Shown in pieces: positions 1 through 34,120 of a stretch of DNA of 34,120 nt. The notes below the pieces were generated by a model. That model was not told where the DNA came from, made no database searches, and saw only the letters and a program-made list of their open reading frames with translations. Location of the stretch: contig JAFPME010000013.1 of the NCBI GenBank assembly GCA_017402445.1, positions 1 through 34,120 on the forward strand, read 5' to 3'. Source of the stretch: Prevotella sp. (GTDB taxonomy: Bacteria; Bacteroidota; Bacteroidia; Bacteroidales; Bacteroidaceae). A program made the translations under genes and the position numbers. Numbering within the stretch: the first letter of the stretch is position 1; each line of letters begins with the position of its first letter.

Positions 1-51
1 ACATATTACCATCATCCATCGTTTAGCTATAATTAAATCCTTTGTTTTCAT
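1..51 (-). CDS. N-terminal start of a gene cut by the window edge
   Basis: An ATG at 49-51 on the minus strand opens a frame with no stop to the window edge, giving 17 residues that begin MKTKDLIIAKRW. It lies 51 bp downstream of the stop of the preceding minus-strand gene and in the same orientation, so it may be the next gene of that operon. Too little is present to name a family, and it could be a chance open frame. Confidence 0.35.
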   Translation of the reverse strand, partial: MKTKDLIIAKRWMMVIC

Positions 52-70
52 GTTGTTATGTTTTGTTTAT

Positions 71-105
71 TCTTTATCATTTATCATTTAGGCCGCAGGC
101 CGCTA
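71..105 (-). repeat. GC-rich inverted repeat plus AAATGATAA words at a stop codon
   Basis: On the minus strand the TAG stop of the DUF3826 fusion runs straight into a short GC palindrome (GCGGCCTGCGGCC), followed by two AAATGATA words. The same arrangement occurs in the opposite orientation at the btuB stop near 27725. It may act as a weak terminator or be a dispersed repeat. Confidence 0.6.
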
Positions 106-1566
106 AAGTTGTCCTCCTCGTGCTTTCACGCGCTTATACCATTCCTCGCGCTCCTTCGTCAGGTCGTAGCCGCGCTTGGCGAGGTAGTTGTTGATGCGGC
201 CCTTGTACTTTCCGAACACCTCGTGCTTCTTCTTCGAGCTCTCGGCGTCGATGGCCAGCTCGCGCGCCTCCTTCAGCCACGCCATGATCTGCGCCTTCTC
301 CTCCGCCTTCAGCGAGGGTATCATGTCGCACTGCGCGTCGTAGGTCACCTTCACCACATTGAACGTCATCACGTCCTTCACGCGTTCCACCTGATCCGGA
401 CGGAGCCGCAGCAGCAGGTCGGCGTCGAAGGCGAAGTGCGAACGGTAGAGCTTCGAGTCGGCCACGGCCTCCGCCAGCTTCTTGTCCGTCTTCTTCAGCG
501 AGTCGCGCTCGGCGTAGATGTCGTTCAGTTGGAAGTAGCGGTTGGCTACGATGTTGCGCACGTTGAGCCCTTCGCGCGTGTAGGTCATGCTCAGCTCGTC
601 GGTTGCTTTTTGAGCGCGGCCCAGGATGGTCTGCACGTAGTCGGCCGGCCGGCCCTCGTCGTTCAGTTTCACCGTGGCTTCCACGGGCGTGCTGAACACC
701 TCGCGCAGCGTGAACACGTTGGCACCGTAGTTCATCTTCACGTTGCGCACCATGCTGACGTCGCGCGACCGCTCCACAAACAGCCAGCCGCTCCAGCCCA
801 TCTTGTCGAGCGTGCGGCGGATGGCGGGCAGGTCGATGAGCGAGTCGTTGCGCAGCCAGCGGCCGTCGGTGTTCGAGGCATGGATGGCGCAGATGTTCTT
901 GGCGCCCAGCTGCTGCATGTCCTTGCAGATGTCCACGCCGCACTCCAGCGCCGTCTGGAACTTATAGAAGATGGCGATGCCCTGACTCTTGATCTCCTTC
1001 AGCAGCTTCAGGTTGCCGCGCGCGTCGAGCGGCGTGTCCAGACCGATCACCTTGCCGCGAGCCTTCGCCCGTTCGCCCATCTCGTGCAGACGACGGACAA
1101 TCTCCTTCCGCTTCGTCTTGTCCGTGGTCCAGTCGTTGCCGCAGCCGCCTAATGGCAGGAAGGCCACGCGCACGCCGCCCATCTTGTCCATCGTGTCGAA
1201 GCAGTCGTCGGCCAGCGACAGGTAGGTGTCTTTCTTTGTCAGGTCCTGTGCATAGAAGCCACTCATGGCCACTGCGCCCACCTTCACGCCCAGACTGTCG
1301 GCCACATGGCGGAAACGGGCTGCCTGTGCGTCGTCGCGCAACTGGTTGTCGAACGCTTCGCGCTGTCCCAGACCGCCCATGTCGAGCTCCACACCGTCGC
1401 ACCCTAACTGTCGGGCCAGGTCGAACTCGCCCAGTTTCTGGCGTTTCAGCACCATCCAGTCACACACGCCCACCTGGTAGCGCGCCTCCTGCGCTACGGT
1501 CTCGCCCGGCCACAGACAGCCGAGCACGATGTATAAGAATACAAACAATACTTTTTTCATCTTCAT
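103..1566 (-). CDS. Secreted TIM-barrel (sugar phosphate isomerase/epimerase-like) protein fused to DUF3826
   Basis: From the chosen start (MKMKKVLF) the protein is 487 residues and opens with a signal peptide ending near TVAQEA. A more upstream frame to 1662 adds 32 residues that do not look like a leader. Residues of about 25-260 resemble a xylose-isomerase-like TIM barrel: an early GVCDWM strand, a GCDGVELD segment, and a late HASNTDG and WSGWLFVERSRD. The C-terminal 200 residues match my memory of DUF3826, including a conserved KKKHEVFGKYKGRINNYL region and a closing GYDLTKE. DUF3826 proteins often occur in Bacteroidetes polysaccharide loci, notably pectin-related ones, but their function is unknown. 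A role in periplasmic sugar processing is inference. The stop lies inside a GC-rich repeat. Confidence 0.85.
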   Translation of the reverse strand: MKMKKVLFVFLYIVLGCLWPGETVAQEARYQVGVCDWMVLKRQKLGEFDLARQLGCDGVELDMGGLGQREAFDNQLRDDAQAARFRHVADSLGVKVGAVAMSGFYAQDLTKKDTYLSLADDCFDTMDKMGGVRVAFLPLGGCGNDWTTDKTKRKEIVRRLHEMGERAKARGKVIGLDTPLDARGNLKLLKEIKSQGIAIFYKFQTALECGVDICKDMQQLGAKNICAIHASNTDGRWLRNDSLIDLPAIRRTLDKMGWSGWLFVERSRDVSMVRNVKMNYGANVFTLREVFSTPVEATVKLNDEGRPADYVQTILGRAQKATDELSMTYTREGLNVRNIVANRYFQLNDIYAERDSLKKTDKKLAEAVADSKLYRSHFAFDADLLLRLRPDQVERVKDVMTFNVVKVTYDAQCDMIPSLKAEEKAQIMAWLKEARELAIDAESSKKKHEVFGKYKGRINNYLAKRGYDLTKEREEWYKRVKARGGQL

Positions 1567-1687
1567 TACGGTTTCTCTATTTAGAATTACTGTCTCTTCA
1601 TTAAGGATAAGACGCACTGGTACGCGCTTTGTACTTACATAAAGGTGCAGAAAAGGAGACACCGACAGTTCGTCGCCAAGTTCATAA

Positions 1688-1730
1688 AAAGAGTCGCGCG
1701 CTGGAAATCAATCTCAGCGCGCGACTCTTT
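1688..1730 (-). terminator. Strong intrinsic terminator
   Basis: A perfect stem of about 15 bp (AAAGAGTCGCGCGCTG and its complement) with an 11-base loop is followed on the minus strand by TTTTTAT. It lies 62 bp past the stop of the 1793-2530 gene and separates it from the DUF3826 fusion. Confidence 0.85.
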
Positions 1731-1792
1731 ATCAGTGGGGTAGAGGGCTTAGGAGTGGTGGGGTGAAAGGAGTGCAGTCAAACAGGCTGATG

Positions 1793-2530
1793 TCACTTGA
1801 CAATCACTTTCTTTCCGCCTATGACAAACACACCTCGTGACGGGTTCTGTATCTTCCGGCCGTCGAGACCGAAAACAGCTGATCGCTCTGTGGGCTCTGA
1901 GCGTCCTGCTGTCTTCACTCCGGCAATGACATCGCCGAAGTGGAACTCTGTACCGTCGGGCATCTCAATGTAGTCGAGCTTCACAAAGCTGCCAAGATTG
2001 GGAAGATACAGAATGAACAAGCCTCCGGCGCTTCCCATGCCTTCGACCCACACCTGGCTCATACTGATTGGGTCGTAGGGCGGTTCGTCACCTTTCATAC
2101 ATTCGTTGATGGTCAGCATCTTCAGCGACTTGTCTTGGAACTGAACGTTGTTCACGTCTGTGACCCTCACCTCAGCATCGGGTAATTCCGATTGCACGTT
2201 CTCCACATTGTCGCCAACGGACAGCGTGAAGTCGTAGAGCAGCGTCTCGGCTTCCTTTCGGGTGTCATACATGTACACCTTACCGCCATCCTCGCGCAGC
2301 AGCCTCGCCGGTTCCGACTGGTCGTGGCTGACATACTTCATGTAGGTCACGCCGTTGACGACAGAGTCGCCCGAAAGTTTGTCGGTGAAGGTGTATGTTT
2401 TCCCCGTGGCCCAGTTGTGGTAGGTGTAGTGCCACGTCTTCCCCTCTTCGAGCAGGGGAGCATAGTTGGTCTGTGCCATCGCCCATAACGGCACAAGCAT
2501 CATCGTTAATGTAGTAAATAACAGTTTCAT
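1793..2530 (-). CDS. Secreted protein of unknown function with a C-terminal sorting-like tail
   Basis: This 245-residue protein has a signal peptide (MKLLFTTLTMMLVPLWAMAQ). The middle is rich in beta-type segments (GKTWHYTYHNW, SGDSVVNGVTYMKYV), a pattern common in Prevotella and Bacteroides exported proteins of about 200-250 residues. The C-terminus reads VFGLDGRK, a short gap, then GVFVIGGKKVIVK. That resembles the last strands of type A type IX secretion domains (vyDl.GRkv ... GiYi..gkK..vK) and similar tails on three other proteins here. I do not recognise a catalytic motif. It is probably exported and possibly surface-anchored. It is transcribed alone, with a promoter box at 2559 and a terminator at 1688. 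Confidence 0.85.
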   Translation of the reverse strand: MKLLFTTLTMMLVPLWAMAQTNYAPLLEEGKTWHYTYHNWATGKTYTFTDKLSGDSVVNGVTYMKYVSHDQSEPARLLREDGGKVYMYDTRKEAETLLYDFTLSVGDNVENVQSELPDAEVRVTDVNNVQFQDKSLKMLTINECMKGDEPPYDPISMSQVWVEGMGSAGGLFILYLPNLGSFVKLDYIEMPDGTEFHFGDVIAGVKTAGRSEPTERSAVFGLDGRKIQNPSRGVFVIGGKKVIVK

Positions 2531-2558
2531 AATCTTATCTGTTAATGGTTTTCAATTG

Positions 2559-2566
2559 CAAATATA
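2559..2566 (-). promoter_or_regulatory. Bacteroidetes -7 promoter box
   Basis: The minus strand reads TATATTTG, a match to the TAnnTTTG consensus, 29 bases before the start codon of the 1793-2530 gene. No clear -33 TTTG is visible. Confidence 0.5.
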
Positions 2567-2690
2567 TACTTTTCTTTTGAATTGACGATGAATGTCTCCG
2601 AAAACTTGCAGATTCTCATCGTTTTTTTTAACAAACTGCGCTAAACAATTAACACGAACAAAAATTTCCCTCGGTTACCGTCATTCTTTT

Positions 2691-2775
2691 ACACGAATGT
2701 TCACGAATGGACACGAATCTTCATAAATTCTATTTTTGAGCATTTGTGTATCATTCATGAGCATTTGTGTATCAT
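2691..2775. repeat. Interspersed repeat, copy 1 (ATTCGTG family)
   Basis: Read on the plus strand, this stretch aligns over about 80 bases to the reverse complement of 19640-19721. Both carry ACACGAATG, then GGACACGAAT, then TCATAAAT or ACATAAAT, then ATTTTTGAG followed by ATTTGTG or ATTCGTG. The right half merges into the 21-bp tandem array. Confidence 0.65.
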
Positions 2776-2900
2776 TCATGAGCATTCGTGTATTATTCAT
2801 GAGCATTCGTGTATCATTCATGAGCATTCGTGTGCCATTCATGAGCATTCGTGTGTCATTCATGAACATTCGTGTGTCATTCATGAGCATTCGCGTTTTA
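2738..2900. repeat. 21-bp tandem repeat, seven full units and one partial
   Basis: Units start at 2738, 2759, 2780, 2801, 2822, 2843 and 2864, with a partial unit at 2885. The consensus is GAGCATTCGTGTATCATTCAT with one to three changes per unit. Because 21 is a multiple of three, both strands stay open and give spurious heptapeptide repeats. There are no spacers, so it is not a CRISPR array. Confidence 0.95.
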
Positions 2901-2906
2901 TTTGTT

Positions 2907-3281
2907 CCTGAAAAAATAGGACATAAGGCTCGTTTTTGCCCTCCGTGAGTGCCATCGTTCTGAAATAAAAATCAGACGGACGCGTACACGCGAATTTTGA
3001 GAGTGTTATAATGTGCTGGAAACAAGCGCCTTGTGTTTTCTTTACATTTTCCTGCCTTCCAAAATGATTCATTTTACAATCGGAAATGGCCCATTTTGTC
3101 GCTCAGAATGAGTCATTCTGGCGAGCAGAATAGCTCATTTTACGACGTAAAATGGCTCATTTTGAAAAACGAAGTGTTTTTTGAGGCTTTCGAGAACGGT
3201 TTTTTTTGCTTTTTGATGCCTTTTTACTTCAAAAAACGAAGAAAAAATCTTGCAGGATTTTTCTGTCGTAAATGTTTACAG
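2907..3281 (-). repeat. 375-bp palindrome-array element, copy 1 (inverted)
   Basis: This is the reverse orientation of the elements at 16278-16651 and 29916-30290. Five imperfect palindromes of the type AAAATGGCCCATTTT have AATG (or AATA) cores starting at 3063, 3085, 3107, 3129 and 3151, exactly 22 bp apart. One flanking arm holds ATGTAAAGAAAACACAAG and ACGCGTCCGTCTGATTTT on the minus strand. The other arm is T-rich and ends in CAGGATTTTTCTGTCG on the plus strand. The arm with ATGTAAAG can be read on the minus strand as a peptide (about 2881-3072) similar to those in the other copies. The ends given are where the three copies stop aligning by eye. Confidence 0.85.
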
Positions 3282-3419
3282 TAGTGTATGAAGACGAGAG
3301 ATTGCCACTACAAATGATAAAGGAGGGAAAAATGGCCAGGTGCCTTGTGAAGGTTTCTGCTTACGTCCGTAGAAACAGCAAGCTCGGCGGAACGGAAGTT
3401 GTTGTTTTCAGCCATTTTA

Positions 3420-3451
3420 TTTGGTGGAACGGGAAATAATGCTTATTTTTG
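3420..3451 (+). promoter_or_regulatory. Bacteroidetes promoter for the Rpn nuclease gene
   Basis: TTTG at 3420-3423 (-33) and TATTTTTG at 3444-3451 (-7) are separated by 20 bases and lie 24 bases before the ATG at 3476. This is one of the two best-formed promoters in the window. The region 3282-3419 between the repeat element and this promoter shows nothing I can name. Confidence 0.7.
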
Positions 3452-3475
3452 CATCGGAAAGGATAGCAGACGAAT

Positions 3476-4504
3476 ATGAACGCTGATAACAAATACATAC
3501 GATTCGACTGGGCCGTAAAGCGGATGCTTCGCGACAAGGCCAATTTTGGTGTGCTTGAAGGACTCATCACGGTGCTGCTCGGCGAGCCTGTGCACATAGT
3601 GGAACTCTTGGAGAGCGAGGGAAACCAGAACACCATCGACGACAAGTACAACCGTGTGGACATCAAGGCGAAGAACGACCGCGGCGAAATCTTTATCGTA
3701 GAGGTTCAGCTGACGCGCGAGCTGTACTATCTGGAGCGGATTCTTTACGGAACGGCGAAAGCCATTACGGAGCACATCAAGCTGGGGAGCACCTACGGCG
3801 ACATCAAGAAGGTGTATTCCATCAGCATTGTCTATTTCGATTTGGGGAAGGGTGCCGACTATCTGTATCACGGCGTGAGCCAGTTTACGGGTGTCCATAC
3901 GAAAGACACGCTGCGCATCAACGTGAAGGAGGAAGGTGTGATTCGCATGAAGACGCCCGAGGAACTGTTCCCCGAATACTTCATCATCCGCGTGAACGAA
4001 TTCAACAAGGTGGCCACCACACCGCTTGAGGAGTGGGTGGACTACCTGAAGAACGGCCATATCAAGGATGACACGGAGGCTCCCGGTCTGGCTGAAGCAC
4101 GCCAGAAGTTGCAGTACCTGATGATGAATGACAGGGACCGCCATGCCTACGACGAGCACCTGAATGCCATCATGATTCAGAACGACGTGCTCGGCACTGC
4201 GCGAATGGAAGGCATCGCTGAGGGCATCGCAGAAGGTCGCGCAAGAGGGCGTGAGGAAGGTCGCGCAGAAGGTCGTGCAGAAGGTCGTGCCGAAGGTCGT
4301 GCCGAAGGTCGTGCGGAGGGTCGTGCTGAAGGTCGCGCGGAGGGCCGTGCGGAGGGTCGCGCTGAAGGTCGTGCCGAAGGCATTGAGGCAGGTCGCGCGG
4401 AAGAAAGAGTGGAAGTGGCGCGAAAGCTGAAAGGAATGGGCTTGCCCACCGAAACCATCGTGGGTGCCACGGGTCTCAGTTGTGAAGAGATTGCTGAATT
4501 ATAA
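3476..4504 (+). CDS. Rpn family PD-(D/E)XK nuclease / putative transposase
   Basis: The 342-residue protein starts with KYIRFDWAVKRMLRDKANFGVLEGL, the usual opening of the PD-(D/E)XK transposase (Rpn) family. The active-site region is visible: Asp62 in NRVDIKAK, then Glu76 and Gln78 in IFIVEVQ, the E-x-Q variant of the D-ExK motif that is normal in this family. Rpn proteins are DNA endonucleases linked to RecA-independent recombination and, in some cases, phage defence; their transposase label is mostly historical. Residues of about 245-310 are low-complexity EGRA repeats, followed by a short helical tail (ARKLKGMGLPTETIVGATGLS) that is also typical. It stands alone with its own promoter and terminator, next to a repeat element. 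No terminal inverted repeats were seen, so mobility is not supported. Confidence 0.9.
   Translation: MNADNKYIRFDWAVKRMLRDKANFGVLEGLITVLLGEPVHIVELLESEGNQNTIDDKYNRVDIKAKNDRGEIFIVEVQLTRELYYLERILYGTAKAITEHIKLGSTYGDIKKVYSISIVYFDLGKGADYLYHGVSQFTGVHTKDTLRINVKEEGVIRMKTPEELFPEYFIIRVNEFNKVATTPLEEWVDYLKNGHIKDDTEAPGLAEARQKLQYLMMNDRDRHAYDEHLNAIMIQNDVLGTARMEGIAEGIAEGRARGREEGRAEGRAEGRAEGRAEGRAEGRAEGRAEGRAEGRAEGRAEGIEAGRAEERVEVARKLKGMGLPTETIVGATGLSCEEIAEL
4256..4375 (+). repeat. 12-bp in-frame tandem repeat encoding EGRA x10
   Basis: Ten consecutive 12-bp units (GAAGGTCGTGCN with third-position variation) encode ten EGRA tetrapeptides in the Rpn gene. Degenerate units (EGIA, RARG, EAGR) lie on both sides. 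Changes are mostly synonymous. Copy number is likely to vary between strains. Confidence 0.95.
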
Positions 4505-4523
4505 GGATAGAAAACACAATAGC

Positions 4524-4559
4524 GAGCCGTTCTTCATGGGAGGAGCGGCTCGTTTTTTT
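4524..4559 (+). terminator. Intrinsic terminator after the Rpn gene
   Basis: A GAGCCG stem arm at 4524-4529 pairs with CGGCTC at 4546-4551 around a weaker inner stem, followed by seven T residues. It lies 20 bases after the stop codon. Confidence 0.8.
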
Positions 4560-4640
4560 GTATGATGGAGCTTCAAAAATCGTCCTGAGGCCGTGTGGTT
4601 TCAGTCAAGAGGCTGCAGAGAAAGGGTCCTGACCGTCTTT

Positions 4641-5705
4641 TCAGGAGCGCGATAGCCGCTGACGACAGGCTTCGAGGATGGGAAGAAGCTCGTCGAGGGT
4701 GTTGGCGCGCAGCATGGCGATGCGTGTCTGCCGGAAGTCGGGGATTCCCTTGAAGATGGGCGTGGCTGCGAGATGGCGGCGTGTATGCAGTATGCCGCGG
4801 TATTCGTCGATGCGGTCGATGTTGATGCGGAGCTGCTCGATGAGGATGTCGAGCTTGTCGCTGACGGTCATGGTGTCGCAGGGATTGGGCAGTTGCGACA
4901 AAGCTACGTCGCTCTCCGGCTGAGCGTTTGCGGCTCCATGACTGTCGGGCTGCTGTTCGTCGCAGGCATTCAGGTAGTCGGTGATCTCCTTGAAAATCCA
5001 GGGACGTCCGAAAGTGGCGCGTCCTACCATGATGGCGTCGACACCGTAGCGCAGGAAAGCCTGCCGTGCCTGTTCTGGCGTGGTGATGTCGCCGTTTCCG
5101 ATAATGGGGATGTGGATGCGCGGATTGCGTTTCACCTCGCCGATGAGCGTCCAGTCGGCCTCGCCGGTGTACATCTGCGACCGTGTACGGCCGTGGATGG
5201 TGAGCGCCTGAATGCCACAATCCTGTAATTGCTCCGCCAATGTCGTGATGATGAGTTGTTCTTGATTCCATCCGAGCCGTGTCTTTACGGTGACGGGTGT
5301 GTTTACAGCCTTCACCACCTCGCGTGTAATGTCGAGCAAGAGCGGGACGTTCTGCAGCATGCCGGCACCGGCACCTTTTCCTGCCACTTTCTTTACGGGG
5401 CAGCCGAAGTTCAGATCGATGACGTCGGGGTGCGCCTCGCTCTCCACAATCTGCGCCGCTTCTACCATCTGCGGCACGTCGCGTCCGTAAATCTGGATGC
5501 CGACAGGCCGTTCGGCGTCGTCGATCTGCAGTTTGTTGACGGTGCTTTTCACAGACCTTACGAGTGCTTCTGCCGATACGAACTCCGTGTAGACCATGGC
5601 GGCTCCGAAGCGTTTGCAGAGATGACGGAAGCCGATGTCGGTGACATCTTCCATCGGAGCGAGGAAGACAGGATGTTTGCCGAATTGTATGTTGCCTATT
5701 TTCAT
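4641..5705 (-). CDS. dusB: tRNA-dihydrouridine synthase (DusB/NifR3 family)
   Basis: This 354-residue FMN enzyme reduces specific uridines to dihydrouridine in tRNA in the cytoplasm. Diagnostic motifs run in order: FLAPMEDVTD near residue 14, GIQIYG near 69, and DLNFGCPVKKVAGKGAG near 97 with catalytic Cys102. Then come VKTRLGW near 140, IHGRTRSQMYTG near 170, IIGNGDI near 201 and IMVGRATFGRPWIF near 225. Residues 247-280 are a hydrophilic stretch rich in Q, S, N and P between the barrel and the C-terminal helical tRNA-binding domain; it may be a lineage-specific linker. The gene follows dprA by 92 bp on the same strand and may share its transcript. No clear promoter or terminator was found. 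Confidence 0.95.
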   Translation of the reverse strand: MKIGNIQFGKHPVFLAPMEDVTDIGFRHLCKRFGAAMVYTEFVSAEALVRSVKSTVNKLQIDDAERPVGIQIYGRDVPQMVEAAQIVESEAHPDVIDLNFGCPVKKVAGKGAGAGMLQNVPLLLDITREVVKAVNTPVTVKTRLGWNQEQLIITTLAEQLQDCGIQALTIHGRTRSQMYTGEADWTLIGEVKRNPRIHIPIIGNGDITTPEQARQAFLRYGVDAIMVGRATFGRPWIFKEITDYLNACDEQQPDSHGAANAQPESDVALSQLPNPCDTMTVSDKLDILIEQLRINIDRIDEYRGILHTRRHLAATPIFKGIPDFRQTRIAMLRANTLDELLPILEACRQRLSRS

Positions 5706-5797
5706 TTTAAGTGTAGAATTGCGATGCTTTGTAATAAAATGACAAAGTGAAGAAAATCACGATATCCACTGTCGATCATGCGTATCTTCTGTCTGCA

Positions 5798-6934
5798 CTA
5801 CATCAGCAGATGATAGGTTCCGCCGGCGTAGGGCTTCACAACACCTTTCATTTCCATCTCGAAGAGCAGGGCTGAGAGACGGGCGATGGGCAGGTTGGTG
5901 CGTACGGAGAGCAGGTTGAGCTGGAGGTCGTTGTGCTCTTTCAGCGTGTTGACGACAAGCATTTCGTCTGCCGACAGCTCGGGGAACATGTCGCGCTCGA
6001 TGCCAGCCTGGCGTGCCTGTATGAGGGTGCTGTCATCTTGCCAGCCCATGGCATTGACGAAGTCCTGTGCCGAGGTGAGCAACGTGGCTCCGTTGTCGCG
6101 GATGAGATTGTTGCATCCCTCGGAATACTGAGCGCCCACGTTGCCCGGGAAGGCGAAAACGTCGCGGTTGTAACCGTGAGCCAGCCGTGCTGTGATGAGT
6201 CCGCCGCCGTGGGCAGCACTCTCCACGAGAATGCAGGCGTCGCTCATGCCTGCCACAATGCGGTTGCGGCGCACGAAGTTCATCTTCTCTGCACGAGTAT
6301 TCGTGAAGAACTCGGTGAGCAGGCCCCCCTGCTGCACCATTTCGCGGGCTGTCTGTGTGTGGCGCGGCGGATAGAGCTGGTCCAGTCCGTGGGCCAGGAC
6401 AGCCTCAGTTTCATATCCTTGCAGCAGTGCGTTGCGGTGTGCATGGATATCGATGCCGTAGGCAAGTCCGCTGACGATGAGCACCTTCGGGCATAGTTGT
6501 CTCAGGTCTTCGATGAAACGGCGAACGAGATCCTGCCCGTAGGCTGTGCTGTGGCGAGTGCCGACCATGCAGATGACGCGTTGCTGGTTGAGGTCGGCGT
6601 TGCCACGGTGGAAGAGGACGAGCGGTGCATCGGCGCATTCGAGCAGCCGCTGCGGGTATCGTGGATTGCTGATGGCCAGCGGCTCGATGCCGTGTGCTTG
6701 GTCGTAGTCGAGTTCTGCTTCAGCTCTCCGCATAGGTTCGTCGATATTCCGCAGGCTTTCGATGAGACGTGGTGAAGCATCCGGCATCACGTCGCGGATA
6801 TCATTGTGGTGAGTCACCACTTCGCAGGCCGACCCCACAGCCTCGTAGAGCTGTCGCAGGGAGGTCAGGTTGAAGTAGCTGATGTGCGTCAGCGCCATTG
6901 CGCAGAGTTCTTCTTGTTGTCTGTCGAACATCAT
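5798..6934 (-). CDS. dprA: DNA-processing protein DprA (Smf)
   Basis: DprA binds single-stranded DNA entering by transformation and loads RecA onto it; it is also widespread in species not known to be competent. The Rossmann core shows the family motifs: ICMVGTRHSTAYG, VSGLAYGIDIHAH, GGLLTEF, NFVRRNRIVAGMSD, then SAAHGGGLITA and FAFPGNV with GCNNLIRDNGA. The C-terminal 70 residues form the usual winged-helix domain (LPIARLSALLFEMEMKGVV). The frame extends to a TTG at 6949, but I prefer the ATG at 6934 (a second ATG follows directly), giving 378 residues. It sits between a hotdog thioesterase and dusB on the same strand, an arrangement I recall from other Bacteroidales. Confidence 0.95.
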   Translation of the reverse strand: MMFDRQQEELCAMALTHISYFNLTSLRQLYEAVGSACEVVTHHNDIRDVMPDASPRLIESLRNIDEPMRRAEAELDYDQAHGIEPLAISNPRYPQRLLECADAPLVLFHRGNADLNQQRVICMVGTRHSTAYGQDLVRRFIEDLRQLCPKVLIVSGLAYGIDIHAHRNALLQGYETEAVLAHGLDQLYPPRHTQTAREMVQQGGLLTEFFTNTRAEKMNFVRRNRIVAGMSDACILVESAAHGGGLITARLAHGYNRDVFAFPGNVGAQYSEGCNNLIRDNGATLLTSAQDFVNAMGWQDDSTLIQARQAGIERDMFPELSADEMLVVNTLKEHNDLQLNLLSVRTNLPIARLSALLFEMEMKGVVKPYAGGTYHLLM

Positions 6935-7021
6935 TCTATAGGTTGACAACCCGTGGTTGATAATTGAAAGGTCTGATTACGATCTGAAGAGATTGCTGGT
7001 ATGAAAAAGAATTCGCATTTT

Positions 7022-7441
7022 TCAGGCTTCCGTCTTCTTCATATACTGCTCAAATGCTCGTTCATAGTCCTCGCTGGTGCCGAGACTACCATTGACGAGA
7101 CACACCAGTTCCACCTTTCCGCGGAAGCTGAGCTGATTGTCGGATGCGCGGAAGATGTCGTGGTGGAAGACATATTTGATGCCCTCTTTGGTGAGTCCCA
7201 TGCGTGAGATGAACTCATCGTCGCAGCGCAGCGGGGCTTTATACTGCAGGTTCATGCGGGCAACAACGGCATCCACGCCCTTTCGGTGCATCTCGGCGAA
7301 GCTCAGTCCGCATTGTTTCAGGAAGAGATGACGCGTATGCTCGATGTAGTGCAGGTAGTTGGCATTGTTCACAATGCCTTCGATGTCGCATTCATAGTCG
7401 CGAACCAACATCCTTGTCTCAAAGATATATTTCGTATTCAT
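7022..7441 (-). CDS. Acyl-CoA thioesterase, 4HBT/YbgC-type hotdog protein
   Basis: This small cytoplasmic protein (139 residues) is a single hotdog domain of the 4-hydroxybenzoyl-CoA thioesterase class. The signature is VRDYECDIEGIVNNANYLHYIEHTR, with the probable catalytic Asp19 and the N-N-A-N-Y segment on the central helix. ARMNLQYKAPLRCDDEF matches the following strands. Such enzymes hydrolyse short or medium acyl-CoA thioesters, but the true substrate cannot be read from sequence. It lies between DUF2851 (72 bp upstream, separated by a GC-rich hairpin) and dprA (87 bp downstream). Confidence 0.9.
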   Translation of the reverse strand: MNTKYIFETRMLVRDYECDIEGIVNNANYLHYIEHTRHLFLKQCGLSFAEMHRKGVDAVVARMNLQYKAPLRCDDEFISRMGLTKEGIKYVFHHDIFRASDNQLSFRGKVELVCLVNGSLGTSEDYERAFEQYMKKTEA

Positions 7442-7516
7442 TCTTAACTATTCATTCTTATTTCTTAATTCTTAACTCTTCACCAACATCCCCCTCGGGG
7501 GCTTGGGGGGCCCTTA
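7442..7516 (-). repeat. Intergenic TTAAG-type repeats with GC-rich hairpin
   Basis: The gap between DUF2851 and the thioesterase holds several copies of TTCTTAACT/TTAATTCTTAA words on both sides of CCCCCTCGGGGG (7490-7501), which is followed by CTTGGGGGGCCC. The last four sense codons and stop of DUF2851 (R-I-K-S-stop) are themselves written in the repeat. The hairpin could attenuate read-through to the thioesterase gene. Confidence 0.6.
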
Positions 7517-8815
7517 ACTCTTAATTCTCAAGTATTCGTATCCGATGCGGCATCGCAGACAGTCGCGTCGGTCGCAGTATTCCTTCTTGAGCTGGATAAG
7601 AGCCTGGCTGTCTGCTGCTGTGATGACCTCCAGTCCGCACTGTTGCCACATGCGGGTGATGTGGTTGTTCTCTGCCTTCAGTTGTTCCAGCAGGTCGAAG
7701 GCGCGGTCGCAGAGCTGTTCCTTAGACTGATGTCTGCCGTAAGCGAAGAGCATAGGTATGGCAGTATTGATGATGAGCAAGTTCAACGATGCCGCGGAAA
7801 GATGCTTGTCTGTCTTGCAGCTGGTGGAACCGAAAGTGTAGTGGTTCTCCCAGTAGGCCGTGACCTGTGTCTGTAGCAGCTGTTTCAGCTCTTCCACGGT
7901 TTGGCACTCAATCAGTTGGCTCAGTCCTGCCCGACGTTCGTAGTAGAGGTTGGCCAGTTGTGCAATCCGGATATGCGGAAAGTTCTGCGGTCGCAGACGT
8001 AGGAATCGCCAAAGAGAAGCATTCATGGGCTGCAGTCCGAACTTATGTGCGAGATAGAGATACTCGTTTCGCAGCCGTGTGAAGTATCCTTCGAGCAGGG
8101 CTTGTTCGTGATAGCGCTCGGGAACCATCGCCAGTTCGAGCAGTCCGGCCTGTCCCATGAAGATGGCTTCCACCTGGAAGAGGTCGTCGCGGTGCTTGCC
8201 GACGCTGGCCAGTGGGATGTGACGGGCCCATGTCTCGAAAGCATCGCCGTTGACTCCGAAGCCGAAGTTGCGAGCCAATGTCATGAAGTAGGCAGCTTCC
8301 CACGACCCTTCGCACTGTTCGACACGTTGGCGAATGGCTTCCGTCTTCTGTTCCAGACGCTCGGTCTGCAGGGCGCTGAGCCATGAATGGATGGTGAGCG
8401 CGGACAGGTTAGGAATGATGCGGTAGCAGGGTGGGTATTGATCTTCGTGCAGCAGTTCGGCATAGTGGTCGGCGACTTGCTGCGGAACGGCGATTTCCAT
8501 CTGTGCCAATGGGCGATGGTCGTGAGTGAGCACCTCGGTGTCGACAGTTTCGCATACGTGAAGCACGACGTTGTCGTAGTGCGGATCGTTGTCGTGACCG
8601 TGGCGATACCAGTCGCTGGCGCGTTCATGAATCTCCACGTTGCCCACCCACACGGTTTCTCCGATTCTGATCTTCGCGTTAAAAAAATCAGGACCGGCAT
8701 GGTGACGGTTGTATAGGCCGGGGTCGATGACCTCCACTTCCCTGCCGTCGGTCGTTGTCAGACTTCCCAATGGCAGCATTTTGTGGCGCCAGACGTAGTG
8801 CAGCAGTTGCTCCAT
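7514..8815 (-). CDS. DUF2851 family protein
   Basis: The 433-residue protein begins MEQLLHYVWRHKMLP. An extended frame to 8914 would run across the promoter and is unlikely. The N-terminal third carries the DUF2851 hallmarks: VEVIDPGLYNRHHAGPDFFNA, then VGNVEIHERASDWYRHGH, YDNVVLHVC and VLTHDHRPL. The rest is alpha-helical (RNFGFGVNGDAFETWA, HKFGLQPMNASLWRFLRLRPQNFPHIRIAQLA). The C-terminus has a cluster of four cysteines (CDRRDCLRCRIG near the end plus an earlier CGL). The D-H...D...E-H arrangement in the N-terminal part resembles nuclease-like folds, but the family function is not established. It has its own promoter at 8843 and is widespread in Bacteroidetes. Confidence 0.92.
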   Translation of the reverse strand: MEQLLHYVWRHKMLPLGSLTTTDGREVEVIDPGLYNRHHAGPDFFNAKIRIGETVWVGNVEIHERASDWYRHGHDNDPHYDNVVLHVCETVDTEVLTHDHRPLAQMEIAVPQQVADHYAELLHEDQYPPCYRIIPNLSALTIHSWLSALQTERLEQKTEAIRQRVEQCEGSWEAAYFMTLARNFGFGVNGDAFETWARHIPLASVGKHRDDLFQVEAIFMGQAGLLELAMVPERYHEQALLEGYFTRLRNEYLYLAHKFGLQPMNASLWRFLRLRPQNFPHIRIAQLANLYYERRAGLSQLIECQTVEELKQLLQTQVTAYWENHYTFGSTSCKTDKHLSAASLNLLIINTAIPMLFAYGRHQSKEQLCDRAFDLLEQLKAENNHITRMWQQCGLEVITAADSQALIQLKKEYCDRRDCLRCRIGYEYLRIKS

Positions 8816-8842
8816 GTCTCTTTTCCTTTTCTTTTTAGATTG

Positions 8843-8850
8843 CAAAAATA
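8843..8850 (-). promoter_or_regulatory. Bacteroidetes -7 promoter box for DUF2851
   Basis: The minus strand reads TATTTTTG, 27 bases before the preferred ATG at 8815. It sits between the terminator of the SusD gene and DUF2851, as expected for a new transcription unit. Confidence 0.55.
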
Positions 8851-8893
8851 CGAATATTTTCAGAAATACCGAAAGATAAATGAAAAAGGTGCA

Positions 8894-8930
8894 CAAAAAA
8901 ACGACCGTCTCCACATTGAGAGACGGCCGT
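8894..8930 (-). terminator. Intrinsic terminator after SusD
   Basis: A stem of ACGGCCGTCTC with GAGACGGTCGT and a short loop is followed by seven T residues on the minus strand, 26 bases past the SusD stop. It ends the SusC/SusD transcript. Confidence 0.85.
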
Positions 8931-8955
8931 TATTGCAAAAAGAGCAAAGCTCAAC

Positions 8956-11163
8956 TTACTCGGCGAAGGGGTCAAAGGTTCCGGCAGCACCACCGTTGTT
9001 GTAGTCTTCCCAACCGATGGTCTGTGCAAGACCCTTGTTGGAATTCTGTGCGCCCGACGAGAGACCGAGGAAGTAATACTTCGGACGGAACTGGATGAAC
9101 TCGTCGTTGTGCTGCGAGTCGCGGCCGTCGCCCTTGCGTATTTTCAATACGAGGTTGTCCTGATACCATGCTTTCAGCGCTTCCAGCTGCGGGGCGAGAT
9201 CCTTGCGAAGGTCCACACCGGCGGGCCGTTCGGTACCAGCCTTGACAAGCGGGTCGCTGTCCCACTGAGTTCCGCCGACTCCATACTTGTCAGCCACGCG
9301 GAACTCGATAGTCTCGCGACGCTGTCCGTTGAACTGTTTGAAGCCTAACCAGGTGCAGGTGTTGCCGCCCCAACCTGTCAGTGTCCATGAAGAGGGTGCG
9401 CCCGGCACCTGAACAGCACCGCCGTCGAAGAGCATCCAGCGACGCATGTCGTCGAATCGCTTGCCTTCGTATGCAAATTCAATCTCGCGTTCGTAGAGAA
9501 TAGCACTCATGCAGGCAGCCTGATCGGCAGAAAGATTCGTCTGCAGACCGAAGTCGTTGGCGGCTGTGTAACCTGCACGAGCACGGATTTTCTTCAACTG
9601 TTCAACAGCAAAGCCCATGTCGCCTGCACCGCATGCTGCCTCAGCAAGGTTGAGCAGTACTTCAGCAAAACGAATTTCCATGAGCGGTGCAGCCGAGAAG
9701 AACGGACCGGCGCCCTTGCTGCCCAGCGGCTCGTACATGTAGAGCGGGCTTGCGTTCACGTCGAGGTCGTCGCTCTTCTTGCGTACGTACACACCAGACT
9801 TGCTTCCGAGCAGGTTATCGGCAGCGTAGGAGTTGCCGCTCTCTGGGTTTCCTTGGTCGTTCAGGTCGGTGTACCACACGTAGTTCCACAGAACATAGTT
9901 CTTTCCGCTGTCGTAAGACGGGTTGTGGCTGTCGCGCTGCGTGGGATCACCGTTGTAAGCCCAGCGGAAACCGGGGAATGAGAAGGTGCGATAGAATCGC
10001 GGATCGCGGTTCATGAAGGGGAAATCAGACTCGTAGCTGTACTCCGATGTCTCGAGTTTCGTGTAAGTTCCTGTGCCTGCGGGTATCTTTCCGTCGGCCA
10101 TTGGGAACTGCTGGATGAGCATCAGACCGGCCGTCTTGCCGCCACCACCCGTGTTGGAGGGACGGATGTCGCGCTCCCAGCGGTTGTTCTTCTGGTTGTC
10201 CAGACCGTCGTCGCTGGCCACATTGTTGTGCAAGGTGACGAAGACAGCCTCGGGATTCTTCGATGCAGTGAGGAACTGACGTGCGAAGTCAGAGCCGTTG
10301 ATGTTGTTTCCGGCTGAATAGAGACCGTAACCGCAGGCTTCGATAGTGCCCAGGTCGCTCTTCATCTCGTTGTAAGCTTGCGTCCAGCGGCTCTGGTCGT
10401 TGGCGCGGTTGAAGAGCGGGCTTGCCCAAAGCAGGAGCACGCGGCCTTTCAGGGCAAGAGCCGTGCCGGTGGTGACGCGTCCGTAGTCGCTTCCGCTCCA
10501 TCCGCCGTGCGTTGTCTGTTCGCGAAGCATGTCGGCAGCTTTGCTCAGGTCTTCAAGAATGAAGTCGAAGCACGCCTTGGCCGATGAGCGCGGAGTGAAC
10601 GATTCGGCTACCGGCTCGAGCACGTCGGTCACGATGGGCACGCCACCGTACCACTTCACGAGGTTGTAGTAGCACCATGCGCGGAAGAAATAGCACTGTC
10701 CGAGGAAGAGCTGCTTCTGCTCTTCGCTGATGGTGCTGCCCGAGATGCCGTTGATGGCGTCGTTGATATTGCGGATGCGACCGTAGACAGCCTCCTGGAT
10801 GTTGTTGTTTGATGCGAGGAAGAAGTCGGGAACGGAATTGTTCGTGCCCGAAGATGACAGTTCGATCTCCGGATTGACGAAGTTGCTGAAGCCCGAATAC
10901 TCTTCGGTCGACTTGGCAGCGATGTCGGCATTGCCCATGGAAGGATACTTCCACGAGAGATCGCTGGCTGTGGGCAGACACCAGCTGTAGATGTCGTTGA
11001 CGCGCCCGTTGCAGCCGCTGACGTAGTTGTAGGCGTCGGCACTCACGTTGTCGTAGTTCTTTTTCTCCCAAAGGAAGTCGTCGCTGCACGATGTGAGGGC
11101 GAAGGCGGCCACCAGACCTAATCCAATGAATTTTATGTTGTTGTTCATATTGTCATTCATCAT
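8956..11163 (-). CDS. SusD/RagB family outer-membrane glycan-binding lipoprotein
   Basis: SusD-like lipoproteins cap the SusC barrel and bind the glycan at the cell surface. The N-terminus is a lipoprotein signal with lipobox LTSC (Cys26 from the first ATG). In-frame ATGs at 11163, 11160 and 11148 are all possible; the last gives the cleanest leader (MNNNIKFIGLGLVAAF). The N-terminal SusD-like domain shows the tetratricopeptide-like FFRAWCYYNLVKWYGGVPIVTD. The C-terminal RagB/SusD domain shows PLMEIRFAEVLLNLAEAA, LKKIRARAGY and LYEREIEFAYEGKRFDDMRRW. At 735 residues it is longer than the usual 500-650. It follows SusC by 20 bp and is the last gene of the operon. The sugar bound cannot be told from sequence. 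Confidence 0.95.
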   Translation of the reverse strand: MMNDNMNNNIKFIGLGLVAAFALTSCSDDFLWEKKNYDNVSADAYNYVSGCNGRVNDIYSWCLPTASDLSWKYPSMGNADIAAKSTEEYSGFSNFVNPEIELSSSGTNNSVPDFFLASNNNIQEAVYGRIRNINDAINGISGSTISEEQKQLFLGQCYFFRAWCYYNLVKWYGGVPIVTDVLEPVAESFTPRSSAKACFDFILEDLSKAADMLREQTTHGGWSGSDYGRVTTGTALALKGRVLLLWASPLFNRANDQSRWTQAYNEMKSDLGTIEACGYGLYSAGNNINGSDFARQFLTASKNPEAVFVTLHNNVASDDGLDNQKNNRWERDIRPSNTGGGGKTAGLMLIQQFPMADGKIPAGTGTYTKLETSEYSYESDFPFMNRDPRFYRTFSFPGFRWAYNGDPTQRDSHNPSYDSGKNYVLWNYVWYTDLNDQGNPESGNSYAADNLLGSKSGVYVRKKSDDLDVNASPLYMYEPLGSKGAGPFFSAAPLMEIRFAEVLLNLAEAACGAGDMGFAVEQLKKIRARAGYTAANDFGLQTNLSADQAACMSAILYEREIEFAYEGKRFDDMRRWMLFDGGAVQVPGAPSSWTLTGWGGNTCTWLGFKQFNGQRRETIEFRVADKYGVGGTQWDSDPLVKAGTERPAGVDLRKDLAPQLEALKAWYQDNLVLKIRKGDGRDSQHNDEFIQFRPKYYFLGLSSGAQNSNKGLAQTIGWEDYNNGGAAGTFDPFAE

Positions 11164-11183
11164 TTATTGTTTCACGAATGTGT

Positions 11184-14100
11184 TTAGAAACTCAGGTTCA
11201 CACCGACAGTCCACTTGCGCAGGTTCGGGTACGAACCGAAGGCTCCTGCCATGGGGTTGGTGAAGTGGTCGGGGTAGGGGTTGTAGAAATTGATGAGGTT
11301 CTGGCCCGTCACGTTGATGCGGATGCCCTTGATGCCGGTGTTCTTCAGCCAGGCTGACGGCAGGGCGTAGGCGATGGTCAGACGGCTCAGGCGCACGCTG
11401 GCGTTGCTGATGCGCCAGAAGCTGGATGCGATGGCGTTGACGCTCTGGTAGGCGAGGTTCGGATACTCGGCCTCGCGGTTCTGAGCCATGACGAGATTGC
11501 CGCCTCCGTCGTAGATGTCCTGATAGACATACATGTTGTCGGGATTCCAGAACGAAGGCATGTTGTAGAACTCCAGGTTCGAGTTCGACGCCACGCCGAT
11601 GGCCTGAGCGGGCACTGTGGTGTAGCCACCCCAGCTGGCACCGAGCTGTGCCGTGACGGAAATGCCCTTCCAGTCGGCGCCGAGGTTCATCGTGAAGCCG
11701 TAGATGTTGCCGCGCTTGCCGAGCTGCACCTGGTCGTTGTCGCGGTCCACGACGCCGTCGGGGCCGAGATAAGTGCCGTCGGGCTGCTGCGGTCCGCGTA
11801 CATCTTTATAGATGAGCATACCGGGGCGCACCTTGTCCTTGGTCATGCCGAGATAGCTGGTGATGTTATACTGTGCGAAATACTCCTCGATGTCCTGGAA
11901 CGAGCGGAACATACCGATGCACTGCAGTCCCCACAGACCGAGATCGGTGCGGCTGCCGGGCGTCATCTGGCGGTAGAGATATTCTGTGGGCCAGTCCATC
12001 ACCTTCACCTTGTTGTCGCTCATGCCGGTGTTGATGCCGATGCGGTACTTGAAGTCCTTGCCGATCTTGTCGCGCCAGGTCAGCGAGAGCTCCCATCCCC
12101 AGTTGTCCATTTCGCCGATGTTGGTCGAAGCCGACTGCGAACCGACGGTGCCGGGCACGTCTTCCTTCAGGTTCATCAGCATCTCGCGGTTACGCTCGTA
12201 GTAGTAGTCGAAGCCGATGTTCAGACGGCTGTGCAGTACCTGCATGTCGAAACCGGCGTTGAACTTATACGACTTGTCCCAGTGAACCATGACGTTCACG
12301 GCCGAGTTGTTCTTGTTGATGGTGATGCGGCTGCCCGAGTCGTTGCCGAGGCCCTCGCCGAACACTGTTCCCTTGTTGGCATCGGTGGCGTAGACCTGCA
12401 TCCACTGCCAGGGAGCCAGGTTGTCACGACCGGTGAGACCGTAGCTGGCGCGGATTTTCAGGAAGTCGACCCAGCTCATAGCCTTGCTGTTCTGGAACCA
12501 AGGCTCTTCGCTGACCACCCAACCGGCGGAGACAGCGGGGAAGGTGCCCCAGCCGTATTTCTTCGAGAACTTGGTGGAAGCGTCGGAGCGCAGCAGGAAC
12601 TCCAGCAGGTAGCGGTTGGCGTAGGCGTAGTTGATGCGTCCGATGTACGACATCGTGCCGCTCTCCGAGCGACGGAACTGTGCATCCTCTTCGCTGCCGT
12701 CCTTCACCGAGTTGTCCTGACCGGTGGTGAACTCCAGGGGCTTCGTCTTGCTGGCGTAGGTCAGCTCGCTCTCAGCCTCCGAGCGCTCGATGGAGAAGAG
12801 TCCGTTGACGTGGTGCAGTCCGAAGTCGCGGGCATACTGCACGGTGAAGTTCATCTGGTAGTTGTCCGTGCGGATCATCTGGCGGCTGAGGATGTCGCCG
12901 TTGTTCAGCGTCAGAGCGTTGAAGTTGGCGAAGTTCAGGTAGTCGAACGTGCTGTCGTCGCCCGCTGTCGGGGTGTACATGTGCTCACCGCTGCCGTAGC
13001 GACGTGTCATCTGGTAGAGCGTGTAGCTCGAACCGTACTGGTTGTTCTTGTCGGTGTTGATGCTCTTCGAGTAGGCGAAGCTGAGCTTCAGGCCCTTCAG
13101 GATGTTGCTCCACCCGAAGTCGTAGTTCAGACCGGCGTTGATGCTCGTGTTTGAAGTCATCGTGCGGGTGTAGTCGCCGTTGTCCTGCAGCACGCGGAAC
13201 GAGTAGTTCTGGTTCTGCACGCGTGCGCCGTTGCTCGGTCCGTAGGTGGGAATGTAGTATCCGTTCACCTCTTCGGGGATGTAGCGCGGACGTGTGAGCA
13301 TCAGGTTGTAGTCCTTTTCGTCGCTCGTGCCGCCCACCTTCAGCATGGGCTTGTTCTTCTTGCCGTAGTCGCCGCTCACGGTGAGGTTGGCCGAGAGCCA
13401 CTTGCTGATCTTCACGTCGATGCCTGCGCGGTAGTTCCAGCGGTTGTAGTCCAGCTTGCCGAGGTTACCGTCCTGGTCGAAGTAGGAGATGCCGCCGAAG
13501 TAGCTCACGTTGTCCGAAGCTCCGCTGACGTTCACCGAGTGGCGCATCGTCGATCCGGTCTCCCAGTATTTGTCGAGCAGGTCGTAGTTCAGCGCTTTCA
13601 TGGCCTCCAGTTCGTCGGCCTGGAAGAGGGCTGTCTTCTTGTTGAGCGACGTATTGGTCGGGTCAGCAGCCGTGATGGCGTTGTACAGACGGCCGTAGTC
13701 GTAAGAGCTGAGCATCTTCGGGCGTGCCACCTCGTCGGTGAAACCGAACTGTCCGCTGTAGGAGATGGACGGCTTGCCCATCTTACCCTTCTTGGTCGTC
13801 ACGAGGATGACACCGTTGGCAGCGCGGGCACCGTAGACGGCAGCCGAAGCATCCTTCAGCACCGAGATGCTTTCCACTTCCGACGGGTCGAGGTTGTTGA
13901 AAGCCTCGGCACCGAGGTTCTGCGAGCTGTTGCCCACCTTCACGTCGTTGGGATAGATGTATCCGTCGATGACGAACAGCGGCTCCTGAGCCGTGGAGCC
14001 CACGTCGCTCAGCGAGTTCGTGTCGCGGATGCTCAGACGGGCGTTCTCACCGGGACGGGCATCACCGCCGCTCACTCCCAGACCGTTCACCAGTCCGCCC

Positions 14101-14510
14101 AGCGTGGAGGCCAGTCCGCCGGCTGCCAGGTCTTGGATCTCGTCCACGGGCACGGTGGCCACCGAACCCGTCAGGTGCGCCTTCTTCTGGGTGCCGTAAC
14201 CCACGACGACCACTTCTTCCAGCGTCGAGTTGTCTTCTTCCAGCTGCACACGGCCGCCCGTGGTGACCATGTCTTTGTAACCGATGTAAGAGATGATGAC
14301 CTTGCCGTTCTTCGGAACGTCAAGCTTGTAGTTTCCATCCAGGTCGGTGACGGTAGCGTCTTTCGTGCCTTCCACCTTCACCGTGGCGCCAATCACGGGC
14401 TCGCCGTTTTCGTCGACGACGGTTCCCTGTTGCGTCTTGTTCTGTGCCAGCGCGGGCAATGCCATGAGCAGTCCGAGGCACAAGCTGATGATATATCTTT
14501 TATATTTCAT
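11184..14510 (-). CDS. SusC/RagA family TonB-dependent outer-membrane transporter
   Basis: The 1108-residue protein imports oligosaccharides (or in some relatives peptides) across the outer membrane using TonB energy. A signal peptide ends at ALPALAQ. Residues of about 28-105 are the carboxypeptidase-regulatory-like domain (GTVVDENGEPVIGATVKVEG, ISYIGYKD). The TonB-box region EEVVVVGYGTQKKAHLTGSV follows. The plug contains PLFVIDGYIYPND and the SusC-specific SVLKDASAAVYGARAANGVI. The remainder is a beta-barrel ending in an aromatic terminal strand (KWTVGVNLSF). It is preceded by AAAAGGAT close to the ATG. Its partner SusD lies directly downstream and the surface lipoprotein lies 66 bp upstream. 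Confidence 0.96.
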   Translation of the reverse strand: MKYKRYIISLCLGLLMALPALAQNKTQQGTVVDENGEPVIGATVKVEGTKDATVTDLDGNYKLDVPKNGKVIISYIGYKDMVTTGGRVQLEEDNSTLEEVVVVGYGTQKKAHLTGSVATVPVDEIQDLAAGGLASTLGGLVNGLGVSGGDARPGENARLSIRDTNSLSDVGSTAQEPLFVIDGYIYPNDVKVGNSSQNLGAEAFNNLDPSEVESISVLKDASAAVYGARAANGVILVTTKKGKMGKPSISYSGQFGFTDEVARPKMLSSYDYGRLYNAITAADPTNTSLNKKTALFQADELEAMKALNYDLLDKYWETGSTMRHSVNVSGASDNVSYFGGISYFDQDGNLGKLDYNRWNYRAGIDVKISKWLSANLTVSGDYGKKNKPMLKVGGTSDEKDYNLMLTRPRYIPEEVNGYYIPTYGPSNGARVQNQNYSFRVLQDNGDYTRTMTSNTSINAGLNYDFGWSNILKGLKLSFAYSKSINTDKNNQYGSSYTLYQMTRRYGSGEHMYTPTAGDDSTFDYLNFANFNALTLNNGDILSRQMIRTDNYQMNFTVQYARDFGLHHVNGLFSIERSEAESELTYASKTKPLEFTTGQDNSVKDGSEEDAQFRRSESGTMSYIGRINYAYANRYLLEFLLRSDASTKFSKKYGWGTFPAVSAGWVVSEEPWFQNSKAMSWVDFLKIRASYGLTGRDNLAPWQWMQVYATDANKGTVFGEGLGNDSGSRITINKNNSAVNVMVHWDKSYKFNAGFDMQVLHSRLNIGFDYYYERNREMLMNLKEDVPGTVGSQSASTNIGEMDNWGWELSLTWRDKIGKDFKYRIGINTGMSDNKVKVMDWPTEYLYRQMTPGSRTDLGLWGLQCIGMFRSFQDIEEYFAQYNITSYLGMTKDKVRPGMLIYKDVRGPQQPDGTYLGPDGVVDRDNDQVQLGKRGNIYGFTMNLGADWKGISVTAQLGASWGGYTTVPAQAIGVASNSNLEFYNMPSFWNPDNMYVYQDIYDGGGNLVMAQNREAEYPNLAYQSVNAIASSFWRISNASVRLSRLTIAYALPSAWLKNTGIKGIRINVTGQNLINFYNPYPDHFTNPMAGAFGSYPNLRKWTVGVNLSF

Positions 14511-14576
14511 ATCCTTTTTTGTTCAATAATGCCAAGCAATCTGTTTTCATTCTTCTATCACTGTGGTTCGACGGCC

Positions 14577-16067
14577 TCAGGGCAGCCAGCGCGGGTCGCC
14601 CGTGCGGCGGCTCAGCTGCGTGGCTCCGCTGATGTGGAAGTCGCCGCCGTTGGGGTTGGCAAACTGGGGGTCTTCCTCAATCTGCGTGCCCGACGTGTCG
14701 TACTCGCCCACGTTGTCGAATGTGCCGTCGGCCTGCATGTAGGTGTTGTTGGCAAACTTGGCCGTGGGCTGGTTGCTCTTACCGTGGAGGAAGCGGCGCG
14801 GCACGCCTCCGGCCTGGCTGCAGGCGTAGAAGATGCAGTCGGTGAGTGTCCAGTAGGAGTCGGTCTTGCCGTTCATGCCGTTGTAGTTGCCCCACTGTCC
14901 GCCGTTCCATCCCAGACGGTAGAACGTGCAGTTCTTGTAGGTGACGCTGTTGCCTGGACCGCCCTTGTCGGCACCCATGTTGATGTCCTTGGCGCGGTAC
15001 ATGCCGGCCTGATAGAAGTATTTCACGTCGCCCTCGGCCTGTCGGTTGAAGAAGGTGCTGTTGCTGATGGTCAGATCGTTGATGTGTCCGCCCTTGTTGG
15101 TCCAGATCACGGCACCGCTGTTCGAGGCGGGAGGCGTCATCTCGACCACGCAGTTGTCGATGAGGAACTGCACGGCAGCCACCTTCTGGTCCTTGCGGTT
15201 GTCCCAGAAGAAGTAGCCGTTCACGTTGTCGAACGTGCAGTTCACGATGGTCACGTTGCCGCCGAAGATGACGAAGCCGGTCTCAGCGTCGCGGGCAGCC
15301 GTGGGTGCCTTGCTGAAGCCGAACACGCCGTTGTTGGCAGCCATGCCCTTGCAGTCGAACTTCAGGTATTTGGCGCCGAATGGTGCGGCGAAGTTGATGC
15401 ACGATGCCTCGGTGCTGTAGTTGATGGTGGCGGGCGATGTCTTGCTGTTCGAGCGCAGCGTCACCCAGTGGCCGTCGAAGTCGAGCTCCTTGCTCACGGT
15501 GTAGCTGCCGCCTGCCTCGAGGTCGTAGTTCAGGTTGCTGCCGATGGCCTCGTCGGGGACGGGGTTGGCGGCGAACCAGTCGTTCAGGTCAGAGCCTGAC
15601 GGGATGGTCATGTACGTCGGTGTGAACGTCGAGATGCGCAGCTCTGTCGCCTCAGCGGCCTCGCTGTTGTTGGCCGACGGCTTGCCCATGGTCTTGATGC
15701 GGGCCACGTAGTTCATGTCTTCCTCGCGCTTCACCGTCACGGAGCAGCCGTCAATGAGCGAGTCCTTGACAATCGGGGCTTCCATGTTTCCGGCATCGAA
15801 GAACGAGAACAGGTAGCCGCCTGCTCCTTTCACCACGGGCCATGTGATGGTTTGCGTCTTTCCGTCCGTACTCGGAGTGACGGTGATCTGGTCAGCCTGC
15901 GGCGATACCAGCGTGGCACCCGAGACGTCGCTCACGAAGCGTTCTCCGTCGTCGTAGCCGTCCTCAGCACATGAAACCAGCATCAGCGCTGTTGCGCCGA
16001 GCAACAGTCCGCCTTGCCGCAGTCTTGTGAAGAAGCAGCTCTTTCTTGAAAACTGTTTTTGATTCAT
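14577..16067 (-). CDS. Surface lipoprotein, fibronectin-like N-terminus plus right-handed beta-helix (DUF4957/DUF5123-like)
   Basis: From ATG 16067 the protein has 496 residues; an upstream ATG at 16094 adds nine. The lipobox is LVSC with Cys33. Residues of about 50-145 look like a fibronectin-type domain (ITWPVVKGAGGYLFSFF). After a proline-rich link, repeated short strands such as VTIVNCTFDNVNGYFFW, DLTISNSTFFNR and TYKNCTFYRLGW indicate a parallel beta-helix. The closing FHISGATQLSRRTGDPRWLP matches my memory of the DUF5123 ending. Proteins with DUF4957/DUF5123 occur mainly in pectin-type utilisation loci of Bacteroides and Prevotella and probably bind glycan at the surface. It is the first gene of this operon, ahead of SusC, whereas such lipoproteins usually follow SusD. 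Confidence 0.85.
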   Translation of the reverse strand: MNQKQFSRKSCFFTRLRQGGLLLGATALMLVSCAEDGYDDGERFVSDVSGATLVSPQADQITVTPSTDGKTQTITWPVVKGAGGYLFSFFDAGNMEAPIVKDSLIDGCSVTVKREEDMNYVARIKTMGKPSANNSEAAEATELRISTFTPTYMTIPSGSDLNDWFAANPVPDEAIGSNLNYDLEAGGSYTVSKELDFDGHWVTLRSNSKTSPATINYSTEASCINFAAPFGAKYLKFDCKGMAANNGVFGFSKAPTAARDAETGFVIFGGNVTIVNCTFDNVNGYFFWDNRKDQKVAAVQFLIDNCVVEMTPPASNSGAVIWTNKGGHINDLTISNSTFFNRQAEGDVKYFYQAGMYRAKDINMGADKGGPGNSVTYKNCTFYRLGWNGGQWGNYNGMNGKTDSYWTLTDCIFYACSQAGGVPRRFLHGKSNQPTAKFANNTYMQADGTFDNVGEYDTSGTQIEEDPQFANPNGGDFHISGATQLSRRTGDPRWLP

Positions 16068-16094
16068 AGATAGTTTGGTTATTAAGTTATACAT

Positions 16095-16277
16095 TAAATT
16101 CTTCTATTATTTTAATGGACGCGCGTTGCGTGCGCTTGTAACCAGTCAGTACGCTTTTTTTGTTGGTTATGTCTAATGTCTGGGCCGATTTCCGCCGGAA
16201 AGCAAGGAGTGTGGCGGATTTCTTCTTCCGCTTCAGCCGCTGCCGCCTTCTCTCTCAGATAGCGTCGCGGCCCTTGT
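16095..16277. other. Upstream region of the SusCD operon, no recognisable site
   Basis: The operon promoter should lie here on the minus strand. I see no convincing TAnnTTTG box, riboswitch or operator. A short GC-rich stretch with alternating GCGC steps sits near 16120-16135. Confidence 0.4.
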
Positions 16278-16651
16278 CTGTCAATATTTTTGACCGAAAA
16301 ATCGTGTATGGATTTTCTTTCATTTTTTGAGGATGAAAGCCTTTGTTTTGGTAAAAGAACTGAACAAAAAACCGACCGAGATGGCTCCGTTTTTCAAAAC
16401 GGCTCATTTTGCAGCTCGAAATGGGCCGTTTTGGCGAGCAGAATGGGCCGTTCTGAAGCGAAAAAAGGCTCGTTTTGAAGTTCAAAATGAGTCATTTTGG
16501 AACCGCTCAAAATGTAAAGAAAACACAAGTCGTTCGTTTCCAGCGGTTTGGCACTTCCGCGAGAATCGCGTGTACGCGTCCGCCGGATTTTTATTTCAGA
16601 ACGATGTCACTCACGGAGGCCCAAAACGGACTTTTTGTCAATATGTTTCAG
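16278..16651 (+). repeat. 375-bp palindrome-array element, copy 2
   Basis: The left arm starts CTGTCAATATTTTTGACCG and continues with ATGGATTTTCTTTC. Five palindromic units follow with cores at 16398, 16420, 16442, 16464 and 16486, spaced exactly 22 bp apart (for example CAGAATGGGCCGTTCTG). The right arm holds AATGTAAAGAAAACACAAG, then CGCGTGTACGCGTCCGCC, then GATTTTTATTTCAGAACG. The plus strand can be read through the right arm as a peptide (about 16475-16729) with TRPPDFYFRTMSLTE. The total of 374 bp matches the other copies. Confidence 0.85.
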
Positions 16652-16689
16652 TATTATTCATCACGCGTCGGCAGCGCCTGTAGCCGTGA

Positions 16690-16727
16690 AAACAAAAAGG
16701 CAGGAACCCCGACGGGGCCCCTGCCTT
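16690..16727 (-). terminator. Intrinsic terminator after the 588-residue secreted protein
   Basis: AAGGCAGG at 16697-16704 pairs with CCTGCCTT at 16720-16727, with an inner CCCC/GGGG stem. On the minus strand it is followed by TTTGTTTT. It lies 29 bases past the stop. The opposite strand also has a T-run, so it may work both ways. Confidence 0.85.
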
Positions 16728-16756
16728 GATGTTTTTTTCGTTGTTCTGGACGACAA

Positions 16757-18523
16757 TTACTTCTTGATGAACTTCTTGCCGTTCATGATGACGATGCCCT
16801 TGTAGTCGTTGCCGACCACCTGACCCTGCAGGTTGAACATTCTGTTGTCCTGAACCTTCACTGCCTGGACGTTCTCGATGCCGACGGTGCCGCCAGCGTT
16901 GAACTCGAAGCCGCCGAAGCCCACCTGTGAGCTGTCCTGGAAGAGCCAGTAGTCAACACCTGCCTTGGCGTCGAACGTAATCCAACCCCAGAATGCCTGG
17001 TTGCCGGCTGCAATCACGTAGGGAGCGGTGTCCTCGCCCTGGTCGTTCAACTTGGCTTCATCGTGGATCCTCTGAATCTCATCAGCTGTGAAGTAGATCT
17101 GATACTGCTCGTAAACGGGGTTGCCGTCGTTGTCCAGTTTCGGAGTGCCGTCCTCGTTCAGAACCGGACGAGTCTCGTCGTTGGCGCGCTGGCCGTTGAT
17201 GTAACCCTCTGCCTTGTAGGGAACAGCTTCCTTCGTCTGGCCGTTGATGAGGTAAGTGTTGCGGTTACCCTTGTTGGCCCAGATCAAAACCTTCATCTTT
17301 CCGTCCACCTTTGTGGTAAACTTGTAGTAGAGACCTACCTCCGGCAGATCCATGCCGGGCTTGTAGTACTCATAGATGGCGCGATATCTGCCCGTGGGAA
17401 CATCGTCGGTGACAATCTCTTCGCAGAACATGTTGATGTAGGGGTTACCCGTACCCATCAGGATGTAGATCTTCGTGCCGGCAGCGTCGTTGATGTCGGT
17501 CTTGTTGTTCTTGTTCTCCCACTTGATAGGAGCCCAGCTGCCGATAGAAGCAACGGCGTGGGCGTACGGATGAGCCTCACCCTTCGGATCCACGTAGTCT
17601 GGCATGGCTGCACCCGGAGTGATGTCCTGTGCACCGCCGTCGACGTTGGCAGGTGTAGAGCCGCCTACGGCCTCCATGGTCACGTTGTCTGTATAGACAC
17701 TGACAATCGACTTACCGTCGTTCACGTTCGTTGCTTCGCCGTTCTCGTTCACCACAGCGAGGAATTCAGACTCCAGCGAGATGTTGCCGTCGCCATCTAC
17801 CTCGATAGCTCTGTAGCTGTCAGCGCCGTCGCCGATGGGGCTTTCGCCGCCACCTTCACCCGGAGTGAAGATGTAGCCGCCGAAGCTCAGCTTCGAACCG
17901 GTGCAGAACAGGTAGTAGGTCTCGTTGGCTGCAACAGCAAACTCTATAGTACCCGTCACCTTCTCAGATGTAGTGCGGTCGTCAGCCAGCTCAACCACGG
18001 TGCCTTCGTCGCCGTCGGCCTTCAGTGTCAGGGCAGAGTTGGGCAGGCAGGTGCCGTCCGACTGCTTTGCTACAAAGAGGCTCTTGCCGCTGTTCAGGAC
18101 GATGAATGCCTTCATCGTACCAGGCTTCGTTGCGGTCAGCATGTAGTAGGTACCCGACTTTGGCAGATTGCCGTTGTCTGCATTGTAGCCGCTGCCCGTG
18201 CTCTTGTCGCCGTCCAGCTCGCCGTCCTTCGGGTTCTGGTTGCCCACCACGTACACCACGCGGCTCTTCTCTTCCATCTCGCCCGTGTCTTCGTTCTTCA
18301 CCATCACTGTCTGAGCGAAGTCTGCGCAGTAAGCTTTGTGAGAAGACAGCTTGATGTCATAGTTCTTCGTGCTGCGGTCGTTGCCGAGAACCACCGAAGC
18401 ATTCTCCGTTGTCAGCGTGGCACCATTGCCATAGGTACCGTCATTGCTGAACAGGGCTTTTTCCTGTGCGTTTGCACCGATTGCCATGATAGCCATGACA
18501 ATAAGAGTAAAAATTTTCTTCAT
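16757..18523 (-). CDS. Large secreted protein with sorting-like C-terminal tail
   Basis: The 588-residue protein has a signal peptide (MKKIFTLIVMAIMAIGANAQ). Two segments look alike: TYYLFCTGSKLSFGGYIFTPG near residue 205 and DYWLFQDSSQVGFGGFEFNAG near 530. Each follows a stretch of beta-type sequence, which suggests two copies of a beta-sandwich domain. Asp/Asn/Gly-rich loops such as DGDGNISLES might bind calcium, which is a guess. The end reads MFNLQGQVVGNDYKGIVIMNGKKFIKK in pieces (MFNLQGQ ... GKKFIKK), similar to type IX sorting tails. I do not recognise a named family. It is a single-gene unit with promoter box 18593 and terminator 16697, upstream of the SusCD operon on the same strand, so a role in the same glycan system is possible but unproven. 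Confidence 0.88.
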   Translation of the reverse strand: MKKIFTLIVMAIMAIGANAQEKALFSNDGTYGNGATLTTENASVVLGNDRSTKNYDIKLSSHKAYCADFAQTVMVKNEDTGEMEEKSRVVYVVGNQNPKDGELDGDKSTGSGYNADNGNLPKSGTYYMLTATKPGTMKAFIVLNSGKSLFVAKQSDGTCLPNSALTLKADGDEGTVVELADDRTTSEKVTGTIEFAVAANETYYLFCTGSKLSFGGYIFTPGEGGGESPIGDGADSYRAIEVDGDGNISLESEFLAVVNENGEATNVNDGKSIVSVYTDNVTMEAVGGSTPANVDGGAQDITPGAAMPDYVDPKGEAHPYAHAVASIGSWAPIKWENKNNKTDINDAAGTKIYILMGTGNPYINMFCEEIVTDDVPTGRYRAIYEYYKPGMDLPEVGLYYKFTTKVDGKMKVLIWANKGNRNTYLINGQTKEAVPYKAEGYINGQRANDETRPVLNEDGTPKLDNDGNPVYEQYQIYFTADEIQRIHDEAKLNDQGEDTAPYVIAAGNQAFWGWITFDAKAGVDYWLFQDSSQVGFGGFEFNAGGTVGIENVQAVKVQDNRMFNLQGQVVGNDYKGIVIMNGKKFIKK

Positions 18524-18592
18524 AAGCTTATTAAGTTAAATAATAAATGGTTTTTGAGCTATTAATGCTTGTTTGTCGTAAATTAGCATCCA

Positions 18593-18600
18593 CAAAGGTA
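18593..18600 (-). promoter_or_regulatory. Bacteroidetes -7 box for the 588-residue secreted protein
   Basis: The minus strand reads TACCTTTG, matching TAnnTTTG, 69 bases before the start codon. The AT-rich leader has no obvious structure. Confidence 0.55.
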
Positions 18601-18760
18601 ACGGTTTTGTTCATATTATGCCGTGTGGGCTTACGAAGTTTAATTTTATTTAACGAAAAACCGAGCATTCTTGCTTCCATTCTCATTTTTCCTGCTCTCA
18701 TCTTCCGAGACGCAGTGCATTTTCCTCGGCCGACAGACGCGCGTTTCCGTTTTTTTTGTG

Positions 18761-18768
18761 TACTTTTG
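18761..18768 (+). promoter_or_regulatory. Bacteroidetes -7 box for upp
   Basis: TACTTTTG matches TAnnTTTG and is followed by C, as in other promoters here. It lies 81 bases upstream of the upp ATG at 18850. The T-rich run just before it obscures any -33 element. Confidence 0.55.
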
Positions 18769-18849
18769 CATGCACATGCAGCATGCCTTCCTGCCTGTGA
18801 AGAGCTGCCTGCATCACCGCGTTTCATTTCTTCTAAACAAAACATCGTC

Positions 18850-19506
18850 ATGAAAATCGTCAACCTTTCCGAACAGAACACCATCGTCAACCTCTACATG
18901 TCAGAGATTCGAGACAGGAAGTATCAACAGAACCGAATGCTCTTCCGAAACAACATCAGGCGCATCGGGGAGATGATGGCATACGAACTGTCCAAAACGC
19001 TCGAATACAAGACGAAGAACGTCACCACTCCGCTCGGTAACATCGACATCCCCCTGCCCAAGGACGACATCATCGTCGCCACCGTGCTGAGGGCCGGACT
19101 GCCCTTCCACGAGGGATTCCTGCGCGTCTTCGACCATGCCGACAACGCTTTCGTCTCTGCCTATCGCATGTACACCAACCGCGAACACACCGAAGTGGGC
19201 GTACACGCTGAGTACATGGCGGCACCCAGCACCAAGAACAAGACGCTCATCGTCGCTGACCCCATGCTCGCTACGGGCGGATCCATGGCGGCTGCCTACG
19301 AGGCTCTGCTGCACAACGGCAAGCCGGCTCGCGTCCACATAGCCTGCGTCATCGCTACACCCGAGGGGCTGGATGTGGTCAGGCAGGCTGTCTCCGACGA
19401 TACCACCGTCTGGTGCGCTGCCATCGACCCTGGTATGAACGCCAACAAGTACATCGTGCCCGGCTTCGGCGACTGCGGTGACCTCTGCTTCGGCGAGAAA
19501 CTCTGA
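18850..19506 (+). CDS. upp: Uracil phosphoribosyltransferase
   Basis: The enzyme makes UMP from uracil and PRPP in pyrimidine salvage in the cytoplasm. The 218-residue length is normal. The PRPP-binding loop is VADPMLATGGSM near residues 135-146. TVLRAGLPFHEGF near 78-90 and the C-terminal uracil-binding segment AIDPGMNANKYIVPGFGDCGD are characteristic of UPRT. The start at MKIVNLSEQN is chosen because upstream in-frame sequence overlaps the promoter and lacks family character. It is transcribed alone and is divergent from the secreted-protein gene. Confidence 0.95.
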   Translation: MKIVNLSEQNTIVNLYMSEIRDRKYQQNRMLFRNNIRRIGEMMAYELSKTLEYKTKNVTTPLGNIDIPLPKDDIIVATVLRAGLPFHEGFLRVFDHADNAFVSAYRMYTNREHTEVGVHAEYMAAPSTKNKTLIVADPMLATGGSMAAAYEALLHNGKPARVHIACVIATPEGLDVVRQAVSDDTTVWCAAIDPGMNANKYIVPGFGDCGDLCFGEKL

Positions 19507-19628
19507 GTTTCCCCGCAGCCTCAGCGGTCATCTCAGTCATCTTGAATGCCCGTTCGCCTGCCGTCGCTTCGCCCCCACGTGACTTTTGGGAAAGAAATCA
19601 CCAGTAATTGACGGAAATATGAGTTAAA

Positions 19629-19733
19629 GGCCTGCGGCGCAAACGAATGTTCATGTGTGACTCACGAATACTCAAAAATAATATTTATGTGAATTCGTGT
19701 CCATACGTGATCATTCGTGTTGCGCCGCAGGCC
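19629..19733. repeat. Long inverted repeat enclosing interspersed repeat copy 2 (ATTCGTG family)
   Basis: The ends GGCCTGCGGCGCAAACGAATG (in two pieces, at 19629-19649) and CATTCGTGTTGCGCCGCAGGCC (at 19712-19733) are near-perfect reverse complements. The interior of about 60 bp is rich in ATTCGTG/CACGAAT words. Its reverse complement aligns with 2691-2775. It lies between two convergent genes (upp and the small acidic peptide gene). The flanks 19507-19628 and 19734-19827 show nothing I can name. Confidence 0.75.
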
Positions 19734-19827
19734 ATTAATGTCTCCACTCCTTTGAAAACGAAAAATTGACGTGATTGTAAAGCTCCAGAGAACGAAATGG
19801 CGGCGCGTTCTACGGCAGGGCAAAAAA

Positions 19828-19866
19828 AGAGCGTCGCCAACCTTTTAAGGTCAGCGACGCTCTTTT
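19828..19866 (-). terminator. Intrinsic terminator after the small acidic peptide gene
   Basis: AGAGCGTCGC and GCGACGCTCT form a 10-bp stem with a further inner stem (GACC...GGTT). The minus strand ends in TTTTTTT. It lies 29 bases past the stop at 19895. Confidence 0.85.
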
Positions 19867-19894
19867 TCATAACGATGCTTGCGTCGTACAGGAA

Positions 19895-20095
19895 TCAGTT
19901 GTCTTCCTCCTCTTCATCATCGCCCCAGACGGACCAGTTGAACTTTGCATTCAGATGGTCTTCCTCATCGTCGATGTAGTCATTGGGAGTCTTGTTCTCC
20001 TTGCCATCGGCCCATTGGCCGAAGGAAGCACTCATTAGGTTAAGGAGAACGTTTTCCGATACCCACAATTCGGGCTTTTGATACGTTTTTTTCAT
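19895..20095 (-). CDS. Small acidic protein of the MKK-x-Y-x-KP type
   Basis: The 66-residue product starts MKKTYQKPELWVSENVLLNL and ends WGDDEEEEDN. It is very acidic in its second half and lacks a hydrophobic signal peptide. It lies 18 bp downstream of the 1241-residue secreted protein gene, on the same strand and before a terminator, so the two are almost certainly cotranscribed. A second protein at 33646-33861 has the same opening (MKKEYRKP), a KEN motif in the middle and the same WGD-acidic ending, again directly after a large secreted protein gene. Short MKK-x-Y-x-KP proteins are common in Bacteroidales but I know no function for them. A substrate peptide, a chaperone-like partner or a regulator are all possible. 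Confidence 0.8.
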   Translation of the reverse strand: MKKTYQKPELWVSENVLLNLMSASFGQWADGKENKTPNDYIDDEEDHLNAKFNWSVWGDDEEEEDN

Positions 20096-20113
20096 CGTGT
20101 TGTCCTCCTTCTC

Positions 20114-23100
20114 TTATTTAACGATTACCTTATTCCTGTTCACTACGTACACGCCTGCAGGCACACTGATGTCATGGCGCTCACCGGCCTTCAGCATCGT
20201 GTTGGCAATCATCGTGCCCTGCAAGTTGAACACCGTGACAGTGGCGTCCTCAGCTGCTGTCAGCGTCATGAAGCCCTTGCCAGTGACGACGGTCAGCGGA
20301 CCGCGTGCGTGTGCCTTGGTGATGTCGGTCACAAGACCCTCATCCTCGTCGATCTCATCGTAGACGATTTCGAACATGCTCAGCTTGCTGCCGGCTGTCG
20401 GGGCAACATAGTATGCGCGGAACGGCTGCACGTAAATCTCATTATATCTTTTATTCGCTGTTGAGCTTGCCACATACTTGTTCTTTGTGAAGTAGTAGAA
20501 GCTCTTTGTCGTCGAAAGTTTCACGCCCGAGTATGTGCCTGTGTTCGTCAGCCCAGGGTCAGCAACGGACTCGCCAGTAATTGTTTCAGGCGTTGCAATG
20601 ATGTTCGAGCCTTTCTGCGCAGCGATGAACGAGTAGTCGGAGCCGTTAGCCGACGTTACCTCTACCATATAAGGATAGTTGGCCTTGGTCTCTGTGCCTT
20701 CTATCAGCACGAAGTTTCCTGTTCCTTCATCCACGCCATCCGTTCCATACTGGTCAGTGCCACTCTGTGTCGTCAGCCTCTTGAGGTAGCGCAGGTTGAA
20801 TTCAAATCCATCCTCGGTGTCATTCTTGTGCTTACCGTTTTCTACTTTCATCGTAAACGGCAGAACGACCGTGGCTTTCTTCACAAGGTCTTCACTTGCG
20901 GCTGTTCTCAGACGCGTGTAGGTAGCGTAGTTGGCAGCATCCACTTGAATGGTATACGGCGTATAGAACGGGCTCTTGTCGGTCAGGATGATGTTGTTGG
21001 CCGACTGGAACGAACCTGCGACCTCACCCTTCTTGGCGTAAGCGAAGTTATCGAATGTTGCCGTAGAGTTAGCGGGCAGGAATACAAGAGCATTAGGAGC
21101 AAGCTTTACTCTTAGGCTATCGAAGTTTTCCAAAGTATATTTATCATCCTCTGCCTTCATCGGTTTAGAATGGTATACACCGTTCAATTTACTCATGTCA
21201 ACATAGAGAATATTCGTGAGATAAGCAGGAACGTCACCACCTGCTTCCATTGCCTCACAGATAGCTTTGTAGGTAGCCACATCGGATGCAAGAGGTGCAT
21301 CGATTCCAGCTGGAGCCGTCACTTTCACACCGTAGAAGGCCGTATTTGGGTCGTTCACATTAGATTCAGTGACCGTCTTGTCGTAAACCTTTTCAAAAGT
21401 AATAATTGGCGAGTAATCCTGGCATACAACTTCCACCTTCATGGCATAGAAAGCATAGAAGCGATGCTGAGTGGCCGTTGTAGGAGCGATGTTGTATCGG
21501 GTCTCGTCGGTGGTAAACACGTAGAAGGTCTTGTCGTGAAGCGCAACCTGCACCTTAGAAGGCTCAAACTCAGCCGTGATGAAATTACCAGTTGCTGTTG
21601 TAGTCACACCATCTTCAACTACCTCTCCCGTTTGTGCCTGGTAATTAGCAACGGTGAAAGGATACTCGGTCAAATAACCATCATTAGTAGCCAGCTCATC
21701 TGCATTGTTGAACCTAAAGGCAATATTACCAACGGTACCCACCTGCGTTCTGATATTCTCCTTAGCCTCTATTCTGGCAGACTCAAGAGTTCCGCTGGCG
21801 GCCTCGTCTCTATCACTATAGATATTATCATTCGTGAAATTCTGATGATGCTGCGACATCACGAAGTTGTAACGACTACTGCTCGTACCCGCATTCTTTG
21901 TGTGATCATAGGTATCATCACCATACTTACTATAAAGATCTTCGAAAGTGATTGTCAAGTGGTCATCTACACAATCGGTCGGCAGATAGAAACGGAATGT
22001 ACCGCCACCAACAGAGAAATCATCAGCTGTGAAGGTACGTGTCTGACGGATATTCTTATTATCATCATTGTCATTCAGCACCACCGTCATCTGGTCAATA
22101 TAGGGATTCAAAGCCTGGAGTTTCACCTCGAAATTCACGAGAGCAACCTTTCCTCCCTTGACACCAATAATAATGGCATCATTATTAAGGTCGTAGAGTG
22201 GTTTCGATCCTTTACCTGATATTTGGATAGTTTCTTTTGTATTTCCTTTCTTATCATACACATAGAGTTCTGCTCCAGAATGAGCTTCATCTTGGATATA
22301 CTCAGTCGTTGAGGTTCTATAATCTTCTCCAGTATTAGTTGTCATATTACCTGAATAATATGCTAAAACATAATTTGGATTAAGCCATGACCCCTCATTT
22401 GTATAATTAGCATGTGCCTTAAGATACCTATAGGTTCCATTGTATCTTTGATATCTAATCACACCGTCATCGCTAATAGAATAAGTCGTTGCATTATAAC
22501 TGCTTGTCGTTATTGAAACATCCCCATCACTTCCATAAAGATAATTGGTACCACTCTTAATATGTCCGTCGTCATCTATGGACCAAACGGTTTGTTCGGT
22601 GGTTGAGAATCTGCCATTATTAGTAGTCAAATAGTATTTTGTTCCATTATCATCCATAAAAGTAATATGGAATGTATTAGATGATTCACTTGAGTAATGA
22701 ACAGTAGCCTCTGTAATACGGAATTGAACAGGATTCTCCTTAGTATTAGACATGGTAGCACTAACAGGTGTTTCCAACACATATTTTTGTTCTGCTATAT
22801 CAGAAGAGGGAGCAAACTTAAAATATTGACCAGAGGTTGTAATGCTTCCGGCTTTATTATAAGCCACCAAACCTTGAGTTCCGTCCAAAGCTGTTCCTGG
22901 CTCTGTGGATTCGTACTCATACAGTAACATGTTGGCTGACATATCGGATACCGTATTGTACATATAACTGATACGAGTCTGATTGTTATATGTGTTAGGA
23001 CCGATAGTACCCAAATCCACCTTACCAGTGTGGAAAGGTATTTCTACCAGACTCCTTCCTGATGAAACCTGACTGCTTGGTACAAGTCCAATTGTAGCAT

Positions 23101-23839
23101 CTGCATCTGCAGTAAATCTCAACTCGATATATCTGCAATTCAATTCAAAGAATCCTGAGCCTGAAGAAACAGTCTTAAAATATAGGATATTACCCATGTC
23201 ATCTCCAGTACGAGTGAACTCAACAGGAGTTGCGTTGTTAGCAGAATATGGCATTATAGTAGCAGAATTAATATTTCTGCTATAAGGACTGCTATTATCA
23301 TCTCCAACATTTTTCCCGGTCTCACTTATCGTAACATCAGAAGTCGTATTAGGACTATAACTGCTGCTTCCCTTGAGTCCGTTGATATCACGAGTCAAAT
23401 GAAAAGAATAACTCGTAAAACGATAACCTTTAGGAAGGGAGATAGTAATGTAACCGGGGAAATTAGATTGATTGCTTGAACCCCAAGCCACCGAAATCCA
23501 ATTGGACGGATCTTCATTGGCAGCTAATGCGTGGTTGAATGTACAATCATCTCCAGCTGTGAAGTGATTAGCGTGTATTGCCAATTGACCATCTTCCGTC
23601 AGTTCTGGACTGTTAGATCCTGTCATGGTAAGTGAAAGTTGATTATGACGCCAGGTTCCAAAACTTCCTAATTCCCATCCTTGGCTGTGACTTTGGCCTT
23701 CCGCCAAAGAACAAATCATACTTCCGTTTTTTGGACTGATGGTCACATTTTGCGCCATACCTTGCGTCGCTCCTGTTATGAGGAGGATGAGCATGGCGAG
23801 CCATCTGTTTAAAGCCTTTGTTGTAATGTTCTTTTCCAT
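20114..23839 (-). CDS. Very large secreted protein with sorting-like C-terminal tail
   Basis: From ATG 23839 the protein has 1241 residues. The frame opens 73 codons earlier, but that part crosses the promoter. The leader MEKNITTKALNRWLAMLILLITGATQGMAQ is a clear signal peptide. The body is rich in Ser, Thr, Asn and Tyr with beta-type pattern and no catalytic motif I recognise. A stretch near residues 380-500 (HITFMDDNGTKYYLTTNNGRF, RYLKAHANY) resembles lectin-like or carbohydrate-binding repeats, which is only an impression. The C-terminal 170 residues hold a FRAYYVAP segment, then an acidic DEIDEDEG linker. It ends VTVFNLQG ... GVYVVNRNKVIVK, a type IX-like sorting tail. The N-terminal half is visibly more AT-rich than the C-terminal half. 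The acidic peptide gene follows it. Confidence 0.88.
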   Translation of the reverse strand: MEKNITTKALNRWLAMLILLITGATQGMAQNVTISPKNGSMICSLAEGQSHSQGWELGSFGTWRHNQLSLTMTGSNSPELTEDGQLAIHANHFTAGDDCTFNHALAANEDPSNWISVAWGSSNQSNFPGYITISLPKGYRFTSYSFHLTRDINGLKGSSSYSPNTTSDVTISETGKNVGDDNSSPYSRNINSATIMPYSANNATPVEFTRTGDDMGNILYFKTVSSGSGFFELNCRYIELRFTADADATIGLVPSSQVSSGRSLVEIPFHTGKVDLGTIGPNTYNNQTRISYMYNTVSDMSANMLLYEYESTEPGTALDGTQGLVAYNKAGSITTSGQYFKFAPSSDIAEQKYVLETPVSATMSNTKENPVQFRITEATVHYSSESSNTFHITFMDDNGTKYYLTTNNGRFSTTEQTVWSIDDDGHIKSGTNYLYGSDGDVSITTSSYNATTYSISDDGVIRYQRYNGTYRYLKAHANYTNEGSWLNPNYVLAYYSGNMTTNTGEDYRTSTTEYIQDEAHSGAELYVYDKKGNTKETIQISGKGSKPLYDLNNDAIIIGVKGGKVALVNFEVKLQALNPYIDQMTVVLNDNDDNKNIRQTRTFTADDFSVGGGTFRFYLPTDCVDDHLTITFEDLYSKYGDDTYDHTKNAGTSSSRYNFVMSQHHQNFTNDNIYSDRDEAASGTLESARIEAKENIRTQVGTVGNIAFRFNNADELATNDGYLTEYPFTVANYQAQTGEVVEDGVTTTATGNFITAEFEPSKVQVALHDKTFYVFTTDETRYNIAPTTATQHRFYAFYAMKVEVVCQDYSPIITFEKVYDKTVTESNVNDPNTAFYGVKVTAPAGIDAPLASDVATYKAICEAMEAGGDVPAYLTNILYVDMSKLNGVYHSKPMKAEDDKYTLENFDSLRVKLAPNALVFLPANSTATFDNFAYAKKGEVAGSFQSANNIILTDKSPFYTPYTIQVDAANYATYTRLRTAASEDLVKKATVVLPFTMKVENGKHKNDTEDGFEFNLRYLKRLTTQSGTDQYGTDGVDEGTGNFVLIEGTETKANYPYMVEVTSANGSDYSFIAAQKGSNIIATPETITGESVADPGLTNTGTYSGVKLSTTKSFYYFTKNKYVASSTANKRYNEIYVQPFRAYYVAPTAGSKLSMFEIVYDEIDEDEGLVTDITKAHARGPLTVVTGKGFMTLTAAEDATVTVFNLQGTMIANTMLKAGERHDISVPAGVYVVNRNKVIVK

Positions 23840-23959
23840 AATCGTAATCGTTCGTTGGTTATTAATATTATCTGTTTTTGTTTTATATTTGTTAGGAAGA
23901 TGTGATGTATGTGCTGTATGTTGGTACAGCGTTATTTTATAATGTGTCCATATTCGTTG

Positions 23960-23967
23960 CAAAGTTA
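23960..23967 (-). promoter_or_regulatory. Bacteroidetes -7 box for the large secreted protein / acidic peptide operon
   Basis: The minus strand reads TAACTTTG followed by C, 120 bases before the ATG at 23839. This implies a leader of over 100 bases in which I see no known riboregulator. Confidence 0.5.
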
Positions 23968-24126
23968 GAAAAAAAATTAAATACTGTTTGTAACACGTAA
24001 TACGAAGATGTATCAATCGTTTCAAATGCGAAGCAACTGGTACAGCGGTGCGAATCAATGCGTTCAGAATGTATAAAAACTGTCGGTTTTATCGAAAAAT
24101 CTGTCAGTCCGTTTTGCTTTTATGTC

Positions 24127-25209
24127 TCATTTGCCGAGCCGTTTGCGCACGCGGTAGAGCGACTGGCGGTTAGTGAATCCCGAGGCCGATGCCACCTCGT
24201 CGAGCGTTGCCATCGGGTGTTCCTTCTGGTACTGCTGCGCATAGTCAATGCGGAGCGTGTTCACGTAGTGGAAGAATCCGCCCAGTTTATTCTTGAACAC
24301 CCACGAGACGTACGTCCGTCCGAAGCCGCAACGGTCCACCACATCCTTCATGGCGAGGTGCGGGTCGAGGTATCGGCGGTCTGTCTCCACTACCTTCCGT
24401 ATGCTGTTCACGATGGCGTCTACGGTGGCAGCGGTCGGTGCGTTGCCCCGTTCTTCCGCTTCCACGGTGGATATCGGTTCCTGTATGGCCTCTTCGTAGT
24501 CGTTTTTGCGCTGCGGATGGAGCACCAGAATGAGCAGGTAGATGTTGAGCGGGGCCAGCACGACGTTTGCCACGGCAATGACCACAGGCGAATCGGTGAC
24601 CACCACCGTCCATACGACCACCAGGTAGAACAGCACCATCCATATCATCCGGCTGGCAAACTGCTCGGGGAAGTCGTCTTCGTTCGAGTAGTTCTCGTCG
24701 TTCACCTCCTGCAGCCAGCGGTAGATCTTCATCAGGCAGTAGATTGTGAACAACACTGACACAATGCCCTCGGTTGCTATGAGCAGTTGCAGCCAATTCC
24801 TATGCCTGGCTGTCTGCACTCCCGGCACAATGGCAACGATCAGCAGAGCCGCTATGGTCAGTCCGAACGTCACGATGAGGTAGACGGCATGCCGTTTCCA
24901 TTTGTTCCACTGCTTCACCGTTCCGAAATACTTGCTCATGAGCACCGCGCAGTAGAACGGCAGAAGAATCATGAAGCAGCCCTTCAGCAGCACCCATGCG
25001 TCGTTGTCAGCTGGGTTCAGAGCGTAGGGCAGCATGATTAGCGCGGAGAGGAACACCAATACTGAGAGCTTGCGGCCAGGATAGTAGTAGTCTGGCCACT
25101 TGTCGTAGGGCCGACAGGCGTGGAACCATCTCACGGCTGCAAACGTGAGACAGGAGAAGATGTACGTAAACAGAGCGAGGCTCAGATAGTGTTCGGTCAA
25201 AGTCAGCAT
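24127..25209 (-). CDS. Membrane-anchored AraC-type transcription regulator (seven helices plus HTH)
   Basis: From the preferred ATG 25209 the protein has 360 residues. The first 240 contain seven hydrophobic segments, including YLSLALFTYIFSCLTF, VLVFLSALIMLPYAL, VYLIVTFGLTIAALLIVAIV and WMVLFYLVVVWTVVV. The C-terminal 100 residues are an AraC-type DNA-binding domain with two helix-turn-helix units (LAMKDVVDRCGFGRTYVSWVFKNKLGGFFHYVNTLRIDYA and, later, LDEVASASGFTNRQSLYRVRKR, each split here by description). Integral-membrane AraC regulators of this shape occur in Prevotella and Bacteroides; the signal they sense is unknown. The gene lies directly upstream of, and on the same strand as, the large secreted protein operon, and back-to-back with the B12 uptake unit. 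It may regulate the former. Confidence 0.88.
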   Translation of the reverse strand: MLTLTEHYLSLALFTYIFSCLTFAAVRWFHACRPYDKWPDYYYPGRKLSVLVFLSALIMLPYALNPADNDAWVLLKGCFMILLPFYCAVLMSKYFGTVKQWNKWKRHAVYLIVTFGLTIAALLIVAIVPGVQTARHRNWLQLLIATEGIVSVLFTIYCLMKIYRWLQEVNDENYSNEDDFPEQFASRMIWMVLFYLVVVWTVVVTDSPVVIAVANVVLAPLNIYLLILVLHPQRKNDYEEAIQEPISTVEAEERGNAPTAATVDAIVNSIRKVVETDRRYLDPHLAMKDVVDRCGFGRTYVSWVFKNKLGGFFHYVNTLRIDYAQQYQKEHPMATLDEVASASGFTNRQSLYRVRKRLGK

Positions 25210-25287
25210 GTGTTTCAGGTGTTTGGGTGCACTGTATGCACACCTTATTATATAATTATGAGACGAGTCGTGAGCATATTTTCTCTG

Positions 25288-25295
25288 CAAAGATA
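25288..25295 (-). promoter_or_regulatory. Bacteroidetes -7 box for the AraC-type regulator
   Basis: The minus strand reads TATCTTTG followed by C, 78 bases before the ATG at 25209. A small palindrome GTGCACTGTATGCAC (25228-25242) lies in the leader and could be an operator or hairpin. Confidence 0.5.
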
Positions 25296-25391
25296 CCTTT
25301 TTTCTTTCTATTTTGTTTCAGAAAAGGTCAAAAAAGTGTCGAAAAATCGAATTTTCGCTGCTCAAAGGTCCTGCAATCGAAAGATTATACG

Positions 25392-25399
25392 TACCTTTG
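25392..25399 (+). promoter_or_regulatory. Bacteroidetes -7 box for the B12 uptake unit
   Basis: TACCTTTG followed by C matches TAnnTTTG and lies 92 bases upstream of the riboswitch, giving a leader of about 300 bases before btuB. Confidence 0.55.
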
Positions 25400-25490
25400 C
25401 AGCGAACATTTCGGCAAAACGTTGTTTCGTAGAGGCGTTGTCTCGGGGAAGACGTGAAGTCGTTCTGTCAGAAAGAGAAAAACGTACATC

Positions 25491-25655
25491 GCAATAACGG
25501 TGCCCGATCAGGGCCGCCAAAGAGGGAACGGGGTGCAAATCCCCGACTGTCCCGCAGCTGTGAGCTCCCGTATGGCCGCAAGCTACAAGCCACTGAGAGT
25601 GAATCTCGGGAAGGCGCTTGCGGTGGAGTAAGTCAGAAGACCTGCCGTTGCTTGC
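25491..25655 (+). ncRNA. Cobalamin (adenosylcobalamin) riboswitch
   Basis: The conserved core is present in order: AAAGAGGGAAC, GGTGCAAATCC, GACTGTCCCGCAGCTGTGA, GCCACTG, CGGGAAGGC and the B12 box AGTCAGAAGACCTGCC at 25631-25646. The closing stem P1 can be drawn between GCAATAACGG (25491-25500) and CCGTTGCTTGC (25645-25655). It binds a cobalamin and switches off the downstream genes when B12 is plentiful. Its position directly ahead of a TonB-dependent receptor and a btuG-like gene fits known Bacteroidetes B12 uptake operons. Confidence 0.95.
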
Positions 25656-25671
25656 TCCATTGTTTCACTAC

Positions 25672-25691
25672 CCGCCTCGTGGACAAGGCGG
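25672..25691 (+). promoter_or_regulatory. Probable riboswitch expression platform hairpin
   Basis: CCGCCT at 25672-25677 pairs with AGGCGG at 25686-25691. It is followed by TTTGAAAAGG and the ATG at 25706. With only three T residues it is a poor terminator, so control of translation initiation near GAAAAGG seems more likely. The alternative pairing with the aptamer was not worked out. Confidence 0.45.
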
Positions 25692-25705
25692 TTTGAAAAG
25701 GCTAT

Positions 25706-27727
25706 ATGAGGAAAAAAGTATTGGCAGGACTGTTGCTCGCCTGTCCGCTGTGCGTTGCTGCGCAGACGGCCGGCGGCGACACGCTCGACGCAAAGGCAGA
25801 GCAGCTGCCGTCGTTGACCGTCACCGAGAGCCGACGCCAGCAGCAGCTACGCAGCACGGCGCCGCTCCATGTGCTGGGTCACGGCGACTGGTTGCAGATG
25901 GGTCTGACCGACATGGCTGGTGCGCTGCACCGCCTGCCGGGCATCACGCTGCGCGACTACGGCGGCGCCGGCGGCATGAAGACGGTCTCCGTGCGCGGCT
26001 TCGGTGCCCAGCACACGGGCGTCAGCTACGACGGTCTGCTGCTGAGCGAGTGCCAGAGCGGTGAGATCGACGTGTCGCGCTATTCGTTGGACAACGTCGA
26101 GCAGCTCTCGCTCATCGTCGGCGACAACGACGACATCTTCATTCCGGCGCGACAGGCCAGCATGGCCGCCACGCTGAACATCGAGACTTGGGGCACCGGC
26201 AGGCCGCGCGAAGGCGAAAAAACGCCCATTTCATCGGCCGTTCACGCCCAGCTGAAGGCAGGCTCGTTCGGCTATGTGAGCCCCTACGTGCGCTACGAGC
26301 AGTGGCTGTCCGACCGCTTCGCCCTGTCGGCGATGGGCGAGTACGTGCATGCGGAGAACGACTATCCGTTCACGCTGCGCAACGTCACGCTCACCACGCG
26401 CGAACGCCGCACCAACAGCCGCATGAACCAGGGCCACGCCGAGCTGAACTTCCTCTGGAAGACGGACTCCAAGGGCGAGCTGGCCGGTAAGGCCTACTAC
26501 TACGACAACGACCGTCAGCTGCCAGGACAGGTGCGCTACTACACCAACCTGAGCAACGAGACGCTCCACGACCGCAACGCCTTCGGGCAGCTGCGCTTCC
26601 AGACACGGTGGAACGACCGCTGGGCGCTGAAGTGGCAGGGGCGCGCCACGTGGAGCGAGAGCCGCTACAACGACGGACTGGTGGCCTCGCAGGTGCAGGA
26701 CGGCAACTACTGGCAGCGCGAATACTACACGACGGCCTGCCTGCTCTACGCGCCGACCGACCGTTGGACGCTCGACTACTCGGCCGACTACAGCTACGCG
26801 AGCCTGAACAGCTCGCTGACCACCGACACGAGGCCCTACCGCCACACGCTGCTGCAGTCCGTCACGGCCAAATACCGCACAGGACGGCTCACGGTGCTGG
26901 GCCGTCTGCTTGTGTCGCTCTATCTGAACGGCGCCCGCACAGGTGCCTCGGCGCGCGACATGCGGCGCTTGTCGCCCTCGCTGTCAGCATCGTACAAGGT
27001 GCTCAGCGACGAGGAACTCTACGTCCGCGCGTCGTACAAGAACATCTTCCGCGCGCCGACGTTCAACGAGAGCTACTTCTTCCACTACGGAAGCACCAAC
27101 CTGAAGCCCGAGAGCACCGACCAGATGAACATCGGGGTGACCTACCAGCCGCGCCGCGCCACCGGCCGCTCGCCGCTCTACACGTTCACGCTCGACGCTT
27201 ACATGAACCACGTGGAGGATAAAATCGTGGGCGTGCCGTTCAACATGTTCGTCTGGACCTGCATCAACGTGGGGAAGGTGCGCACACTGGGACTCGACGC
27301 CACGGCCAAGGGCTCGTGGACGCTGACCGACCGGCAACAGCTGACGGCCTCGGGCAACTACAGCCTGCAGCGCGTGCAGAACCGCACGAACCCCGAGTCG
27401 GCCTACTACGGCAACCAGCTGGCTTACATGCCCGTCCATTCGGGCGCATGCTCCGTGGGATGGATGAACCCGTGGGTGAACGTGACGCTCAGCGGCGAGG
27501 GCGTGAGTCGGCGATGGGGCACGAACGAGCACTACGACGAAACGCAGATTGACGGCTACTTCGAGCTGGGTGCCACGGTGTGGAAAACGTTCACACTGGG
27601 CCACGGCAAGCGGAAACGGAGCCTCGAGGTGCGCTTCGACTTGAAGAACCTGCTCGACAAGCAGTACGAGATTGTCCGTCTCTACCCGATGCCCGGGCGC
27701 AGCTGGATGGTGACGGTGAAGATATAG
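25706..27727 (+). CDS. btuB: BtuB-like TonB-dependent vitamin B12 receptor
   Basis: The 673-residue outer-membrane protein has a signal peptide (MRKKVLAGLLLACPLCVAAQ) and, unlike SusC, no carboxypeptidase-regulatory domain. The TonB box area is LPSLTVTESR near residue 34. The plug follows with LHRLPGITLRDYGGAGGMKTVSVRGFGAQHTGVSYDG (quoted in order, residues about 75-112). The remainder is a 22-strand-type barrel with many aromatic and Arg-rich strands, ending LLDKQYEIVRLYPMPGRSW, the normal TonB-receptor terminal region. Placement under a cobalamin riboswitch and ahead of a btuG-like gene supports cobalamin as substrate. Its base composition is notably GC-rich compared with its neighbours. 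The stop lies in a GC-rich repeat. Confidence 0.93.
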   Translation: MRKKVLAGLLLACPLCVAAQTAGGDTLDAKAEQLPSLTVTESRRQQQLRSTAPLHVLGHGDWLQMGLTDMAGALHRLPGITLRDYGGAGGMKTVSVRGFGAQHTGVSYDGLLLSECQSGEIDVSRYSLDNVEQLSLIVGDNDDIFIPARQASMAATLNIETWGTGRPREGEKTPISSAVHAQLKAGSFGYVSPYVRYEQWLSDRFALSAMGEYVHAENDYPFTLRNVTLTTRERRTNSRMNQGHAELNFLWKTDSKGELAGKAYYYDNDRQLPGQVRYYTNLSNETLHDRNAFGQLRFQTRWNDRWALKWQGRATWSESRYNDGLVASQVQDGNYWQREYYTTACLLYAPTDRWTLDYSADYSYASLNSSLTTDTRPYRHTLLQSVTAKYRTGRLTVLGRLLVSLYLNGARTGASARDMRRLSPSLSASYKVLSDEELYVRASYKNIFRAPTFNESYFFHYGSTNLKPESTDQMNIGVTYQPRRATGRSPLYTFTLDAYMNHVEDKIVGVPFNMFVWTCINVGKVRTLGLDATAKGSWTLTDRQQLTASGNYSLQRVQNRTNPESAYYGNQLAYMPVHSGACSVGWMNPWVNVTLSGEGVSRRWGTNEHYDETQIDGYFELGATVWKTFTLGHGKRKRSLEVRFDLKNLLDKQYEIVRLYPMPGRSWMVTVKI

Positions 27728-27905
27728 CGGCCGCGGCTGCGGCCTAAATGATAAATGACAAATGATAAATGATAAACGTAAATGCAGATGATAAATGACA
27801 AATGCAAGTGCAGATGATAAAAGATAAACGCAAATGCAAATGGTAAATGACAAATGCAAGTGCAGATGAGAGATGCAAGTGCAGATGTGAGATGCAAATT
27901 GGAAA
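27725..27905 (+). repeat. GC palindrome at the btuB stop followed by AAATGATAA-type repeats
   Basis: The stop TAG continues into CGGCCGCGGCTGCGGCC, then AAATGATAAATGACAAATG words that recur with drift for about 160 bp. Two copies of a block of about 53 bp (TAAATGACAAATGCAAGTGC at about 27790 and 27843) are visible. The same combination is at 71-105 in the other orientation. The region separates btuB from the btuG-like gene without a clear terminator. Confidence 0.75.
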
Positions 27906-27942
27906 TCAATATAATAGTTTTATCAACCAAAAAGAGAGAAAA

Positions 27943-29133
27943 ATGAAAAAGTTCTTAATGAGTTTTGCCGTGCTGCTCGCCGGCACACTGTCGTTCACCG
28001 CCTGCGGTGGTGATGAGGATGGCATCGATCCGTATGAGAAACCGACACCGACACCCGACCCGACACCTGACACTAACAATAAGGTGGTGGCGGAAGACGT
28101 GTGCAACGGTGTGTTTATCGTCGGATCAGGCAACATGAAGTCTGCCGTGTCGGGCAACGTGACGTACTTAGACTTTGCTACGGGCAACACCACGGTGAAC
28201 ATGTTCGAGAAAACAAACGGGCGTAAGCTCGGACTGACTGCCAACGACGCTCTCGTCTACGGCGACAAGGTCTACTTCTTCGTGACCAACGAGAACACCA
28301 TCGAGGTGTGCGACCGCAAGACGCTCAAGAGCATCCAGCAGATCCGTACTGCCGACCTCATCGGCAAGGAGGGTGCACAGCCGCGTCATGGCTTCGCCTA
28401 CAACGGTAACGTCTACGTCAGCTTCTTCGGCGACGGCTCTGCCGCCAACGGCATCGTGGCCGCCATCGACACGGTGAAGTTCGCCGTCGGACAGAAATAC
28501 GCCGTCGGTCCATCGCCCGAAGGCGTCGGCATCGTCAACGACGTGCTCTACGTGGCCAACTCCGACTACGGCAACGGCAAGGCCAGCATCTCGCGCATCG
28601 ACCTCAAGAGCGGTGCCGACAATCAGCTGAAGCACGAAGACATCACCAACCCCTGCACCATGACCGTCATCGACGGAGCCCTCTACGTGCTCGACTACGG
28701 CACATACACCGCCGACTGGAGCAAGCAGATGAACGCCGGCGTGCGCAAGATCACTACCGACGGCAAGGTGGAGAAGGTCATCGACGCCACCTTCATGGGC
28801 TCCGACGGCAAGAAAATCTATGTCGTGAACAACCCGTGGGGCGGCAACGGTACCACCTACGGCGTCTACGATGCCGCTACGGGCAAGAAGACGGACATCA
28901 CCTACAGCGTGGCACCCTACAGCGCCGCCGCTATCTCGGCCAACCCGATGACTGGCGACATCTACATCGCCTCGCTGAACAAGAGCGCCGAGGGCGACTG
29001 GGCTGACTACGTGGCTCCCGGTTACCTCAACCAGTACGATGCCAACGGTAAGTTCGTCAAGAAGTACGACATCGGTTCGGGTCCCGTGGCCATCGTGTTC
29101 AACGTGGGTAAGGAGTACCACGAGAAGAAATAA
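27943..29133 (+). CDS. btuG: BtuG-like surface beta-propeller lipoprotein for cobalamin capture
   Basis: From ATG 27943 (MKKFLMSFAVLLAGTLSFTAC) the protein has 396 residues with a lipobox FTAC and Cys21. A Thr/Pro linker (PTPTPDPTPDT) follows, as in surface-exposed lipoproteins. The rest repeats a blade pattern typical of YncE/YVTN-type propellers: NDALVYGDKVYFFVTNENTIEV, PEGVGIVNDVLYVANSDYG, MTVIDGALYVLDYG and NPMTGDIYIAS. In Bacteroides BtuG is a propeller lipoprotein that binds B12 with extreme affinity and caps BtuB. The riboswitch-btuB-propeller order makes BtuG the best assignment, although other propeller lipoproteins cannot be excluded by eye. The ATG is preceded by AAAGAGAGAAAA. Confidence 0.82.
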   Translation: MKKFLMSFAVLLAGTLSFTACGGDEDGIDPYEKPTPTPDPTPDTNNKVVAEDVCNGVFIVGSGNMKSAVSGNVTYLDFATGNTTVNMFEKTNGRKLGLTANDALVYGDKVYFFVTNENTIEVCDRKTLKSIQQIRTADLIGKEGAQPRHGFAYNGNVYVSFFGDGSAANGIVAAIDTVKFAVGQKYAVGPSPEGVGIVNDVLYVANSDYGNGKASISRIDLKSGADNQLKHEDITNPCTMTVIDGALYVLDYGTYTADWSKQMNAGVRKITTDGKVEKVIDATFMGSDGKKIYVVNNPWGGNGTTYGVYDAATGKKTDITYSVAPYSAAAISANPMTGDIYIASLNKSAEGDWADYVAPGYLNQYDANGKFVKKYDIGSGPVAIVFNVGKEYHEKK

Positions 29134-29154
29134 TCGCTACAGCAATCTTCATTT

Positions 29155-29906
29155 GTCTACGGACTTTTCGGACCCATAGGACTTTTAACACGCAAGAGTC
29201 CCAAAAGTCCTAAAAGTCCGTAGACCTTTTTTAATACACAAGTGCAATGCCCTGCGCGTAGTATTTAGTCTACGGACTTTTCGGACTCAAAGGACTTTAA
29301 AGAAACTCCCCACCAGGATAGTCCTAAAAGTCCCGAAAGTCTGTAGACTTTTTTATATACAAGTGCAATGCCCTGCGCGTGTTTTTTAGTCTACGGACTT
29401 TTGGGACCCAAAGGACTTTAAAGAAACTCCCCACCTGAATAGTCCTAAAAGTTCTGAAAGTCCGTAGACTTTTTTATATACAAGTGCAGCGCCCTGCGCG
29501 TAGTTTTTGTCTACGGACTTTTCGGACCCATAGGACTATTAACACACAAGAATCCCAAAAGTCCTGAAAGTCCGTAGACTTTTTTATATACAAGTGCAGT
29601 GCCCTGCGCGTATTTTTTAGTCTACGGACTTTTGGAACTCAAAGGACTTTAAAGAAACTCCCCACCTGAATAGTCCAGAAAGTCCTGAAATTCCGTAGAC
29701 CTTTTTAATACACAAGTGCATACCCTGCGCGTATTTTTTAGTCTACGGACTTTTCGGACTATAAGGACTTTAAAGACAACCAACACATGAAGAGTCCTAA
29801 AAGTCCTAAAAGTCCGTAGACTAAAAAAGCAAGGCCGAAAGTCCGTAGACAATTATAAGTACAACAGGAGTAATAGTCCCAAAAGTCCAAAAAGTCTGTA
29901 GATTTT
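29155..29906. repeat. Six tandem hairpin units of 111-121 bp
   Basis: Units begin with GTCTACGGACTTTT at 29155, 29268, 29389, 29509, 29620 and 29741. Each unit is an inverted repeat: GTCTACGGACTTTT...GGAC pairs with GTCC...AAAAGTCCGTAGAC some 45-50 bases later. The hairpin is followed by a T-run and a linker with AAGTGCA and CCCTGCGCGTA. Two interior types occur: a short one (units 1 and 4, TTAACAC...AAGA) and a long one (units 2, 3, 5 and 6, TTTAAAGA...). Extra degenerate half units extend to 29906. Each hairpin resembles a terminator, so transcription from btuG probably ends here. Confidence 0.92.
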
Positions 29907-29915
29907 AAGTATAAA

Positions 29916-30290
29916 CTGTCGGAATATTTTACCGAAAAATCCTGTCAGATTTTTCTTTCGTTTTAGAAGTCCGAAGGCTTCCGAAAACGCAAACAATCCG
30001 TCTTTTTTCACCGCCAAAACCGACCTGATTTTCAGAATGGGCCGTTTTGCATCGCAGAATGGGCCATTCTGCTCGTCAAAATGAATCATTCTGTTCGATG
30101 AAATGGCCCATTTTGAGAGGTAAAATGGCCCATTTAGCAAGCCCAAAAAATGTAAAGAAAATACAAGTCGTTTGTTTTCAGGTTTTTAAAAACCTCTCAA
30201 AATTCGCGCGTACGCGTCCGCCTGATTTTTATTTCAGAAAACGGGCACTCTCAGAGCACTTTTTCGACTTTTTTGTCAGCATTTTTCCGA
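29916..30290 (+). repeat. 375-bp palindrome-array element, copy 3
   Basis: The left arm begins CTGTCGGAATATTTTACCG and continues CAGATTTTTCTTTCG. Five palindromic units have AATG cores at 30036, 30058, 30080, 30102 and 30124, exactly 22 bp apart (for example CAGAATGGGCCATTCTG). The right arm holds AATGTAAAGAAAATACAAG, CGCGCGTACGCGTCCGCC and GATTTTTATTTCAGAAA. The plus strand through the right arm reads as a peptide (about 30047-30307) with TRPPDFYFRKRALSE. The element starts 10 bp after the tandem hairpin array ends. Confidence 0.85.
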
Positions 30291-30495
30291 ATTTTACCCA
30301 TTGCTAGTCAATGCGAACGGCAGGAAAGGAACGATGATCAGCTTCCGCTCCGCGGAACTTCCGGAAAGAAAACGACCATCATCACCGTAATTCATACTGA
30401 TTGATTGTAAAGAACGGCCAAATTATAAAATAATCTTCCCCTTTCTCCGCAAAAAACGTTAATAACACGATTTTTTGTAAGATAGTCGTTCAAAT
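30291..30495. other. Intergenic stretch upstream of DUF4105, nothing recognised
   Basis: A small hairpin TTCCGCTCCGCGGAA (30343-30357) is the only visible structure before the promoter at 30496. No open frame with protein character was seen. Confidence 0.4.
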
Positions 30496-30528
30496 TTTTT
30501 CAGATTTTGGTTTTTTTTCGTATTTTTG
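30496..30528 (+). promoter_or_regulatory. Bacteroidetes promoter for the DUF4105 operon
   Basis: TTTG at 30496-30499 (-33) and TATTTTTG at 30521-30528 (-7) are spaced by 21 bases and followed by C. The ATG at 30547 lies 18 bases downstream, so the leader is very short. Confidence 0.7.
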
Positions 30529-30546
30529 CAGCAGTTTCAAGGTAAA

Positions 30547-31734
30547 ATGTTGTTCAAGCTAAAAAGGTTCTATTGTCTCGTCCTGTTGCTATGCATCATG
30601 ACAAGGATAACTGCACAGGTAGCCAAGACAGACACCGTAGCAGCTGACAGCAGCAACTTCGTCACGGCCAGTCTGGTGATAGCAGAGCCGCTGCATGCGC
30701 TCTACTCCGTCTTCGGCCACGCTACGCTCCGCATGGAGTGCCCCACGCACAACCTTGACTATGTGTTTACGTTTGAGAGTGATCCCAACTTCGGCACATT
30801 CATGACGGGTATCGCCGGGAAAGCGAAAGCAAAATACATCGCTGTACCGACAGACACGTTCATCAACGATACCCGACGGAAAGGAAGAGGGCTGAAGCAG
30901 TACAGGCTGAACCTCACCCACCACGAGAAACAGGAGCTTTGGAGAATGCTCGACGAGCAGATGGTGGCCGGTGACTACCGCAATTTCAATCTGCTTTATA
31001 CGAACTGCCTGACCACCTCCATCCTGAATGTGCAGCAATGCCTTATCGGCGAACACTTCGAGTGGGGGCCGCAGCAATATCCGCAGACGCTCAACGACGG
31101 AGAATTGTTCCGATATTCTGTGAGACACTCGCCCTGGGCAGAGTTCCTGTTCATAACATTTGGCGGCACGGCTTACGAACGACGCTCGATACAGGAATAT
31201 CGACTTACGCCTGAGACCATTGTGCCGATGCTGCGAAAAGCGACTTTCGTAAACGACTCTACAGGCGAACGCCGCAATGTGGTGACAGATGCAGGAGTGA
31301 CACTTGTGGAAAGCAGCGGCAAAGACAAGGCAACGCCCATCACACCTGTTATCGTGTTCAGCGCTTTGTTGTTGCTCACTCTGCTTGTTACAATAGCAGA
31401 ATGGTTGTTGCAGATGCAAAGACTGGCCAATGTCTACGATGCTCTGCTGTTCACGGCACAACTGCTGGTATGCCTGTTGATGCTCTACGTGACGTTCTTC
31501 TCAGAATTGTTCGTCAGCATTTGGAACTGGTATCTCGTCGTATTCCTGCCATTCCCTCTGGTGTTTTGGCTGCTGCGACGCAAAAAGATAGCTCCAACCC
31601 TATGGCTCTGCTACAGCCTTGTGCTGGTGCTCTTCATCCTCGCGACGCCTTTTATTGGCATCCTCGACTGGACGCATCAACTCATCACGGGCTCATTGCT
31701 CATTAGAAGTATTAGTAAATTTCTTATAAAATAA
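30547..31734 (+). CDS. DUF4105 domain membrane protein
   Basis: From ATG 30547 (MLFKLKRFYCLVLLLC) the protein has 395 residues; a TTG seven codons earlier lies inside the promoter box. After a signal sequence, the DUF4105 domain shows LHALYSVFGHATLRM near residue 50, FGTFMTGIAGKAKAKYI near 82, and LLYTNCLTTSI near 150 with the conserved Asn-Cys pair seen in the family. The C-terminal 140 residues hold four to five hydrophobic helices (VIVFSALLLLTLLVTIAEWLL, LLFTAQLLVCLLMLYVTFF, VLFILATPFIGILDW). The conserved Asn-Cys and Gly-His hint at a periplasmic hydrolase, but function is not established. The next gene starts 13 bp after its stop, which suggests an operon with the secreted protein and acidic peptide. 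Confidence 0.9.
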   Translation: MLFKLKRFYCLVLLLCIMTRITAQVAKTDTVAADSSNFVTASLVIAEPLHALYSVFGHATLRMECPTHNLDYVFTFESDPNFGTFMTGIAGKAKAKYIAVPTDTFINDTRRKGRGLKQYRLNLTHHEKQELWRMLDEQMVAGDYRNFNLLYTNCLTTSILNVQQCLIGEHFEWGPQQYPQTLNDGELFRYSVRHSPWAEFLFITFGGTAYERRSIQEYRLTPETIVPMLRKATFVNDSTGERRNVVTDAGVTLVESSGKDKATPITPVIVFSALLLLTLLVTIAEWLLQMQRLANVYDALLFTAQLLVCLLMLYVTFFSELFVSIWNWYLVVFLPFPLVFWLLRRKKIAPTLWLCYSLVLVLFILATPFIGILDWTHQLITGSLLIRSISKFLIK

Positions 31735-31747
31735 AATAGAATAGAAT

Positions 31748-33625
31748 ATGAAAAGAATGATACAAACAAAAATGCTGCACAGAATGCTATGCACTCTGTT
31801 GCTTTTGTGTGCTGGGGTAACTGCGGCGATGGCAGGTGCCACGGCGTCAGACTATTACTTCAAGGTAACGGCCACTCCTTCACCAACTGCAGGAGGTAAG
31901 GTGTATGTAGGCAAAGAATCGACAAACAACCCGAGTTATGTTAATAATGGAGGTACTTCAACAGCTACAGGCAAAGATCATAATGTTAATTCTGGGTCGC
32001 TTACCTTTTATTTCTATGCCAAGGCTAACAACAACTATATTTTTGATTGTTGGAGAAAGGGTTCTGCTACGGGTGAAGTGGCAAGTAGAACTTCATCGTT
32101 TAATGAGACTTTAACGTCTACGTCGGAAAGCGAGAGTAGCCCAGAGACATACAAGTATTATGCTATTTTCAAGAAGCAGACAGGTCTTATCAAAGTTATG
32201 TCAAAAGATGAGAGCAAGGGTTCTGTGCAAATTAGCAAATCTGATAACGTTCAAGATGACGTGGTTACAATCACGGCTATTCCAGATGCCTCAAATGGTG
32301 TGGCTTTCTTAGGCTGGAAGAAAAACAACCAAGGGGGAGATGGTGTATATTATTCAACAGATAATCCGTTGACATTAACAGCTGATAATAACACAAAGGG
32401 TACATATTATGCTTATTTCAGTAATGCTGCACAGAAAGTGTATATACGGTTGAAGAATAAAAAGACTCAACGATTCCTTAGTTTCTATGGAACGACAAAA
32501 GCAGAGGAGCATTCTCGCACGTTTGGAGAGGGAAGTAATCAGCAAACGAAACAAGATGGTTTCATCTTCAACAATAGTTTGAAGATGATTTCAAACACAG
32601 ATGCACAAGGAAACCCGACTACGGTATTCTTAAGGACAGGTAATCCCAATGGAACTGGTGTTACTATAAATGCTGATATTCAGGCTTCGAATACACAATA
32701 TACATCTTTGGCAGGCAATAATTACAAATTGACTTTTGAGAAAAAGGGTAAATACTATCGCGTTTATACTACTTTCACGTTTGATGATGCTGGTTCAACT
32801 GTGAAAATTCCTTCTTATCTATGTGATATAGGTTCTGATTTTGCAGTGATGAAATCCGAGATTTCTGATGATGGCGAGGCTGATTGGGAAATTTACTCGC
32901 TCGATGAAAATACTACCGAAGGAGCATTTGGTGCCAACACCAAGGAAAAGTTCACGAAAGACGGCATGTATTACACCACGATGTACACTGACTTCCCATA
33001 TAAACTGCTCGACGGTGTGAATGCTTATTATCTTGTATATAACGAAGAATTCACAGAGATTACAGACCGCGTAGTGTTTACACAGGTTAAAGCAAATAAT
33101 GGAGTGACCATTGTTCCGGCTTATACGGCTGTCATTTTGGAGTGCCAGAAGGTGCAGAACGATATCAACTCTACATCTACCGTCACCAACCGATTGTTGC
33201 CACTCCTTCCTAATGCAGAAGGCACAGGACAAATCGTGAATGAAGGCGCCAACTTCCTGAAAGGGTATATCTCAGTAAATGGCAGCACGGTGGCAAACAA
33301 CAAGAAACGTATGTACGTACTTTCTGCCAATAAGGAAGGCGTATTGGGATTCCATCCGTATTCCAAAGATAACATGACGCCCAACAAGGCTTATCTGTTG
33401 GCACCAGAGGCTACGGATGAACAGATAGCCGAATATGCCAAAAAGGTGACCTTCTCCTTCGGCGAGGTTGAAGAAGAGGACGAGGGCACGGTGACGAAGA
33501 TACAGATGTCGGAAGAAGTGGTGAACGAGGCTGACGGTGACATCTACGATCTGCTGGGCCGCAAGGTGGAGAATCCCGGCCGTGGCATCTACATCAAGAA
33601 TAATAAGAAGTTTGTTGTGAAATAA
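31748..33625 (+). CDS. Large secreted protein with InlB-like beta repeats and sorting-like tail
   Basis: The 625-residue protein has a signal peptide (MLHRMLCTLLLLCAGVTAAMAG region). Two N-terminal segments resemble bacterial B-repeat/Flg_new modules: YIFDCWRKGSATGE ... YYAIFKK near residues 100-145 and VAFLGWKKNNQGGDG ... YYAYFSN near 190-230. The middle (VYIRLKNKKTQRFLSFYG, KYYRVYTTFTF) has no family I can name. The C-terminal part has NKAYLLAPEA, an acidic EVEEEDEG linker and the tail DIYDLLGRKVENPGRG then IYIKNNKKFVVK, a good match to type IX-like tails. This order (AYxxAP, acidic linker, tail) is shared with the 1241-residue protein at 20114. The first two thirds are AT-rich relative to the last third. 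An acidic peptide gene follows after 20 bp. Confidence 0.88.
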   Translation: MKRMIQTKMLHRMLCTLLLLCAGVTAAMAGATASDYYFKVTATPSPTAGGKVYVGKESTNNPSYVNNGGTSTATGKDHNVNSGSLTFYFYAKANNNYIFDCWRKGSATGEVASRTSSFNETLTSTSESESSPETYKYYAIFKKQTGLIKVMSKDESKGSVQISKSDNVQDDVVTITAIPDASNGVAFLGWKKNNQGGDGVYYSTDNPLTLTADNNTKGTYYAYFSNAAQKVYIRLKNKKTQRFLSFYGTTKAEEHSRTFGEGSNQQTKQDGFIFNNSLKMISNTDAQGNPTTVFLRTGNPNGTGVTINADIQASNTQYTSLAGNNYKLTFEKKGKYYRVYTTFTFDDAGSTVKIPSYLCDIGSDFAVMKSEISDDGEADWEIYSLDENTTEGAFGANTKEKFTKDGMYYTTMYTDFPYKLLDGVNAYYLVYNEEFTEITDRVVFTQVKANNGVTIVPAYTAVILECQKVQNDINSTSTVTNRLLPLLPNAEGTGQIVNEGANFLKGYISVNGSTVANNKKRMYVLSANKEGVLGFHPYSKDNMTPNKAYLLAPEATDEQIAEYAKKVTFSFGEVEEEDEGTVTKIQMSEEVVNEADGDIYDLLGRKVENPGRGIYIKNNKKFVVK

Positions 33626-33645
33626 AATAAATAGGAAGGATAACG

Positions 33646-33861
33646 ATGAAAAAGGAATATAGAAAACCCATGGCTGAGAGCATCCGCATCATGGCGGAGT
33701 CCAACTATGCTCTGGAGCTGCCGGTGAGCAACACTACGGTTGACGATGAGGCCAGCAAAGAGAACAGCGGCATCTGGGACGATGTGGACGATGAGAACGA
33801 TGGTGGCTCGGGTGCCAAGATGGTGAAGTCGCTTTGGGGCGATGAGGAAACGGAAGAGTAG
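33646..33861 (+). CDS. Small acidic protein of the MKK-x-Y-x-KP type
   Basis: The 71-residue product starts MKKEYRKPMAESIRIMAE and ends SLWGDEETEE. It has an acidic middle (DDVDDEND) and no signal peptide. It follows the 625-residue secreted protein by 20 bp, preceded by AGGAAGGATAACG, a good ribosome binding site. Compared with 19895-20095, it shares the MKK-x-Y-x-KP opening, a KEN in the middle and a final (S)-x-WGD-acidic motif, while the rest has diverged. No modifying enzyme, peptidase or exporter gene is next to it in the window. Confidence 0.82.
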   Translation: MKKEYRKPMAESIRIMAESNYALELPVSNTTVDDEASKENSGIWDDVDDENDGGSGAKMVKSLWGDEETEE

Positions 33862-33902
33862 GGGCCGGCAGTAAGTCTGCTCAGTGCTCTCGTATAACGT
33901 AG

Positions 33903-33945
33903 GATGGCCGCAAGTGCATGCTGACATGCAACTGCGGCCATCTTT
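33903..33945 (+). terminator. Intrinsic terminator after the acidic peptide gene
   Basis: GATGGCCGCA..TGCATG pairs with CATGCA..TGCGGCCATC over about 16 bp with a two-base internal loop and a four-base CTGA loop, followed by TTT. It lies 41 bases past the stop. Confidence 0.8.
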
Positions 33946-33947
33946 AT

Positions 33948-34120
33948 GTCTACGGACTTTTCTGCTGCTGTTTTCTTTATGTCTACGGACTTTACGGACT
34001 TTACGGACTTTTCTGCTGCTGTTTTCTTTATGTCTACGGACTTTACGGACTTTACGGACTTTTCTGCTGCTGTTTTCTTTATGTCTACGGACTTTACGGA
34101 CTTTACGGACTTTTCTGCTG
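33948..34120. repeat. 51-bp tandem repeat running off the window edge
   Basis: GTCTACGGACTTT starts at 33948, 33981, 34032 and 34083. The full unit is GTCTACGGAC, TTTACGGAC twice, then TTTTCTGCTGCTGTTTTC and TTTAT; the first unit has a single TTT step and is 33 bp. The array continues beyond 34120. Its core equals that of the six hairpin units after the btuG-like gene, but here the repeat is direct and not palindromic. Confidence 0.92.

Follow-up and report, generated by a model that had tools for sequence, protein, structure and literature searches.

Arrays of protein-binding units phased by whole helical turns are represented by the 22-bp iterons of R6K and by sopC of F, and such plasmid iteron or centromere arrays occur once per replicon, beside their own rep or par genes. 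The extragenic palindromes termed REP, BIME or REPIN have, to our knowledge, no fixed 22-bp ladder. According to the accessible parts of their descriptions, they are present in high copy, regularly spaced within BIMEs, bound by several proteins and tied to RAYT tyrosine transposases (PMC2817692, PMC3116915). Within the Bacteroidales, the BrickBuilt MITE of Porphyromonas gingivalis is an intergenic element with a leader, 23-nt repeats and a tail, found in 19 forms in one strain (PMC4596501, available sections). The closest described system is PINSR, a 188-bp intergenic non-coding repeat reported as being of unknown function and present 177 and 184 times in the genomes of two P. intermedia strains (3.15 and 2.70 Mb). 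In the accessible portion of its account (PMC4755523), PINSR lacks inverted ends, occupies conserved places in about three-quarters of cases, is absent from most strain-specific regions, lies downstream of tnaA in P. intermedia, is credited with some role in rearrangements and is stated to be limited to one clade; that portion makes no mention of palindromes, a 22-bp phase or even spacing. The name PINSR returned one paper only in a literature search, and the accessible open literature on evenly spaced, palindromic or 22-bp repeats in Prevotella and other bacterial chromosomes yielded no such phase or spacing beside PINSR.

Here we describe a repeat found in a 34,120-nt stretch of Prevotella DNA (the window). 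An initial annotation had reported three copies of an element consisting of a T-rich arm, five palindromes spaced by exactly 22 bp and a conserved arm. These copies are real, with ends placed within one base by nhmmer (E 1e-116 to 3e-118 against a profile made from those same three copies), and all sit between longer ORFs, the overlapping ORFs being short throughout (Table 1). The element shares the leader–repeat–tail plan of BrickBuilt, which differs, in the available text, in its IS-like terminal inverted repeats and in its variable number of 23-nt repeats (84–991 nt) that follow one another without spacers. In contrast to plasmid iteron or centromere arrays, about 50 arrays are present here per 800 kb of chromosome.

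Table 1. Positions of the element copies and their parts in the window.
Feature	Position	Strand	Details
Family-1 element, copy 1 (subfamily A)	2907..3281	-	375 bp; 385 bits
Copy 1 array, five palindromes	3060..3164	-	centres 3156, 3134, 3112, 3090, 3068 (22-bp steps); family centres mapped onto the window by hand, first centre confirmed by eye
Copy 1 conserved arm (tail)	2907..3057	-	about 150 bp; + strand reads TTTTCTTTACAT, CGCGTACACGCG, TTCTGAAATAAAAATC
Family-1 element, copy 2 (subfamily A)	16278..16651	+	374 bp; 390 bits
Copy 2 array	16395..16499	+	centres 16403, 16425, 16447, 16469, 16491; mapped by hand from the family, first centre confirmed
Copy 2 conserved arm	16505..16651	+	contains ATGTAAAGAAAA, CGCGTGTACGCG, GATTTTTATTTCAGAA
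Family-1 element, copy 3 (subfamily A)	29916..30290	+	375 bp; 386 bits
Copy 3 array	30033..30137	+	centres 30041, 30063, 30085, 30107, 30129; mapped by hand from the family, first centre confirmed
Copy 3 T-rich arm	29916..30032	+	about 117 bp

The three copies are part of a much larger family (family 1), whose recurrence in the window's own genome (G000) is far beyond chance. This genome is a MAG of 1,866,360 bp in 44 contigs, 50.7% complete. A search with copy 2 returned at least 40 places at E ≤ 4.8e-40, the query included, among the 40 of 92 candidates that were scored, together with at least 22 further, shorter matches that represent arrays on the opposite strand. With an iterated profile, 39 copies were counted in 801,628 bp (43% of the MAG); extrapolation suggests that the whole assembly may hold about 90, a figure that may be too high because contigs were chosen partly for holding copies. 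The element ends are sharp, conservation rising at TTGTAAAtATTT and falling past AATTCAG, and the common ends, fixed length and intergenic placement bear out its status as a true element. The family palindrome, AAAATG..CATTTT, matched with at most one mismatch 148 times inside arrays and 4 times outside them in 802 kb of G000, and the palindromes are therefore not the sites of an ordinary gene regulator. Two subfamilies of equal length, A (all three window copies) and B, differ over the last ~50 bp. Subfamily B forms part of a longer repeat whose inverted ends are ACGCCAGTTCGG / CCGAACTGGCGT (L009, L010, L013, L014, L016, L022 and other B loci). Near subfamily-B loci we also noted ACGTGAGTTCGA, which resembles TCGAACTCACGT, one of the ends tabulated for IS and MITE elements of P. 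gingivalis (PMC4596501, available sections).

Geometry, pairing, length and reading frames were analyzed in an alignment of 43 of 48 copies; the five omitted copies lack the tail motif, so that the set may favour conserved copies. Palindrome centres fall at element positions 127, 149, 171, 193 and 215 across the 43 family members, with weaker two-fold centres halfway between, and the motifs noted in the conserved arm of the window copies are kept in the family alignment. The array measures exactly 112 bp in 42 of 43 copies, the exception (L021) being longer by 22 bp, that is, by one unit; arm length is unchanged in 39/43 copies on the left and 40/43 on the right. Mean pairwise identity is 73%, corresponding to ~101 substitutions per pair, and gap events number 0.38 per pair without L021 and 0.51 with it. 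Length and phase are thus held while letters drift, and the constant spacing of variable units proposed for three copies extends to the family. In an indel control, which is weak, flanks of subfamily B (14/19 copies kept) gave 17 substitutions per gap and the core of these copies 39, the latter figure being lowered by window trimming. The first of the features expected of a phased operator array, a whole-turn phase kept while sequence varies, is accordingly present in family 1. No conserved reading frame was found in the 43 aligned copies: one frame is open across the whole element in five of them and no other frame in any, and a coding element was rejected on this ground.

Arrays of the same period were then sought de novo, by scanning for four palindromes at a fixed period with array score cut-offs of 22 or 21. 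In 802 kb of G000 (score ≥ 22), 50 arrays occurred at 22 bp versus 0–4 at periods of 17–21 and 23–28 bp, with harmonics at 33 bp (24) and 44 bp (32). Thirty-eight of the 50 are family-1 copies; the remainder include two further families, GCAATTTCAGTGAAATTGC and TGACCANNGCNTGGTCA, several of them lying in gaps of family 1. A congener assembled as a single contig of 2.73 Mb (G376) showed 25 arrays at 22 bp in 400 kb, versus 0–3 at other periods and 0 in a block shuffle, most of them formed by AAAAGTTNAACTTTT, a palindrome unlike that of family 1. P. nigrescens (NZ_CP082843.1) carried 13 arrays of score ≥ 22 in 200 kb versus 0–1 at other periods, and the sister species Prevotella sp. UBA2756 (G061, also G250) carried 16 in 378 kb versus 0–1, in stretches chosen for holding copies. 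Twelve arrays of score ≥ 21 were present in 80 kb of G110, two arrays were found in 20 kb of G087, and G172 and G371 each had at least one of score ≥ 22 in 20 kb, with few or none in G024 (~100 kb), G373 and G275 (20 kb each). At one place in G371 (L205, 5268) we observed a near-perfect 22-bp tandem repeat, CAACCACCATTCTATTGCAATA, possibly a decayed or a new array. Among 28 congener loci, 25 had 22 bp as their best period (range 16–30), 18 of these with a score ≥ 22; as the loci were recruited with a profile of the 22-bp element, they are not independent evidence.

The element profile matched 121 of 398 genus genomes at E ≤ 0.001 (own genome included, at most three candidates scored per genome), and many of the matches listed in genus genomes cover the array only. 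At family level, two of 101 genomes matched at E ≤ 1e-5: that of the window itself and, weakly, one from a different genus. A 20-kb stretch sampled from another genus in this family contained no 22-bp array. Farther out, no 22-bp arrays of score ≥ 21 were found in 240 kb from three genomes that belong to other families within the order, and 13 order-level stretches (~198 kb, three of them < 6 kb) gave two matches of score 21 and none above. BLAST of the window family against 59 relatives gave no match. An exact-pattern search, from which the own genome was possibly omitted, returned no genomes other than Prevotella sp. UBA2746, with one copy, and UBA2756, which has ~35–40 places of the window family. 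Strong full-length family-1 matches were found only in G000, the sister species and UBA2746. The sister species keeps both the common ends and the 22-bp spacing, the two features whose loss in other genomes the initial annotation had said would speak against the element, and related species have the same ladder layout with different palindrome letters. This between-species exchange of the palindrome sequence, like the even chromosomal spacing described below, adds to the earlier account. Phages or plasmids were also considered as the origin, and copy 2 had no match in collections of either, nor did one exact tail pattern in viral contigs.

The array in G110 probably links these ladders to PINSR. 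It lies ~300 bp downstream of tnaA (L173, ~1130–1215), which is the published PINSR location (PMC4755523, accessible portion), and the G110 repeat, a 22-bp palindrome array, has matches in the plasmids collection to two P. nigrescens records and no others. Because the tnaA location fits and the matches fall in P. nigrescens, a published carrier, PINSR is very probably a member of the 22-bp array class, as judged from location and host. The statement that no element of this layout had been described had therefore overlooked PINSR, since the P. nigrescens repeat, very probably PINSR itself, has palindromes spaced by 22 bp. Both PINSR and family 1 are intergenic, non-coding and present in high copy (about one per 15–18 kb for PINSR, 39 copies per 802 kb for family 1), whereas PINSR has 188 bp, four units and the palindrome GCAAAA..TTTTGC, against 375 bp and five units in family 1. 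They also differ in that the plasmids collection, which includes the P. nigrescens repeat, has no match to copy 2.

Whole-unit variation is also seen in a second species. In G376, 17 arrays are delimited by the same outer half-sites, and the lengths of 16 of them differ by whole multiples of the 22-bp unit; of 70 steps from one match to the next, 69 measure 22 bp and one 23 bp. At the scan threshold, arrays comprise 4–6 units in G000 (five in 35/50), 4–7 in G376 (four in 17/25), four in 13/13 arrays of P. nigrescens, five in 15/16 of G061 and 4–6 in G110. The initial annotation had left two readings side by side, a DNA bound by protein at several sites or a folded RNA. An RNA helix should tolerate G.U above A.C, to which a double-stranded operator is indifferent. 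Over arms 1–9 of the five units (n = 1,935 pairing cells), we counted 1,426 Watson-Crick pairs, 151 G.U, 142 A.C and 216 others. As G.U is no commoner than A.C, a DNA site is favoured over an RNA fold; length changes, almost always by whole 22-bp units, likewise favour the first of the two readings, and this pairing count, made without an RNA positive control, removes the second as first choice. We give about an even chance to phased operator arrays that would serve dedicated, fast-evolving DNA-binding proteins, most likely in structuring the chromosome.

The genomic setting bears on two other explanations. Array centres are intergenic in 29/50 cases in G000 (all families) and 22/25 in G376, versus 8–10% of random points (crude ORF call). 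Convergent gene pairs flank 15/24 arrays in G376 and 18/48 in G000; among gaps ≥ 250 bp, arrays included, the convergent share is 22/66 and 23/93, respectively. In P. nigrescens, 15 of 17 arrays of score ≥ 21 are intergenic, with five convergent, five divergent and five tandem pairs, and two lie in short hypothetical genes, as assessed by hand from an incomplete gene table. A transcribed RNA element or a bidirectional hairpin terminator could exploit palindromes able to form short hairpins and would suit the mostly convergent setting in G376; the even split of orientations in P. nigrescens, the G.U count and the lack of any Rfam family on the element at gathering score in a search of the window weigh against it, hairpins need no fixed helical phase, and we regard it as highly improbable. 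The autocorrelation of AA/TT shows maxima at lags of 11, 22 and 33 in each of the five genomes tested, and AA and TT are nearly invariant at arm positions 4–5 of family 1. Together with the mostly intergenic placement and the convergent pairs common in G376, this phasing could point to curved or gyrase-type DNA that sets supercoiling domains without a dedicated protein. Curvature, however, needs neither palindromic symmetry nor several palindrome families per species, and family 3 of G000 (TGACCANNGCNTGGTCA) is G+C-rich and without A-tracts; such a purely physical site is unlikely, if less so than the RNA alternative.

We next analyzed the distribution of arrays along the chromosome, using as intergenic null a random placement in intergenic gaps, with genes taken from crude ORF calls and array matches in long ORFs dropped (47/50 kept in G000). 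For all families in G000, the coefficient of variation (CV) of spacings was 0.53 versus 1.04 expected (P 0.0005), with 2/38 spacings < 7 kb versus 15 expected; in G376 it was 0.42 versus 1.07, with 0/2000 simulations as low and 2/24 spacings < 7 kb versus 9.8. Family 1 alone in G000 gave 30 spacings with a minimum of 9,988 bp, none < 9 kb versus 12 expected, and a CV of 0.59 versus 0.97 (P 0.0008). Spacing CVs reached P 0.012 in P. nigrescens and P 0.04 in G061 (8 spacings) under the intergenic null, and were not significant under a uniform null (P 0.06 and 0.11). When family 1 and the two further palindrome families are combined, the median spacing is ~14 kb, with few < 7 kb. None of 10 family-2/3 arrays is closer than 7.7 kb to family 1 (P 0.005), and the smallest overall spacing has P 0.0003 (uniform null). 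This cross-family test used 10 of 14 non-family-1 rows, omitting one 11-bp-period repeat and three matches in C42 and C29 that on visual inspection were taken for coding sequence or chance; the distances of these three doubtful matches to a family-1 copy are 5.6, 6.6 and 7.7 kb. For one family over 0–710 kb of G376 (27 arrays), 0/26 spacings were < 7 kb versus 6.1 expected (P 0.0004), a count that sets aside, from 30 places, three with a single match, one of them 2.8 kb from an array; here the CV of 0.88 (P 0.32) was not more regular than random.

Comparison with the sister species revealed turnover. G000 and the sister species share one family-1 site, and at four places with matching flanks the array is present in one species only; each of the 16 sister-species copies has a paralogue that it resembles more closely than it does any of the 48 G000 copies. 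Several synteny breaks were observed at elements, possibly by chance. Among distant species, four of six comparisons had shared gene pairs, 27 without an array and one with an array in one species, too few to be informative. The turnover of positions and the scarcity of arrays in some congeners speak against a structural role, and the species-specific clustering of copies also fits an expanding mobile family. The main rival is a non-autonomous mobile element, whose palindromes would be bound by a trans-acting transposase or recombinase and whose spacing would come from target immunity or from recombinational loss of close copies. The filled and empty sites, the expansion within species, the sharp common ends, the larger unit with inverted ends around subfamily B and the synteny breaks all suit it. 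Against it, target-site duplications of k = 3–9 bp were not found beyond shuffled pairs in 45 copies, and terminal inverted repeats are weak (0.52 identity over 20 nt versus 0.41 ± 0.10 for inner segments). Exact empty-site junctions could not be read, the intergenic DNA of the sister species being too diverged. A mobile element explains turnover and species-specific expansion well, and explains less well the length held by diverged copies, unlike dead insertions, and the separation common to unrelated palindrome families. We therefore hold it to be possible, though on balance doubtful; the two accounts can also be combined, as a mobile family whose copies are retained because they are useful.

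Candidate partner proteins were searched in several genomes. One match to Y1_Tnp exceeded the family cut-off in G000 (31 bits), which lends more weight to the mobile element, and one did so in G087; none was over the cut-off in G376, G110, G172, G250 (76% complete) or G024. A Y1/RAYT transposase as general partner was rejected, being absent from four of the five other array-bearing genomes searched, and the arrays differ in this respect from REPs and REPINs. Extra ParB paralogues were likewise rejected, each of 10 genomes having a single ParB_N match; a single ParB is also present in three sampled genomes from outside the genus, where no array was found. The pattern WATCAANNNNTTR, which we take to be an IHF-like site, occurs, allowing one mismatch, no farther than 200 bp from 16/25 arrays in G376 (background 30%), 23/50 in G000 (14%), 11/12 in G110 (38%), 6/13 in P. 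nigrescens (23%) and 0/2 in G087 (25%). Exact matches accompany four arrays in G376, none in G000, four in G110, two in P. nigrescens and none in G087, and the sites in G000 are located near element ends. These counts give a hint of IHF-like sites beside arrays.

In the operator-array reading that we prefer, each copy would serve as the DNA platform for assembly of a defined nucleoprotein complex. The palindromic operators, commonly four to six in number (five in family 1) and set at a 22-bp phase of two helical turns, would hold dimers of a dedicated DNA-binding protein in a row along one face of the helix, with AA/TT every 11 bp and arms of fixed length. Lying mostly between genes every 10–20 kb, with different palindrome families keeping apart, such sites would act as regular structural points (loop anchors, topological barriers or segregation handles) and not as operators of particular genes. 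Since the palindrome is common within a genome and different between species, the specificity of the putative protein would have to co-evolve with it. More tentatively, and with rather less confidence than the operator reading itself, we propose that many Prevotella species run a dedicated chromosome-structuring system of ~100–200 evenly spaced intergenic sites per genome. Its operator ladders at two turns would have their letters swapped as a set in each lineage, coexisting families would observe a common exclusion of ~7–10 kb, the proteins would co-evolve, and PINSR would be one visible case. If true, this would be a new way to organise a bacterial chromosome, a conserved architecture with turnover of letters, in a genus prominent in the gut, mouth and rumen. 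Were it instead a mobile element, the family would still be unusual for its fixed geometry, the absence of detected target-site duplication and the separation common to unrelated families. PINSR, for its part, gains a testable mechanism: a ladder of putative protein sites, whose binding protein could be fished with a 110-bp DNA probe.

Several other features were observed in the window. A 21-bp tandem repeat (7.5 copies, 2737–2893) directly adjoins element copy 1. Beside this copy, at 3476–4504 (+), is a gene for a PD-(D/E)XK family transposase-like protein (PF12784) that contains 12-bp and 36-bp tandem repeats (4229–4403). Long tandem repeats at 29152–29822 and 33951–34120 (121-bp and 51-bp units) have the motif GTCTACGGACTTT in common, the second reaching the contig end. 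The only Rfam match in the window at gathering score is a cobalamin riboswitch (RF00174, 105.6 bits) at 25482–25663 (+), ahead of the ORF at 25706–27727.
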